DNA from: Lysobacteraceae bacterium
Lineage (GTDB): Bacteria; Pseudomonadota; Gammaproteobacteria; Xanthomonadales; Xanthomonadaceae
Direction of reading: 5' to 3'
NCBI GenBank assembly: GCA_003241895.1
Contig: QBLY01000008.1
Coordinates: 1-64,000, forward strand
Length of the DNA stretch: 64,000 nucleotides
Shown: in pieces, positions 1-64,000 of the stretch
Position numbering within the stretch: position 1 is the first letter of the stretch
Layout of the letters: every line of letters begins with the position of its first letter
The notes under the pieces: generated by a model
Databases searched by the model: none
The model's input: only the letters and a program-made list of their open reading frames with translations
What the model was told of the DNA's origin: nothing
Made by a program: the position numbers and the translations under genes

Positions 1-2271
1 GTCCCATCCCCCACCCCGGACCCGATCCGGATCCCGGCCCCGGCCCAGGCCACGACGCTGGATTCGGCCGGCAGGCCTTCGGGGCAGGACCCAGCCGCTG
101 CAAGCGCGGCATCGCTGCCCAGCCCCCGCGTGCTGCTGGTGGATGGCGACGACCGCAGCCGCCATCGGCTCAAGGAACTGCTCGAACGCCAGGGTTTCCA
201 AACCGTCTGCACCCGCCATCTGGACGACGCCCTGGCCAAAGCGCATGCCTGCGCGCCCGACCTGCTGCTGCTCGCCGCAGGTCCCGGCGGCATCAACAGG
301 CTGCCCGCCGGATGGGAGCACGACTCCTTTACCGCCGCCATCCCGGTCATGCTGGTGCTGCCGCGCCTGGACGCCCGTTCAAGGATCTGCGGTGTGCGCG
401 CCGGCGTGCAGGAATTCATTCGCCGGCCGGTGCATCCGCACGTTCTCGCAATGCGCATTCGCAACCTGGTCGAACTCAACCAGCTGCGCACGATCCCGCG
501 CGGGTCGCCTGCCGCCGTCACATCCGCGGTGCGCCACAGCAACAGTGAACTCGAGCGTTTCCGCAGCGCGATGGACGGCGCCGCCGATGCCATCTTCCTC
601 ATCAGCCGCGCCACGATGCGGTTCGTCGAGGTCAACCAGACCGCCTGCACCTTGCTCGGCTACACCCGCGAGGAACTGTTCGACATCGAGCCGGCCATGC
701 TCTGGCCCGTATCCGGCCCGTCGCTCGAACTGGACTTCGATGCCATCATCGACTCGCGTAGCGATATCCCGCCCTTGGACGTATGCATGCGCCACAAGGA
801 CGGCGCGATGCTGGACGTGGAGATCCACCAGCAGGCCCAGCGCTGGGGCGAGGAGTGGCTGGTGGTCGGCATCGCGCGGGACATCACCGAGCGCAAGCAG
901 TCCGAAAGGAACCTGCACCAACTGGCCCACTACGACGCATTGACCGGCCTGCCCAACCGAGCACTCTTCTATTCCACCCTAGAACGCACGCTGGCACAGG
1001 CCTTGACGCGCGGCTGGGGCGTGGCGGTGATGTTCATCGACCTGGACAACTTCAAGACCGTCAACGACACGCTGGGGCACGCCATCGGCGATGAGCTGCT
1101 GAGCCAGTTCGGCAATCGCCTGGTCCGCTGCGTTCGCACCCGCGACGTGATCGGGCGCCTGGGCGGCGACGAGTTCGCGCTGATCCTGGTCATGGACGAC
1201 TGCCGGCAGGGCGCGTCGCTTGTGGCCTGCAAGGTTCGCGCCGCGCTGCAGGCACCGTTCAGGCTGATGGGGCACGACGTCAACGTGACCGCCAGCATCG
1301 GCATCACCATCCACCCCGACGACAGCAGCGACTCCACCACCCTGCTGCGCTACGCCGACATGGCGATGTACCGTGCGAAACAGTCCGGTCGCGACGGCGC
1401 GTGTTTCTTCACCGCACAGATGAACGTGGACCTGGTGGCGCGCATGGACCTGGAGCACGCCCTGCGCGCCGCAGTGGAAAACGGCGAGTTCGTGCTGCAC
1501 TACCAGCCCAAGCTGGCCCTGACGGACGACCACATCACGGGCCTGGAAGCCCTGCTGCGCTGGCAGCGGCCGGGCCACGGCCTGGTCGGTCCGCGCGATT
1601 TCGTGACGGTGCTGGAGGAAAACGGACTGATCGTGCCCGTGGGCCGGATGGTCATCCAGGCGGCCTGCCGCCAGATCGCGCTCTGGCTGCAGTCCTCGGT
1701 CGGGCCGGTGAACGTCGCGGTCAACATCTCCGGGCGCCATTTCGTGGACGGCAACCTGGCCGACGACGTGCGCCAGGCCTTGGACGACACCGGCATACCC
1801 GCCCATCTGCTCGAACTGGAGCTGACCGAAAGCTCGCTGATGGAGAATACCGAACGCACCATCGCTACGCTCAACGAGATCAAGGCGATGGGCATCTGCA
1901 TCACCATCGACGACTTCGGCACCGGCTATTCCAGCCTGGCCTACCTGCGCCGCTTCCCGATCGACAAGCTCAAGATCGACATCGCCTTCATCCGCGACAT
2001 CGCCACCAGCCAAGACGACGCAACCATCGCGCTGGCCATCATCTCGATGGCCCACAGCCTCAAGCTGACCGTGATCGCCGAGGGCGTCGAGACGATGGAC
2101 CAGCTGATGTACCTGCATCGCCACCGCTGCGACCAGATCCAGGGCTATCTTTTCAGCCGGCCCCTGCCTGCGCCGGAGATGGAGTGGATGCTGCTCGACC
2201 GGGCACGGGCGCGCGTGCCCACGCCGCTGCAGTTGGCCCTTGACCAGCAGTTCCAGCAGACGCCCGGCTAG
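1..2271 (+). CDS. Response regulator receiver-PAS-GGDEF-EAL signalling protein (5' end probably outside window)
   Basis: REC-like start (VLLVDGDD), PAS, GGDEF (GRLGGDEFALI), EAL (LHYQPKLAL, ELTESSLM, DDFGTGYSSLAYL). Frame is open to window base 1 with a Pro/Ala-rich linker; the listed ORF begins at GTG 130. Confidence 0.85.
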   Translation, partial: VPSPTPDPIRIPAPAQATTLDSAGRPSGQDPAAASAASLPSPRVLLVDGDDRSRHRLKELLERQGFQTVCTRHLDDALAKAHACAPDLLLLAAGPGGINRLPAGWEHDSFTAAIPVMLVLPRLDARSRICGVRAGVQEFIRRPVHPHVLAMRIRNLVELNQLRTIPRGSPAAVTSAVRHSNSELERFRSAMDGAADAIFLISRATMRFVEVNQTACTLLGYTREELFDIEPAMLWPVSGPSLELDFDAIIDSRSDIPPLDVCMRHKDGAMLDVEIHQQAQRWGEEWLVVGIARDITERKQSERNLHQLAHYDALTGLPNRALFYSTLERTLAQALTRGWGVAVMFIDLDNFKTVNDTLGHAIGDELLSQFGNRLVRCVRTRDVIGRLGGDEFALILVMDDCRQGASLVACKVRAALQAPFRLMGHDVNVTASIGITIHPDDSSDSTTLLRYADMAMYRAKQSGRDGACFFTAQMNVDLVARMDLEHALRAAVENGEFVLHYQPKLALTDDHITGLEALLRWQRPGHGLVGPRDFVTVLEENGLIVPVGRMVIQAACRQIALWLQSSVGPVNVAVNISGRHFVDGNLADDVRQALDDTGIPAHLLELELTESSLMENTERTIATLNEIKAMGICITIDDFGTGYSSLAYLRRFPIDKLKIDIAFIRDIATSQDDATIALAIISMAHSLKLTVIAEGVETMDQLMYLHRHRCDQIQGYLFSRPLPAPEMEWMLLDRARARVPTPLQLALDQQFQQTPG

Positions 2272-2401
2272 ATCTCCCGGAGCGCGGAATTCCTACCCCG
2301 CGGGGCGGCTTCCGCCGGACGGCGCGCCAAAGACGCCACGGTAGCTTTGACCTGCCGGCACACACGCTGCCGGCCACCGTCATCACTTCCGAGGAACCAC
2401 C

Positions 2402-2806
2402 ATGAGAATCGGTTTCGCCACCCTGCTCGCCGCACTCGCGCTGCTCTCGGCGTTCGCGCCCTCGCCTGCACGCGCCCAGGCTCCGATCGACTGCAGCAAC
2501 GGCTGCTACATCGTCACCTGCAACACCCAGCTGTGCACGCTGTGGCGCTGCGACTCGACCGGATGTACCTACGTCACCGGCTGGGATCGCCAGGTCGTCG
2601 AAGGCCCGATGGCGGCGGGCCGCGCCGCCAAGGCACCGGCACCGGGACCGGAGGTGGCCTACGCCACGGTGTGCCCGCCCGGGAAGCGCTGCGACCTGTA
2701 CGAAATCTCGACCACCGAGGCGTTGCGGCTGGGCTCGTTCGACAACGTGGCCGACCTGGTGAACTACCGTGAGTCCATGCGCGGCGAAGCCGTTCGCCAG
2801 AAGTGA
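2402..2806 (+). CDS. Hypothetical secreted protein
   Basis: ORF with N-terminal signal peptide (MRIGFATLLAALALLSAFAPSPARAQA) and several Cys residues. Confidence 0.6.
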   Translation: MRIGFATLLAALALLSAFAPSPARAQAPIDCSNGCYIVTCNTQLCTLWRCDSTGCTYVTGWDRQVVEGPMAAGRAAKAPAPGPEVAYATVCPPGKRCDLYEISTTEALRLGSFDNVADLVNYRESMRGEAVRQK

Positions 2807-2813
2807 TCTGCCG

Positions 2814-2848
2814 TTGCGGGCAGGCAGGCAGACGCCGCCTGCCCGCAA
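2814..2848. terminator. Stem-loop between convergent genes
   Basis: Perfect 12-bp inverted repeat TTGCGGGCAGGC...GCCTGCCCGCAA between convergent stops; no clear T-tract. Confidence 0.4.
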
Positions 2849-2854
2849 GCCCGG

Positions 2855-3481
2855 CTATTTGAGTTTGTCGGGGAAGGCACTCAGCAGCTTGGCCACCTTG
2901 GGCAGCGAGACGAACTGGATATAGGGCTGGCCCGGATTCTTCGCCGCGTAGTCGTGGTGGTAGGCCTCGGCCACGAAGAAAGTGTCCAGCGGCTCGACCG
3001 TGGTGGCCAAAGGCGAAGCGAACACGTTCGCCGCCGTCAGCTGGTCCATGTACGTCGCGGCCACCTCGCGCTGGGCTTCATCGGCCGGGAACAGCGCCGA
3101 TCGGTACTGGGTGCCGACGTCGTTGCCCTGGCGGTCCTTCTGGGTCGGGTCGTGTGCCACCGCGAAGAACACCTTGAGCAGCTGGCCGTAGCTGATGCGT
3201 GCCGGGTCGTAGAGAATGCGGATGACCTCGGCGTGGCCGGTGCGGCCGCCGCAGACCTGCTTGTAGTCGGCGGTGTCGGCGCTGCCGCCGGCATAGCCGG
3301 GCTGCACCTCGGTCACCCCTTCAAGCCTGCGGAACACCGCCTCGGTGCACCAGAAGCAGCCGCCGCCCAGGATCGCATCGCCGCGATCGCTGGCCGTGGG
3401 TACGTCCAGCGCCGGGTCGGGCACCTGGCTGGCCGGCACGCGCAGGCCAAGACCGGGGATGTCACAGGAAGGATTCGGCAT
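2855..3481 (-). CDS. msrA: Peptide-methionine (S)-S-oxide reductase MsrA
   Basis: [14 protein letters not shown]...GYAGG...[11 protein letters not shown]. Confidence 0.93.
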
Positions 3482-3566
3482 GGGGGCCTCCGGAAAGAAT
3501 TTCCACTATCCGCGAAGCCGTGCAAAGCGGGCGCGAAGATGCGTCGGCGAAACGCCGGCGCCGGGC

Positions 3567-5021
3567 TCAGTCGCTGGCGTCCATCAGCGCCTCGGCGGCC
3601 TCGGAGCAGAACGGGCCTTCCCAGCGCGCCATCAGCGCCAGGTAAAGCAGCTTCTCGAACTCCGGGCGGAAGCGACGGATCACCGAATCCGGGTCGGGCA
3701 TCAGCTTGGCGTCGGCAATCAGGCCGAAGTGCACCGCGCCGTTGTAGCTCAGGATCGAGATGCCCAGGCCGATCGAGCCGGTCTGCGGCACCCAGAACAT
3801 CATGTCGGTGATCTTGCGGCCGCCCAGGTACAGCGGCATCTGCGGACCGGGCACGTTGGTGGCCACGGCCGAGGCCTTGCGGCTGAACATCTCCAGCGCG
3901 AACGCCTGTACCGGCGGCGGCGCCATGCCCACGGCGGCCAGCGCGCCAAAGGTGGCCACGGCCTGGCGCGACTTGCGCAGCACCTTCATGCACGCCGCCA
4001 CTCGCTCCAGCCGCCGCATCGGATTGGCCTCGCCCACCGGCAGCTCCAGGAACACCAGCCCGAAATGGTTGCCCAGCTGCTTGGCGTGCTCCAGCGGGCG
4101 CAGGTTCACCGGCACCGTGGCGCGCAGGGTGATGCCTTCCAGGTGTTCGCCGCGCTCGAGCATGTAGCTGCGCAGGGCGCCGCTGGCCGAGGCCAGCAGC
4201 AGGTCGTTGACGGTGCAGCCCAGGGCGCGGCTCACCGACTTCACCTCGTCCAGGTCGAGCTTTTCGGCCCAGGCCACCCGCTTGCTGACGCCCAGCCGGC
4301 CCTTGAGCACGGTGTCCGGGTCGTCGGGCAGGGCCAGCGCCATGCCCACTTCCTTGGCGATGTCCACGCCTTCGCTGGCCAGCATCGCGGCCAGCGTGGG
4401 GTCGCGGTAGAAGTCCATGCCCTTCTCGATCATCTTGCCGCCCAGCTGCATGTAGCGGTCGATGGCGCCGACGCGCTGGGCCACCGGGGCGTGTTCGTCC
4501 CTCTTGAGCCAGCGCTTGGCCAGCGCCGCCTTGCGCTTGTTGTCTTCCCCCATTTCGGTCATGGACAGGATGACCTGCACGAGCGCCATGCCGTCGGCGT
4601 AGCAGTGGTGGATGCGGGTGATCAGCGCCGAACCGCCACCGAACTTTTCAACCAGGTGGAATTGCCACAGCGGCTTGGTCTTGTCGAGCGGCGTCGAGGC
4701 CATCTGGCTGGTCAGGCGCTCAAGCTCCTTCTTCGCGCCGCGGCCCGGCAGCGCGGTAAGCCGGATGTGCCAGTCGATGTCGAAGTCCTGGTCGTCCTGC
4801 CAGAACGCACCCGTCGGCGTGTCAACCGCCTTCTGCCGGAAGCGCGGATAGGACAGGAACTTGGACTCGATGACCTTGCGCAGGGTTTTGATGTCCAGCG
4901 GCGATTCGAACATCATCACGCCGGTGATCATCATCAGGTTGGTGGGCCGCTCCATCCTCAGCCACGCGGTGTCCACGCGCGACATCGGCGACTTGCGGAT
5001 CCTTGCACGTGCCTCGGCCAT
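3567..5021 (-). CDS. Wax ester synthase/diacylglycerol acyltransferase (WS/DGAT) family
   Basis: Family motif HHCYADGMAL (HHxxxDG) and typical C-terminal domain NVPGPQMPLYLGG. Confidence 0.88.
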   Translation of the reverse strand: MAEARARIRKSPMSRVDTAWLRMERPTNLMMITGVMMFESPLDIKTLRKVIESKFLSYPRFRQKAVDTPTGAFWQDDQDFDIDWHIRLTALPGRGAKKELERLTSQMASTPLDKTKPLWQFHLVEKFGGGSALITRIHHCYADGMALVQVILSMTEMGEDNKRKAALAKRWLKRDEHAPVAQRVGAIDRYMQLGGKMIEKGMDFYRDPTLAAMLASEGVDIAKEVGMALALPDDPDTVLKGRLGVSKRVAWAEKLDLDEVKSVSRALGCTVNDLLLASASGALRSYMLERGEHLEGITLRATVPVNLRPLEHAKQLGNHFGLVFLELPVGEANPMRRLERVAACMKVLRKSRQAVATFGALAAVGMAPPPVQAFALEMFSRKASAVATNVPGPQMPLYLGGRKITDMMFWVPQTGSIGLGISILSYNGAVHFGLIADAKLMPDPDSVIRRFRPEFEKLLYLALMARWEGPFCSEAAEALMDASD

Positions 5022-5069
5022 AACCCCTCCCCGAACAGCGGTCAGGATGGCCCCTGCGCAGCGCAGGCG

Positions 5070-6518
5070 TCAACGCTCGGTGGGCGGCTTGGTCTTCGGG
5101 CCCGAATAGGCCTCCAACGCGGCCTCGCGGCTGGCCTTTAGGTCAACGATCGGGCGCAGGGGGTAATCGGGTGCCAAACGGCGCAGCAGCTCGGGCTGCT
5201 CCCACGGCGCCGCGAGCGCGTCATCGGGCAGCTTGGCCAGCTCCGGCACCCAGCGCCGGATGTACTTGCCGGAGGCGTCGAACTTCTGCGCCTGGGCGAT
5301 AGGGCTGAAGATGCGGAAGTAAGGCGCGGCGTCGGCCCCGGTGCCGGCGGTCCACTGCCAGCCCTGGGTGTTGTTGGGCAGATCGGCGTCCAGCAGCGTG
5401 TCCCAGAACCAGTCGGCGCCGTGCTTCCAGTGGTAGCGCAGGTTCTTGGTGAGGAAACTGCCCACCACCATGCGCAGCCGGTTGTGCATCCAGCCGGTGT
5501 GCCAGAGCTCGCGCATGCCGGCGTCCACGATGGGTACGCCGGTGCGGCCGCGCTGCCAGGCCGCCAGGTGCACGGGGTCGGGCGTGGCCCAGCGGAACTC
5601 CTCGAACTTGGGGTTGAGGTTTTCCTGGGCGGTGTGCGGGAAGTGATACAGCAGGTGATGGCTGAACTCGCGCCAGCCCAGTTCGCTGAGGAAATGGTCG
5701 ATGTCGGGCTGCACCGCGGCCGGCCACTGCCGGGCCATCACCGCCGACACGATGCGGCGCGGCGATATCTCGCCGAAATGCAGGTGCGGCGAAAGCTTCG
5801 ACGTGGCGATGCGGTCGGGGTAGTTGCGCTGCTCCTTGTAGCCGTTGGCGGCACCGTCCAGGAAGGCGTCCAACAGGTCCAGCGCGCCCGCTTCGCCCGG
5901 CTGCCAGTCGTCCCAGAAGCCGGCGTCCCAGCGCGGCTCGGGCACCTGCGGCTCAAGCTTGAGGTCCTCAACGCCCAGGCCGGCGAGCAGGGTGGGGATC
6001 TCGGGCAGGCGCGCCGGTGCTTCCGGTGGCGCCTTCGGGTCGAGTCGCTGGCGCGCGTTCTTCCAGAAAGGCGTAAAAACGCGATAGGGGTCGCCCTGCA
6101 GGGTTTCCACCGTCCACGGTTCCACCAGCAGCGCGGCGTTGTGGCTTTCCACCGTCAGGCCGCGCGACTTCAGGCCCTGCTTGATGCGGGTGTCGCGGGC
6201 GATCGACGCCGGTTCATACAGGCGATTCCAATGCAGCGCCTCGGCGCGGGTTTCGGCGATCAGTTTCTCGATCTCGGTCAGGCTGTCGCCGCGGCGGATG
6301 ATCAGGCGCGAGCCACGCGCACGCAGGTCGGCGTCCAGCGCCAGCAGTGAACGATGCAGCCAGGCCCGGCCGGCCGCGCCCGGCGCCCAAGGCGCCTCTT
6401 CGTCGGGCGCGTGCACGTACACCGGTACCGGCACGTGGCCGGCGCGCAGCGCGGCCTGAAGGGCCGGGTTGTCGTCCAGGCGCAGGTCGCGGCGGAACCA
6501 GATCAGGGCGTGGGACAT
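5070..6518 (-). CDS. phrB: Deoxyribodipyrimidine photolyase (class I CPD type)
   Basis: LIWFRRDLRLDDNPAL; WRTGVPIVDAGMRELWHTGWMHNRLRM-type FAD region; DADLPNNTQGWQW. Confidence 0.92.
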   Translation of the reverse strand: MSHALIWFRRDLRLDDNPALQAALRAGHVPVPVYVHAPDEEAPWAPGAAGRAWLHRSLLALDADLRARGSRLIIRRGDSLTEIEKLIAETRAEALHWNRLYEPASIARDTRIKQGLKSRGLTVESHNAALLVEPWTVETLQGDPYRVFTPFWKNARQRLDPKAPPEAPARLPEIPTLLAGLGVEDLKLEPQVPEPRWDAGFWDDWQPGEAGALDLLDAFLDGAANGYKEQRNYPDRIATSKLSPHLHFGEISPRRIVSAVMARQWPAAVQPDIDHFLSELGWREFSHHLLYHFPHTAQENLNPKFEEFRWATPDPVHLAAWQRGRTGVPIVDAGMRELWHTGWMHNRLRMVVGSFLTKNLRYHWKHGADWFWDTLLDADLPNNTQGWQWTAGTGADAAPYFRIFSPIAQAQKFDASGKYIRRWVPELAKLPDDALAAPWEQPELLRRLAPDYPLRPIVDLKASREAALEAYSGPKTKPPTER

Positions 6519-6525
6519 GGATGGC

Positions 6526-7266
6526 TCAGGCGGGTTTCACGTAGGGTCGCACCGCCTGGAAGCCGCCGTCGAGCCCGATCACCTGCCCGCTGACCCAGCC
6601 GGCCGCATCCGACAGCAGGAAGGCACCCAGCGCCGCCGCATCCCCGGCTTCGCCGTGGCGGCCGAGCGGGTACTGGCCGGCGATGGCCTTGGCGGCGGAC
6701 TCGTTGGAAAGCATGCGTTCGGTGGCGGGCGTGCGCATCAGGCCCGGTGCGATGGCGTTCACCCGCAGGCCGGCGCTGGAAAAGTCCGCCGCCAGCGACC
6801 GCACCAAGCCTTCCACACCCGCCTTGGCCATCGCGATCACCGCGTGGTTGGACACGCCGATGCCGGCCGCCACCGAACTGAAGAACAGCAGCGCGCCCGG
6901 CCGGTCGGACTTCTGCACCCGCGGCGCATAGGCCTTTGAAACGAAGAAGGCGCTGTCGAGGTTGGCCGCCATGCAGGCGCGGTACTGCACTTCGGTGGTG
7001 CGGCCTATCGGGGCGATCAGGATGGCGCCGGCGCAGTGGGCCACGGCATCGGGCGGGTGGCCGAAGGCCTCGGTGGCCTGTGCGATGGCCGCTTCGGCTC
7101 CGGCCTCGGTGGCGACGTCGGCTTCGATGGCCAGCTCACCGTCGGCAGGCTGGAGCTTGCCGGCATCGCGCGATACCAGGGCCAGGCGCCAGCCTTGCGA
7201 ACGCAGGGCATCGGCCAAGGCGGTGGCGACGCCGCCGGAGGCGCCGGTGATCAGACAGGTTTTCAT
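6526..7266 (-). CDS. Short-chain dehydrogenase/reductase
   Basis: N-terminal TGASGGVATAL nucleotide-binding motif; C-terminal GQVIGLDGGF. Confidence 0.85.
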   Translation of the reverse strand: MKTCLITGASGGVATALADALRSQGWRLALVSRDAGKLQPADGELAIEADVATEAGAEAAIAQATEAFGHPPDAVAHCAGAILIAPIGRTTEVQYRACMAANLDSAFFVSKAYAPRVQKSDRPGALLFFSSVAAGIGVSNHAVIAMAKAGVEGLVRSLAADFSSAGLRVNAIAPGLMRTPATERMLSNESAAKAIAGQYPLGRHGEAGDAAALGAFLLSDAAGWVSGQVIGLDGGFQAVRPYVKPA

Positions 7267-7298
7267 CGGTTTTCCGCAGGCTGGGACAGACCGTCAGA

Positions 7299-8870
7299 TT
7301 AGCCGCCCACCCCGTGTGGCGGCCGTGAATCCGGCACCAGCGACGCGCGCAGCTCGGCGGCCTGGGCGCGAATGCGGGCCACTTCGTCGGCCGGCTTGCG
7401 GCCCAGGTTCTTCCACTGCAGCGCCGTGCGCGGATGCTTTGCGAACCGGGCCTCGTGCTGGGCCAGGAAATCCCAGTACAGCGTGGTGTACGGGCAGGCG
7501 TCGGGCCCCACCGACACCTCGGGCTTGAAGCGGCACCCGGCGCAGTGGTTGGACATCTTCTTGATGTAGTTGCCCGACGCCGCGTAGGGCTTGCTGACCA
7601 TGCGGCCGCCGTCGGCGTACTGGCTCATGCCCAGGACGTTGGGCAGTTCCACCCACTCCACGGCGTCCACGTACACGGCCAGGTACCAGGCGTGCACCTC
7701 GCGCGGCCGCACGCCCAGCAGCAGCGCGAACAGCCCTGTCACCATCAGTCGCTGGATGTGATGGGCGTAGCCGTGGTCAAGCGTCTGGCGCAGCGCGTCG
7801 CGCAGGCAGGCCATCTCGGTGTCGGCGGTCCAGTAGAACGCCGGTAGCGGTGCCTGCGCGTCCAGCGAATTGTCGTCCAGGAAGCCGGGCATGCGCTGCC
7901 AGTAGACGCCGCGTACGTATTCACGCCAGCCCAGGATCTGGCGCACGAAGCCTTCCACCGCTTCGATCGGCGCCCTGCCCTCGCGCCATTCGCGCACTGC
8001 GGCGTCCACCACCATGCGCGGCGACAGCAGCTTGAGGTTCATCGCCGCCGACAGGCGCGAGTGGTAAAGCCAGGGCTCGCCTTCCCACAGCGCGTCCTGG
8101 TAGCGGCCGAACAGCGGCAGCCGGTGCGCGACGAAATCGTCCAGCGCCTCGCGCGCCTGCGCCGCATCCAGCGGCCAGTCGAAGCTGTCGAGCCGGCCGG
8201 GATGGCTGGCGAAGCGGGTACGCACCAACGCGATCACTTCGCGCGTGGTGGCGTCGGGCGCAAACGCGCGCGGCGCCGGCAGCAGGCCGGGCCCGGCGCG
8301 GCCGAAACTGCCGCGGTTGTCCTGGTCGAAGTTCCACTGCCCGCCCACCGGCTGGCCGCCTTCCATCAGCACGCCTTCGCGCTTGCGCAGCCAGCGGTAG
8401 AAGAACTCCAGGCGGTATTCCTTGCGCGTGCCGGCCCAGTCGGCGAAGTCATCGGCGTCGCAGTAGAAATGCCGGTCCGGGTATGGAATCCAGGGCACGC
8501 CGGCCTGCGCACATGTTTCCGGCAGCGACTGCGCCAAGCGCCATTCGCCCGGTTTCACCGCGATCAGCTTGGCGGGCTTGAGCGCGGCCAGGTCGGCCGC
8601 CAGGGCCGCTTCCAGCGTGGGAAAGGCGTGCTCGTCCATGGCGCGGTAGTGCACCGTCCAGCCACGCACCCGCAGCGCGTCGCGGAAGTGGCGCATGGCC
8701 GCCAGGAAGATGGCGATGCGCGGCTGGGTGCTCCAGACCTGGGTGGCTTCGTGGCCGACCTCGGCCATCCACACCGCATCGCACGCAGGATCGAAGTCGT
8801 CGAACACGGAGGATTCGGCGTCGAGCTGGTCACCCAGGACCAGTACCAGGTGGCGGAGGGAGGCGGTCAT
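7299..8870 (-). CDS. Cryptochrome/photolyase-related protein (FeS-BCP/PhrB-like)
   Basis: Starts MTASLRHLVLVLGDQLD; C-terminal Cys motif NHCAGCRFKPEVSVGPDACPYTTLYWDFL typical of FeS-containing photolyases. The start was chosen at the ATG at 8870; the longer listed ORF runs out of frame through alr. Confidence 0.85.
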   Translation of the reverse strand: MTASLRHLVLVLGDQLDAESSVFDDFDPACDAVWMAEVGHEATQVWSTQPRIAIFLAAMRHFRDALRVRGWTVHYRAMDEHAFPTLEAALAADLAALKPAKLIAVKPGEWRLAQSLPETCAQAGVPWIPYPDRHFYCDADDFADWAGTRKEYRLEFFYRWLRKREGVLMEGGQPVGGQWNFDQDNRGSFGRAGPGLLPAPRAFAPDATTREVIALVRTRFASHPGRLDSFDWPLDAAQAREALDDFVAHRLPLFGRYQDALWEGEPWLYHSRLSAAMNLKLLSPRMVVDAAVREWREGRAPIEAVEGFVRQILGWREYVRGVYWQRMPGFLDDNSLDAQAPLPAFYWTADTEMACLRDALRQTLDHGYAHHIQRLMVTGLFALLLGVRPREVHAWYLAVYVDAVEWVELPNVLGMSQYADGGRMVSKPYAASGNYIKKMSNHCAGCRFKPEVSVGPDACPYTTLYWDFLAQHEARFAKHPRTALQWKNLGRKPADEVARIRAQAAELRASLVPDSRPPHGVGG

Positions 8871-8917
8871 GCGACTAGTCTGTAACCGTTCGCGTGCAGG
8901 GAATGGATACGGCGGGC

Positions 8918-10117
8918 TCAGTCCGCGGCGACCGCGCCGGCCGCGCCGCCCACGTACTCGCGCGGGATGCGGGTGTTGAGGCCCACCAGTATTTCGTAGG
9001 GAATGGTGCCCGCCGTTTGCGCCACGTCCTCGCAGCGGATGTGCTGGCCGTCCTGCAGGCCGATCAGCACCACCTCGTCCTCGTTGTAGGCCGTGCCCTG
9101 CGGGCCCAGGTCCACCATGAACTGGTCCATGCAGATGCGGCCGACGATGGGGTGGCGCTGGCCGCGAACCAGCACTTCCCCGCACGAGGACAGCGACCGC
9201 GGGAAGCCGTCGCCATAGCCCATCGGCACCGTCACCACGCGGGTGTCGGTTTTCGGCGCCCAGGTGGCGCCGTAGCTCACCGGGTGGCCGGCCGGCACCA
9301 CCTTGAAGTAAACCACCTGCGACACCAGCGACATCACCGGACGCAGGTCCACCGTGGCGCGTGACGCGGGATCTGGCAGCACGCCGTAGATGGCGATGCC
9401 GGGGCGGACCATGTCCAGGTGCGTGTGGGGGAAGTGCAGCACGGCGCCGGAATTGGCCAGGTGCCGGACCGGCATCGGCGCGCCGATGCGTTCGAAGTGG
9501 GCGCAGGCTTCGAGGAAACGCTCGAGCTGCTGCGCGGTCATCGGCGACGACGGGTCGTCGGCGCAGGCCAGGTGCGAGTAAACCCCCTTCACCGTGCACC
9601 AGTGCGAGGCCACCGCCGCCTCGATGAACGGGCCGGCATGGTAGCTGTGCACGCCGATGCGCTCCATGCCGGTGTCGATCTTGAGGTGGATGGTGGCCTT
9701 GCGGCCCAGCGCCTCGGCCGCGGCTTCCACCTGGCGCAGCTTGTCGAGCGAGGAAACGGTGATCTCGAGGTCGTGCGCGATCAACTCCGCCGCCTGGGGC
9801 CCGAAGATTCCTCCCATCACCAGAATCGGCAGGTGCACGCCGGCGCGGCGCAGCGCGACGCCCTCCTCCAGGAAGGCCACGCCGAGCTGGTCCACCCCCT
9901 GGGCCTGCAGGTGCAGCGCCACCGGCACCAGGCCGTGGCCGTAGGCGTTGGCCTTCACCACCGCCATCACCGGCACGCCGGCGTGCGTGCGCAGGGCGCG
10001 CAGGTTGTGGCTGAGGGCATCGAGGTCGATGCGCGCCCGGGTCGGCCGCTGGCTCACCGCGTCGGCGCGGTCGCCGGCGGCCACGAGGGGGTAATTGGCG
10101 GAGGGCAACGGGTTCAT
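8918..10117 (-). CDS. alr: Alanine racemase
   Basis: RARIDLDALSHNLRALR; VKANAYGHG; PLP-lysine region; MGYGDGFPR; VGRICMDQFMVD. Confidence 0.92.
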   Translation of the reverse strand: MNPLPSANYPLVAAGDRADAVSQRPTRARIDLDALSHNLRALRTHAGVPVMAVVKANAYGHGLVPVALHLQAQGVDQLGVAFLEEGVALRRAGVHLPILVMGGIFGPQAAELIAHDLEITVSSLDKLRQVEAAAEALGRKATIHLKIDTGMERIGVHSYHAGPFIEAAVASHWCTVKGVYSHLACADDPSSPMTAQQLERFLEACAHFERIGAPMPVRHLANSGAVLHFPHTHLDMVRPGIAIYGVLPDPASRATVDLRPVMSLVSQVVYFKVVPAGHPVSYGATWAPKTDTRVVTVPMGYGDGFPRSLSSCGEVLVRGQRHPIVGRICMDQFMVDLGPQGTAYNEDEVVLIGLQDGQHIRCEDVAQTAGTIPYEILVGLNTRIPREYVGGAAGAVAAD

Positions 10118-10202
10118 ACCTGGAGTGTAGCGTGGGCGCCACGCACCGGGAGTGGCGCCCGGCGGGCGAAAAGTGGCCGTTTGCGGGCAGCTCCCGTGTG
10201 GA

Positions 10203-13076
10203 CTATTCGAAGCTGCCCACGCTGTCTCGCGACAGGTTGTCGAAGCGGGTGTATTCGCCGAAGAACTTCAGCTTGGCCATGCCGGTGGGGCCGTTGCGCT
10301 GCTTGGCGATGATGACCTCGGCCAGGCCTTTGTCGGGCGAGTCCTTGTGGTAGTAGTCGTCGCGGTAGATGAACATGATGATGTCGGCGTCCTGCTCGAT
10401 GGCGCCTGATTCGCGCAGGTCGCTCATCACCGGACGCTTGTCGGTGCGCGACTCCAGGCCGCGGTTGAGCTGCGAAAGCGCCACCACCGGCACCTTGAGC
10501 TCCATCGCCAGGGCCTTGAGCGAGCGCGAGATCTCGGATATCTCGTTGGTGCGGTTGTCGGACGAACCCGGCACCTGCATCAGCTGCAGGTAGTCGACCA
10601 CGATCAGGCCCAGGTCGTGTTCGCGCTTGATGCGGCGCGCCTTGGAACGAAGCACGTCGGGCGACAGCGCCGGGGTGTCGTCGATGAACACCTTCACGTC
10701 CGACAGCATCTTGATGGCCATGTTCACCCGCGACCAGTCCTCGTCCTCGAGCTGGCCGGTGCGCAGCCGCGTGGCGTTGACGCGGCCGATGGACGAAATG
10801 AGACGGAACGCCAGCTGCGAGGCCGACATTTCCATCGAGAACACGGCTACCGCCTTCTTGGTCTTGAGCGCGCCGTATTCGGCGATGTTCAGGGCCAGGG
10901 TGGTGTTGTGCACGCAGATGTCGTTGGCGATGAAATTGTGGGTGCCCGGCACGGTGAGGTCGTAGACCTGCTGCTGGCCGGTGGCAAGGATGGATTCGAT
11001 GCGGTCCCAGACCACGTCGCTGCCGGCCAAGGCCGACAGCTCCGGGTCCTGCAGCACCAGGGCGATGCGCGCCAGCCGCTCGCGCGACAGGGCGCGCTTG
11101 CCAACATGGCTGTTGGAGTCGGCGTAGCCGCTGCGGCGGGCCAGTTCGGCCCAGGACATTTCGCCCTTGGCTTTCTCGATGCGCGCCCAGACCTCGCGGG
11201 GCACGTGGTCCACGTTGCTGTGAGGCGCGCACGATTGCAGCGCGCGGCTGACCGCATCCACCGCGGCCTGCTTGCCGTGGATGCCGATGTCGGCAATGAA
11301 GGTGCGGATGGACGCGGCGTCGGTGATGTCGATCTGCCAGGACACCCGGCGCGACTGGCCGTACTTGACCCAGCGCTGGCGCAGCTTGGCGACGACGCCA
11401 AAGCGCAGCAGCAGGTGCTGCACCTGCCGCGCCAGGCGTTCGGACACCGACGCGTAGCCCAGCTGCGACTGGCCCGAGGCAAGTACCGTGGCCCAGCCAT
11501 CGGTGGCGAAGAGGCGGTTGATGAACTGCGCCAGCTGCCCGCGCGGCAGCCGGAACACCGGCGCCGGCACCTGCTTGGCGTGGGCACCGCAGCCCATCAG
11601 GCCCAGCTCGCGCAGCCACAGCGTGAGCGGATTGGCGATGTTGCGGCGCGCCGACTCGCCTTCCGCCAAGCCCAGCGCCTCCGGGGACACTTCAAGCACC
11701 TGGCAGAGGCTTTCGAGCATTGCCGGCGCCGGTACGGTCTTGCCGCGCTGCCAGTTGGACACCGTGGCCGCACTCACGCCCAGCCGGGCCGCCAGCGCGC
11801 GCGCGGGCTGGCCGGCGCGGACCCCCTGGCGTGACAGCGCAGCGGCAAAGTGCTGCCTACGCGCAGGTACGGCATCGGCATCCGCCGACATGCGCCAGCA
11901 CGGGGCGAACCCGCGCCGTGTTTCTACTTGCCGCGCCACGGTGCCGCCGAAGCTGTCGACGGCCGCCAGGAAATCAGCGCTGATCTGGGCATTCGAACTG
12001 GTGAACCGGGGGTTGGCACCGGTGAGGCCGCCGTCGCCGATCAGGTAGGCCAGCAGGCCGACTTCGCACTCGCGCATCGGCTGGTTGCCGAACACGGGCA
12101 GGCGCCGCGGCACGGCCACGTAGTCGCCTTCCTTGAGCGCCAGCAGCGGCTTCCAGCCGTCCAGGGTCAGGAACGGATGCGGGGCGGTGGACTCCACCCG
12201 CCGGCCCAGCCGCGTGGTGACTTCGAAGGTGGGCTTGATGCCGTCGTCCACGAAGTCCGAGGGCGCGGCCGACGCCAGGCGCAGGTGGTCGGTAAGGGTG
12301 CCGATGACGCCGGCGCGATCGCGACAGATGGCCTCGATGGTGGCGACGCTCCCGTCTTCCAGGACGATTTCCGAATCGGCGGCCAGGCACTTTCCCATGG
12401 CCGGACGCGCCGCCAGGATGATCAAGTCGGACGGCTGCAGGCCGGCGGTCATTTCATCGAGGTCGTGGAAACCGGTGGGCAGGCCGGTGACGCTGCCTTG
12501 GCTCTCGTAGCGCTCCTGCAGGATGCCGAAGGCGTCCTTCATGGCTTCGCGCAGAGGCACGAAATCGGCGCGGCCGCGGCGGCCCTGTTCGGCGATCTTG
12601 AACACCTTCATCTCGGCCGCCGACAGCACTTCCTGGCTGTCGCGCCCTTCGGGCTGGAAGCCGTCGTTGACGATTTCGGTGCCGGCCTCGATCAGCTGCC
12701 GCATCACGGCCTTCTCGCGCACGATCTCGGCGTAGGCACGGATGTTGGCGGCCGAAGGGGTGCTGGACGCCAGTTCGATCAAATAACCCGTACCGCCGAT
12801 CTGTTCGGACAACGCGTTCACTTCGAACCATTCGCCCAGGGTCACGGCGTCGAAGGGCTTGTTCTTCTCGCTCAGGTCGCGGATGGCGCGGTAGATCAGC
12901 CGGTGGTCGCGGCGGTAGAAGTCGTGTTCGGTCAGGAAGTCGCCGACGCGGTCCAGGGAGTCAGGCGCCAGCATCAGCCCGCCGATCACGGCCTGTTCGG
13001 CCTCCACCGACTGGGGCGGCACGCGCAGGGCGTCGATGCGGGCTTCGGTACGGAAGGATTCGGAGCGTACGGGCAT
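10203..13076 (-). CDS. dnaB: Replicative DNA helicase DnaB, interrupted by an in-frame intein
   Basis: N-extein VPPQSVEAEQAVIGGLML...AARPAMGK; C-extein TTLALNIAEYGAL...GLIVVDYLQLM. Start set at ATG 13076 (MPVRSESF). Confidence 0.93.
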   Translation of the reverse strand: MPVRSESFRTEARIDALRVPPQSVEAEQAVIGGLMLAPDSLDRVGDFLTEHDFYRRDHRLIYRAIRDLSEKNKPFDAVTLGEWFEVNALSEQIGGTGYLIELASSTPSAANIRAYAEIVREKAVMRQLIEAGTEIVNDGFQPEGRDSQEVLSAAEMKVFKIAEQGRRGRADFVPLREAMKDAFGILQERYESQGSVTGLPTGFHDLDEMTAGLQPSDLIILAARPAMGKCLAADSEIVLEDGSVATIEAICRDRAGVIGTLTDHLRLASAAPSDFVDDGIKPTFEVTTRLGRRVESTAPHPFLTLDGWKPLLALKEGDYVAVPRRLPVFGNQPMRECEVGLLAYLIGDGGLTGANPRFTSSNAQISADFLAAVDSFGGTVARQVETRRGFAPCWRMSADADAVPARRQHFAAALSRQGVRAGQPARALAARLGVSAATVSNWQRGKTVPAPAMLESLCQVLEVSPEALGLAEGESARRNIANPLTLWLRELGLMGCGAHAKQVPAPVFRLPRGQLAQFINRLFATDGWATVLASGQSQLGYASVSERLARQVQHLLLRFGVVAKLRQRWVKYGQSRRVSWQIDITDAASIRTFIADIGIHGKQAAVDAVSRALQSCAPHSNVDHVPREVWARIEKAKGEMSWAELARRSGYADSNSHVGKRALSRERLARIALVLQDPELSALAGSDVVWDRIESILATGQQQVYDLTVPGTHNFIANDICVHNTTLALNIAEYGALKTKKAVAVFSMEMSASQLAFRLISSIGRVNATRLRTGQLEDEDWSRVNMAIKMLSDVKVFIDDTPALSPDVLRSKARRIKREHDLGLIVVDYLQLMQVPGSSDNRTNEISEISRSLKALAMELKVPVVALSQLNRGLESRTDKRPVMSDLRESGAIEQDADIIMFIYRDDYYHKDSPDKGLAEVIIAKQRNGPTGMAKLKFFGEYTRFDNLSRDSVGSFE
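10905..12389 (-). other. DnaB intein (~495 aa) with LAGLIDADG/DOD homing endonuclease and internal HTH
   Basis: Cys1 (CLAADSEIVLEDG), block B TAPHPFLTLDGW, DOD motifs LLAYLIGDGGL and FINRLFATDGW, C-terminal VYDLTVPGTHNFIANDICVHN, +1 Thr. Inserted after GK of Walker A (RPAMGK^TT). Confidence 0.93.
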
Positions 13077-13249
13077 GGTGGCCTTGTGATTCTCAGGTGC
13101 GCGGGGTCGGAACTGCCCCCTGCGCCGGGTCAGCCATGTTAGCCACCCCGGGCGCCCCTGCGTTAGGTATAAGCCTGTGCATAACCGGTGGGCATCTTTG
13201 CCCCCCACCCTCTCAAATCCTGCGACTGCTGGGACTTTCCGCCTGAACG

Positions 13250-13482
13250 CACGTGCGCTCGGCGCACGACATGGGGGCGTGAGGCAGCGCCGCCCCCCAC
13301 ACAAGGGGGTCGCCTGCCCGGTTTCGCGCCAGCGCCATCCCTGGCAGCAAAAGCCGGGTCGCTCCCGGGCTTCCTGCCTTCAACTTCAGGTGACCCCCTT
13401 AGTGTGTGTGCCGTCGCCCGACTGCCGATGGCAAACCGCAGCAAGGCAGAAGCTAGCGCTGCGCCGATGTCTCTTACCGACC
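13250..13482 (-). repeat. Structured dispersed intergenic repeat, copy 1 (reverse orientation)
   Basis: Read on the minus strand it aligns by eye with copies 2 and 3 over its whole length: GGTCGGTAAGAGACATCGGC end, core GGCTTTTGCTGCCAGGGATGGCGCTGG, and CATGTCGTGCGCCGAGCGCAC end. Long inverted arms at 13298-13316 and 13387-13408. Confidence 0.85.
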
Positions 13483-13591
13483 CAAAGCAGCCGGTCGAAG
13501 GTTTCTATGGGCCTCTAGCGCGCGGCCCGGTCATCCGCTGGTCGAAGGTAGGCTCGACAGCCGAGGCCAGAATTTCATCGCCTTGGCTCAC

Positions 13592-13617
13592 TGTCCTCGG
13601 AAACGGGGTAGAACCCC
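13592..13617 (-). mobile_element. Possible remnant of an IS3-type element end
   Basis: CGGGGTAGAACCCC (13604-13617) is the exact reverse complement of the IS end GGGGTTCTACCCCG at 21707-21720; flanking bases are also similar (TGTCCTCGGAAA vs TGTCCGCAGAAT). Confidence 0.4.
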
Positions 13618-13801
13618 TTCATGTCCGACGCGATCGGATCGACTGACAGGAGATGCGATTCGGCCTGCCGTCGCCAACTCGCCTTGATGCCCCTCCTGTA
13701 GTTCCGGTTGAAGCCCTTGAATTGCAGGCAGCTCAAATTAGCGCAAAAGCGAGAGCTTCGTCGCGATGGCTTCCTAGACCGGAATCTTCAGAAGTTTCCC
13801 A

Positions 13802-14158
13802 TCACTTCCTCATTCTCAACAGAATTGCGAAAGGAATCATCGCCCCCAGAAGTGAAAACTTGAAAGACAACTCATTCATGCCATGGTCACCGGAAAGAAA
13901 AAAATTCGCCAACAGGATGAAAAGAAAAGCGAACACAACAAAATAGTAGCGAAGCAGCGGAGGGATCTGCTTATTGCGATCTGCAGGGCCTTTTGTTACC
14001 AGAAGGTAGACCAACCAAGTTGCCAATACGGCCAGCGTTGAGCGGGCCAGATTGTTCGGCTGAAAATCGGCCGAATAGGCAAAGAAAGCCGTCGCGACCA
14101 GCACAATATGCACTGACAACGATACCCCTATCCACCGTGCGACACTCATGCGAATCAT
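13802..14158 (-). CDS. Hypothetical membrane protein
   Basis: 118-aa ORF with several hydrophobic segments, within the low-GC accessory region. Confidence 0.6.
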   Translation of the reverse strand: MIRMSVARWIGVSLSVHIVLVATAFFAYSADFQPNNLARSTLAVLATWLVYLLVTKGPADRNKQIPPLLRYYFVVFAFLFILLANFFLSGDHGMNELSFKFSLLGAMIPFAILLRMRK

Positions 14159-14455
14159 CTTTGGCGCCTATGTTTCCAAGGATTTTCACTGCTTTTCTTC
14201 TTCCGCTCCCGGTGCTTTTCCTCAGCTTTCTCAACTTTACTTCTGAATGTTCTCCATGCTGACGTGACGCCACCTACGACTAGCGCTATGCCTGCTACAG
14301 AGCGTAGTGGCTTGCTGCCGGTTTCACAGACGCTACGTTTGGGTGTGATGATGACACCGGAGTTGGTGCATGGCGACGAGCACGCTCTTGAGTATCGGCA
14401 TGACGGCGACCGGCCGCTCCTGGCCGATTGGAGCCGGTCAACACCAGCGGGCCGG

Positions 14456-14911
14456 TCAACCTAAATCGGAATCGGTGGTCAACTCAGCCGGAACACGCAG
14501 TTTAGTGCCTGACTCGCCGAGCTCGATGCTTCCAGTGCCCGCCAAGGCCCCTTTGTCCAGCGCCACAAGCGTTAATGGCAATTGGTGGGTGACTGCGCGC
14601 TCCGTGAGTAGAGCAGTCAGCGCTTGCTTGCTTATATGTCCCGCCTGAAACAGGTCGGACCAATGGCCGTAGAGCAGGCCCGCGACCTCCGGAACCAGCG
14701 CCTTGTGATTGGCTAGATAGTCCAGATACACATTGTCTCCATTACTGCCGCAGATGCCCGGTAGCTGAGTTGAGCCACGCTCTGGCGCCGGCTCGGATGG
14801 ATTGTCGATAGTCAACTTCGGCAGTCGATAATTACGGCCGTTCGTCTCATGCGGCGGGTCCTTCATTGCCAACGAACCAACTGGCATGGGAGTCATCGAC
14901 GCTGCTTCCAT
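14456..14911 (-). pseudogene. Truncated GNAT-family N-acetyltransferase
   Basis: Contains GNAT-like N-terminal segment DYLANHKALVPEVAGLLYGHWSDLF...LPLTLVALDKGALAGTGSIEL, then loses resemblance and ends; acetyl-CoA-binding half missing. Confidence 0.5.
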
Positions 14912-15429
14912 CGCTCTGGCCGTGAGATCGGGAGAGCAGCTTGCTTACCGGGCATAGCGCCAGCGGCGTAGAGGACCCAGAAAATGATGAGGGGCTGGAA
15001 CGCCGGTCGCAGCCAGAAGTACCACTGGCCGAATGACAATCCATCTACTCCGCCGCCTTTCATCGCCACATTGATGTTTGCGATGACCAAAAAGGCGAGC
15101 ATCACCGCCAGGGCGACGCCAGCCGTATACCGAAGGTTCGGCAGTCCAAGTCGCTTGTAAACGCTCATGGAAACCAGCAATCCCATGGCGCCCACGATCT
15201 CCGCGGCACCGGTGAATAGCACCAGCGGCCGAGCAAGGCCGCCAAAAAATGCGGGCATCATCGGAAGGTAGCGGGTGTCCACATTGATGAAATGATCAAC
15301 ACCGGTGAACAGAAAAGCACCCGCAGCGCCCACCCTCATGGCGTCGCGAAGGGTCATCGGGCGGCGCAGCACGAAGCTGACTAGTCGGCCCATTGCGGCC
15401 ACAGCAGCCATCAGCAGGAGAAAGCTCAT
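14893..15429 (-). CDS. DoxX-like membrane protein
   Basis: Four hydrophobic segments, FTGVDHFINV...FTGAAEIVGAMGLL. Confidence 0.6.
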   Translation of the reverse strand: MSFLLLMAAVAAMGRLVSFVLRRPMTLRDAMRVGAAGAFLFTGVDHFINVDTRYLPMMPAFFGGLARPLVLFTGAAEIVGAMGLLVSMSVYKRLGLPNLRYTAGVALAVMLAFLVIANINVAMKGGGVDGLSFGQWYFWLRPAFQPLIIFWVLYAAGAMPGKQAALPISRPERWKQRR

Positions 15430-15594
15430 CCGAGGAACCTCATCACGTCGATGGCGTCCCCGCGGAAAGCAGAAGGCGACCGCAGCCTAAGAAAGGACCT
15501 GCGCTTCATGCGCCAGCTCCGGGACTCTTCGAACGAGAGGACGGGTCGCCAAGCCGCTTCACGCGGATATGCGAAAGGCGGCAAAGATGGAAGC

Positions 15595-17469
15595 TCATGC
15601 CCATGTCCTGATGCCAATGGTTCCCCAGTAGCCCAAGTACAGGGTCGCAAGGATGAAGATCACAGAGACGCCGAGACTGTGGAAGTAGGCGAACCGGTTC
15701 ATGCCCCGGCGATCAGCCCGCAGCGCGGCCCACAGGGAGGCGAAGCTGAGCACCGCAAAGGCATACGTCGCCAGGGTGAGGCCCATGGACCAGGGCGTGA
15801 GGTGCCCGAACCGCGTGATTACATCCTCGCCGACCAAACCGAAGATCAACGCAACTGCTCCAAGCGATAGCACGGCCAAGAGGGGAAGGACGCGCACGTG
15901 GAGGTTCGGGACGCCACGCATGCGCCTGAGCATCCAACGCGGTCCCCACACCAGGGCGAACACCGGCACGGAAATCAGGGCGAGGAGAAAGAGATAGACC
16001 GATACGATCTGCAGCCAAGCCAGGGCAGGACTCACCTTCGCATTGGTAATCGAAGACGACTGCATCAGACGACCGTCCGCGGAATCCATTAGCGCGATCG
16101 TTGCCGCGCTCTGGTTCTCGTGGCGAAAATGCCGTCCATCAATTGACGCCAAACTGTTGGAAGGGCCAAACGGCGAACTGATCCGGATCTGATCGCCCTC
16201 GAAGGAGACTCGGCTAAGGCCCAGGATGCCCATGAAGCCCATCAACTTTCGCGGAGGGTTGATCGGGCTGTACCACCCCTGGAATTCCCGCGCCACGTCC
16301 TGCGAAACTGGCTGGGCCGCTGGCAACACTGGCTTACGTAGATCCCGGGCGACATAGGCCCGCAGTTCTTTGTCGATCTCCCGGTAGGCACCCATGTTGG
16401 CGGTATTGATGGCAAAGAAGTAACCCACGCCGTGTTCGGCGAGGTACTGCATCTGGGACAGGCCGCCATCGACGCCGCCGTTGTGGCCGTGCCAAAGGAA
16501 GCCCTGACCGTCGAGGGTGGTGAAGTTATGCACTCCGTAGCCGGTCTTCAGCCCGCCTTGGGCGCCCCATGTGGTGGTGGGCCGCTCCATTCGCTGGATG
16601 GACGCTTCCGAAAGGATCCGCCGTCCATCGATCTCGCCACGCCCGAGGAAGAATTGCAGGTAGGCGCCCATCTCCCTGGCGCTGGCATTGAGGGCGCCCG
16701 AAGGTCGCATCACGATGTGCCAGTAGGGGAAAGGCGTGCGGCCATCCTGGCGATAAGTCTTTGACAGCAGTTGGGCCGAACGAGGTGTCAGGAAGTAGTC
16801 GGAGGTAGGCAGACCGATCGGCTTCAGGAACGTTTCCTGTATGTAGGTCTCAAAGCGCTTACCCGTGATCTTCTCGATGATTGCCGCCATGACCGCGGGG
16901 CCGGAATTGCTGTAGGCAAAACGCGTCCCAGGCCTCCACCGCGAGCTGCGGGATTCGGGACCGACGGCAAGTCCTTCAGCCAGGGTCGCGGGCTTTGGAT
17001 CGCTATGGGCCAACTCCTTGAGCCGCAGGTTATCCCACCCCGTGGTGTGCTCGAGGAGGTGGACCACACGCACAGGGTCGGTATCCTCCCACTGGTTGGT
17101 GAATTCCACCTGTGGGACCAGACTGCGCACCGGGGAGTCCAGACTAAGGCGACCCTCCTCGACCAGCTTGAGGGCAGCCAGCCCCACGAACGTCTTGGAA
17201 ATGGACCCAATGCGGAAGAGAGTGTCCGACGAGACGGGTGTGCCGGCGGCCACGTCCATCTGGCCGATGCCGGCAGTCCAGACGATGCCGCCCCGATTGA
17301 CGATAACCGCACTCATACCGGGCACTTTGTGTTTCTCAAGAATGCCGGTAATGCGTTGTTCGAGTTCGATGTGATCCCTTGCAGCGACGGCGGGCTTTAC
17401 CGCCCCCGCTGCCTGGTTCGAAATCGCTAGCAAGAGGGCCGCAATCAGGTAAACGCGAAAACTGGCCAT
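15595..17469 (-). CDS. Serine hydrolase (class C beta-lactamase/penicillin-binding family) with C-terminal TM segments
   Basis: FRIGSISKTFVGLAALKLVEEGRLSLDSPV (SxxK), YSNSGP (YxN), WHGHNGG; C-terminal hydrophobic helices. Confidence 0.85.
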   Translation of the reverse strand: MASFRVYLIAALLLAISNQAAGAVKPAVAARDHIELEQRITGILEKHKVPGMSAVIVNRGGIVWTAGIGQMDVAAGTPVSSDTLFRIGSISKTFVGLAALKLVEEGRLSLDSPVRSLVPQVEFTNQWEDTDPVRVVHLLEHTTGWDNLRLKELAHSDPKPATLAEGLAVGPESRSSRWRPGTRFAYSNSGPAVMAAIIEKITGKRFETYIQETFLKPIGLPTSDYFLTPRSAQLLSKTYRQDGRTPFPYWHIVMRPSGALNASAREMGAYLQFFLGRGEIDGRRILSEASIQRMERPTTTWGAQGGLKTGYGVHNFTTLDGQGFLWHGHNGGVDGGLSQMQYLAEHGVGYFFAINTANMGAYREIDKELRAYVARDLRKPVLPAAQPVSQDVAREFQGWYSPINPPRKLMGFMGILGLSRVSFEGDQIRISSPFGPSNSLASIDGRHFRHENQSAATIALMDSADGRLMQSSSITNAKVSPALAWLQIVSVYLFLLALISVPVFALVWGPRWMLRRMRGVPNLHVRVLPLLAVLSLGAVALIFGLVGEDVITRFGHLTPWSMGLTLATYAFAVLSFASLWAALRADRRGMNRFAYFHSLGVSVIFILATLYLGYWGTIGIRTWA

Positions 17470-17489
17470 GACAACTCCTAGGACCATGG

Positions 17490-18110
17490 TTAGAGAGCCG
17501 CAACCGCGGCGGAGGGTTGTGCTTTTAGGCGGGCTACGATCCGCATAGCCATCACGGCGAGCACCAAGAACACGCCGATCCAGTCCTCTGGATGTTCGGA
17601 TGCATGCCTGACGAACGAGATGAGGAACTGCAGCCACAGCCAGTGCGTTCCTACGACATGTAGTCGCCGCCACCAGCGCATCCCGAGGATGGCTTGTGCA
17701 CTGTCCGAAGATGTCGCCGCCAAGGCGTAGATGAAGAGGTACCCAATCCCGCCAACCACCAGCATGCCCATGGACATCACCTGGCTAGTCAAAGTCGCGC
17801 TCAAGCTGGCCAGGCTGATGAAAGTGAATGCATGGATGGTGTGCGACGCCGCAAAGGAAAGGCCAAGGTAGCGACGGTTGCGACGCGCCCATTTCGTGAA
17901 ACGTCCCGGCCACAGCGCTGTTGCGGCAGCCGCGCCAAACGCAAGCAGGAACAACAACGCGGAGCTTCTTGCAGTGAGCCGAACGGCTGCACGCCACGAT
18001 TGTTCCGGGTCTGGCACCCACCACAGGGTCAAGATCACACCCGCCCCGATAAGGGCCGATGCCAGTGCGATCAACCTTGGACCACTCGTAAACTTTGTGT
18101 TGGAAGCCAT
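17490..18110 (-). CDS. Ferric reductase-like transmembrane domain protein
   Basis: Multi-TM protein with SHTIHAFTFISL and HVVGTHWLWLQFLISFVRH haem-ligand-like histidines. Confidence 0.7.
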   Translation of the reverse strand: MASNTKFTSGPRLIALASALIGAGVILTLWWVPDPEQSWRAAVRLTARSSALLFLLAFGAAAATALWPGRFTKWARRNRRYLGLSFAASHTIHAFTFISLASLSATLTSQVMSMGMLVVGGIGYLFIYALAATSSDSAQAILGMRWWRRLHVVGTHWLWLQFLISFVRHASEHPEDWIGVFLVLAVMAMRIVARLKAQPSAAVAAL

Positions 18111-18122
18111 ATCATCTCCAAA

Positions 18123-18172
18123 TGTAATCACCGACTACATCGCTACTGTACAACATGTAATCGCTGTTTACA
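18123..18172. promoter_or_regulatory. Tandem TetR-type operator candidates in divergent promoter
   Basis: TGTAATCACCGACTACA (18123-18139) and TGTAATCGCTGTTTACA (18156-18172): two 17-bp sites sharing TGTAATC.C.G..TACA, 33 bp centre to centre. Confidence 0.6.
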
Positions 18173-18216
18173 AGTGGGCGTTTCCGCTGGATAATTCGTC
18201 ACCCGGAGGGACTCAC

Positions 18217-18873
18217 ATGCCGAAGAAGCTAAGTGCCAACCACAAGACCGTGGCGCAGTCGAGTAAAAAGGACGAACAGGCCTATCACCACGGCAATTTG
18301 CGTGCGGCAATCATCGAAGCCACGCTCGCGCTGGTTGAAGAGCAGGGTGTCAACGCGGTCTCAGTCCGCGAAATAGCCAAGCGGCTAGGCGTTTCGCCGG
18401 GTGCCCCTTTCCGCCATTTTGCAAACAAGAAGACCTTGCTTACAGCTGTCGCCACAGAGGCCATGGAAAGCTTTTCTGCTGCGATCCATGAAGAGCTGAC
18501 GGCGTCATCCAATGCGACACCCGCCGAGGCGTTGCGAGCCATCGGCCATGGCTATTTGAAATGGGCCTTGGGAAAAAGGGCGCAGTTCGCGATCATCTCC
18601 AACCGCGAGGAAATTGATTTCCTGGAGGCCCCGCAGTTGCACACGCTGAGCGACGGCGTCATGCAGCTGATGAACCCGTACATCCAGGCTCTTTTTGCAG
18701 GCAGCACCGAGGAGGAACTGATCGCTAAGAGACTGGTGTGCCGAGCGCTGGTATACGGTTTGGCCCGCATGGCCATCGACGGGCACTTTGAAGAATGGAG
18801 CATCCCCATCGGGCGACAGCAGCACACGGTTGATCTGGTGCTTGATCAGTTCATCGAAATGATCAAGCGTTAG
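18217..18873 (+). CDS. TetR/AcrR family transcriptional regulator
   Basis: N-terminal HTH: YHHGNLRAAIIEATLALVEEQGVNAVSVREIAKRLGVSPGAPFRHFANKKTLL. Confidence 0.9.
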   Translation: MPKKLSANHKTVAQSSKKDEQAYHHGNLRAAIIEATLALVEEQGVNAVSVREIAKRLGVSPGAPFRHFANKKTLLTAVATEAMESFSAAIHEELTASSNATPAEALRAIGHGYLKWALGKRAQFAIISNREEIDFLEAPQLHTLSDGVMQLMNPYIQALFAGSTEEELIAKRLVCRALVYGLARMAIDGHFEEWSIPIGRQQHTVDLVLDQFIEMIKR

Positions 18874-19160
18874 TGCGTTTACCGAAATAGTTCGGGTGTG
18901 TGTGTCCGACGGCCCTTGCACACGGCGTTGTAGTTGCCCGCGCTTGGCGGATCCGCGCCGGGTCCAACAGAGCGGATGGCACGACCAGATCATCGGTGCG
19001 CGCCGCGATGACCTTGCAAATCGTAGCCTTCCAGAAATCCCGTAGCGCTCCCGACCCAATCGCGACCTTCTAGGCCCCCGAAATTCACGGCAGTGTTCCA
19101 TGTCACGTATTCAGGCTACGGAAGACTCCATCACTTTCCCGCCAAGGTTCAGGAGACCCC

Positions 19161-20996
19161 ATGAAACGCCGATCAGTGCTGAAAGCCGTAGTTGCGAGCT
19201 CGACCCTGCCGTTCTTCTTGCCACATGGAATGGCTGGCCTGGCATGGGCCGCGACGCCGGGACTTGTGCCCTCTCGCCCACGGGTTCGCCCGGGTGATGT
19301 TGGATGGCCAACAGAAGCGGGCTGGGATCGTCTGCGTCGCGACGTCGGTGGACGACTGATCAAACTGGATTCGGCATTTGCCGGGTGCAGTTCAACGCCG
19401 ATCGACGCTACCTGCGCCGAGACAATGTCGAACCTTGGTAACGCATTTTTCGTCGGCGACCAACCCGCCCTAACGCAGACCAGCGGCTGGCTGGATGCCT
19501 GGAGTTCCCGTCCAAGCGCCTATGCCGTGGCAGCGAACAATGCCGCGGATGTGGTCGCCGCGGTGAACTTTGCGCGCAGGCATGACCTGCGTCTGGTCAT
19601 CAAGGGCGGTGGGCATAGTTACCAGGGCACATCAGCCTCACCCGACTCGCTTCTGGTGTGGACCCGTCACATGAATGCGGTCCGTGTGCAGGAGTCATTC
19701 GTAGCGCAGGGCTGTGCGGGCTCGGTGCCACCGCAACCTGCCGTCACCGTGGATGCCGGCGCCATGTGGATCGATGCGTACGACGCCGTGACGACGCGCG
19801 GTGGTCGCTATGTGCAAGGCGGCGGCTGCACGACGGTAGGCGTCGCCGGCCTGGTGCAAAGTGGTGGCTTCGGCAATTTCTCGAAATGCTATGGCACGGC
19901 CGCAGCGGGCCTGTTGGAGGCAGAGGTTGTCACTGCCGACGGCGAGCTTCGAATTGCCAATGCGTGCACAAACCCGGAACTATTCTGGGCACTCAAAGGC
20001 GGTGGTGGCGGCAGCTTTGGCGTCGTGACTCGGATGACCCTGCGAACGAGAGACCTGCCTGAGACCTTCGGTGCTGTGTTCTGCGAAATCAAGGCGAGTT
20101 CCGATGACGCCTACCGCACGCTCATCGCCAAGTCGATCGAGTTCTACCGGAGTGCGTTGTTCAATCCCCATTGGGGAGAGCAGATAAGCTTCCACTCGAG
20201 TAATGTTCTCGACATTTCCCTGGTATTCCAGGGGCTTCGCAAGGAACAGGCCGAGCTTATATGGGCGCCGTTCCTCGAATGGGTCCGCGCGAGGAAGGAA
20301 TATTCCTTCGAGAAGCCATTCGGCTGCATTGCGGTGCCTGCTCGACACTTCTGGGATGCCGTATTTCTCGGCAAGCATTTTCCAGGACTCCTGATCACCG
20401 ACCCACGTGCAGGCGAACCTGCGCATCATGCGTTGTGGGAGGGCGACCAGGACCAGGCAGGCTGGTTCATCCACGGCTACAAGTCCGCGTGGCTTCCGGC
20501 AACGCTATTGCAGATAGAGCAGCAGGCAACCTTGGTGGATGCATTGTTCCACTGTTCCAGGCATTGGAGCGTTGCCTTGCATTTCAACAAAGGCCTGGCC
20601 GGCGCCGCCTCAACTGAATTGGATTCTGCGCGCGATACCGCCATGAATCCCCAAGTACTAGGCGCCTTTGCGCTCGCAATCATAGCCGGCGGCGATTCAG
20701 CAAAGTTTTCTGGTATGCCGGGAACCGCACCCAACCTACCAGAGGCGAGGGCCAATGCCGGAAAGATCGAAGCTGCAATGAAGGAACTTTTGAAGGCTGC
20801 TCCCGAGGCAGGTTCGTATGTTTCCGAGAGCGACTATTTCAGATCCGACTGGCAAACCGCGTTTTGGGGCGAGAATCAGGGCAGGCTTTCAGCAGTGAAG
20901 CGCAAGTATGATCCGCAAGGCCTTTTCTTTGTTCGCCACGGTGTAGGCAGCGAGGAATGGAGCGAGGACGGCTTCACACGCCGGATGCCGGGTTGA
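19161..20996 (+). CDS. FAD-linked oxidase (berberine-bridge-enzyme-like), exported
   Basis: Signal-like N-terminus MKRRSVLKAVVASSTLPFFLPHGMAGLAWA; FAD-binding LVIKGGGHSYQGTS; WALKGGGGGSFGVVT; C-terminal BBE-like YDPQGLFFVRHGVGSEEW. Confidence 0.88.
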   Translation: MKRRSVLKAVVASSTLPFFLPHGMAGLAWAATPGLVPSRPRVRPGDVGWPTEAGWDRLRRDVGGRLIKLDSAFAGCSSTPIDATCAETMSNLGNAFFVGDQPALTQTSGWLDAWSSRPSAYAVAANNAADVVAAVNFARRHDLRLVIKGGGHSYQGTSASPDSLLVWTRHMNAVRVQESFVAQGCAGSVPPQPAVTVDAGAMWIDAYDAVTTRGGRYVQGGGCTTVGVAGLVQSGGFGNFSKCYGTAAAGLLEAEVVTADGELRIANACTNPELFWALKGGGGGSFGVVTRMTLRTRDLPETFGAVFCEIKASSDDAYRTLIAKSIEFYRSALFNPHWGEQISFHSSNVLDISLVFQGLRKEQAELIWAPFLEWVRARKEYSFEKPFGCIAVPARHFWDAVFLGKHFPGLLITDPRAGEPAHHALWEGDQDQAGWFIHGYKSAWLPATLLQIEQQATLVDALFHCSRHWSVALHFNKGLAGAASTELDSARDTAMNPQVLGAFALAIIAGGDSAKFSGMPGTAPNLPEARANAGKIEAAMKELLKAAPEAGSYVSESDYFRSDWQTAFWGENQGRLSAVKRKYDPQGLFFVRHGVGSEEWSEDGFTRRMPG

Positions 20997-21153
20997 CCCG
21001 GTGGGCGGGTCCCCGCTCTACTCGCTGAATCTCTTGCGTGACGAATGCCCGCCAAGCGTCTTACCTCGCCCATTGCAGAACTCAACTATGCCCGGCACAT
21101 GACGCTAAGGCGGGCAGGCACAAAGTTAAACTCCCTAAGACCGGGAGAACCCC

Positions 21154-21706
21154 ATGAACACCGTTACCAAATGCAGTAGTGAGCCTTGGCACAAGGGAAA
21201 GCTGACTGGTCAAAAAGCACCGCTCAGGCTCTGCGACATCTGGGCCATTCGCGTGCGGCTCCAGCTTGGCCATGAGACGCGAGACCTCGCCCTGTTCAAC
21301 CTTGCCATCGATTCGAAGCTCCGAGCGTGTGATCTAGTAAAGCTGAAGGTGCGCGACATTGGACATGGCACACAGATCGCCAGCCGGGCGATCGTCATGC
21401 AGCAGAAGACCAAGAAGCCAGTTCAGTTCGAGATAACGGAGCAAACCAGGAAAGCGGTCCGAGCATGGATTGATCTCGCAAAGCTTCAACCGGATAGCAC
21501 GCTGTTCCCCAGTCGCATACATGACTCACCGCATCTCTCGACTCGGCAGTACGCGCGAATTGTTCACCGCTGGGTTTCGGGAATCGGATTAGATGACACG
21601 GCGTATGGCACACATACGATGCGACGGACCAAGGCGTCACTCATCTATCGTCGGACGAAGAACCTTCGGGCGGTCCAACTCTTACTTGGCCACACCAAGC
21701 TGGAGA
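21154..21706 (+). pseudogene. Truncated tyrosine recombinase/integrase
   Basis: SKLRACDLVKLKVRDI (catalytic Arg), GTHTMRRTKASLIYRRTKNLRAVQLLLGHTKLE (HxxR...LGH), then interrupted at the IS end; catalytic Tyr segment absent. Confidence 0.8.
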
Positions 21707-22197
21707 GGGGTTCTACCCCGATTCTGCGGACACTTTCACTAAGACCCATACTGGGTCAAAGGAGTGTCCATGTCCAAGCGCAAGCGTTACAGCCCTGAAT
21801 ACAAGCACGAGCTGGTCGAACTGGTCCGCGGATCGGATTCGAGTTGCCGGAAGATCGCCCTGGAAGTCGGTGTTACCCCGGCGTCGCTAACCCGCTGGGT
21901 GAGGGAAGCCGAGGCCGGCGGACCCAAAGCCTTCCCCGGCGGCGGAACCCCGCGTGACGAGGAGCTCGCCCGCACCAAGCGCGAGCTGGCACGGATAGCC
22001 AAGGAGCGTGATTTCCTAAAAAGCGCGGCGGCGTACTTCGCGAAGCAATCACCGAACGGTACGCGGTGATTGAGTACTGCCGCAGGGACTTTCCCGTACG
22101 GATGATGTGCCGTTGCCTGGAAGTGTCGACGAGTGGTTTCTACGCCTGGTCCGGGCGCAAGCCGGGACCGCGGGCGCAGGACAATGCGCGGTTGCAT
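21707..22197 (+). mobile_element. Truncated IS3-family insertion sequence
   Basis: Left end GGGGTTCTACCCCGATTCTGCGGACAC, complete OrfA, start of OrfB ([45 protein letters not shown]), then resemblance stops. Confidence 0.8.
21770..22069 (+). CDS. IS3-family transposase OrfA
   Basis: [48 protein letters not shown]; possible frameshift run CCTAAAAAG near 22016-22023, with frame 1 open from there into OrfB. Confidence 0.85.
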
Positions 22198-22421
22198 ATT
22201 GGACTTGTAATAGGAACATTGTGCGCCGCGCACTGGATCGGAGACGCAATTTTTCGAAAGCTCCAGTACAGAGCCAAGTGGTTGGGTCTAGTGTTGGGCA
22301 TTGCGGCCGCGGCAATCATGATCTTTGTCATGGGACGTGGGACGTGGGCTGTACGATGTGCTCATAGATCTTCCTGGCATCGGTTGGCGGCTCGAAAGGC
22401 AAATGTCATAGGACGAGTAAG

Positions 22422-22481
22422 GTCTAAATACTTGCTCATGCCGAAGCCGCTTCGAGGCTCGGCCTAATTCAGGCGTTGAAC
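22422..22481 (+). other. Integron attC-like recombination site
   Basis: GTCTAAATACTTGCTCATGCCGAAGCCGCTTCGAGGCTCGGCCTAATTCAGGCGTTGAAC: 60 nt, central imperfect stem GCCGAaGCC/GGCTCGGC with an unpaired A, and R'-type GTTRRRY (GTTGAAC) after CTAATTCAGGC. Confidence 0.6.
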
Positions 22482-22491
22482 GGCTGCTCCT

Positions 22492-22720
22492 GGCCGATAT
22501 GAGACATCGGCGCGGCGCCAGCTTTTGACCTCGCTACGGTGGGCCATCGGCAGTCGGGGCGGCGGCCCACACACAGGGGTGTTGGCTGACAGTGGAGGCA
22601 GGAGGCCGTAACGGGTGGCCTTTGCTGCCAGGGATGGCGCTTAGCAAGAGGCCGCTCAGCCAACACCCCTGTGTGTGGGACGACGCTGCCGTACAGCCCC
22701 ATGTCGTGCGCAAAGCGCAC
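22492..22720 (+). repeat. Structured dispersed intergenic repeat, copy 2 (forward orientation)
   Basis: GCCGATATGAGACATCGGC end hairpin; perfect 23-bp inverted arms CCCACACACAGGGGTGTTGGCTG (22566-22588)/CAGCCAACACCCCTGTGTGTGGG (22657-22679); core TTTGCTGCCAGGGATGGCGCT; end hairpin GTGCGCAAAGCGCAC. Confidence 0.9.
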
Positions 22721-22734
22721 GCGCACCGAAATGT

Positions 22735-22769
22735 CGGAAAAGACGAAGGGCGCCCTAGGGCGCCCTTCG
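22735..22769 (-). terminator. Rho-independent terminator of the rpsF-rpsR-rplI operon
   Basis: Perfect palindrome CGAAGGGCGCCCTAGGGCGCCCTTCG followed on the minus strand by TCTTTTCC. Confidence 0.75.
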
Positions 22770-22792
22770 AGGTACAGCGTGTAGCTGGAAGA

Positions 22793-23242
22793 TCAGGCTT
22801 CCGGTTCGACCACGACCTTGACGGTGGTCTGGACGTCGGCGTGCAGGCGCACTTCGATGTCGTACTCGCCGGTGCGGCGCAGCGCGCCTTCCGACATGAC
22901 CACTTCGCTCTTGTCGAGCTTGAAGCCGGCGGCCGTGAAGGCCTCGGCGATGTCGCGCGGACCGACCGAACCAAACAGCTTGCCTTCGGTGGAAGCGTTG
23001 GCGGCGATGGTGACCGACGCGCCTTCCATCTTGTCCTTGCGGGCCTGGGCACCGGCCAGGACCGCATCGGCCTTGGCTTCGTACTCGGCGCGCTTGGCGT
23101 CGAAGCTGGCGATGTTGTTGGCGGTGGCCGGAACGGCCTTGCCGAACGGCACCAGGAAGTTGCGGCCGTAGCCCGGCTTCACGTCGACCAGGTCGCCCAG
23201 GACGCCAAGGTTCACGACTTTCTGCAGAAGGATCAATTTCAT
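22793..23242 (-). CDS. rplI: 50S ribosomal protein L9
   Basis: [40 protein letters not shown]. Confidence 0.97.
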
Positions 23243-23334
23243 GGGTGTTGCTCCGTCACGTTAGCGGGGCGCGCGGCCCCGCAACTGTTGGCTGTCCGTT
23301 GGGACGGGTGAAGACGCGGCCCGGAGGCCGCGGC

Positions 23335-23565
23335 TCAGTTCTGGTGGTTGTCGGTGTACGGGATCAGGGCGAGCTCACGGGCGCGCTTGATCGCGGTCTG
23401 CAGCTGGCGCTGGTACCTGGCCTTGGTGCCGGTGATGCGGCTGGGAACGATCTTGCCGTTCTCGGTCAGGTACTGGCGCAGGGTGTTGAGATCCTTGTAA
23501 TCGATCTCCTTGACGCCCTCGGCGGTGAACTTGCAGAACTTGCGGCGGCGGAAAAACTTGCTCAT
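23335..23565 (-). CDS. rpsR: 30S ribosomal protein S18
   Basis: [55 protein letters not shown]. Confidence 0.97.
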
Positions 23566-23579
23566 ATCGGTCTCCGGTC

Positions 23580-23978
23580 TCAGGCAGCGTCGTCAGACTG
23601 GGGGATACCCACGCTGGACTCATCATCGTCACGGCGCGGGCGGCGCTCGCTCTTCTCGTCCTTGCTCTTCATGATCAGGGACTGCTCGGTGACGGCTTCG
23701 TCACGGGCAATGACCATGTGGCGCAGCACGGCGTCGTTGAAGCGGAATCCGTCGACGAGCTCGGTCAGGATCTTCTGGCCGACTTCCACGTTCATCATCA
23801 CGTAGTGGGCCTTGACGAGATTGTCGATGGAATACGCCAGCTGGCGGCGACCCCAATCCTCGAGACGGTGGATCTTGCCGTTGTCGCCCTCGATCAGCGT
23901 CTTGTAACGCTCGATCATGGCCGGCACCTGCTCGCTCTGGTCCGGGTGGACCATGAAAACGATTTCATAGTGACGCAT
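23580..23978 (-). CDS. rpsF: 30S ribosomal protein S6
   Basis: [25 protein letters not shown]...[13 protein letters not shown]. Confidence 0.97.
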
Positions 23979-24149
23979 GGTTTTGTTTCCTTGTGGATGC
24001 GGCCGGGATGGCCTGGCAGCCCCCGGCCGAAGTGCCGTGGAGCAAGGTCTCCCCAGAACGGGGAGCCGCATATTATGCCCGACACCCGCCAGACAAGGCA
24101 AGCCCCTGTCCCACAAAGGAATCTCGCCCCGGGAGCGGCGAGAACGGGG

Positions 24150-24488
24150 TCAGGCCGCCTGTTCGTCCGTGGTGAAGGACTCGCCGCAGCCGCACTCGGC
24201 CGCCACCCGCGGGTTGCGGAACACGAACTGCTGGTTCAGGCCCTGGCTGACGAAGTCGATCACGGTACCGTCCACCTGGGGCAGGCTGTGGGCGTCCACC
24301 CGCACGGCCACGCCGTCGGTCTCGAAAATGGTGTCGTCCGGCCCGGCGGCCTTGGCGATGTCCACCACGTAGGCGAAGCCCGAGCAGCCCGACTTGCGTA
24401 CCCCGAAGCGCAGGCCGATGCCGCCCGGCGTTTCGGCCAGGTAGGTCCGGATGCGGTCGACGGCGGAGGGGCTGAGGGTGACGGCCAT
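24150..24488 (-). CDS. iscA: Iron-sulfur cluster assembly protein (IscA/ErpA-like)
   Basis: FGVRKSGCSGFAYVVDIA...ECGCGESFTT: conserved CysX(n)CGCG pattern. Confidence 0.85.
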   Translation of the reverse strand: MAVTLSPSAVDRIRTYLAETPGGIGLRFGVRKSGCSGFAYVVDIAKAAGPDDTIFETDGVAVRVDAHSLPQVDGTVIDFVSQGLNQQFVFRNPRVAAECGCGESFTTDEQAA

Positions 24489-24602
24489 GGGGGTGGACCT
24501 CGTTGGGAATGGATCGAGTATACGGCCGCTGCGTGAATGCACGCCTGCGGGTATCCTTGCACACCTCACCCAGATGGCCCCCAGCGGCCGGGATTCAAGA
24601 AC

Positions 24603-26003
<1,401 letters not shown>

Positions 26004-26010
26004 CAACGAC

Positions 26011-26301
26011 ATGGGCGCCGGTTCACTACTGATTTTCCTGTTCCTGGGCCTGGCCGGCTCGGCGGCGCCCGCGCATTTCGGCTTCCGGGTGCTGGCCTAC
26101 CGGCACCAGATGGACCGCAATATCCCGTTCGCGCCCGGCACCGAAGACGGCGGCTGGGGCTACAGCTGGTGGCTGATGCGCTGGAAGCATCGCGCCGCGC
26201 ACGACAAGAACCTGGACTTTTTCGCCGGCATCACCGCCGGCAGCGGCTGGCTGGCCTTGATCGGCACGGCGGGCCTGGTGATACAGATCGCACTTCAGTA
26301 A
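26011..26301 (+). CDS. Hypothetical small membrane protein
   Basis: ORF directly downstream of asnS with N- and C-terminal hydrophobic segments. Confidence 0.55.
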   Translation: MGAGSLLIFLFLGLAGSAAPAHFGFRVLAYRHQMDRNIPFAPGTEDGGWGYSWWLMRWKHRAAHDKNLDFFAGITAGSGWLALIGTAGLVIQIALQ

Positions 26302-26311
26302 GGGGTTGGCC

Positions 26312-26665
26312 ATGAGCGACAGCGAGAACGACGGTTACGACCTGCGCGACACCAGCGGCGACCAGTGGTGGCTGGCGGTGCTGCCGCGCATGCTGGTCTG
26401 GTCGCGCCTGCGCGTGCTGGAAAGCGGCGTGGCCGAGGTGTTCGACTGCGACGGCAGGGTCAACATCTACGAAAGCGAAGACATCGCCCGTTCGCAGCTG
26501 CTCGACGCCGACTTCCGCGAGCTCGACGGCATGGATGCCGACGACGCCGAGGCCTGGGGCCTGGACCTGGAGGAAATCGAGCCGCCGCAGGCCGAAGACG
26601 ACGACGCGCTGCGCGAAATCATGATGCAGCCGCTCAAGACCCCGCTGTCGGGCAAGGACTGGTGA
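26312..26665 (+). CDS. Hypothetical acidic protein
   Basis: ORF preceded by aggggttggcc, overlapping the next CDS start (GTGA). Confidence 0.6.
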   Translation: MSDSENDGYDLRDTSGDQWWLAVLPRMLVWSRLRVLESGVAEVFDCDGRVNIYESEDIARSQLLDADFRELDGMDADDAEAWGLDLEEIEPPQAEDDDALREIMMQPLKTPLSGKDW

Positions 26666-27450
26666 GCCGCGTGCTTCAAGGCCGGCACGCCCTGGTCTGC
26701 GGCGGCTCCGAAGGCATCGGCCTGGCCACCGCCGAGGCGCTGGCCAGCCTGGGTGCCGACGTCACCGTGCTGGCGCGGCGCGCCGAGCGACTGGCCGAAG
26801 TGGTGGCCACCCTGCCCCGCGTGCACGACCACCAGCGCCACGGCCACATCGCCGCCGACGCCTCCGACACCCAGGGCCTGTCCACCGCCGCCATGACGCT
26901 GTGCGGCCAGTTCCCGGTGCACATCCTGGTGAACAACACTGCCGGCCCGCCCGGCGGCGCCGCGCATGCCGCCGCGCCGGAAACCTACGAAGCCGTGTTC
27001 CGCCAGCACCTGCTGGCCAACCAGGTGCTGGTGCAGGCCGTGCTGCCGGGCATGCAGGCCGCCGCCTGGGGCCGCATCGTCAACGTCATCTCCACGTCGG
27101 TGAAGGAACCCATCCCCAACCTCGGCGTATCCAACACCATCCGCGGCGCCGTGGCCGCCTGGGCCAAGACCCTGGCCAGCGAACTCGGCCCGTTCGGGAT
27201 CACGGTCAACAACGTGCTGCCCGGCTATACCCGCACCCAGCGGCTGGACCAGATCCTGGCCGAGCGCGCCGCCGCCACCGGCAAACCCGCCGACGAGATC
27301 GCTCGCGCCATGCTGGCCACCGTGCCGGCTGGGCGCTTCGCCGAGCCGTCCGAGGTGGCCGCGGCCATCGCGTTCTTGTCCTCTCCTTCGGCGTCTTACG
27401 TTAACGGTATCAACCTGCCGGTCGACGGCGGCCGGACCCGTTCGCTCTGA
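26662..27450 (+). CDS. SDR family oxidoreductase
   Basis: CGGSEGIGLATAEAL; NNTAGPPGG; SYVNGINLPVDGG. GTG start overlaps upstream stop. Confidence 0.85.
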   Translation: MSRVLQGRHALVCGGSEGIGLATAEALASLGADVTVLARRAERLAEVVATLPRVHDHQRHGHIAADASDTQGLSTAAMTLCGQFPVHILVNNTAGPPGGAAHAAAPETYEAVFRQHLLANQVLVQAVLPGMQAAAWGRIVNVISTSVKEPIPNLGVSNTIRGAVAAWAKTLASELGPFGITVNNVLPGYTRTQRLDQILAERAAATGKPADEIARAMLATVPAGRFAEPSEVAAAIAFLSSPSASYVNGINLPVDGGRTRSL

Positions 27451-27459
27451 GGACACCGC

Positions 27460-27753
27460 ATGGACGCCAATGCCCGCTGGACCGACCGCGTCCCGTTTGC
27501 CGCCAAGGTCATGGTGCTGCGCGATGACGAGGCCTGGGTCGGCGAAGTCACCGACCTGTCCGAGGGCGGCTGCGGCCTGTTCCGGCCCATCGACTGCACG
27601 CTGGAAGTAGCGCAGATCGTGCGCCTGGTCTTCTTCGACGAAATCCAGCCCGGCCCGGCGGTAGTGGTGGATGCCCGCGTGGCGCGGGTGGAGGACGGCT
27701 CGCTGGGCTTCGAGTACCACGAAACCCAGTCGGTGCCGCCGGTACGCCGCTGA
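27460..27753 (+). CDS. PilZ domain protein
   Basis: RVPFAAKVMVLRDDEAWVGEVTDLSEGGCGLFRP. Confidence 0.75.
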   Translation: MDANARWTDRVPFAAKVMVLRDDEAWVGEVTDLSEGGCGLFRPIDCTLEVAQIVRLVFFDEIQPGPAVVVDARVARVEDGSLGFEYHETQSVPPVRR

Positions 27754-27795
27754 AGCCACACGCGGCCTGCACGCCGCGCCCGGCAAGCTGTGCCC

Positions 27796-28608
27796 ATGCC
27801 CGAAGGTCCTGAAATCCGCCGCGCCGCCGACCAACTCGCCAAGGCCGTGGTCGGCCAGCCGCTTACCGCGGCGTTCTTCGCCTTCCCCGGACTCAAGCGC
27901 TACCAGCGCAGCCTGGTGGACCATCGCATCCGCGCCATCGAGCCGCACGGCAAGGCCCTGCTGACGCACTTCGACCACGGCTTGACGCTGTACTCGCACA
28001 ACCAGCTCTACGGCGTCTGGAAAGTCGCCAAGGCCGGCGAGCGCCCTGACACCACGCGCTCCCTGCGGGTCGCGCTGGACACTGGCAAGAAGTCGATCCT
28101 GCTCTACTCGGCGTCCGAAGTGGAAATGTGGAAAACCGAGGAATTGCCGCGCCATCCCTTCCTGGCCAAGCTCGGCCCCGACGTGCTGGACCTGCGCCTG
28201 GGCGCCGCCACGGTGGCCGAGCGCCTGCGCAGCAAGCGCTTCGCCGGCCGGTCGCTGGTGGCCCTGCTGCTCGACCAGGGCTTCCTGGCCGGCATGGGCA
28301 ACTACCTGCGCTCGGAAGTGCTGTTCCTGGCCGGCATCGCGCCCAACCGCGCGCCCAAGGACCTCGGCGACGACGAGGTCGAACGGCTGGCCCATGCCCT
28401 GCTCGACGTGCCGCGCCGCAGCTACGCCACCCGCGGCATCCGCCGCGCCGCCGGCATGAGCGCCGACTACCTGACCGACACGCCCGCCGGTTTCCGCTTC
28501 GAAGTATTCGACCGCGAAGGCGAGCCCTGTCGCCAGTGCGGCGACGTCGTGGTGCGCCACGAGCTCGGCGGCCGCCGCCTGTATTGGTGCAAGACCTGCC
28601 AATTCTGA
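27796..28608 (+). CDS. nei: Fpg/Nei family DNA glycosylase (endonuclease VIII-like)
   Basis: N-terminal MPEGPEIRRAADQL; C-terminal zinc finger CRQCGDVVVRHELGGRRLYWCKTCQ. Confidence 0.88.
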   Translation: MPEGPEIRRAADQLAKAVVGQPLTAAFFAFPGLKRYQRSLVDHRIRAIEPHGKALLTHFDHGLTLYSHNQLYGVWKVAKAGERPDTTRSLRVALDTGKKSILLYSASEVEMWKTEELPRHPFLAKLGPDVLDLRLGAATVAERLRSKRFAGRSLVALLLDQGFLAGMGNYLRSEVLFLAGIAPNRAPKDLGDDEVERLAHALLDVPRRSYATRGIRRAAGMSADYLTDTPAGFRFEVFDREGEPCRQCGDVVVRHELGGRRLYWCKTCQF

Positions 28609-28668
28609 GGGCGCTCGGGACAATCAGTACCTGTCCGTATCGCCACCTGCGCGGGTAAGCTGGCGGGC

Positions 28669-30114
28669 ATGGACCTGCGGCTCACCCACCTGATCAACGG
28701 CGAGGCCCGCAGCGCGGACGCGGGCGCATGGCTGGAGGTCTTCGAACCGGCCACCGGCCAGGCTTACGCCCAGTGCCCCGAAGGCAGCGCCAGCGACATC
28801 GCCGATGCCGTCGAAGCCGCCCGCCTCGCCTTCCCCGCGTGGTCCGCCCTGCCCGCCGCCGACCGCGCCGCCTGGATCAACCGCCTGGCCGATGCGCTCG
28901 AGGCCCGCGTTGACGATTTCGCCGCCGCCGAATCGCGCGACGTCGGCAAGCCGCTGGCGCTGGCGCGCAACCTCGACATCCCGCGCGCCGTCAGCAACCT
29001 GCGCTTCTTCGCGGCGGCCGCCACCCAGTTCGCCAGCGAATCGCACGGCGCGCCGGGCATCGTCAACTACACCCTGCGCCAGCCGCTGGGCGTGGTGGGC
29101 ATCATCAGCCCCTGGAACCTGCCGCTGTACCTGTTCACCTGGAAGTTCGCGCCGGCGCTGGCGGCGGGCAACTGCGTGGTCGGCAAGCCGTCGGAGGTGA
29201 CGCCGGTCACCGCGTGGATGCTGGGCGAGCTCGCACGCGAAATCGGATTCCCGCCGGGCGTGTTCAACATCGTGCAGGGCCGCGGCGGCATCGTTGGCCA
29301 GGCGCTGGTGGACCACCCGAAGGTCAAGGCCATCAGCTTCACCGGCAGCACCGCGGTGGGCGTGCGCATCGCCGAAAGCTGCGGGCGTTCGCTGAAGAAA
29401 ACCTCGCTGGAGCTGGGCGGCAAGAACGCCACGCTGGTGTTCGCCGATGCGCCGCGCGCGAAGCTGCTCGACACCGTGGTGCGCTCGGCCTTCCTCAACT
29501 CCGGCCAGATCTGCCTGTGCGGGTCGCGCCTACTGGTGCAGCGCCCGTACTACGACGAGTTCCGCGACGCGCTGGTTGCGCGCGCCCAGGCCATGGTGGT
29601 CGGCGACCCCCTCGACGGCAGCACGAACCTCGGCCCGGTCGTGTCGAAGGCGCATTTCGACAAAGTGATGGCCTGCATCGCGCTGGCCCGCGCCGAGGGT
29701 GGACGCGTGCTCTGCGGCGGCGAGGCGGTAGCGCCCGGGGGCCGCTGCCGCGACGGCTGGTTCATCGCGCCCACCGTCATCGAGGGACTGGGCCCGGGCT
29801 GCCGCACCAACACCGAGGAAATCTTCGGGCCGGTGGTCACGCTGCAGGCCTTCGACACCGACGAAGAGGCGCTGGCCCTGGCCAACGCCACGCCCTACGG
29901 CCTCTCGGCCAGCGTCTGGACCGCCGACCTGGGCCGCGCCCATCGCCTCGCCGAACGCATCGAAGCCGGCGTGGTGTGGGTGAACACCTGGATGAACCGC
30001 GACCTGCGCACGCCCTTCGGCGGCGTCAAGCAATCCGGGCTCGGCCGCGAAGGCGGCTGGGAAGCGCTGCGCTTCTTCACCGAAGCCAAGAACGTCACCA
30101 TCGACCTGGGATAG
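28669..30114 (+). CDS. Aldehyde dehydrogenase, probable 2-aminomuconic semialdehyde dehydrogenase
   Basis: ALDH motifs GVVGIISPWNLPL, LELGGKNATLVF, NSGQICLC; kynurenine operon context. Confidence 0.85.
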   Translation: MDLRLTHLINGEARSADAGAWLEVFEPATGQAYAQCPEGSASDIADAVEAARLAFPAWSALPAADRAAWINRLADALEARVDDFAAAESRDVGKPLALARNLDIPRAVSNLRFFAAAATQFASESHGAPGIVNYTLRQPLGVVGIISPWNLPLYLFTWKFAPALAAGNCVVGKPSEVTPVTAWMLGELAREIGFPPGVFNIVQGRGGIVGQALVDHPKVKAISFTGSTAVGVRIAESCGRSLKKTSLELGGKNATLVFADAPRAKLLDTVVRSAFLNSGQICLCGSRLLVQRPYYDEFRDALVARAQAMVVGDPLDGSTNLGPVVSKAHFDKVMACIALARAEGGRVLCGGEAVAPGGRCRDGWFIAPTVIEGLGPGCRTNTEEIFGPVVTLQAFDTDEEALALANATPYGLSASVWTADLGRAHRLAERIEAGVVWVNTWMNRDLRTPFGGVKQSGLGREGGWEALRFFTEAKNVTIDLG

Positions 30115-30117
30115 AAG

Positions 30118-30780
30118 ATGCCGCTGAGGGTACTGCTGGACAGCAACAGGGCCTGGGCCGACGCCATGCGCGCGCAGGACCCGCAGTTCTTCCGCCGCCT
30201 GACGCAGCAGCAGGCGCCCAGGTACCTGTGGATCGGCTGCTCGGACTCACGCGTGCCCGCCAACCAGATCACCGGCCTGCAGCCGGGCGAAGTGTTCGTG
30301 CACCGCAATGTCGCCAACGTGGTGGTGCATACCGACCTCAATGCGCTGAGCACCATCCAGTACGCGGTGGACGTGCTCAAGGTGAAGCACGTCCTGGTGG
30401 TGGGCCACTACGGCTGTGGCGGCGTGCATGCCGCGCTCACCGGCGCCCGGGTCGGGTTGGCCGACAACTGGCTGCGCCACGTGGGCGACGTGTGCAACAA
30501 GCATGCGGACCTGATTGCCGAACTCGACCTGGAATCGCTGCGCCATGCGCGCCTGTGCGAACTCAACGTGGTTGAACAGGTCAGCAACGTCTGCCAGACC
30601 ACCGTGGTCCAGGATGCCTGGGCGCGCGGCCAGGCCCTGAGCGTGCATGGCTGGGTGTATTCCCTGCTTGACGGCCGCGTGCGCGAGCTGGGCCTGGGAG
30701 TGGGCTCGCTCGACGAGCTGCCGGCCGCCTACGCGATGGCCATGGACACCATCCGCCGAAGCGGGGAAGTACTTAAATGA
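30118..30780 (+). CDS. Beta-class carbonic anhydrase
   Basis: [48 protein letters not shown]. Confidence 0.92.
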
Positions 30781-31211
30781 GCGAAATCATCCAGACCGAC
30801 ACCGCGCCGCACCCGGTCGGGCGCTATCCGCATGCGCGCCGCGTCGGCCAGCTGCTGTTCCTGTCGGGCATCGGCCCCCGCACGCCCGGCAGCAATGTCA
30901 TTCCCGGCAACGTCTACAGCGCCGACGGCCGATTGATCGATTACGACATCGTGACCCAGTGCCATTCGGTGTTCGGCAACGTGCGCGCCGTGCTCGAGGC
31001 CAGCCACTGCCGCTGGGAGTGGCTGGCGGACGTCACCGTGTACCTCACCGACATGTCGCGCGACTTCCACGCCTACAACGGCGTGTGGGCCGAGTATTTC
31101 CCCGACATCAAGAAGGCGCCCTGCCGCACCACGCTGGGCATCACCGCCCTGCCCACGCCGATCGCGATCGAGCTCAAGTGCATCGCCGCCTTCCCGGAGA
31201 ACCACCGATGA
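30777..31211 (+). CDS. RidA-family protein, probable 2-aminomuconate deaminase
   Basis: [32 protein letters not shown]; overlaps neighbours; position in kynurenine operon. Confidence 0.8.
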
Positions 31212-31738
31212 GCCTTGCGCCGGCCTTCAACCTGCAGGCCTGGGTGGACGAGCACCGGCACCTGCTCAAGCCGCCGGTGGGCAACAAGTGCATCGTCGAC
31301 GGCGACTTCATCGTGATGATCGTCGGCGGCCCCAATGCGCGCACCGACTACCACTGGGACGAGGGCCCGGAGTTCTTTTACCAGCTCGAGGGCGAGATGG
31401 TGCTCAAGGTGCAGGAAGACGGCGCCGTGCGCGACATCCCGATCAAGGCCGGCGAGATGTTCTACCTGCCGCCCCGCGTGCCCCACTCGCCCCAGCGCAG
31501 CGCCGGTGGCGTCGGCCTGGTGATCGAGCGCAAGCGCCTGCCGCATGAGCGCGACGGTCTGCTGTGGTTCTGCGATCGCTGCAACCACAAGCTTTACGAG
31601 GAGTTCTTCACCCTGGAGAACATCGAAACCCAGTTTGGTGCGGTGTTCGACCGCTTCTATCGCTCGCTGTCCCTGCGCACCTGCGTCGCCTGCGGCCACA
31701 TCAACCCGGCGCCCGCGCGCTACGAACAAGAAACCTGA
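31208..31738 (+). CDS. nbaC: 3-hydroxyanthranilate 3,4-dioxygenase
   Basis: [37 protein letters not shown]-terminal rubredoxin-like Cys pairs CDRCNH/CVACGH. Confidence 0.93.
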
Positions 31739-31741
31739 CCC

Positions 31742-32713
31742 GTGCCCATCGCCACCGACCTGCTTACCGCCAACCTGCTGTCCCCCGTCGTCCTGGCCTT
31801 CGTCCTTGGCATGGTGGCCCGCGGCCTGCGCAGCGACCTGGAAGTGCCGACGGCGATCCAGGCCTACCTGTCCATCTTCCTGCTGCTGGCCATCGGCCTG
31901 AAGGGCGGCGTGGCGCTTCGGCAGGATGCGCCGGACAATCTGGCGGTGATGCTGTTGGTCACGGTGCTGGCCGGCATCGCGACGGCCACCGCGGCCTATT
32001 TCGTCGCGCGCACCTGGCTGCGCGACGACGCCCTGCAGGCCGGCGCGCTGGCCGCGCACTACGGTTCGGTGTCGGCCGTGACCTTCATCGCCGCCCAGCA
32101 GTTCACCGAGCGCTCGGGCATGACGTCCGAGCCGGTGCTGGTGGCGCTGCTGGTGGCGCTTGAGATTCCCGCCATCCTGATCGGCATCGGCCTGGCGCGC
32201 GGCGGCGGCCGGCCCAGCTGGCATCAGGTGCGCGAAGTGCTGACCGGCCGCACCGCCATCCTGCTGCTGGGCGGCATGGCCATCGGCGCCATCGCCGGCA
32301 AGCAGGGCGTGCAGGCGGTCGACGCCATGTACGTGCAGCTGTTCCAGGGAATGCTGATGCTGTTCATGCTCGACATGGGCATGGTGGCCGCGGCACAGCT
32401 GCGGCAGCTGCGCCAGGGCGCGCTGCGGCTGGTGGTGTTCGGCACCGCCCTGCCGCTGCTGCACGGGCTGGTGGGCGCCTGGATCGGCCTGGCCATGGGC
32501 CTGAGCACGGCCGGCGCCACGGTGTTTGCCACCATGACCGCCAGCGCTTCCTACATCGCCGCGCCGGCTTCGGTGCGCGCCTCGCTGCCGGGCGCCGACG
32601 CCGGCCGATGCGTCACCGCCGCGCTGGGCATCACCTTCCCGTTCAACCTGGCCATCGGCATTCCCACCTACGCGGCCTTCGCCAGCTGGCTGGCGGCGCG
32701 GGCCGGCACCTAG
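31742..32713 (+). CDS. SbtA-like sodium-dependent bicarbonate transport family permease
   Basis: Multi-TM; LLLAIGLKGGVAL, AAHYGSVSAVTFIAA, FATMTASASYIAAPA, ALGITFPFNLAIGIPTY. Confidence 0.8.
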   Translation: MPIATDLLTANLLSPVVLAFVLGMVARGLRSDLEVPTAIQAYLSIFLLLAIGLKGGVALRQDAPDNLAVMLLVTVLAGIATATAAYFVARTWLRDDALQAGALAAHYGSVSAVTFIAAQQFTERSGMTSEPVLVALLVALEIPAILIGIGLARGGGRPSWHQVREVLTGRTAILLLGGMAIGAIAGKQGVQAVDAMYVQLFQGMLMLFMLDMGMVAAAQLRQLRQGALRLVVFGTALPLLHGLVGAWIGLAMGLSTAGATVFATMTASASYIAAPASVRASLPGADAGRCVTAALGITFPFNLAIGIPTYAAFASWLAARAGT

Positions 32714-32736
32714 GCGGCAACGGTTAAACTGCGCCC

Positions 32737-33744
32737 ATGCTCAAGATCGACACCCATGCCCACTACCTGCCCCGCGCCTGGCCCAACCTGGCCGAGAAGT
32801 ACGGCGACCCGCGATTCCCGGTGATTCATCACGAGGACGGCCGCGCGCGCATCTACAAGGACGGCAAGTTCTTCCGCGAGATCTGGTCCAAGACATGGGA
32901 CCCGGCCGAGCGCATCGCCGACTACGAGCGTTTCGGCGTGCAGGTGCAGGTGCTCAGCACGGTGCCGGTGATGTTCAGCTACTGGGCCAAGCCCCAGCAC
33001 GCGCTGGAGCTGCACCAGTCCTTGAACGACCACATGGCCGAAGCCTGCCGCGACCACCGCCGCCACTGCGCCGGCATCGGCACCGTGCCCATGCAGTCGC
33101 CGCGCCTGGCCGTGCAGGAGCTTGAGCGCTGCATGGACCAGCTCAACCTGCAGGGCGTGCAGATCGGCTCGCACATCGGCGGCTGGAATTTGGACGCGCC
33201 CGAGCTGCTGCCCTTCTTCGAGGCCGCGCAGGACCTGGGCGCCGCCATCCTGGTGCACCCCTGGGACATGATGGGCAGTGAATCCATGCCCAAGTACTGG
33301 ATGCCCTGGCTGGTGGGCATGCCGGCCGAACAGTCGCGCGCCGCCTGCGCGCTGATCTTCGGCGGCGTGCTGGAAAAGTTCCCGCGACTGAAGATCTGCC
33401 TGGCCCACGGCGGCGGCAGCTTCCCCTATACCATCGGCCGCATCGAGCACGGCTTCAACATGCGCCCCGACCTGGTGGCCACCGACAATCCGCACAACCC
33501 GCGCAGCTACCTGCCCAAGCTTTACTTCGACAGCTGGGTGGCCGATGACCGCGCGCTGCGCTACCTGCTGGATACCGTCGGCGTGCCGCGGGTGATGATG
33601 GGCACCGACTACCCCTTCCCGCTGGGCGAACAGGTGCCGGGCGCCGGCATCGCCGCGCTGGGCCTGAGCGAGGCCGAGCAGGCCCGGCTCTACCACGGCA
33701 CCGCGCTGGAATGGCTGGGCCTGCCCGCATCGAGGTTTGAATGA
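32737..33744 (+). CDS. nbaD: Aminocarboxymuconate-semialdehyde decarboxylase (amidohydrolase 2)
   Basis: IDTHAHYLPRAWPNL; VHPWDMMG; LAHGGGSFPYTIGR; GTDYPFPLGE. Confidence 0.9.
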   Translation: MLKIDTHAHYLPRAWPNLAEKYGDPRFPVIHHEDGRARIYKDGKFFREIWSKTWDPAERIADYERFGVQVQVLSTVPVMFSYWAKPQHALELHQSLNDHMAEACRDHRRHCAGIGTVPMQSPRLAVQELERCMDQLNLQGVQIGSHIGGWNLDAPELLPFFEAAQDLGAAILVHPWDMMGSESMPKYWMPWLVGMPAEQSRAACALIFGGVLEKFPRLKICLAHGGGSFPYTIGRIEHGFNMRPDLVATDNPHNPRSYLPKLYFDSWVADDRALRYLLDTVGVPRVMMGTDYPFPLGEQVPGAGIAALGLSEAEQARLYHGTALEWLGLPASRFE

Positions 33745-35018
33745 GCGCCTTCGACCTTGACGCTGCGCCCGAGGCACTGGACGCCGCGGATCCGCTGCAC
33801 GGTTTCCGCCGCCGCTTCCACGTTCCGCACCACGACGGCCACGAACAGGCCTACTTCTGCGGCAACTCGCTGGGCCTGCAGCCCACGGCGGTGCGCGCCG
33901 CGCTGATGCAGGAACTCGACGACTGGGCCACGCTCGGCGTCGAGGCCCACTTCCGCGGCAAGCATCCGTGGATGTCCTACCACGAGACCGTGCGCGACTC
34001 GCTGGCGGCGGTGGTCGGCGCCCAGCCGGTGGAGGTGGTGGCGATGAATTCGCTCACGGCCAACCTGCACTTCCTGATGGTCAGCTTCTATCGCCCGACC
34101 GCCGAACGCCCGGCGATCCTGGTCGAAGCCGGCGCCTTCCCCTCCGACCGCCATGCGGTGGCCTCGCAGGTCCGCTTCCACGGCTTCAACCCCGACACGG
34201 ACGTGATTGAAGTGGCGCCCGACGAACCCGCCGGCACGATATCGATGGCCGCCATCGAACGCGCGCTGGCCGAACACGGCCACCGTATCGCGCTGGTGCT
34301 ATGGCCGGGCGTGCAGTACCGCACCGGCCAGGCCTTCGACCTGCGCGAGATCTCGCGGCTGGCGCACGCCCGCGGCTGCACGGTCGGCTTCGACCTGGCC
34401 CACGCCGCCGGCAACCTGCCTTTGCAACTGCACGACAGCGGCGCCGACTTCGCCGCGTGGTGCAGCTACAAGTACCTCAACTCGGGTCCAGGCGCCGTGG
34501 CGGGCGCCTTCGTGCACGAACGCCATGCGCGCGCCGATGTACCGCGTTTCGCCGGCTGGTGGGGCCACGACCCGGCCACGCGCTTCCGCATGGGCCCCGA
34601 ATTCGTGCCTTCGCCCGGCGCCGACGGCTGGCAGCTGAGCAATCCGCCGATCCTGGCGCTGGCGCCGCTGCGGGTGTCGCTGGACCTGTTCGCCGAAGCC
34701 GGCATGGACCGCCTGCGCGCGCGGTCCGAGCGCCTCACCGGCTATCTCGAAGCCCTGATCCACCGCGACTGCGCCGACGTGCTGGACGTGGTGACGCCGG
34801 CCGAACCGGCGCGCCGCGGCTGCCAGCTGTCGCTGCGCGTGAACGGCGGCCGCGAGCGCGGCCGCGCCCTGTTCGATTTCCTGTCGGCTCGCGGCATCCT
34901 CGGGGATTGGCGCGAGCCCGACGTTATCCGCATTTCACCAACACCTCTGTACAACAGCCATTCCGACATACGCCGCTTTGCCGACGCCGTGGTGCGTTGG
35001 CGCGAAGGCGGCGGCTGA
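33741..35018 (+). CDS. kynU: Kynureninase
   Basis: YFCGNSLGLQP; MNSLTANLHFLM; FDLAHAAGNLPLQLHDSGADFAAWCSYKYLNSGPGAVAG. Confidence 0.94.
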   Translation: MSAFDLDAAPEALDAADPLHGFRRRFHVPHHDGHEQAYFCGNSLGLQPTAVRAALMQELDDWATLGVEAHFRGKHPWMSYHETVRDSLAAVVGAQPVEVVAMNSLTANLHFLMVSFYRPTAERPAILVEAGAFPSDRHAVASQVRFHGFNPDTDVIEVAPDEPAGTISMAAIERALAEHGHRIALVLWPGVQYRTGQAFDLREISRLAHARGCTVGFDLAHAAGNLPLQLHDSGADFAAWCSYKYLNSGPGAVAGAFVHERHARADVPRFAGWWGHDPATRFRMGPEFVPSPGADGWQLSNPPILALAPLRVSLDLFAEAGMDRLRARSERLTGYLEALIHRDCADVLDVVTPAEPARRGCQLSLRVNGGRERGRALFDFLSARGILGDWREPDVIRISPTPLYNSHSDIRRFADAVVRWREGGG

Positions 35019-35046
35019 CGGTGTCACCGCCCGCACAGGACGCCCC

Positions 35047-36420
35047 GTGAACCCCTCTTCCGACCGCAAGCTCACCCTCGTTGGCGCCGGCCTGGCCGGC
35101 GCCCTGTTGGCCACGCTGCTGGCGCGCCGCGGCTGGTCGGTGGACGTCTATGAAAAACGCCCGGACCCGCGCACCAAGGGCTACGAGGGGGGCCGATCGA
35201 TCAACCTGGCGCTGGCCGAACGCGGCCTGGACGCGCTGCGCCGCGCCGGCCTGCAGGACGTGGTGATGGCGCAGGCGGTGATGATGCGCGGGCGCAGGGT
35301 GCACCCGCAGGACGGCGGCCCCACCTCCCTGCAGCCTTACGGCCTGGACGACAGCGAAGTGATCTGGTCGGTGCACCGCGGCCGGCTCAATGTCGCGCTG
35401 CTGGAAGCGGCCGAGGCCGCCGGCGCGCGCATCCACTTCAACCAGCGGCTGGACGGCGTGGACTTTGAACAACGCCTGGCACACTTCATCAACGACCACG
35501 ACCGCACCGCACGCGAACAGCCTTTCGAGGCGCTGCTGGGCTCGGACGGCGCCGGCTCGGGCCTGCGCGAGGCCATGCGCCCGCATGTGGCGATGGAAGA
35601 GCACTTCGAGCCCCTGGGCCACGGCTACAAGGAACTCGAGATCCCGCCGGCGGCCGACGGCAGCTTCCGGATTGATCCCAATGCCCTGCATATCTGGCCG
35701 CGCGGCGGCTACATGTGCATCGCCCTGCCCAATACCGAACAAACCTTCACCGTGACGCTGTTCCTGCCGATGCAGGGCGAGCCAAGCTTCGACACCCTGC
35801 CCGACGTGGCGGCGGCGCGCGCCTTCTTCGAGCGCGACTTCGCCGATGCGCTGCCGAGCATCCCCGACTTCAACGCCGACTGGACCAACAACCCGGTGAG
35901 CGGCCTGGGCACGCTGCACCTGCAGCGCTGGCGCCTGGACGGGCGCGCGGTGCTGCTGGGCGACGCCGCCCATGCCATGGTGCCCTTCCACGGCCAGGGC
36001 ATGAACTGCGCCTTCGAGGATTGCCTGGCGCTGGACCGCCACATCGCTTCCGCAGCCGATTTCGAAGCCGCCTTCGCCGGCTTCGAGGCCGAGCGGCGTC
36101 CCAACGCCGAAGCCATCCAGGCCATGGCGCTGGAAAACTACGTCGAGATGCGCGACAGCGTGGACGACCCGGACTATCTCGTGCAGCGCGCCCTCGAGCA
36201 GGTGCTGGCACGGCGCCACCCCGGCCATTTCATCCCGCGCTATTCCATGGTCAGCTTCACCTGCGTGCCCTATGCCACCGCGTTCGATCGCGGCAAGGTG
36301 CAGCGGGCGATCCTGGTCGAGGCCACGCAAGGATGCAGCCGCATCGAGGACGTGGACCTGGCGAAAGCCGATGCGCTGGTGCGCGCACAGCTGCGGCCGC
36401 TGTCGGCCCTGCCGGCATGA
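35047..36420 (+). CDS. kmo: Kynurenine 3-monooxygenase
   Basis: GAGLAGALLATLLARRGWSVDVYEKRPD; GGRSINLALAERGLDALR; LLGDAAHAMVPFHGQGMNCAFED. GTG start. Confidence 0.92.
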   Translation: MNPSSDRKLTLVGAGLAGALLATLLARRGWSVDVYEKRPDPRTKGYEGGRSINLALAERGLDALRRAGLQDVVMAQAVMMRGRRVHPQDGGPTSLQPYGLDDSEVIWSVHRGRLNVALLEAAEAAGARIHFNQRLDGVDFEQRLAHFINDHDRTAREQPFEALLGSDGAGSGLREAMRPHVAMEEHFEPLGHGYKELEIPPAADGSFRIDPNALHIWPRGGYMCIALPNTEQTFTVTLFLPMQGEPSFDTLPDVAAARAFFERDFADALPSIPDFNADWTNNPVSGLGTLHLQRWRLDGRAVLLGDAAHAMVPFHGQGMNCAFEDCLALDRHIASAADFEAAFAGFEAERRPNAEAIQAMALENYVEMRDSVDDPDYLVQRALEQVLARRHPGHFIPRYSMVSFTCVPYATAFDRGKVQRAILVEATQGCSRIEDVDLAKADALVRAQLRPLSALPA

Positions 36421-36444
36421 GCCGCGGCCACGCGGGCTGACCCC

Positions 36445-37881
36445 ATGGCCGCCAGCTTCCTCTGGTACGACCTGGAAACCTTCGGCCGCGACCCGCGCCG
36501 CACCCGCATCGCCCAGTTCGCGGCCATCCGCACCGACGCCGAGCTCAATCCGGTCGGCGAGCCGATCAGTCTTTTCTGCCAACCCGCCGACGACCTGCTG
36601 CCCTCGCCCGGCGCCACGATGATCACCGGCATCACGCCCCAGCGGGCGCTGGCCGAGGGCCTGCCCGAGGCTGAGTTCATGGCCCGCCTGGCCGAAGAGA
36701 TGATGCAGCCGCAGACCTGCGCGGTGGGCTACAACTCGATCCGCTTCGACGACGAGTTCGTGCGCTTCGGGCTGTACCGCAATTTCCACGACGCCTACGA
36801 GCGCGAATGGCGCAACGGCAATTCGCGCTGGGACCTGCTGGACGTACTGCGCCTGGCCGAGGCGCTGCGGCCGGAAGGCATGGAATGGCCCCTGCGCGAA
36901 GACGGTGCGCCCAGCTTCAAGCTCGAACACCTGGCCAAGGCCAACGGCGTGCGCGAAGGCGATGCCCACGAGGCGCTGAGCGACGTGCGCGCGCTGATCG
37001 GCCTGGCGCGCCGGTTCAAGGGGGCCCAGCCCAAGCTCTGGGACTATGCCTTCGAGCTGCGCGCCAAGCGCAAGGTGGCGGCCCTGATGGACGTGGCCAA
37101 CATGACGCCGCTGCTGCACATCTCGTCGCGCTACCCGGCCAGCCGGCACTGCGCGGCGCTGGTGGCGCCGATCGCCATCCACCCGAAGATCGATTCGCGG
37201 GTGATCGTCTGCGGCCTCGACGACGACCCGGCCGCGCTGCTGGCGCTGTCGCCCGAGGACATCGCCGACCGCCTGTACACGCCGGCCGCCGACCTGCCCG
37301 AGGGCGAGCAGCGCATAGCGCTCAAGGAAGTGCACACCAACAAGTGCCCGATCCTGCTGCCGCTGACGCACCTGCGCGACGCCGACTTCGCGCGCCTGGG
37401 CATCGACCGCGACGCCTGCCTGGCGCGGGCCGACCAGCTTCGCGCCGCGCCCGGCCTGGCCGAGAAAGTGCGCCGCGTGTTCGCGGCCGAGCGCGCGCGG
37501 GAACCGGCCGATGCCGACGCCGCGCTGTACGACGGCTTCCCGTCCGACGCCGACAAGCGCCTGTTCCCGCGCGTGCGCAGCGCCGCGGTGGCGGACCTGG
37601 CCGAGTTCGGCGCACGCTTCGACGACCCGCGCTTTGGCGAACTGCTGTTCCGCTACCGCGCCCGCAACTGGCCCGCCAGCCTGGACGCCGGCGAACAACA
37701 GCGCTGGGACGACTACCGGCGCGGGCGCCTGGGCAGCGACAGCGGCCTGTCCGAATACGATTTCACGAGCTACTACGCCGAGATCGCCACACTGCGCACG
37801 AGCATCGAACCCGGACCCAAGCACGCCTGGCTGGACGCCCTGGACGCCTGGGGCCACGACCTGGAGCGGCAACTGGCATGA
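36445..37881 (+). CDS. sbcB: Exodeoxyribonuclease I
   Basis: FLWYDLETFGRDPRRTRIAQFAAIRTD; VGYNSIRFDDEFVRFGLYRNFHDAYEREW. Confidence 0.94.
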   Translation: MAASFLWYDLETFGRDPRRTRIAQFAAIRTDAELNPVGEPISLFCQPADDLLPSPGATMITGITPQRALAEGLPEAEFMARLAEEMMQPQTCAVGYNSIRFDDEFVRFGLYRNFHDAYEREWRNGNSRWDLLDVLRLAEALRPEGMEWPLREDGAPSFKLEHLAKANGVREGDAHEALSDVRALIGLARRFKGAQPKLWDYAFELRAKRKVAALMDVANMTPLLHISSRYPASRHCAALVAPIAIHPKIDSRVIVCGLDDDPAALLALSPEDIADRLYTPAADLPEGEQRIALKEVHTNKCPILLPLTHLRDADFARLGIDRDACLARADQLRAAPGLAEKVRRVFAAERAREPADADAALYDGFPSDADKRLFPRVRSAAVADLAEFGARFDDPRFGELLFRYRARNWPASLDAGEQQRWDDYRRGRLGSDSGLSEYDFTSYYAEIATLRTSIEPGPKHAWLDALDAWGHDLERQLA

Positions 37882-38561
37882 GCGCTTACTTCAGCGAGAA
37901 AACCTACAAGTTCCTGCGCGCCCTGGGCCGCAACAACTCGCGCGAGTGGTTCGCCGAGCACAAGCCTGAATATGAAACCCACCTGCGCCAGCCCTTCCTC
38001 AAGCTCATCACCGACCTGCAGCCCGACATCGCCGCCGTCAGCCTGCACTACCGCGCCGATCCCAGGCAGGTGGGCGGCTCGCTGTTCCGCATCCACCGCG
38101 ACACGCGCTTTTCGAACGACAAGACGCCCTACAAGACCTGGTCGGGCGCGCGCTTCTTCCACGAGCGCAGCAAGACCGTGCCGGCGCCGTCTTTCTACCT
38201 GCACCTGCAGCCCGGCAACTGTTTCATCGGCGCGGGGCTCTGGCACCCCGAGCCCGAAACCCAGCGGCGCATCCGAAGCTTCATGGTCGACAACCCCACC
38301 GGCTGGAAGGCCGCCACCCGGGCACCGGCCTTCAAGCGCAAGTTCGAGCTGACCGGCGAGTCACTGGTGCGCCCGCCGCGCGGCTACCCGGCCGACCACG
38401 AGCTGATCGAAGACCTCAAGCGCAAGGACTTCGTGGCCGGCGCCGGCCTGGACGACGACGTGGTGCTGGGCCCGAAGCTGCGCCAGGCCATTGCCGGCGG
38501 CTTCGCCGGCATGGCTCCGATGGTGGACTACCTGTGTGCGGCGCTGGACCTGGAATTCTGA
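37878..38561 (+). CDS. DUF2461/TIGR02453-like protein
   Basis: FLRALGRNNSREWFAEHKPEYE; FRIHRDTRFSNDKTPYKTW. Confidence 0.75.
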   Translation: MSAYFSEKTYKFLRALGRNNSREWFAEHKPEYETHLRQPFLKLITDLQPDIAAVSLHYRADPRQVGGSLFRIHRDTRFSNDKTPYKTWSGARFFHERSKTVPAPSFYLHLQPGNCFIGAGLWHPEPETQRRIRSFMVDNPTGWKAATRAPAFKRKFELTGESLVRPPRGYPADHELIEDLKRKDFVAGAGLDDDVVLGPKLRQAIAGGFAGMAPMVDYLCAALDLEF

Positions 38562-38611
38562 GTACAGGCCTGCACGCTACCCAATCGCATCGAATTTCAA
38601 GGGAACGCCCG

Positions 38612-39004
38612 ATGAGCATCGACACACTGGCCACCTGGCATGACGTGGTCACCACGCGAAACGTTCGTGGCCTTGCGCCCCTGCTGTCGGAACAGGTGGT
38701 GTTCCACTCCCCGGTGGTGCATACGCCCCAGGTCGGCCGCGCCGTCACCACGCAGTACCTGGCCGCGGCCTTCCATGTCTTCTTCAACGACACCTTCAAG
38801 TACGTGCGCGAGGTCCGCGGGCCCAGGGACGCGGTGCTGGAGTTCGAGGTCACCATCGACGGCATCGTCGTCAACGGCGTTGACATGATCCGGTGGGACG
38901 ACCAGGGCAGGATCGTGGAGTTCAAGGTGATGCTGCGGCCCCTGAAGGCGATCCAGCTCATCCACGAAAAGATGGCCGCCATGCTGCAGGCGCAGCGCCA
39001 GTGA
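38612..39004 (+). CDS. SnoaL/NTF2-like protein
   Basis: Small alpha+beta ORF: VTTRNVRGLAPLLSEQVVFHSPVV...MIRWDDQGRIVEFKVMLRPLKAI. Confidence 0.65.
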   Translation: MSIDTLATWHDVVTTRNVRGLAPLLSEQVVFHSPVVHTPQVGRAVTTQYLAAAFHVFFNDTFKYVREVRGPRDAVLEFEVTIDGIVVNGVDMIRWDDQGRIVEFKVMLRPLKAIQLIHEKMAAMLQAQRQ

Positions 39005-39121
39005 CGCCGGGCCGGGGCGCGCGCGACCACCGCCGGCGCTAGTTCCGGCCGCCGGGCAAACCGGCGATGATGACGGCCGGGCCTTCGGGTCCCGACACCT
39101 CCCCTTCGGACCTGCCACGGA

Positions 39122-40273
39122 ATGGACGCCAGCCTCCGGCGCTTTTCGCTTTTCTATTTCTGCTACTACGCCGCGCTGGGCGCCTACACGCCCTACGTCG
39201 GGCGCTGGGTGGACGGCCTGGGCCACAGCGGCTACGTGGTCGGCGCCATGCTGGGCCTGTGGTACGGCAGCCGCATCGTGTCGCCGCCGGCGTGGGCGGC
39301 GTTGTCGGGCCGCAGCGCGCGGCCGGGCTACTGGTTCGTCGCGGGCTGCGCGCTGACGCTGCTGTGCTTCGCGGGCTTCCTTTTCACGCAGTCGGCATGG
39401 GCGCTGCTGGGCGTGATGGCGGCCTTCGGCCTGTTTTACAACGCGGTGATGCCGCAGTTCGAAGCCATGACGCTCACCGCGCTGGGCCCGCGCACCGACC
39501 TCTACGGACGGCTGCGCGTGTGGGGTTCGATCGGCTTCCTGCTGGTGGCCTCCAGCTACGGGGCGCTGATGGACCGCTTCGGCGACCGCGCTTTCCCATG
39601 GCTCACCCTGCCCCTGTTCGCGGCGATGCTGCTGGCGGCCTGGCCGCACCGACGCGACACGCCGCCCGCGCACGTCGACACCGTCAGCGACGCCGGGCAT
39701 CTGTGGAAGCGCCCCGGCGTGCGCCGCTTCCTGCTGGTGGCGATGCTGATGCAGGTCGGCTTCGGGCCGTTCTATGTGTTCTACACGCTGCACCTGCAGG
39801 CCGCCGGCCACTCGGGCGCGGCCATCGGCATGCTGTGGGCGGTGGGCGTGCTGATCGAGATCGCGATGTTCTGGCAGGCGCCGAAACTGATCGCGCGCTT
39901 CGGCGCCAGCCGCCTGATGATGGTGTGCCTGGCGGTGACCGTGGTGCGCTGGACGGTGACGGCGCTGTTCGCGCATTCGCTGCCCATCATGGTGCTGGCC
40001 GCCAGCACGCACGCGATGAGCTTCGCGGTCTTCCACGCCTGCTGCATGCGCCAGATGTCGGCGTTCTTCCCGGGCAAGCGCGCCGCCGCCGGCCAGAGCC
40101 TGCTGTACGGCTTCAGCTCGGGCGTTGGCGGCGTACTGGGCGCCGGCATGGCGGCGCTGGCCTGGGAAAGCGCCGGCGGCGGCCGGCTGGCGTTCCTGCT
40201 GGGAGCAGCGGTGACCGTGGTGGCGTGGGTTGTCTATGCGCTGCGGCGCCGCGAGAGCCTGGTTCCTGCCTGA
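39122..40273 (+). CDS. MFS transporter (HcaT-like)
   Basis: 12-TM-like hydrophobicity; LRVWGSIGFLLVASSYGALMDRFG. Confidence 0.8.
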   Translation: MDASLRRFSLFYFCYYAALGAYTPYVGRWVDGLGHSGYVVGAMLGLWYGSRIVSPPAWAALSGRSARPGYWFVAGCALTLLCFAGFLFTQSAWALLGVMAAFGLFYNAVMPQFEAMTLTALGPRTDLYGRLRVWGSIGFLLVASSYGALMDRFGDRAFPWLTLPLFAAMLLAAWPHRRDTPPAHVDTVSDAGHLWKRPGVRRFLLVAMLMQVGFGPFYVFYTLHLQAAGHSGAAIGMLWAVGVLIEIAMFWQAPKLIARFGASRLMMVCLAVTVVRWTVTALFAHSLPIMVLAASTHAMSFAVFHACCMRQMSAFFPGKRAAAGQSLLYGFSSGVGGVLGAGMAALAWESAGGGRLAFLLGAAVTVVAWVVYALRRRESLVPA

Positions 40274-40528
40274 TTGACGGCGTCGCTGCTGGCCGGACAC
40301 GTGCGCCTTTGGCGCCCGACATGGGCCTCTATGGCAGCGTCGGCCCCGGATGCCTTGGGCACATCGCAGCAAGATAAAACCCCATGGTTCAACGGCGCGG
40401 GCCATCCACCTGCCAAGACTGTTTTGACCCCTAGGAGACAAATGTGACAGGCGCATTTCGACCCGAAGCGGACCTTCGGTTGGCGTAGTACCATCTCGAA
40501 AAATTCGCGAACATGGAGGCGGCCCGAC

Positions 40529-41062
40529 ATGGACAACTGGCTATCCCGCAGCACCCTGCCCCTGCTGTTCGCGTGCTGCCTGGCCGCATGCGCGACAGTC
40601 CAGCCCAAGACGCAGGCCGCGGCGGAAGCCACGGTGCCCGCGCCATCCCGCGACAAGTTCGGCGACCCGGCGCAGTACGAAGTCCGCGACCTGCCCGTCA
40701 CGGTCCAGGACCTGCAAACGTTGGAGCGGGCGTCCGAATTGCTTGGCAGCGAGTCCGCATGGAATCGCAACGACGACCGCCGCTGCGCCGACGATGAAGC
40801 TATGGAAAAGCGCAGCCTGTATTGCGCGCTGCAGCGGGCTTCCGCGGATGTGTATGGCTCACATGACCCCTACAAGGTTGCCGATCATCGCAGGGTCGCG
40901 CTGCAGGAGGTCCGGTTCGCCGTAGAGGAAGCCACGCGCGGGCGTGAGCTCAACCACCGTTTGATGGATTTCAACAACCTGCCTGAGACCACGCTCGCCG
41001 ACATCAAGCACGTGCTCGCACAGGCGACCGCGCGCGTCCGGGCGAGGCTTTCGGCGAAGTAA
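40529..41062 (+). CDS. Hypothetical lipoprotein
   Basis: Lipobox LPLLFACCLAACAT. Confidence 0.6.
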   Translation: MDNWLSRSTLPLLFACCLAACATVQPKTQAAAEATVPAPSRDKFGDPAQYEVRDLPVTVQDLQTLERASELLGSESAWNRNDDRRCADDEAMEKRSLYCALQRASADVYGSHDPYKVADHRRVALQEVRFAVEEATRGRELNHRLMDFNNLPETTLADIKHVLAQATARVRARLSAK

Positions 41063-41079
41063 GGATGACGTCCGCTCTT

Positions 41080-41357
41080 GGCCGATAAGAGACATCGGCA
41101 CGGCACCAGCTTTTGACCTCGCTGCGCTGTGCCATCGGCAATCAGGGCGACGACACACACATATAGTGGGTCTGAAGTGTAGGGCAGGAGGCCCGGAACG
41201 GCGTTGCCCATGGATGGGCGAGTGTCGCGTAGGGCAGGATGCCCGAGAGCGACCCGGCTTTTGCTGCCAGGGATGGCGCTAGCAAGAAGCCGGGCAGACC
41301 CACTATATGTGTGGGGCGGCGCTCGCCTTAAGGCAGCATGTCGTGCGCAAAGCGCAC
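41080..41357 (+). repeat. Structured dispersed intergenic repeat, copy 3 (forward orientation, internal duplication)
   Basis: GCCGATAAGAGACATCGGC hairpin; 19-bp perfect arms CACACATATAGTGGGTCTG (41156-41174)/CAGACCCACTATATGTGTG (41295-41313); core GGCTTTTGCTGCCAGGGATGGCGCTAG; GTGCGCAAAGCGCAC end hairpin. Confidence 0.9.
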
Positions 41358-41396
41358 GCCGATCTGGGCGGAGAAGCTTGAAACGGCGACAGGCAC

Positions 41397-42326
41397 CTAC
41401 TGGCCTTCGTTGGTCACGCCGAACGGCACATGGCCGGTGGCGACATGGCGCCTTGCGTTCTCGATGTTGTGCCGGGAATCGTCGAAGAAGATGTCGGCGC
41501 CGAAGGCTTCCAGGAACGGGCCCTTGTCGCGGCCGCCCAGGAACATGGCTTCGTCCAGGCGCACGCCCCATTCGCGCAGGGTGAGGATGACGCGCTCGTG
41601 CGCGGGCGCCGAGCGGGCCGTGACCAGCGCCGTGCGCAGCGGCGATTCCTCGCCCGGGGGAAAGGCCGCCTGCAGTTCGTGCAGTGCCGCCAGGAAACCG
41701 CGGAACGGGCCGCCCGACAGGGGTTCATTGACTCGGCTGGATTCGTTGCTGTGGAAGGCCGCCAGGCCGGACGTTTGCGAAACTCGTTCGGATTCGTCGC
41801 CGAAGATGACCGCGTCGCCGTCGAAGGCGATGCGCAGCTGCGGGTGCGCCGGCTCGTAGGCGGTGGCGGGCAGGATGGTGGCCGCCGCGAAGCCGTGTTC
41901 CAGTGCACTGCGCACCGACGCCGGGTTGGCCGACAGGAACAGCTGCGCGCCGAACGGTTTGATGTAGGGCCAGGTCTCGGCGCCGCTGGTGAACACCGCG
42001 CGCACGATGCCCAGGCCGTAGTGGTGGATGGAGTTGAAGATGCGCAGGCCGGTGTCGGACGAATTGCGCGACAGCAGCACCACTTCGACCCGCGGCGAGT
42101 CCGCCGGCGCGCCGGCATTGAGCGCCAGCAGCTTTTTCACCAGGGGGAAGGCCATGCCCGGCGCCAGCACGTCTTTCTCACGGGCGCGCTGGAACTGCGC
42201 ATAGGCGTCGAGCCCGTCGGCCTGGAACAGCGCATGGCTGTGTTCGAGGTCGAACAGGGCACGCGCGGTGATGGCCACCACGAGGCGTTCGGCGGGGTGC
42301 TCAGGCTTGGCGGATAGCGGGCTCAT
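41397..42326 (-). CDS. 5'-nucleotidase family protein
   Basis: LVVAITARALFDLEHSHALF; VEVVLLSRNSSDTGLRIFNSI; RVILTLREWGVRLDEAMFLGG. Confidence 0.75.
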   Translation of the reverse strand: MSPLSAKPEHPAERLVVAITARALFDLEHSHALFQADGLDAYAQFQRAREKDVLAPGMAFPLVKKLLALNAGAPADSPRVEVVLLSRNSSDTGLRIFNSIHHYGLGIVRAVFTSGAETWPYIKPFGAQLFLSANPASVRSALEHGFAAATILPATAYEPAHPQLRIAFDGDAVIFGDESERVSQTSGLAAFHSNESSRVNEPLSGGPFRGFLAALHELQAAFPPGEESPLRTALVTARSAPAHERVILTLREWGVRLDEAMFLGGRDKGPFLEAFGADIFFDDSRHNIENARRHVATGHVPFGVTNEGQ

Positions 42327-42368
42327 GCGGGAAGTGTGCGCCGTGGCGGTCTCAGGGAGTGAGAACGC

Positions 42369-43145
42369 TCAGGTCAGGAACTGTTCGTTGAGGATGCGTT
42401 CTTCGAGGTTGTGTTCGCGGTCGAACAGCAGCGTGACGGTCTGCTGCTGCGATTCGCGGATGGTGACCTCGGCCACGTCGCGCACTTCGTGAGAATCGGC
42501 GGTGGCGCTGACCGGGCGCTTGTAGCCGTCCAGCACCTCGAGCTTGACCACGGTGTCGGCGCGCAGGATGGCGCCGCGCCAGCGCCGCGGGCGGAAGGCC
42601 GCGATCGGCGTCAGCGCCACCACTTGGGAGCCCAGCGGCAGGATCGGACCATGGGCGCTGAAGTTGTAGGCGGTGCTGCCGGCGGGCGTGGCCACCAGGG
42701 CGCCGTCGCACACCAGCTCCTCCAGCCGCACCTGGCCGTTGAGGTGCACGCGCAGGTGAGCTGCCTGGCGCGTCTGGCGCAGCAGCGACACTTCGTTGTA
42801 GGCCAGCGACGTCACCGTCGCCCCCGACTCGGTCAAAGCCACCATTTCCAGCGGCCGCAGCACCGCGGCCTCGGCCGCATGCAGGCGTTCGATCAGGCTC
42901 TCGGGGCGGTGCTGGTTCATCAGGAACCCCACCGTGCCCAGCTTCATGCCGAATACCGGAATGCCCAGCGCCGCGTGCCGATGCAGGGTCTGCAGCATGA
43001 AGCCGTCGCCGCCCAGCGCACAGATGACATCCGCCTCGCCGGGCGTCGCCGAACCGTGCGCGGCCGTGAGCTTGGACAGCGCCGCCTGGGCCTCGGGCGC
43101 GGGGCTGGCGAGGAAAGCGATTCGGGGCTGGGCGGGCAGGACCAT
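42369..43145 (-). CDS. nadK: NAD kinase
   Basis: [15 protein letters not shown] (GGDG); [26 protein letters not shown]. Confidence 0.93.
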
Positions 43146-43217
43146 GGATGCAGCTTACTTGAGCCGGCTGGAACGGGGAAACGCGGGCAGCAAGCCCGGC
43201 TTCCCGCCCGGCGCTTG

Positions 43218-46200
43218 TCAGCGTGCGCCCGTCGCAACCACCTGCGCCAACCGCCGCACGGCCACCGAAAGCGTCGGATAGTCCAGCCCGCGCAGGTTGC
43301 GCATGTCGGCGAACATCGCCAGCGTGTGGCGCAAGGTGGCGTCGTCGCGCGACAGCCACGCTTGCACCAGGCCCTGCGGCGACCGCGTGGCCGAGGCCGT
43401 GCCCAGCACCTGGCCCACCAGCGCGCGCTGCTGGGCCTGCAGTTCGTCGCGCAGCACGCCGCGGGCCTGGGCATGCCAGCGACCGTCCACCGGCAGGCCC
43501 TCGACGCTGTCCATCAGCCATTTGGTGTGCAGCGCGTCGGACAGGGCGAAATAGGCAGCGGCCACGTCCCGCACCGCGATGCCCTGCTCGATCGACACTT
43601 CGACGATGTCCAGCGCATAGGCCAGGAAGGGCAGGCTGGCGAAGGACTGCGACAGCGGCTCGGGGAAGCCCAGCTGGCACCAGTGCGCCACCTCCTGTTC
43701 GTACTGGGTGCGCGCCTCACCGGGCAGCACGTGCGCCAGCGCACCGCGCAGCTCGGCGACGCCGGCGGCATAGCGCGCCACCTTCTCGGCGATCTCCAGC
43801 GACTCGCCCGGGCGGTTGAGCAGCCATCGCGTCATGTTGCGCTGCAGGTGCCAGATACCGGTCAGTGCGTCGAGCTGGGCGGACTCGGGTACCTGCAGGT
43901 CCAGTACGTCGATGCCGGCCCACAGGTCGCGCGCCTCCAGCACTTCACGGCTGATGGTGTAGGCCTTGGCGATCTGCGCCGGCGTCTGCCCGGTGTCTTC
44001 CTGCATGCGCAGCAGGAAGGTCGAGCCCATGCGGTTGACGGTGGAATTGGTGACCGCGGTGGCGATGATCTCGCGGCGCAGGCGGTGGTTCTCCATGTCG
44101 TTGGCGTAGGTTTCCTGCAGCGCCCTGGGGAAGTAGCGCACCAGCTCCTTGGACAGGTACGGGTCCTCGGGCACGTCCGAATCGAGCATCTGGTTGAAGA
44201 TGACGATCTTGTCGTAGCTCAGCAGCACCGACAGCTCGGGGCGCGTCAGGCCCAGGCCTCGGGCCTTGCGGTCGCCGAGTTCGGCGTCGGTGGGCAGGAA
44301 CTCGATGGCGCGGTCGAGCAGGCCCTGCGCCTCGAGCGTGCGGATGAAGTGCCCGAACGAGCCCAGGCGCGAAGCGCTCATGCGCTCCATCAGGCTGATG
44401 GCCTGGTTCTGGCGGTAGTTGTCGTTGAGCACCAGCTCGCCAACCTCGTCGGTCATGCTGGCCAGCAGCGTGTTGCGCTGCGGCTGGGAAAGCTCGCCGC
44501 GCGCCACCGGCGCCGACAGCAGGATCTTGATGTTCACCTCGTGGTCGGAGGTGTCCACGCCGGCGGAGTTGTCAATGAAGTCGGTATTCAACAGCACGCC
44601 GGCATTGGCGGCTTCGATGCGGCCGCGCTGGGTCATACCCAGGTTGCCGCCCTCGCCTATCGCCCGGCAGCGCAGTTCGCCGCCGTTGACGCGCAGGCCG
44701 TTGTTGGCGCGGTCGCCCACTTCCACGTGTGATTCCGAGGCCGCCTTGACGTAGGTGCCGATGCCGCCGTTCCACAGCAGGTCCGCGGGCGCCTTGAGGA
44801 TGGCGTTCATCAGATCGGTCGGGCTCATTTGCTCGGCATCGCTGCTGATACCCAGCGCCGCCTTGACCTGCGCCGAGACCGGGATGGACTTGGCGCTGCG
44901 CGGGTAGATGCCGCCACCCGGGGAGATCAGCGAACGCTCGTAGTCTTCCCAGCTCGAACGGGGCAGCGCGAACAGGCGCTCGCGTTCGACGAAGCTGCGC
45001 TCCGATTCCGGGTTCGGGTCGAGGAAGATATGACGGTGGTCGAACGCCGCCAGCAGGCGGATATGCCGCGACAGCAGCATGCCGTTGCCGAACACGTCGC
45101 CCGACATGTCGCCCACGCCGACGCAGGTGAAGTCCTGGTTCTGGGAGTCGATGCCGATCGACCGGAAGTGGCGCTTCACCGACTCCCACGCACCCTTGGC
45201 CGTGATGCCCATGCCCTTGTGGTCGTAGCCGACCGAACCGCCCGAGGCGAACGCGTCGCCCAGCCAGTAGCCGTGCTCGGCCGAGATGCCGTTGGCGATG
45301 TCGGAGAAGGTGGCCGTGCCCTTGTCGGCCGCGACCACCAGGTAGGGGTCGTCGTTGTCATGGCGCACCACGTCCTGCGGGTGCACCACGGCGCCATCCA
45401 CCAGGTTGTCGGTGATGTCGAGCAGGCCGTTGATGAAGCGCTTGTAGCAGGCGATGCCCTCGGCCAGCTGCGCGTCGCGGTCGCCGCCCACCGGCGGGCG
45501 CTTGACCACGAAGCCGCCCTTGGAACCCACGGGCACGATCACCGTGTTCTTCACCATCTGCGCCTTCACCAGGCCCAGCACCTCGGTGCGGAAGTCCTCG
45601 CGGCGGTCGGACCAGCGCAGGCCGCCGCGCGCCACCGGGCCGAAGCGCAGGTGCACGCCCTCGACGAAGGGCGAGTAGACGAAGATCTCGCGGTACGGGC
45701 GCGGCTTGGGCAGGTCGGGTACCAGCGCCGGGTCGAACTTGAAGCTGATGTAGTCGCGGTGGCCGCCGTCCTTCACCTGGTAGAAGTTGGTGCGAAGCGT
45801 GGCGCTGATCAGGGACATGTAGCCGCGCAGGATGCGGTCGTCGTCGATGCTGGTGACCACCGCGTCGAGCAGGATCTCAAGCGCGTCCACGCAGGCGTCG
45901 ATCTGGGCGGTGCGGTCCAGTCCGTGGGCCGCGGCGATCTCCTGCGGGATGGTGTCGAGCGCTTCGCGCTGGTCCTTGGGCAGCAGCCAGGCGATCTGGT
46001 CGTGCAGTGCCTTCTGGCCAGCGGCGTCCATCGGCGTCTCGCGGCCGGGCTCGAAGCGCGCGGCGAACAGTTCGAACAACAGGCGCGCGATCACCGGGTA
46101 GCGCTGCAGTGTTTCCTCCATGTACGGCTGCGAGAACGGCACGCCGGTCTGCAGCGCGTACTTGGTGTAGCCGCGCAGCATGGCGATGTCGCGCCACTCC

Positions 46201-48128
46201 AGGCGCGCGCTGGGCAGCAGCTGGTTGAAGCCGTCGTTCTCGGCGTTGCCGCTCCAGATGGCGGTGAAGGCCTCCTCGAACGGCAGGCGCGCGGCGTCAA
46301 CGTCGATCTCGCCGCGGCGCGACTGCACCTCGAAGTCCTGGATCGACACCCGTTCACCCTCGACCTCGAACTCGTAGGGATGCTCGGTGAGCACGCGCAG
46401 GCCCAGGTTTTCCATCACCGGCAGCACGTCCGACAGCGCCACGTCGCCGCTGCGGCGCACCAGCTTCAGGCGCAGGTCGTCGCCGTGGCGGTAGAACGAA
46501 ATGCGCTGGTCGCCGGGGCCGGCGAGGCGCGCGGCCTGCATTACGTCAACGGCGGCCAGCTGCGGCGACACCGCGTCGCTGTAGTTGGTGGGCAGCGCGC
46601 GGCCGTAGCGCTGGAACAGCCGCAGGCCCATTTCCTCGCCTTGGCCACGCACGAGGATCTCGCGCAGTTCGTCGTGCCAGTCGCGCACGATGCTGGCCAG
46701 CTCGGCCTCCAGGCGGTCCTGGTCGAACTCCACCCTGGCGCCGGCCTTGGGGCGGATGACGAGGTGCAACTGGGCCAGCGGCGATTCACCGATCTGCACG
46801 CTGTGGTCGAGGCGCTCGCCGTTCAATTCGCGCATCAGCAGGGCTTCGATGCGCTGGCGGATGCCAGTGTTGAAGCGATCGCGCGGGATATAGGCCAGCG
46901 CCGAGAAGAATCTGCCGTAGCGATCGCGGCGCAGGAACAGGCGGGTGCGTGCGCGCTCCTGTAGACCCAGGATGCCCATCGCCGTGCGCCCAAGTTCTTC
47001 GGCGCTGGACTGGAACAGCTCCTCGCGCGGCAGCGACTCCAGGATGTGGCGCAGCGCCTTGCCGCTGTGGCTGTTGGCGGACAGCCCCGATGAGGCCATT
47101 ACCGACTCATGGCGCTGGCGAACCAGGGGGATCTCCCAGGGGCGGCGGTTGTAGGCGCTGGATGTGTAAAGACCCAGGAAGCGCTGCTCGCGCACGGCGC
47201 GGCCGGCTTGGTCGAACACCAGCACGCCGATGTAGTCCATGTAGCCGGGGCGATGCACGGTGGAACGGGCGTTGGTCTTGGTGAGGATCAGCGCGTCGAG
47301 CGACGCGCCGGGCTCGAGGTCGGCGGCGGCCAGGCCGGTGATCGGGCGCGGCTGCACCAGGTGGTCCTTGCCACGCATCAGGCCCAGGCCACTGCCCTGC
47401 ACCGCGGTGAGCTGGCGGTCGGCGACTTCGTATTCGCGGTAGCCCAGGAAGGTGAAGTGGTTGTCGGCGGCCCAGCGCAGGAAAGCCTGGGCTTCGGCGC
47501 GCCCCTCGGCGTCCACCGGCATCGGCCGGGTATCGAACTCATCGGCGATGCGCAGCATTTTCTCTTTCATCACCGCCCAGTCGCCCACGGCTTCGCGGAC
47601 GTCGCCCAGCGCGGCGCGCAGCGCGATTTCAATCGCCGCCATTACCTCGGCGTCGGCCTGGCGGTCGATCTCAAGGTACATCAGCGATTCGGCGGGGCCT
47701 TCGCCCAGGTGCAGCAGCTGGCCGGCGGCGTCGCGGCCGAGCGCCATCACCGGGTGCGCGATCTGGTGCAGGGTGGCGCCGAACTGCGACAGCGCCATGC
47801 GCACGGAGTCCACCAGGAAGGGCATGTCGTCGTTGACGATGCGCACCAGCGTGTGGGTGCTGTCGAAGCCGTCCGCGGCGCGCGTGGGGTTGCTGACGGC
47901 GATCTTGGGGACGCCGGCCTGGCGCTGGCGGGCAAACCCGAGGAAGGACTGGGCTATGGCGGCCCAGTCGGCCGGCTCGCGGGCTTCGAGTTCGTCCTGC
48001 GGCAGCCGCTCGAAGAAGCGTCGGGTGAACTCCTCGAGCAGGCCCTTTTCCGCGGCTGGCAAGCCTGCCGGGAGGGCTGCGATGACGGCATCGAGGGTGT
48101 CGGCGGAGGCCAGGGCGTGGGCGTTCAT
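43218..48128 (-). CDS. NAD-specific glutamate dehydrogenase (large 180 kDa class)
   Basis: 1636 aa; PFLVDSVRMALSQFG; RGGLRWSDRREDFRTEVLGLVKAQMVKNTVIVPVGSKGGFVVK. Confidence 0.93.
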   Translation of the reverse strand: MNAHALASADTLDAVIAALPAGLPAAEKGLLEEFTRRFFERLPQDELEAREPADWAAIAQSFLGFARQRQAGVPKIAVSNPTRAADGFDSTHTLVRIVNDDMPFLVDSVRMALSQFGATLHQIAHPVMALGRDAAGQLLHLGEGPAESLMYLEIDRQADAEVMAAIEIALRAALGDVREAVGDWAVMKEKMLRIADEFDTRPMPVDAEGRAEAQAFLRWAADNHFTFLGYREYEVADRQLTAVQGSGLGLMRGKDHLVQPRPITGLAAADLEPGASLDALILTKTNARSTVHRPGYMDYIGVLVFDQAGRAVREQRFLGLYTSSAYNRRPWEIPLVRQRHESVMASSGLSANSHSGKALRHILESLPREELFQSSAEELGRTAMGILGLQERARTRLFLRRDRYGRFFSALAYIPRDRFNTGIRQRIEALLMRELNGERLDHSVQIGESPLAQLHLVIRPKAGARVEFDQDRLEAELASIVRDWHDELREILVRGQGEEMGLRLFQRYGRALPTNYSDAVSPQLAAVDVMQAARLAGPGDQRISFYRHGDDLRLKLVRRSGDVALSDVLPVMENLGLRVLTEHPYEFEVEGERVSIQDFEVQSRRGEIDVDAARLPFEEAFTAIWSGNAENDGFNQLLPSARLEWRDIAMLRGYTKYALQTGVPFSQPYMEETLQRYPVIARLLFELFAARFEPGRETPMDAAGQKALHDQIAWLLPKDQREALDTIPQEIAAAHGLDRTAQIDACVDALEILLDAVVTSIDDDRILRGYMSLISATLRTNFYQVKDGGHRDYISFKFDPALVPDLPKPRPYREIFVYSPFVEGVHLRFGPVARGGLRWSDRREDFRTEVLGLVKAQMVKNTVIVPVGSKGGFVVKRPPVGGDRDAQLAEGIACYKRFINGLLDITDNLVDGAVVHPQDVVRHDNDDPYLVVAADKGTATFSDIANGISAEHGYWLGDAFASGGSVGYDHKGMGITAKGAWESVKRHFRSIGIDSQNQDFTCVGVGDMSGDVFGNGMLLSRHIRLLAAFDHRHIFLDPNPESERSFVERERLFALPRSSWEDYERSLISPGGGIYPRSAKSIPVSAQVKAALGISSDAEQMSPTDLMNAILKAPADLLWNGGIGTYVKAASESHVEVGDRANNGLRVNGGELRCRAIGEGGNLGMTQRGRIEAANAGVLLNTDFIDNSAGVDTSDHEVNIKILLSAPVARGELSQPQRNTLLASMTDEVGELVLNDNYRQNQAISLMERMSASRLGSFGHFIRTLEAQGLLDRAIEFLPTDAELGDRKARGLGLTRPELSVLLSYDKIVIFNQMLDSDVPEDPYLSKELVRYFPRALQETYANDMENHRLRREIIATAVTNSTVNRMGSTFLLRMQEDTGQTPAQIAKAYTISREVLEARDLWAGIDVLDLQVPESAQLDALTGIWHLQRNMTRWLLNRPGESLEIAEKVARYAAGVAELRGALAHVLPGEARTQYEQEVAHWCQLGFPEPLSQSFASLPFLAYALDIVEVSIEQGIAVRDVAAAYFALSDALHTKWLMDSVEGLPVDGRWHAQARGVLRDELQAQQRALVGQVLGTASATRSPQGLVQAWLSRDDATLRHTLAMFADMRNLRGLDYPTLSVAVRRLAQVVATGAR

Positions 48129-48293
48129 TGACCGCGTTCTCGCAGGACGAAAAAAGGTGCGGAATTGTAGCCCCGGGGCCTGTCGCCGGGCCAGCCAAAG
48201 AACCCCGCGCTGCGGCTTGCCTTCAGCTGGCCTTGGGATACGGCGCAGTACGGCGCACGCTTGGCGCACGACGCGCCGTTGCACGACGAAAAG

Positions 48294-48320
48294 AAAAAGC
48301 CCCGCCGGAGCGGGGCTTTT
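48294..48320. terminator. Bidirectional rho-independent terminator
   Basis: AAAAAGCCCCGCCGGAGCGGGGCTTTT. Confidence 0.8.
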
Positions 48321-48344
48321 CGTGGTGCAGGCGGAGCGGGAGGC

Positions 48345-49505
<1,161 letters not shown>

Positions 49506-49635
49506 GGCAAGCCCTCTATTCGATACGGGTAAGTATTCAATTGTAGCGGCTCGCACCGTCCCGAACAGGTGGACGGGGCGTGAAGCCTTTCACGGCGCGC
49601 CTTGACGCCCCTGCCGGCCGCGCCTAACCTCTCCA

Positions 49636-49661
49636 TATCTTTAAATCCGGATGAAAGGATA
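49636..49661. promoter_or_regulatory. Imperfect palindrome, candidate operator of the ArsR-methyltransferase regulator
   Basis: TATCTTTAAATCCGGATGAAAGGATA: about 20/26 positions self-complementary, 4 bp upstream of the start codon. Confidence 0.55.
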
Positions 49662-49665
49662 AAGC

Positions 49666-50591
49666 ATGGATCTGGACGCCTGGTCGGCCTGCCTGAAGGT
49701 CCTGGCAGACCCCACGCGGGTCCGCCTTCTAGCCCTGCTTGAGCGCGAGGAGCTCACCGTGGCCGAGCTGTCGGGCATCACCCGCCTGGCACAGCCGCGC
49801 GTGTCCACCCACCTGGCCAAGCTCAAGGAAGCCGACCTGGTGCGCGACCGCCGCGCCGGCGTAAGCGCCTACTACCGCTTCAACGCCGAATCCCTGGACC
49901 CCGCCGAAGGCCGGCTGTGGGAAACCCTGCGCGACAGCACCGACGATCCGCTGCTGCGCCAGGACGCCGAGCGCCTGCCGGCCATCCTCGCCACCCGCGC
50001 CAGCAACCAGAACTGGGCCGACTCGGTCGCCGGCGACATGGAGCGGCACTATTCCCCGGGCCGCACCTGGGAAGCGCTGGCACGGTCCACCCTGCCCCTG
50101 CTCGAACCCGGCGACGTGCTGGACGTGGCGTCGGGCGACGGCGTGCTGGCCGAACTGCTGGCACCCCACGCGCGCCGCTACGTCTGCGTGGACTCCAGCG
50201 CGCGCGTGGTCGGCGCCGCCCGCGACCGGCTGAAGAAGTACCGCCACGTGGAAGTGCTGGAGGGCGACATGCAGGCCCTGCCCTTCGAGGCCAACAGCTT
50301 CGACCTGGTGCTGCTGATGCATGCGCTCACCTATGCCAGCAAACCCGGGCAGGCCATCGTGGAGGCTTCCCGGGTGCTGCGTCGCGGCGGTCGGCTGGTG
50401 GCCACGTGCCTGGGCAAGCATGAACACCAGACGGCCGTGACGCCCTACGGCCACGTCAACCTGGGTTTCGCCGCCAAGGACCTGCGCCGATACGCCGACA
50501 AGGCCGGGCTGGAAGTCACCGTGTGCGAATCGGTGACGCGCGAGAAGCGGCCGCCCCATTTCGAAGTCCTGACCCTGCTGGCCCGCAAACC

Positions 50592-50595
<4 letters not shown>
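49666..50595 (+). CDS. ArsR-family regulator fused to SAM-dependent methyltransferase (SahR-like)
   Basis: Ars[54 protein letters not shown]; methyltransferase motif [17 protein letters not shown]. Confidence 0.85.
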
Positions 50596-54349
<3,754 letters not shown>

Positions 54350-54350
<1 letters not shown>

Positions 54351-54368
54351 GCCCGGAAAGGCCGGGCT
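54350..54368. terminator. GC-rich hairpin after metH
   Basis: AGCCCGGAAAGGCCGGGCT; no T-tract. Confidence 0.35.
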
Positions 54369-54395
54369 GGATGCGTTGGCAGGCGACGGTTCGAG

Positions 54396-55229
54396 TTACC
54401 AGACCAGGTCGTCGGGCACCTGGTAAAGAGGGTCGGCATACGGGTCTTCGCCTGCGGGCGCATTCGGGTCCACGCGAAGCGCCACCGCGGGCGGGAAGAT
54501 GGCGCCAGCCTCGTCCAGCAGCGCCACCGGCACCACCAGGTAGCGGCCATCGAGCTGCAGCACGCCCAGTTCGCCGGCGTTGAGCGCCGTCAGCTGGGCC
54601 TGGGTGACGTGCACGCGCTTGATCTTGCCGCCGTAGGGGAAATGCCGCGCGATGTCGGCGTCCTTGTCGTTGAGCGACTTGTCCTTCACCAGCTCGACCA
54701 CCTTGGACTTGGCTTCGCGGCGCAGGCGGGCCTCTTCCTGCTTGATACGTTCGGCTTCGATGCGCTCCTGCTTCTCGTGCTGGGCACGGATGGCGTAGGC
54801 CTTGGCCAGGTCCATTTCCTCCTGGCTGCGCGCCTTGGCCGGACGACGCGGGCCGGCGGGTCGCGCTTCGCCAGGCTTCGCGGCCACGGCGGCGCGTCCA
54901 TCGCGGCGCGCTTCGCCAGGCTTGCCTGAACCCGGCGGACGACCGTCGCGGCGCGGCTCGGTTGGCGCGCCAGAACCCGACGGACGACCATCGCGGCGCG
55001 GCGGGCTCGGCGCGCCCGAACCCGGCGGACGACCGTCGCGACGCGGTTCACCGGGTGGGCGCGGGCCACGCTCGCCGCGATGCTCACCGGGTTTACCGCC
55101 GCCGCGGTGCTCGCCGCCCGGGCGACGGTCGCCGCGTGGGCCGGAGTCGGGCTTGCGCTCGGGCTTGGGCTCGGGCGCAGGCGCCGTGAAACCCAGGCCC
55201 AGCAGCTTCTCGCGCAGGGAATTGCTCAT
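54396..55229 (-). CDS. DUF2058 family protein with expanded Arg/Gly/Pro-rich N-terminus
   Basis: C-terminal GGKIKRVHVTQAQLTALNAGELGVLQLDGRYLVVP; low-complexity 15-aa repeats. Confidence 0.75.
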   Translation of the reverse strand: MSNSLREKLLGLGFTAPAPEPKPERKPDSGPRGDRRPGGEHRGGGKPGEHRGERGPRPPGEPRRDGRPPGSGAPSPPRRDGRPSGSGAPTEPRRDGRPPGSGKPGEARRDGRAAVAAKPGEARPAGPRRPAKARSQEEMDLAKAYAIRAQHEKQERIEAERIKQEEARLRREAKSKVVELVKDKSLNDKDADIARHFPYGGKIKRVHVTQAQLTALNAGELGVLQLDGRYLVVPVALLDEAGAIFPPAVALRVDPNAPAGEDPYADPLYQVPDDLVW

Positions 55230-55243
55230 GGTGTCGCCTTCGA

Positions 55244-55477
55244 TCAGTAGTGCGGCGGCGGCGGTTCGCTGCCGGGGTCCGCGTAGTCCACGGAATGCTT
55301 GAGGTCGGCCAGGGCCCGCTGCAGGCGCTCGTCGCTGCGTGCGGTCTCCATGCGTGCCGCGGCCAGCGCGTCGCTCAGTTCCATCAGCGCGTGCTCCTGG
55401 AACGCCAGGCGGGTTTCGAGTTCGGCCAAACGCTCGCCGTGGGCCAGCAGCAGCGCCTGCGCGGCGTCAGTGTCCAT
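55244..55477 (-). CDS. slyX: SlyX family protein
   Basis: [26 protein letters not shown]...PPPPHY. Confidence 0.85.
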
Positions 55478-56831
55478 GCGCTGCCCCGGCTGCGACCGGC
55501 CGCAGGCTGCGGCCGCGACCGATGCCGTAGTACGCCAGGCCGGCGGCTTCGACCTGGGCCGGGTCGTAGATGTTGCGGCCATCGAAAACTACGCGCGAGG
55601 CCAGCTTGCTGGCCAAGGCAGCGAAGTCCGGGCTCCAGAACGCCTTCCATTCGGTCACCACGAACAGCGCGTCCACGCCCTGCAGCGCCGCTTCGGGCGT
55701 GTCGCACAGCACAAGGTCGTCGCGGTCGCCGAAGATGCGCGCGGCTTCCTCCATCGCTTCGGGATCGTGCGCACGCACGCGCGCACCGGCCTTCCATAAC
55801 TGGTCCAGCAGCGCCCGGCTTGACGCTTCGCGCATGTCGTCGGTGTTGGGCTTGAACGCCAGGCCCCACACCGCGAACGTGCGGCCGGCCAGCTGGCCGT
55901 CGAAGTGCCTGGAAGCCAATTCGAACAGCTTGCCCTTCTGCACATGGTTCACCGCTTCCACCGCCTCCAGCAGGCCGGCCGTGTAGCCGGCCTGGCGGGC
56001 GATGCGGCCCAGCGCCTGCACGTCCTTGGGGAAGCAGGAACCGCCGTAGCCGGCGCCCGGGTAGATGAAGCTGTAGCCGATGCGCGGATCGGAGCCGATG
56101 CCGTGGCGGACCATCTCGATGTCGGCGCCAACGCGCTCGGCGATGTTCGCCATTTCGTTCATGAAGCTGATCTTGGTCGCCAGCATCGCGTTGGCGGCGT
56201 ACTTGGTCAGCTCGGCCGAGCGCTCGTCCATCACCACGATGCGGTCGTGGTTGCGGTTGAACGGCGCGTACAGGCGCTTCATCTGCTCCACCGCCTGGGA
56301 GCTGCGCGAGCCCAGCACGATGCGGTCGGGGCGCATGCAGTCATTCACCGCCGCGCCTTCCTTGAGGAACTCGGGGTTGGAAACCACGTCGAACGCGATG
56401 TCCACGCCACGCTTGGCCAGCTGCGCGGCAATCTCGGTGCGCACCTTGTCGGCGGTACCCACCGGCACGGTGGACTTGTTCACCACCACCGCAGGCCGCG
56501 TCAGGCACTCACCGATGCTGCGGGCCACGGCCAGCACGTACTGCAGGTCGGCGCTGCCGTCCTCGTCGGGCGGCGTGCCCACGGCGATGAAAATAATGTC
56601 GCCGTGCTCGATCGAAGCCGCGGCATCGACGCTGAAATCCAGGCGCCCGGACGCATGGTTGGCCAGCACCATGTCTTCCAGGCCCGGCTCGTAGATCGGG
56701 ATCACGCCCTGGCGCAGGCCTTCGACCTTGCCGCGGTCAATGTCCATGCAGAGCACCTGGTGGCCGACCTCGGCCAGGCAGGTGCCCGTAACCAGGCCGA
56801 CATAGCCGGTGCCGAATACCGTGACGCGCAT
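55467..56831 (-). CDS. ugd: UDP-glucose 6-dehydrogenase
   Basis: [45 protein letters not shown]. Confidence 0.94.
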
Positions 56832-56921
56832 GTTTCGCCTCCGTGCCGGGAACCGGCGGGGCCTTGCCCGCCTGGGTGACGGGCGTCGGGCGACCGGCGT
56901 TGCCGGTCGCCCGCGCGGGTG

Positions 56922-57698
56922 TTACTTGACGATTTCCATCAGCTCGACTTCGAACGTGAGCATGGCGTTGGCCGGGATCGGACCGCCGCCGGCTTCGCCG
57001 TAGCCCAGGTCGGACGGGATCCAGAACGTGTACTTGCTGCCGACCGGCATCAGGGCGACGCCTTCCGACCAGCCCGGGATGACTTGGGCCAGGCCGAACT
57101 CGGCCGGCTGGCCACGATCGTAGGAGCTGTCGAACACCGTGCCGTCAAGCAGGGTGCCCTTGTAGTGCACGCGCACCACGTCGGTGGCCTTGGGCATGGG
57201 GCCGTTGCCCGGACGCACGATTTCATACTGCAGGCCGCTTTCGGTGACCTTCACGCCCGGCTTGTCCTTGTTGGCAGCCAGGAACGCGGCGCCCTCTTCC
57301 TTGTTGGTGGCCGATTTGGCGGTGGCGTCGGCGGCCTGCTTGGCCTGCACCTTCACCGTGAAGGCTTCCTGGATCTTGATCGCCTGCTCGGGCGTGAGCT
57401 TGGAATCCTTGCCGGCGAACTGGTCGGCAATGGCCTGGGTGAGGATTTCCAGGTCAAGCTCGTCCTTGATCACGGACAGCGACTTGCCCATGTCCTGGCC
57501 GATCATGTAGCTGACCTGCTTCTTGCCGGTCTCGAGGCCCTGGATGTCCGGGACGATCGGTGCATCGTCGGCGGCGCTGGCCGAGGCGTCGGCTTTGGCG
57601 GAGGCGGTGTCTTCCTTGTTCTCGGTCTTGCAGGCACTGAGCGAAAGCACCAGGCTGGCGAGGACCAGCGGCGCGGCGAAACGCAGGGCGGGATTCAT
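56922..57698 (-). CDS. FKBP-type peptidyl-prolyl isomerase (lipoprotein, FkpA/Mip-like)
   Basis: Lipobox LSLSACKT; VRVHYKGTLLDGTVFDSSYDRGQPAEFGLAQVIPGWSEGVALM. Confidence 0.92.
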   Translation of the reverse strand: MNPALRFAAPLVLASLVLSLSACKTENKEDTASAKADASASAADDAPIVPDIQGLETGKKQVSYMIGQDMGKSLSVIKDELDLEILTQAIADQFAGKDSKLTPEQAIKIQEAFTVKVQAKQAADATAKSATNKEEGAAFLAANKDKPGVKVTESGLQYEIVRPGNGPMPKATDVVRVHYKGTLLDGTVFDSSYDRGQPAEFGLAQVIPGWSEGVALMPVGSKYTFWIPSDLGYGEAGGGPIPANAMLTFEVELMEIVK

Positions 57699-57794
57699 TG
57701 CGAAAGGACTCCTGAGGGGGCGTGCCGGAACGGCGCGTCACCGCCTATTGTCGCGGGGCGCAGCCGCTTCGGCAATGACGGCGAACACCCCGGT

Positions 57795-58256
57795 TCAGGG
57801 CCAGGCTACCCACAGCCCGGCCAGGGCCAGGCCGTGCAGGGACAGCACCGCGGCGCTCAGGCCCAGGCGCAGGCGCCTGAACGACGCCGGCGCGGCCAAG
57901 GCATCGCCGCTTCCGTCCCACCGCGCCACCAGCGCGAACCCGGCCGCCAGCATCCACAGGGCGGCGTCAGGCGGCAGCGCGAACCAGGCCAGCCAGGCCC
58001 AGAGGCTGGGCAACACGGACGCCGCGAACTGGCCGGGCGACGCGCCGCAGGCCATCGCCCTGCCCCAGCGGACGCCGCCCAGGAACGACAGGATCACCGC
58101 CCCGTAGGCCAGGAAGCCCTGGGCCGCCGGTTCGCGCCATGGCGCCGACCAAGTGGCCAGGGCCAGGAGGCCGAACGGCAGCACCCCGGCCCAGCCCAGC
58201 CAGACGGCGGACTGGGGCAACTGGCCCCCGTCATGATGAAGCGGCGATTGAGTCAT
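57795..58256 (-). CDS. DUF3429-like membrane protein
   Basis: Multi-TM ORF: GWAGVLPFGLLAL...YGAVILSFLGGVRWGRAM. Confidence 0.7.
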   Translation of the reverse strand: MTQSPLHHDGGQLPQSAVWLGWAGVLPFGLLALATWSAPWREPAAQGFLAYGAVILSFLGGVRWGRAMACGASPGQFAASVLPSLWAWLAWFALPPDAALWMLAAGFALVARWDGSGDALAAPASFRRLRLGLSAAVLSLHGLALAGLWVAWP

Positions 58257-58290
58257 GCTGCGCTCACCTGCAAAACGTTGGAATACCGCC

Positions 58291-58791
58291 ATGGAAACCC
58301 TCGACGAACTCGATCGCATCCGCGCCCGACATCCGCAGCCGCCCGCGGCTGGCAGCGACGACGAAGCGCAGGCGCTGGCGCGCTTCGCGTCCTTCTTCTC
58401 CAACCTCGCACCGGACCGGGTGCAGGCGCTGCTGGCCCAGACGTATGCCGCTGACGTGTATTTCAACGACACCCTCAAGGCCATCCAGGGGCTGGATGCG
58501 CTGGGCCCCTACCTCAACGATAGCGCCGAAGGCGCCGAAGAGTGCCGCGTGGATGTCCACGAAACCACGCGCACCGCGAACGACGAACACCTGGTGCGCT
58601 GGTCGATGATGATCCGCTTCAAGAAGCTCAAGCGCGGCGTGGACACGTGGTCGATCGGCATGAGCCACCTGCGCTTCGACGCACAGGGGCGCGTGGTCTA
58701 CCAGCAGGACTATTGGAACGCCGCCGACGGCCTGTACCAGCACATCCCGCTGCTGGGCACGGCCATCGCCGCCATCAAACGCCGGCTCTAG
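58291..58791 (+). CDS. SnoaL/NTF2-like protein
   Basis: FFSNLAPDRVQALLAQTYAADVYFNDTLKAIQGLDALGPYL. Confidence 0.7.
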   Translation: METLDELDRIRARHPQPPAAGSDDEAQALARFASFFSNLAPDRVQALLAQTYAADVYFNDTLKAIQGLDALGPYLNDSAEGAEECRVDVHETTRTANDEHLVRWSMMIRFKKLKRGVDTWSIGMSHLRFDAQGRVVYQQDYWNAADGLYQHIPLLGTAIAAIKRRL

Positions 58792-58810
58792 GCCGGCGCC
58801 TGCGGGGTCG

Positions 58811-59383
58811 TTACTTCTTCGCCACCGGGGCAGCCGGCATCGGCACAGCGATCGCCTTTTCGATGGCCGCCACCAGCTTGGGGTCGTCGGGCGTGGTGCG
58901 ACTGCCGAAGCTGGCGATGACGTTGCCGCTGCGATCCACCAGGTACTTGTGGAAGTTCCAGCCCGGCGCTTCGCCGGTGGCCTTGATCAGGTCGGCGTAG
59001 AGCGGCGTCGGTGTACCGCCGCGCACCTGCACCTTCTCGAACATCGGGAACTTCACGCCGTAGGTGAGCGTGCAGAACTCCTGGATGTCCTCCTCGCTGC
59101 CCGGCTCCTGGCCCATGAAGTCGTTGGACGGGAAGCCCAGCACCGCGAAGCCCTGGTCCTTGTACTTGGCATGCATCGCCTCGAGACCTTCGTACTGCGG
59201 CGTGAAGCCGCACTTGCTGGCGGTGTTCACCACCAGCAGCACCTGGCCGCCGTAGGTATCCTGCAGGTTCACGGTCTGCTTGCCCGCCAGCTGGCGGTAC
59301 TCGTGGTCCAGCAGGCCCTGGTCGGCCAGCGCCGGGGCGGTGGCCAACAGGCCGGCCAGTGCAACGGTTGCCCAAATCTTCAT
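58811..59383 (-). CDS. Glutathione peroxidase-like protein, exported
   Basis: Signal peptide; VLLVVNTASKCGFTPQYEGLEAMHAKYKDQGFAVLGFPSNDFMGQEPG. Confidence 0.88.
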   Translation of the reverse strand: MKIWATVALAGLLATAPALADQGLLDHEYRQLAGKQTVNLQDTYGGQVLLVVNTASKCGFTPQYEGLEAMHAKYKDQGFAVLGFPSNDFMGQEPGSEEDIQEFCTLTYGVKFPMFEKVQVRGGTPTPLYADLIKATGEAPGWNFHKYLVDRSGNVIASFGSRTTPDDPKLVAAIEKAIAVPMPAAPVAKK

Positions 59384-59454
59384 TGAATCCACCCTTCGCC
59401 GGCCCAGTGCCGGGTCCATGCCATCAGTTTGGTCCCAAAAGCGTGCACGGGGTG

Positions 59455-59494
59455 TTGACAGGTCTTTTCGTAGTGTTATAGTTACCTACAACAC
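59455..59494 (+). promoter_or_regulatory. Sigma70-like promoter with overlapping inverted-repeat operator (YtrA/GntR candidate)
   Basis: TTGACA (59455-59460), 16-bp spacer, TATAGT (59477-59482); GTGTTATAG-TTAC-CTACAACAC inverted repeat (59473-59494). Confidence 0.65.
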
Positions 59495-59525
59495 CTATCC
59501 AATACTTCACCAGACCGGAGGCGAC

Positions 59526-59786
59526 ATGTACGCCAAATTGAAAACCAACCTGATCGGACTGGCGGCAGCCCTGAGCTTCGTGGTGGTCGGATTCAGCCTG
59601 GGTGGGCCCCCCAGCGCCGACGTCACCCGCCAGGCCACGGTCCCGGCCCTGGTCCTGGCGGATGGTTCGCCCGCGCTGGCCGCCCAGGACGCGCCCCCGG
59701 CCGCAAGCCGCCGCGGCGCCCTCAAGCGCCATCTGGCCATGCCCTATGTTTCCTTTGCGGCCCTGCTGCCGCGCAGGGAGTCCTGA
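59526..59786 (+). CDS. Small hypothetical exported/membrane-anchored protein
   Basis: 86-aa ORF with one hydrophobic segment, first gene of the GntR-ABC operon. Confidence 0.55.
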   Translation: MYAKLKTNLIGLAAALSFVVVGFSLGGPPSADVTRQATVPALVLADGSPALAAQDAPPAASRRGALKRHLAMPYVSFAALLPRRES

Positions 59787-59787
59787 G

Positions 59788-60156
59788 ATGACCATCACAT
59801 GGAATGACAGCGCGCCCATCTACAGGCAGCTCAAGGACAAGGTGGTGGCGATGATGCTCGACGGCGACCTCAAGCCGGGCGAGGCCCTGCCGTCGGTGCG
59901 GCAGATCGCCGCCGAATACCAGCTCAACCCAATTACCGTCTCCCGCGCCTATCAGGAGCTGGCCGACGAAGAACTCGTGGAAAAAAGAAGGGGACTTGGC
60001 ATGTACGTGAACGAAGGGGCCCGGGAGAAACTGCTGGCGTCAGAGCGCGACCGCTTCCTGAAGGAAGAGTGGCCGCTGGTGATCGAGCGCATCCAGCGCC
60101 TGGGCCTGGACTTCGAGAAGCTGATGCGCAACGCCGACAAGGAGTCCAGCAAATGA
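59788..60156 (+). CDS. GntR-family regulator, YtrA type
   Basis: APIYRQLKDKVVAMMLDGDLKPGEALPSVRQIAAEYQLNPITVSRAYQELADEELVEKRRGLGMYV. Confidence 0.9.
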   Translation: MTITWNDSAPIYRQLKDKVVAMMLDGDLKPGEALPSVRQIAAEYQLNPITVSRAYQELADEELVEKRRGLGMYVNEGAREKLLASERDRFLKEEWPLVIERIQRLGLDFEKLMRNADKESSK

Positions 60157-61010
60157 GCGCCGTCATCTCCGCACGCAACCTGAGCAAGCGCTACGGCAAG
60201 AACGTCGCCGTGGACAATGTCACCTTCGACATCCCCGCCGGCCGCATCGTCGGCCTGATCGGCCCCAACGGCTCGGGCAAGACCACCACCCTCAAGGCCG
60301 CCCTGGGCCTGGTGCCGTTCGAGGGCGAGCTCAAGGTGCTGGGCAAGGACCCGCGCACCCAGCGCGACGAGCTGATGCAGGACGTGTGCTTCATCGCCGA
60401 CGTGGCCGTGCTGCCGCGCTGGCTGAAGGTGAAGGACGCGGTGGACTTCGTGGCCGGCGTGCACCCGCGCTTCGACCGCAAGAAGGCCGAGGCCTACATC
60501 GCCAACACCAAGCTGACACCGGACATGCGCGTCAAGGAAATGTCCAAGGGCATGATCGTGCAGCTTCACCTGGCACTGGTGATGGCGATCGACGCCAAGC
60601 TGCTGGTGCTCGACGAGCCCACGCTGGGCCTGGACATCCTGTACCGCAAGCAGTTCTACCAGAACCTGCTGGAAGACTATTTCGACGAGAACAAGACCAT
60701 CGTCATCACCACCCACCAGGTGGAGGAGATCGAACACATTCTCACCGACCTGATGTTCATCCGCGACGGCCGGATCGTGCTGTCGGCGACGATGGACGAA
60801 GTGGGCGAGCGCTTCACGGAAGTCATGGTGCCGGCCGACAGGGCCGACGCCGCCCGCGCGCTCAAGCCGATCGACGAACGCCAGGTGTTCGGCAAGGCCG
60901 TGATGCTGTTCGACGGCGTGCCGCGCCAGCAGCTGGCCGAATACGGCGAAACCCGCAACCCCGGCATCGCCGACCTGTTCGTCGCCACCATGAAAGGAAC
61001 CTACGCATGA
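60153..61010 (+). CDS. ABC transporter ATP-binding protein
   Basis: Walker A GPNGSGKTTT; KEMSKGMIVQLHLALVMAIDAKLLVLDEPTLGLD. Confidence 0.92.
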   Translation: MSAVISARNLSKRYGKNVAVDNVTFDIPAGRIVGLIGPNGSGKTTTLKAALGLVPFEGELKVLGKDPRTQRDELMQDVCFIADVAVLPRWLKVKDAVDFVAGVHPRFDRKKAEAYIANTKLTPDMRVKEMSKGMIVQLHLALVMAIDAKLLVLDEPTLGLDILYRKQFYQNLLEDYFDENKTIVITTHQVEEIEHILTDLMFIRDGRIVLSATMDEVGERFTEVMVPADRADAARALKPIDERQVFGKAVMLFDGVPRQQLAEYGETRNPGIADLFVATMKGTYA

Positions 61011-61999
61011 ACACCTTCAAATGGCTCCTGAAGCGTGAGTACTGGGAACACCGGGGCGGCTTCTTCTGGGCCCCGCTGATCACCGGCGCGATCTTCATGC
61101 TGCTCACCACGATGGCGGTGATCGCCGGCGAAAGCATGCGGCGTTCTACCGACGATGGCGGCACCATCCTGAAAATGAACGGCGTTGAAATCGGCAAGCT
61201 GACGCAGACGATGAGCCCCGGCGACATCGCCGAGATGGGGTCGGGACTGGACCTGGGCACGCTGCTCGCGTCCACGTGGCCCTTCCTCGTGCTGGCCTTC
61301 GTGGTGTTCTTCTACTGCCTGGGCGCGCTGTTCGACGAACGCAAGGACCGCAGCATCCTGTTCTGGAAGTCCCTGCCCCTGTCGGACGGGCAGACCGTGC
61401 TGTCCAAGGTGTTCAGCGCCCTGGTCATCGCACCGGTTATCGCCACCATCGCAGCCATCGGCACGTCCATGGGCTTCCTGGTGATCCTGAGCGGCTATGC
61501 GCTCTTCCACGGCGGCAACCCGTTGACCCTGATATGGGGCCCGGCCAGCCCGCTCACCGTCGCCTTCAACCTGGCGGCTGCGCTGCCGGTGTTCGCCATG
61601 TGGGCCCTGCCCACGGTGGGCTGGCTGCTGCTGGTGTCGGCGTGGTCGAAGTCCAAGCCCTTCCTCTGGGCGCTGCTGGTGCCGCTGTTCGCCGGCATCC
61701 TGGTGAGCTGGTTCGACGTGATGGAAATGCTGGGCATGAAGGCCTCGTGGTTCTGGACCAATATCGTCGGCCGCATGCTGCTGGGCACCTTCAACGGCAT
61801 CGACATGGTCTACCGCACCGCCAAGGACCCGGCGATGCAGAACTTCAACCCCGACGGTCCGCAGGACGTCGTGGCGCTGTTCTCGGCACAGAACACCTGG
61901 AGCGCGTTCACCCATGTCGACATCTGGGTGGGTGCGGCGGCCGGCGTGGTGATGATCCTGGCCGCGGTGTACTTCCGCCGGACCCGCGACGAAGGCTGA
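61007..61999 (+). CDS. ABC transporter permease
   Basis: Multi-TM; FDERKDRSILFWKSLPLSDGQTVLSKVFSALV. Confidence 0.85.
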   Translation: MNTFKWLLKREYWEHRGGFFWAPLITGAIFMLLTTMAVIAGESMRRSTDDGGTILKMNGVEIGKLTQTMSPGDIAEMGSGLDLGTLLASTWPFLVLAFVVFFYCLGALFDERKDRSILFWKSLPLSDGQTVLSKVFSALVIAPVIATIAAIGTSMGFLVILSGYALFHGGNPLTLIWGPASPLTVAFNLAAALPVFAMWALPTVGWLLLVSAWSKSKPFLWALLVPLFAGILVSWFDVMEMLGMKASWFWTNIVGRMLLGTFNGIDMVYRTAKDPAMQNFNPDGPQDVVALFSAQNTWSAFTHVDIWVGAAAGVVMILAAVYFRRTRDEG

Positions 62000-62011
62000 T
62001 GGATCGGACAC

Positions 62012-62041
62012 GGCAGGAGGCGCAAGCCTCCTGCCTTTTTT
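62012..62041 (+). terminator. Rho-independent terminator of the GntR-ABC operon
   Basis: GGCAGGAGGC-GCAA-GCCTCCTGCC-TTTTTT. Confidence 0.9.
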
Positions 62042-62058
62042 CAAGAATGGAGCGCCCC

Positions 62059-62684
62059 ATGGCAATCAAATCATTCGCACCGGCACTGCTGGTCCTTGCC
62101 TCACTCATGGTTTCAGCGTGCGGCACGGCCCAGGACAGCACCGGAGAAAAGTCGGGCTGGGCCGGCATTGCCGACAAGGCCCGGGCAGAGGTCCGGAAGG
62201 AAATGGCCACTCAGGACCTGGACATCGGCAAGGAAACGGAAGGCCTGCCGCGTGCCGCCCTGTCGCCCCAGGGCGACTTGGTCATCGGCGGCGAGAAAAT
62301 CGCCATTACGCCGGCACAGCGCGAGCTGCTGCTGAGCTACCGCTCACAGCTTGCCGGCGTCGCCGAGGCCGGCGCCGAGGTGGGCCTGCAGGCGGCGGAG
62401 CTCGCCACCAACGCCATGAAGGAAGCCGCGAAGGCCGCCTTCAGCGGTGACAAGGCGGGCATGGAAGCGCGCATGAAAACTGAGTCCGCCGCCATTGAAC
62501 TGGCAGCACAAGGCCTATGCGACCGGCTTCCGGCCCTGCTGGCGAGCCAGCGCGCCGCCGCCGAGGCGATCCCGGAGTTCCGTCCCTACGCCACCATGGA
62601 CGACAAGGACATCCAGGACTGCAGCGTGGATCGCCAGGTCAACGTGCCCGAAGCCAACGAGGCTGCGGCCGACGGCGCCGGCAA

Positions 62685-62688
<4 letters not shown>
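62059..62688 (+). CDS. Hypothetical lipoprotein
   Basis: Lipobox LASLMVSACGT. Confidence 0.65.

Positions 62689-64000
<1,312 letters not shown>

Follow-up and report, generated by a model that had tools for sequence, protein, structure and literature searches.

A dispersed, mobile-like repeat of the Lysobacteraceae with a conserved one-strand fold and RsmA/CsrA-type hairpin loops

The stretch of DNA analyzed here (the window) comprises 64,000 nucleotides of contig C52 from an Arenimonas genome (Lysobacteraceae; 3.1 Mb in 53 contigs) and contains three copies of one repeat, located at positions 13249 to 13482 on the minus strand (copy 1) and at 22492 to 22725 and 41080 to 41359 on the plus strand (copies 2 and 3). 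They scored 112.9, 127, and 116.8 bits, respectively, with a covariance model (CM). Copy 2 lies beside rplI; a phage-type integrase gene (PF00589; E value, 1.4e-17) is found just upstream, also beside rplI, at 21154 to 21798, and the dnaB arrangement that neighbors rplI in relatives was not recognized in the window. Read along the plus strand, copy 2 starts with an end hairpin, GCCGAT-ATGAGAC-ATCGGC (22493 to 22511), followed by a left variable arm, CACACACAGGGGTGTTGGCTGA (22568 to 22589), an RsmA/CsrA-type hairpin, GGC-AGGAG-GCC (22597 to 22607), the invariant core TTTGCTGCCAGGGATGGCGCT (22621 to 22641) with a second hairpin of this type, GCC-AGGGAT-GGC (22627 to 22638; CANGGANG), the right variable arm that pairs with the left one (22656 to 22677), and the terminal hairpin GTGCGC-AAA-GCGCAC (22706 to 22720), where the element ends. 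Between its arms (41156 to 41174 and 41295 to 41313), copy 3 has four such hairpins, GGGC-AGGAG-GCCC (41182 to 41194), GCCC-ATGGAT-GGGC (41206 to 41219), GGGC-AGGAT-GCCC (41232 to 41244), and, inside the core, GCC-AGGGAT-GGC (41266 to 41277), two more than in the layout proposed in a preliminary description of this DNA; its terminal hairpin is again GTGCGC-AAA-GCGCAC (41343 to 41357). On the minus strand, copy 1 has its left (5') arm at 13387 to 13408, hairpins GGC-AGGAA-GCC (13368 to 13378) and GCC-AGGGAT-GGC (13334 to 13345), its right (3') arm at 13298 to 13316, and a terminal hairpin GTGCGC-CGA-GCGCAC (13253 to 13267).

The preliminary description had claimed three copies sharing one layout, with a nearly invariant core and with arms that differ between copies and match within each copy, and in these respects it was correct. 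The 21-nucleotide core is identical in the three copies and occurs exactly three times, when 0.01 occurrences would be expected even with three mismatches allowed. The arms of copy 2 pair without mismatch and those of copy 3 at 19 of 19 positions, while pairing in copy 1 is interrupted by a single bulged T and a single A.C mismatch, and both the end hairpin and the terminal GTGCGC-nnn-GCGCAC hairpin were found as claimed. However, the layout present in all three copies (outer part, inner stem module, and terminal hairpin) represents only a half-element.

Conservation centers on an inner module of some 140 nucleotides, in which a closing stem is followed by GAAGTGGAGG(g)CAGGANG(c)CCGGAACGG, at least one further hairpin, and the right arm. 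The base of the closing stem is constant (GCGaCG.C / GGCGGCGC, with fixed A.G mismatches), and its upper part is variable. In the window copies the module is enclosed in an outer frame made of the GCCGAT...ATCGGC hairpin and the terminal hairpin; this frame also exists without the module (L009 to L011), and the module is found in other outer frames too (L023, L024, and L035). A second frame with GCCGCCCTGCRATGCAGTAG arms and other flanks (L023, G000:C50:75032; L024, G000:C17:24190) bears the same left-hand hairpin, GAAGTGGAGGCAGGAGGCCGGAACGGC. Complete elements were found in A. metalli and measure approximately 212 bp with one module or 470 to 500 bp with two modules arranged head to head, with the terminal hairpin GTGCGCnnnGCGCAC on both sides, and one of them forms a branched hairpin over its whole length. 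In one element of genome G027 (contig C1), the complete terminal inverted repeats are matched. With GTGCGCnnnGCGCAC and these matched ends, complete elements have the terminal inverted repeats without coding capacity that are typical of miniature inverted-repeat transposable elements (MITEs).

When copy 2 was compared at the DNA level with 61 related genomes, matches were obtained in nine, all from the same genus, and the exact core pattern likewise assigns the family to Arenimonas, with A. metalli, A. malthae, and A. caeni among the species that have it. A covariance model built from 24 copies (R1) recovered in the window only the three copies and, weakly, the strand opposite to copy 2, and it then detected many copies missed by the DNA search, including some in another genus. 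With a second model (R2), built solely from held-out copies detected with R1, we extended to 397 genomes of the family the search that the preliminary description had proposed and found matches in at least 28 of them, belonging to at least 5 of 54 genera. These are lower bounds, because no more than eight candidates were scored in each genome. There are 6 module copies in the window genome, and the maximum was 19 (G003). Five copies of the Arenimonas repeat were located in a metagenome-assembled genome labeled Rhizobium sp. (B101_concoct.bin.4; JAIBEO01 contigs; L101 to L104 and L106), which groups as the same genus as the window genome and is probably mislabeled. Other Lysobacteraceae (L188 to L199, e.g., G031, G088, G188, and G190) have tandem GGA-hairpin units with AAGTGTCGCG...GAGCGACC linkers, some of which appear inside coding regions.

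To what extent the fold is conserved can be seen in the paired positions. Among the 24 copies of the genus, 97.5% of the pair cells were standard pairs versus 87.0% in shuffled controls, and 18 of 42 pairs had changed on both sides. The equivalent values were 95.1% versus 67.6%, with two-sided change in 34 of 42 pairs, for the 19 copies outside R1 (set A2) and 92.1% versus 62.0%, with 37 of 42 pairs, for the 48 copies outside R2 (set A3); in this last set, moving the partner by one to three columns reduced pairing to 31 to 46%. Alignments fitted to a model lean towards that model, but there are hardly any gaps in the arms. Shuffling leaves relatedness in, and there is no tree-based null behind the covariation figures. 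If one strand is selected for its fold, G.U is tolerated on that strand but A.C is not, while copying from arm to arm leaves both equally, and the unique leftovers in the arms amounted to 15 G.U versus 3 A.C (binomial P = 0.0075), 14 versus 1, and 40 versus 3 in three counts, the last one becoming 30 versus 3 after one G.U-rich column was dropped. This excess indicates that one particular strand folds, the one that reads GGA in the loops. It supports folding of that strand without distinguishing RNA from single-stranded DNA, and part of the excess could also arise from a strong strand bias in mutation. Fold energy was discarded as evidence of strand: it beats 200 of 200 shuffles on both strands (z scores of -4.9 and -6.6), and the fold of the antisense strand is no less favorable, so that energy alone does not pick a strand. 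With covariation in held-out copies far above the shuffled and slid controls, and G.U far above A.C in the arms, the idea already put forward that the fold is under selection receives strong support.

The folding strand keeps constant loops on changing stems. In held-out copies the loop CA(N)GGANG was present in 48 of 48 first hairpins and 46 of 48 second hairpins, over stems as diverse as GGCC, GGAC, GGGC, AGGC, GACC, GCCC, and GGTC, among others; in a copy from another genus (G152) the first stem has been wholly replaced, from GCACGGCC/GGCCGTGC to GCAAAACC/GGTTTTGC, and the loop was kept. The window copies contain eight CA(N)GGANG-type hairpins, two to four per module and with stems of three to four pairs, all on the folding strand and none antisense. 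Dinucleotide shuffles gave a mean of 0.06 and a maximum of 2, with none of 2,000 reaching 8. Seven such hairpins were counted in the remainder of the 64-kb window, both strands together, and no enrichment of GGA-loop hairpins outside the repeats was seen in sample stretches of the genome.

The consensus described for RsmA/CsrA sites is (A/U)CANGGANG(U/A), with ANGGA in the loop of a three-pair stem (PMC5668361; PMC6849547), and SELEX gave RUACARGGAUGU, mostly with six-nucleotide loops on stems of no more than four contiguous pairs (PMC7652899). The module loops (CANGGANG or CAGGANG, closed by C-G) match this consensus, a resemblance at the level of sequence for which there are no binding data. 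CsrA is encoded in the window genome (PF02599; E value, 3.2e-25), and GGA loops on short hairpins, multiple sites, and the host protein, which are features expected of an RsmA/CsrA-binding RNA, are present. Xanthomonas RsmU, an RsmA-binding small RNA from a 3' untranslated region (3'UTR) that falls outside all Rfam families, still bound RsmA when its four GGA motifs were mutated (PMC7694677), and therefore GGA motifs alone are no proof of a binding mode. The preliminary description mentions neither the CANGGANG loops, nor the complete elements with modules head to head, nor the occurrence of the family in other genera. Overall, we favor, as probable but far from settled, a dispersed, mobile-like repeat of the Lysobacteraceae that carries an RsmA/CsrA-binding RNA module, in which transcription, binding, and effect are inferred.

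No Rfam family matched the window at the gathering threshold. None of the Rfam Csr/Rsm families reached its cutoff; rsmX remained below it in all of 41 genomes, with a single weak match at element locus L008 (28 bits versus the 56 needed) that was absent from 15 other element loci. Neither did the element match phage, plasmid, or viral collections. The known decoys CsrB/CsrC and RsmX/Y/Z share with the family several small hairpins with CAGGANG/CANGGANG loops on changing stems (PMC7652899), but those RNAs usually come from a single dedicated gene, or a few, controlled by GacA/UvrY, whereas the repeat described here is dispersed in multiple copies and has terminal hairpins as well as a long closing stem. 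RsmU comes from the same bacterial family, is also outside Rfam, and has three or four GGA motifs and a 3'UTR origin (PMC7694677); however, it is a single locus limited to Xanthomonas, and no sequence comparison is behind the likeness.

Among mobile repeats, REP, BIME, and REPIN sequences are similar in being intergenic palindromes with head-to-head pairs and presence or absence between strains. REPs are recognized by a palindrome with an adjacent 5' GT(A/G)G tetranucleotide (PMC3686654) and by more than 100 copies (PMC2817692). The tetranucleotide was not found at the element ends, where the context of the terminal hairpin is TCGTGCGC, the family has about 5 to 20 copies per genome, the element is much longer and has multiple hairpins, and no RAYT neighbor was found among 20 Y1_Tnp loci with flanks of about 1.5 kb; a REP/BIME mobilized by RAYT was rejected on the grounds of tetranucleotide, copy number, and neighborhood. 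The lack of a known family, as initially stated, holds for Rfam and REP. We also rejected GTGCGCnnnGCGCAC as a free REP, its other matches being mostly one conserved coding-like stretch, with the match at L123 left without assignment. MITEs are also short, noncoding, intergenic, with inverted ends, and nested in other repeats. In this family no target duplication was visible at borders that are not base exact, and no parent transposase is known, with Y1 the only class searched. The family differs from MITEs in having hairpins as its ends and a constant interior within a long stem of variable sequence. Integron attC R and L boxes (GTTRRRY/RYYYAAC) were not seen in the stem bases, which were read by eye only. 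Both strands of a near-perfect 30-bp palindrome at L218 (548 to 614; GATCCGGGGTCAGAGTGCATTTATCTTC...) matched a microRNA model, and the match is spurious.

Presence and absence can be seen at the rplI site. Several Arenimonas species have only a short spacer there, while it is occupied in G000, G024, and G027; the occupant in A. metalli and G024 is an element with one module, set within a TGTGGGAGGGACTTCAGTCCC palindrome; the same site being occupied or empty between species, copies come and go. Copies were also found at many unrelated loci. The rplI spacer (window positions 22300 to 22800 and the orthologous sites L214 to L232) is a hot spot, with unrelated hairpin repeats in G003, G012, G011, and G026, and several of the spacer repeats of other sequence have long variable arms and ACATGGATGT/CATGGATGG loops resembling the family. 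Complete elements at L169 and L173 (G027:C12 and G024:C20) lie within an inverted pair of TGTGGGAGGGACTTCAGTCCCGACCC, a REP-like repeat, a setting that suggests insertion into hairpins. In six complete G027 elements no target duplication was visible by eye, with borders that are not base exact. Regarding neighboring genes (called by a simple GC3 composition rule), elements are mainly at 3' ends, the gene pointing towards the element in 24 cases versus 12 on its 5' side and 27 versus 12 on its 3' side. The module strand showed no sense bias (about 36 sense and 39 antisense gene neighbors) and is mostly antisense at rplI; with no sense preference, a simple read-through model is not favored.

The main rival is a substrate for transposition on single-stranded DNA, i.e., a selfish hairpin repeat in which the one-strand fold serves a Y1/HUH transposase that reads the GGA loops, the likeness to RsmA sites being coincidental. 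We doubt this explanation, but it has to be taken seriously. Dispersal, intergenic location, presence or absence at rplI, head-to-head pairs as in BIMEs, the lack of visible target duplication, single-strand folding, and the lack of sense bias all agree with it, and Y1 transposase genes were present in 22 of 28 Arenimonas genomes. Binding of single-stranded DNA by an HUH transposase is another possible source of the one-strand constraint and of the tolerance of G.T. Yet no transposase was found near the element ends (Y1 was the only class searched), and none of 20 Y1_Tnp loci had an element end or a module within approximately 1.5 kb on each side. The GTAG/GTGG tetranucleotide is missing, up to four different hairpins per copy keep CA(N)GGANG, more than a transposase needs, and the match to the published RsmA consensus covers conserved and free positions alike.

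How the arms diverge bears on a second alternative, a palindromic repeat without RNA function in which template switching during replication copies one arm onto the other. It would account for the perfect match between the arms of many copies and for the matched terminal repeats of the G027 C1 element, and 20 of the 31 two-sided arm changes between near-identical copies are transversions, which fit arm-to-arm copying as well as compensation, so that some copying of single changes cannot be excluded. However, one to four pairs separate the arms of near-identical copies, most often with both partners changed, and the arms are therefore not replaced as blocks, contrary to the earlier suggestion that the arm might be rewritten as a unit. 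Template switching also predicts equal numbers of G.U and A.C leftovers, against the 40:3 and 15:3 observed, and accounts neither for loops that stay constant while their stems change nor for the A.G mismatches fixed at the base of the stem. It is already disfavored, and we regard it as unlikely. Two copies (G000:C2 and G023:C59; L008/L068 and L046) combine arms of different subtypes that do not pair; they are probably recombinants and imply that not all copies are maintained. A REP-like element for stability or termination at mRNA 3' ends, with RsmA irrelevant, would fit the strong hairpins and the location at gene 3' ends, but it is very improbable, given that no T run follows the terminal hairpin, orientation is independent of gene strand, and the conserved GGA loops remain unexplained.

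In the favored reading, that of an RsmA/CsrA-binding module, the conserved part would be a one-strand RNA with a long closing stem of free sequence and two to four small hairpins projecting from it, each one presenting an A(N)GGA loop closed by C-G, as in an RsmA/CsrA site. The module would be transcribed and then bound by RsmA/CsrA, both steps being inferred, and might either hold RsmA in the manner of CsrB/RsmZ-type decoys or mark the transcript that contains it. In head-to-head pairs, transcription from either side would place one module in the binding orientation. Movement would probably depend on the hairpin ends being acted on in trans by a transposase, although none has been identified. 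Several points weigh against this reading: no transcript data are available, the module strand is not sense biased, the antisense strand is no worse in energy, HUH-bound DNA could impose the same constraint, two copies have nonpairing arms, the transversions allow for copying, no Rfam Csr family reached its cutoff, and RsmU is bound without its GGA motifs. More tentatively, and as a possibility that may well fail, the repeats could be a mobile family that spreads RsmA/CsrA decoys, moving between gene ends with either strand serving as module, so that copy number tunes free RsmA.

Provided that the modules are transcribed and bound by RsmA, a regulator acting globally on metabolism, motility, and virulence genes would have its level determined by how many copies of a mobile repeat are present. 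No such connection of mobile DNA with the Csr/Rsm network was found in the open-access literature searched, where nothing relevant appeared on CsrA with REP, MITE, or dispersed repeats. Because no rsmX match reached the cutoff in the Arenimonas genomes searched, the repeats are candidates for the missing decoys. Even without RsmA, they clearly exemplify a dispersed repeat whose one-strand fold has been retained in at least five genera, and they are searchable with a covariance model.
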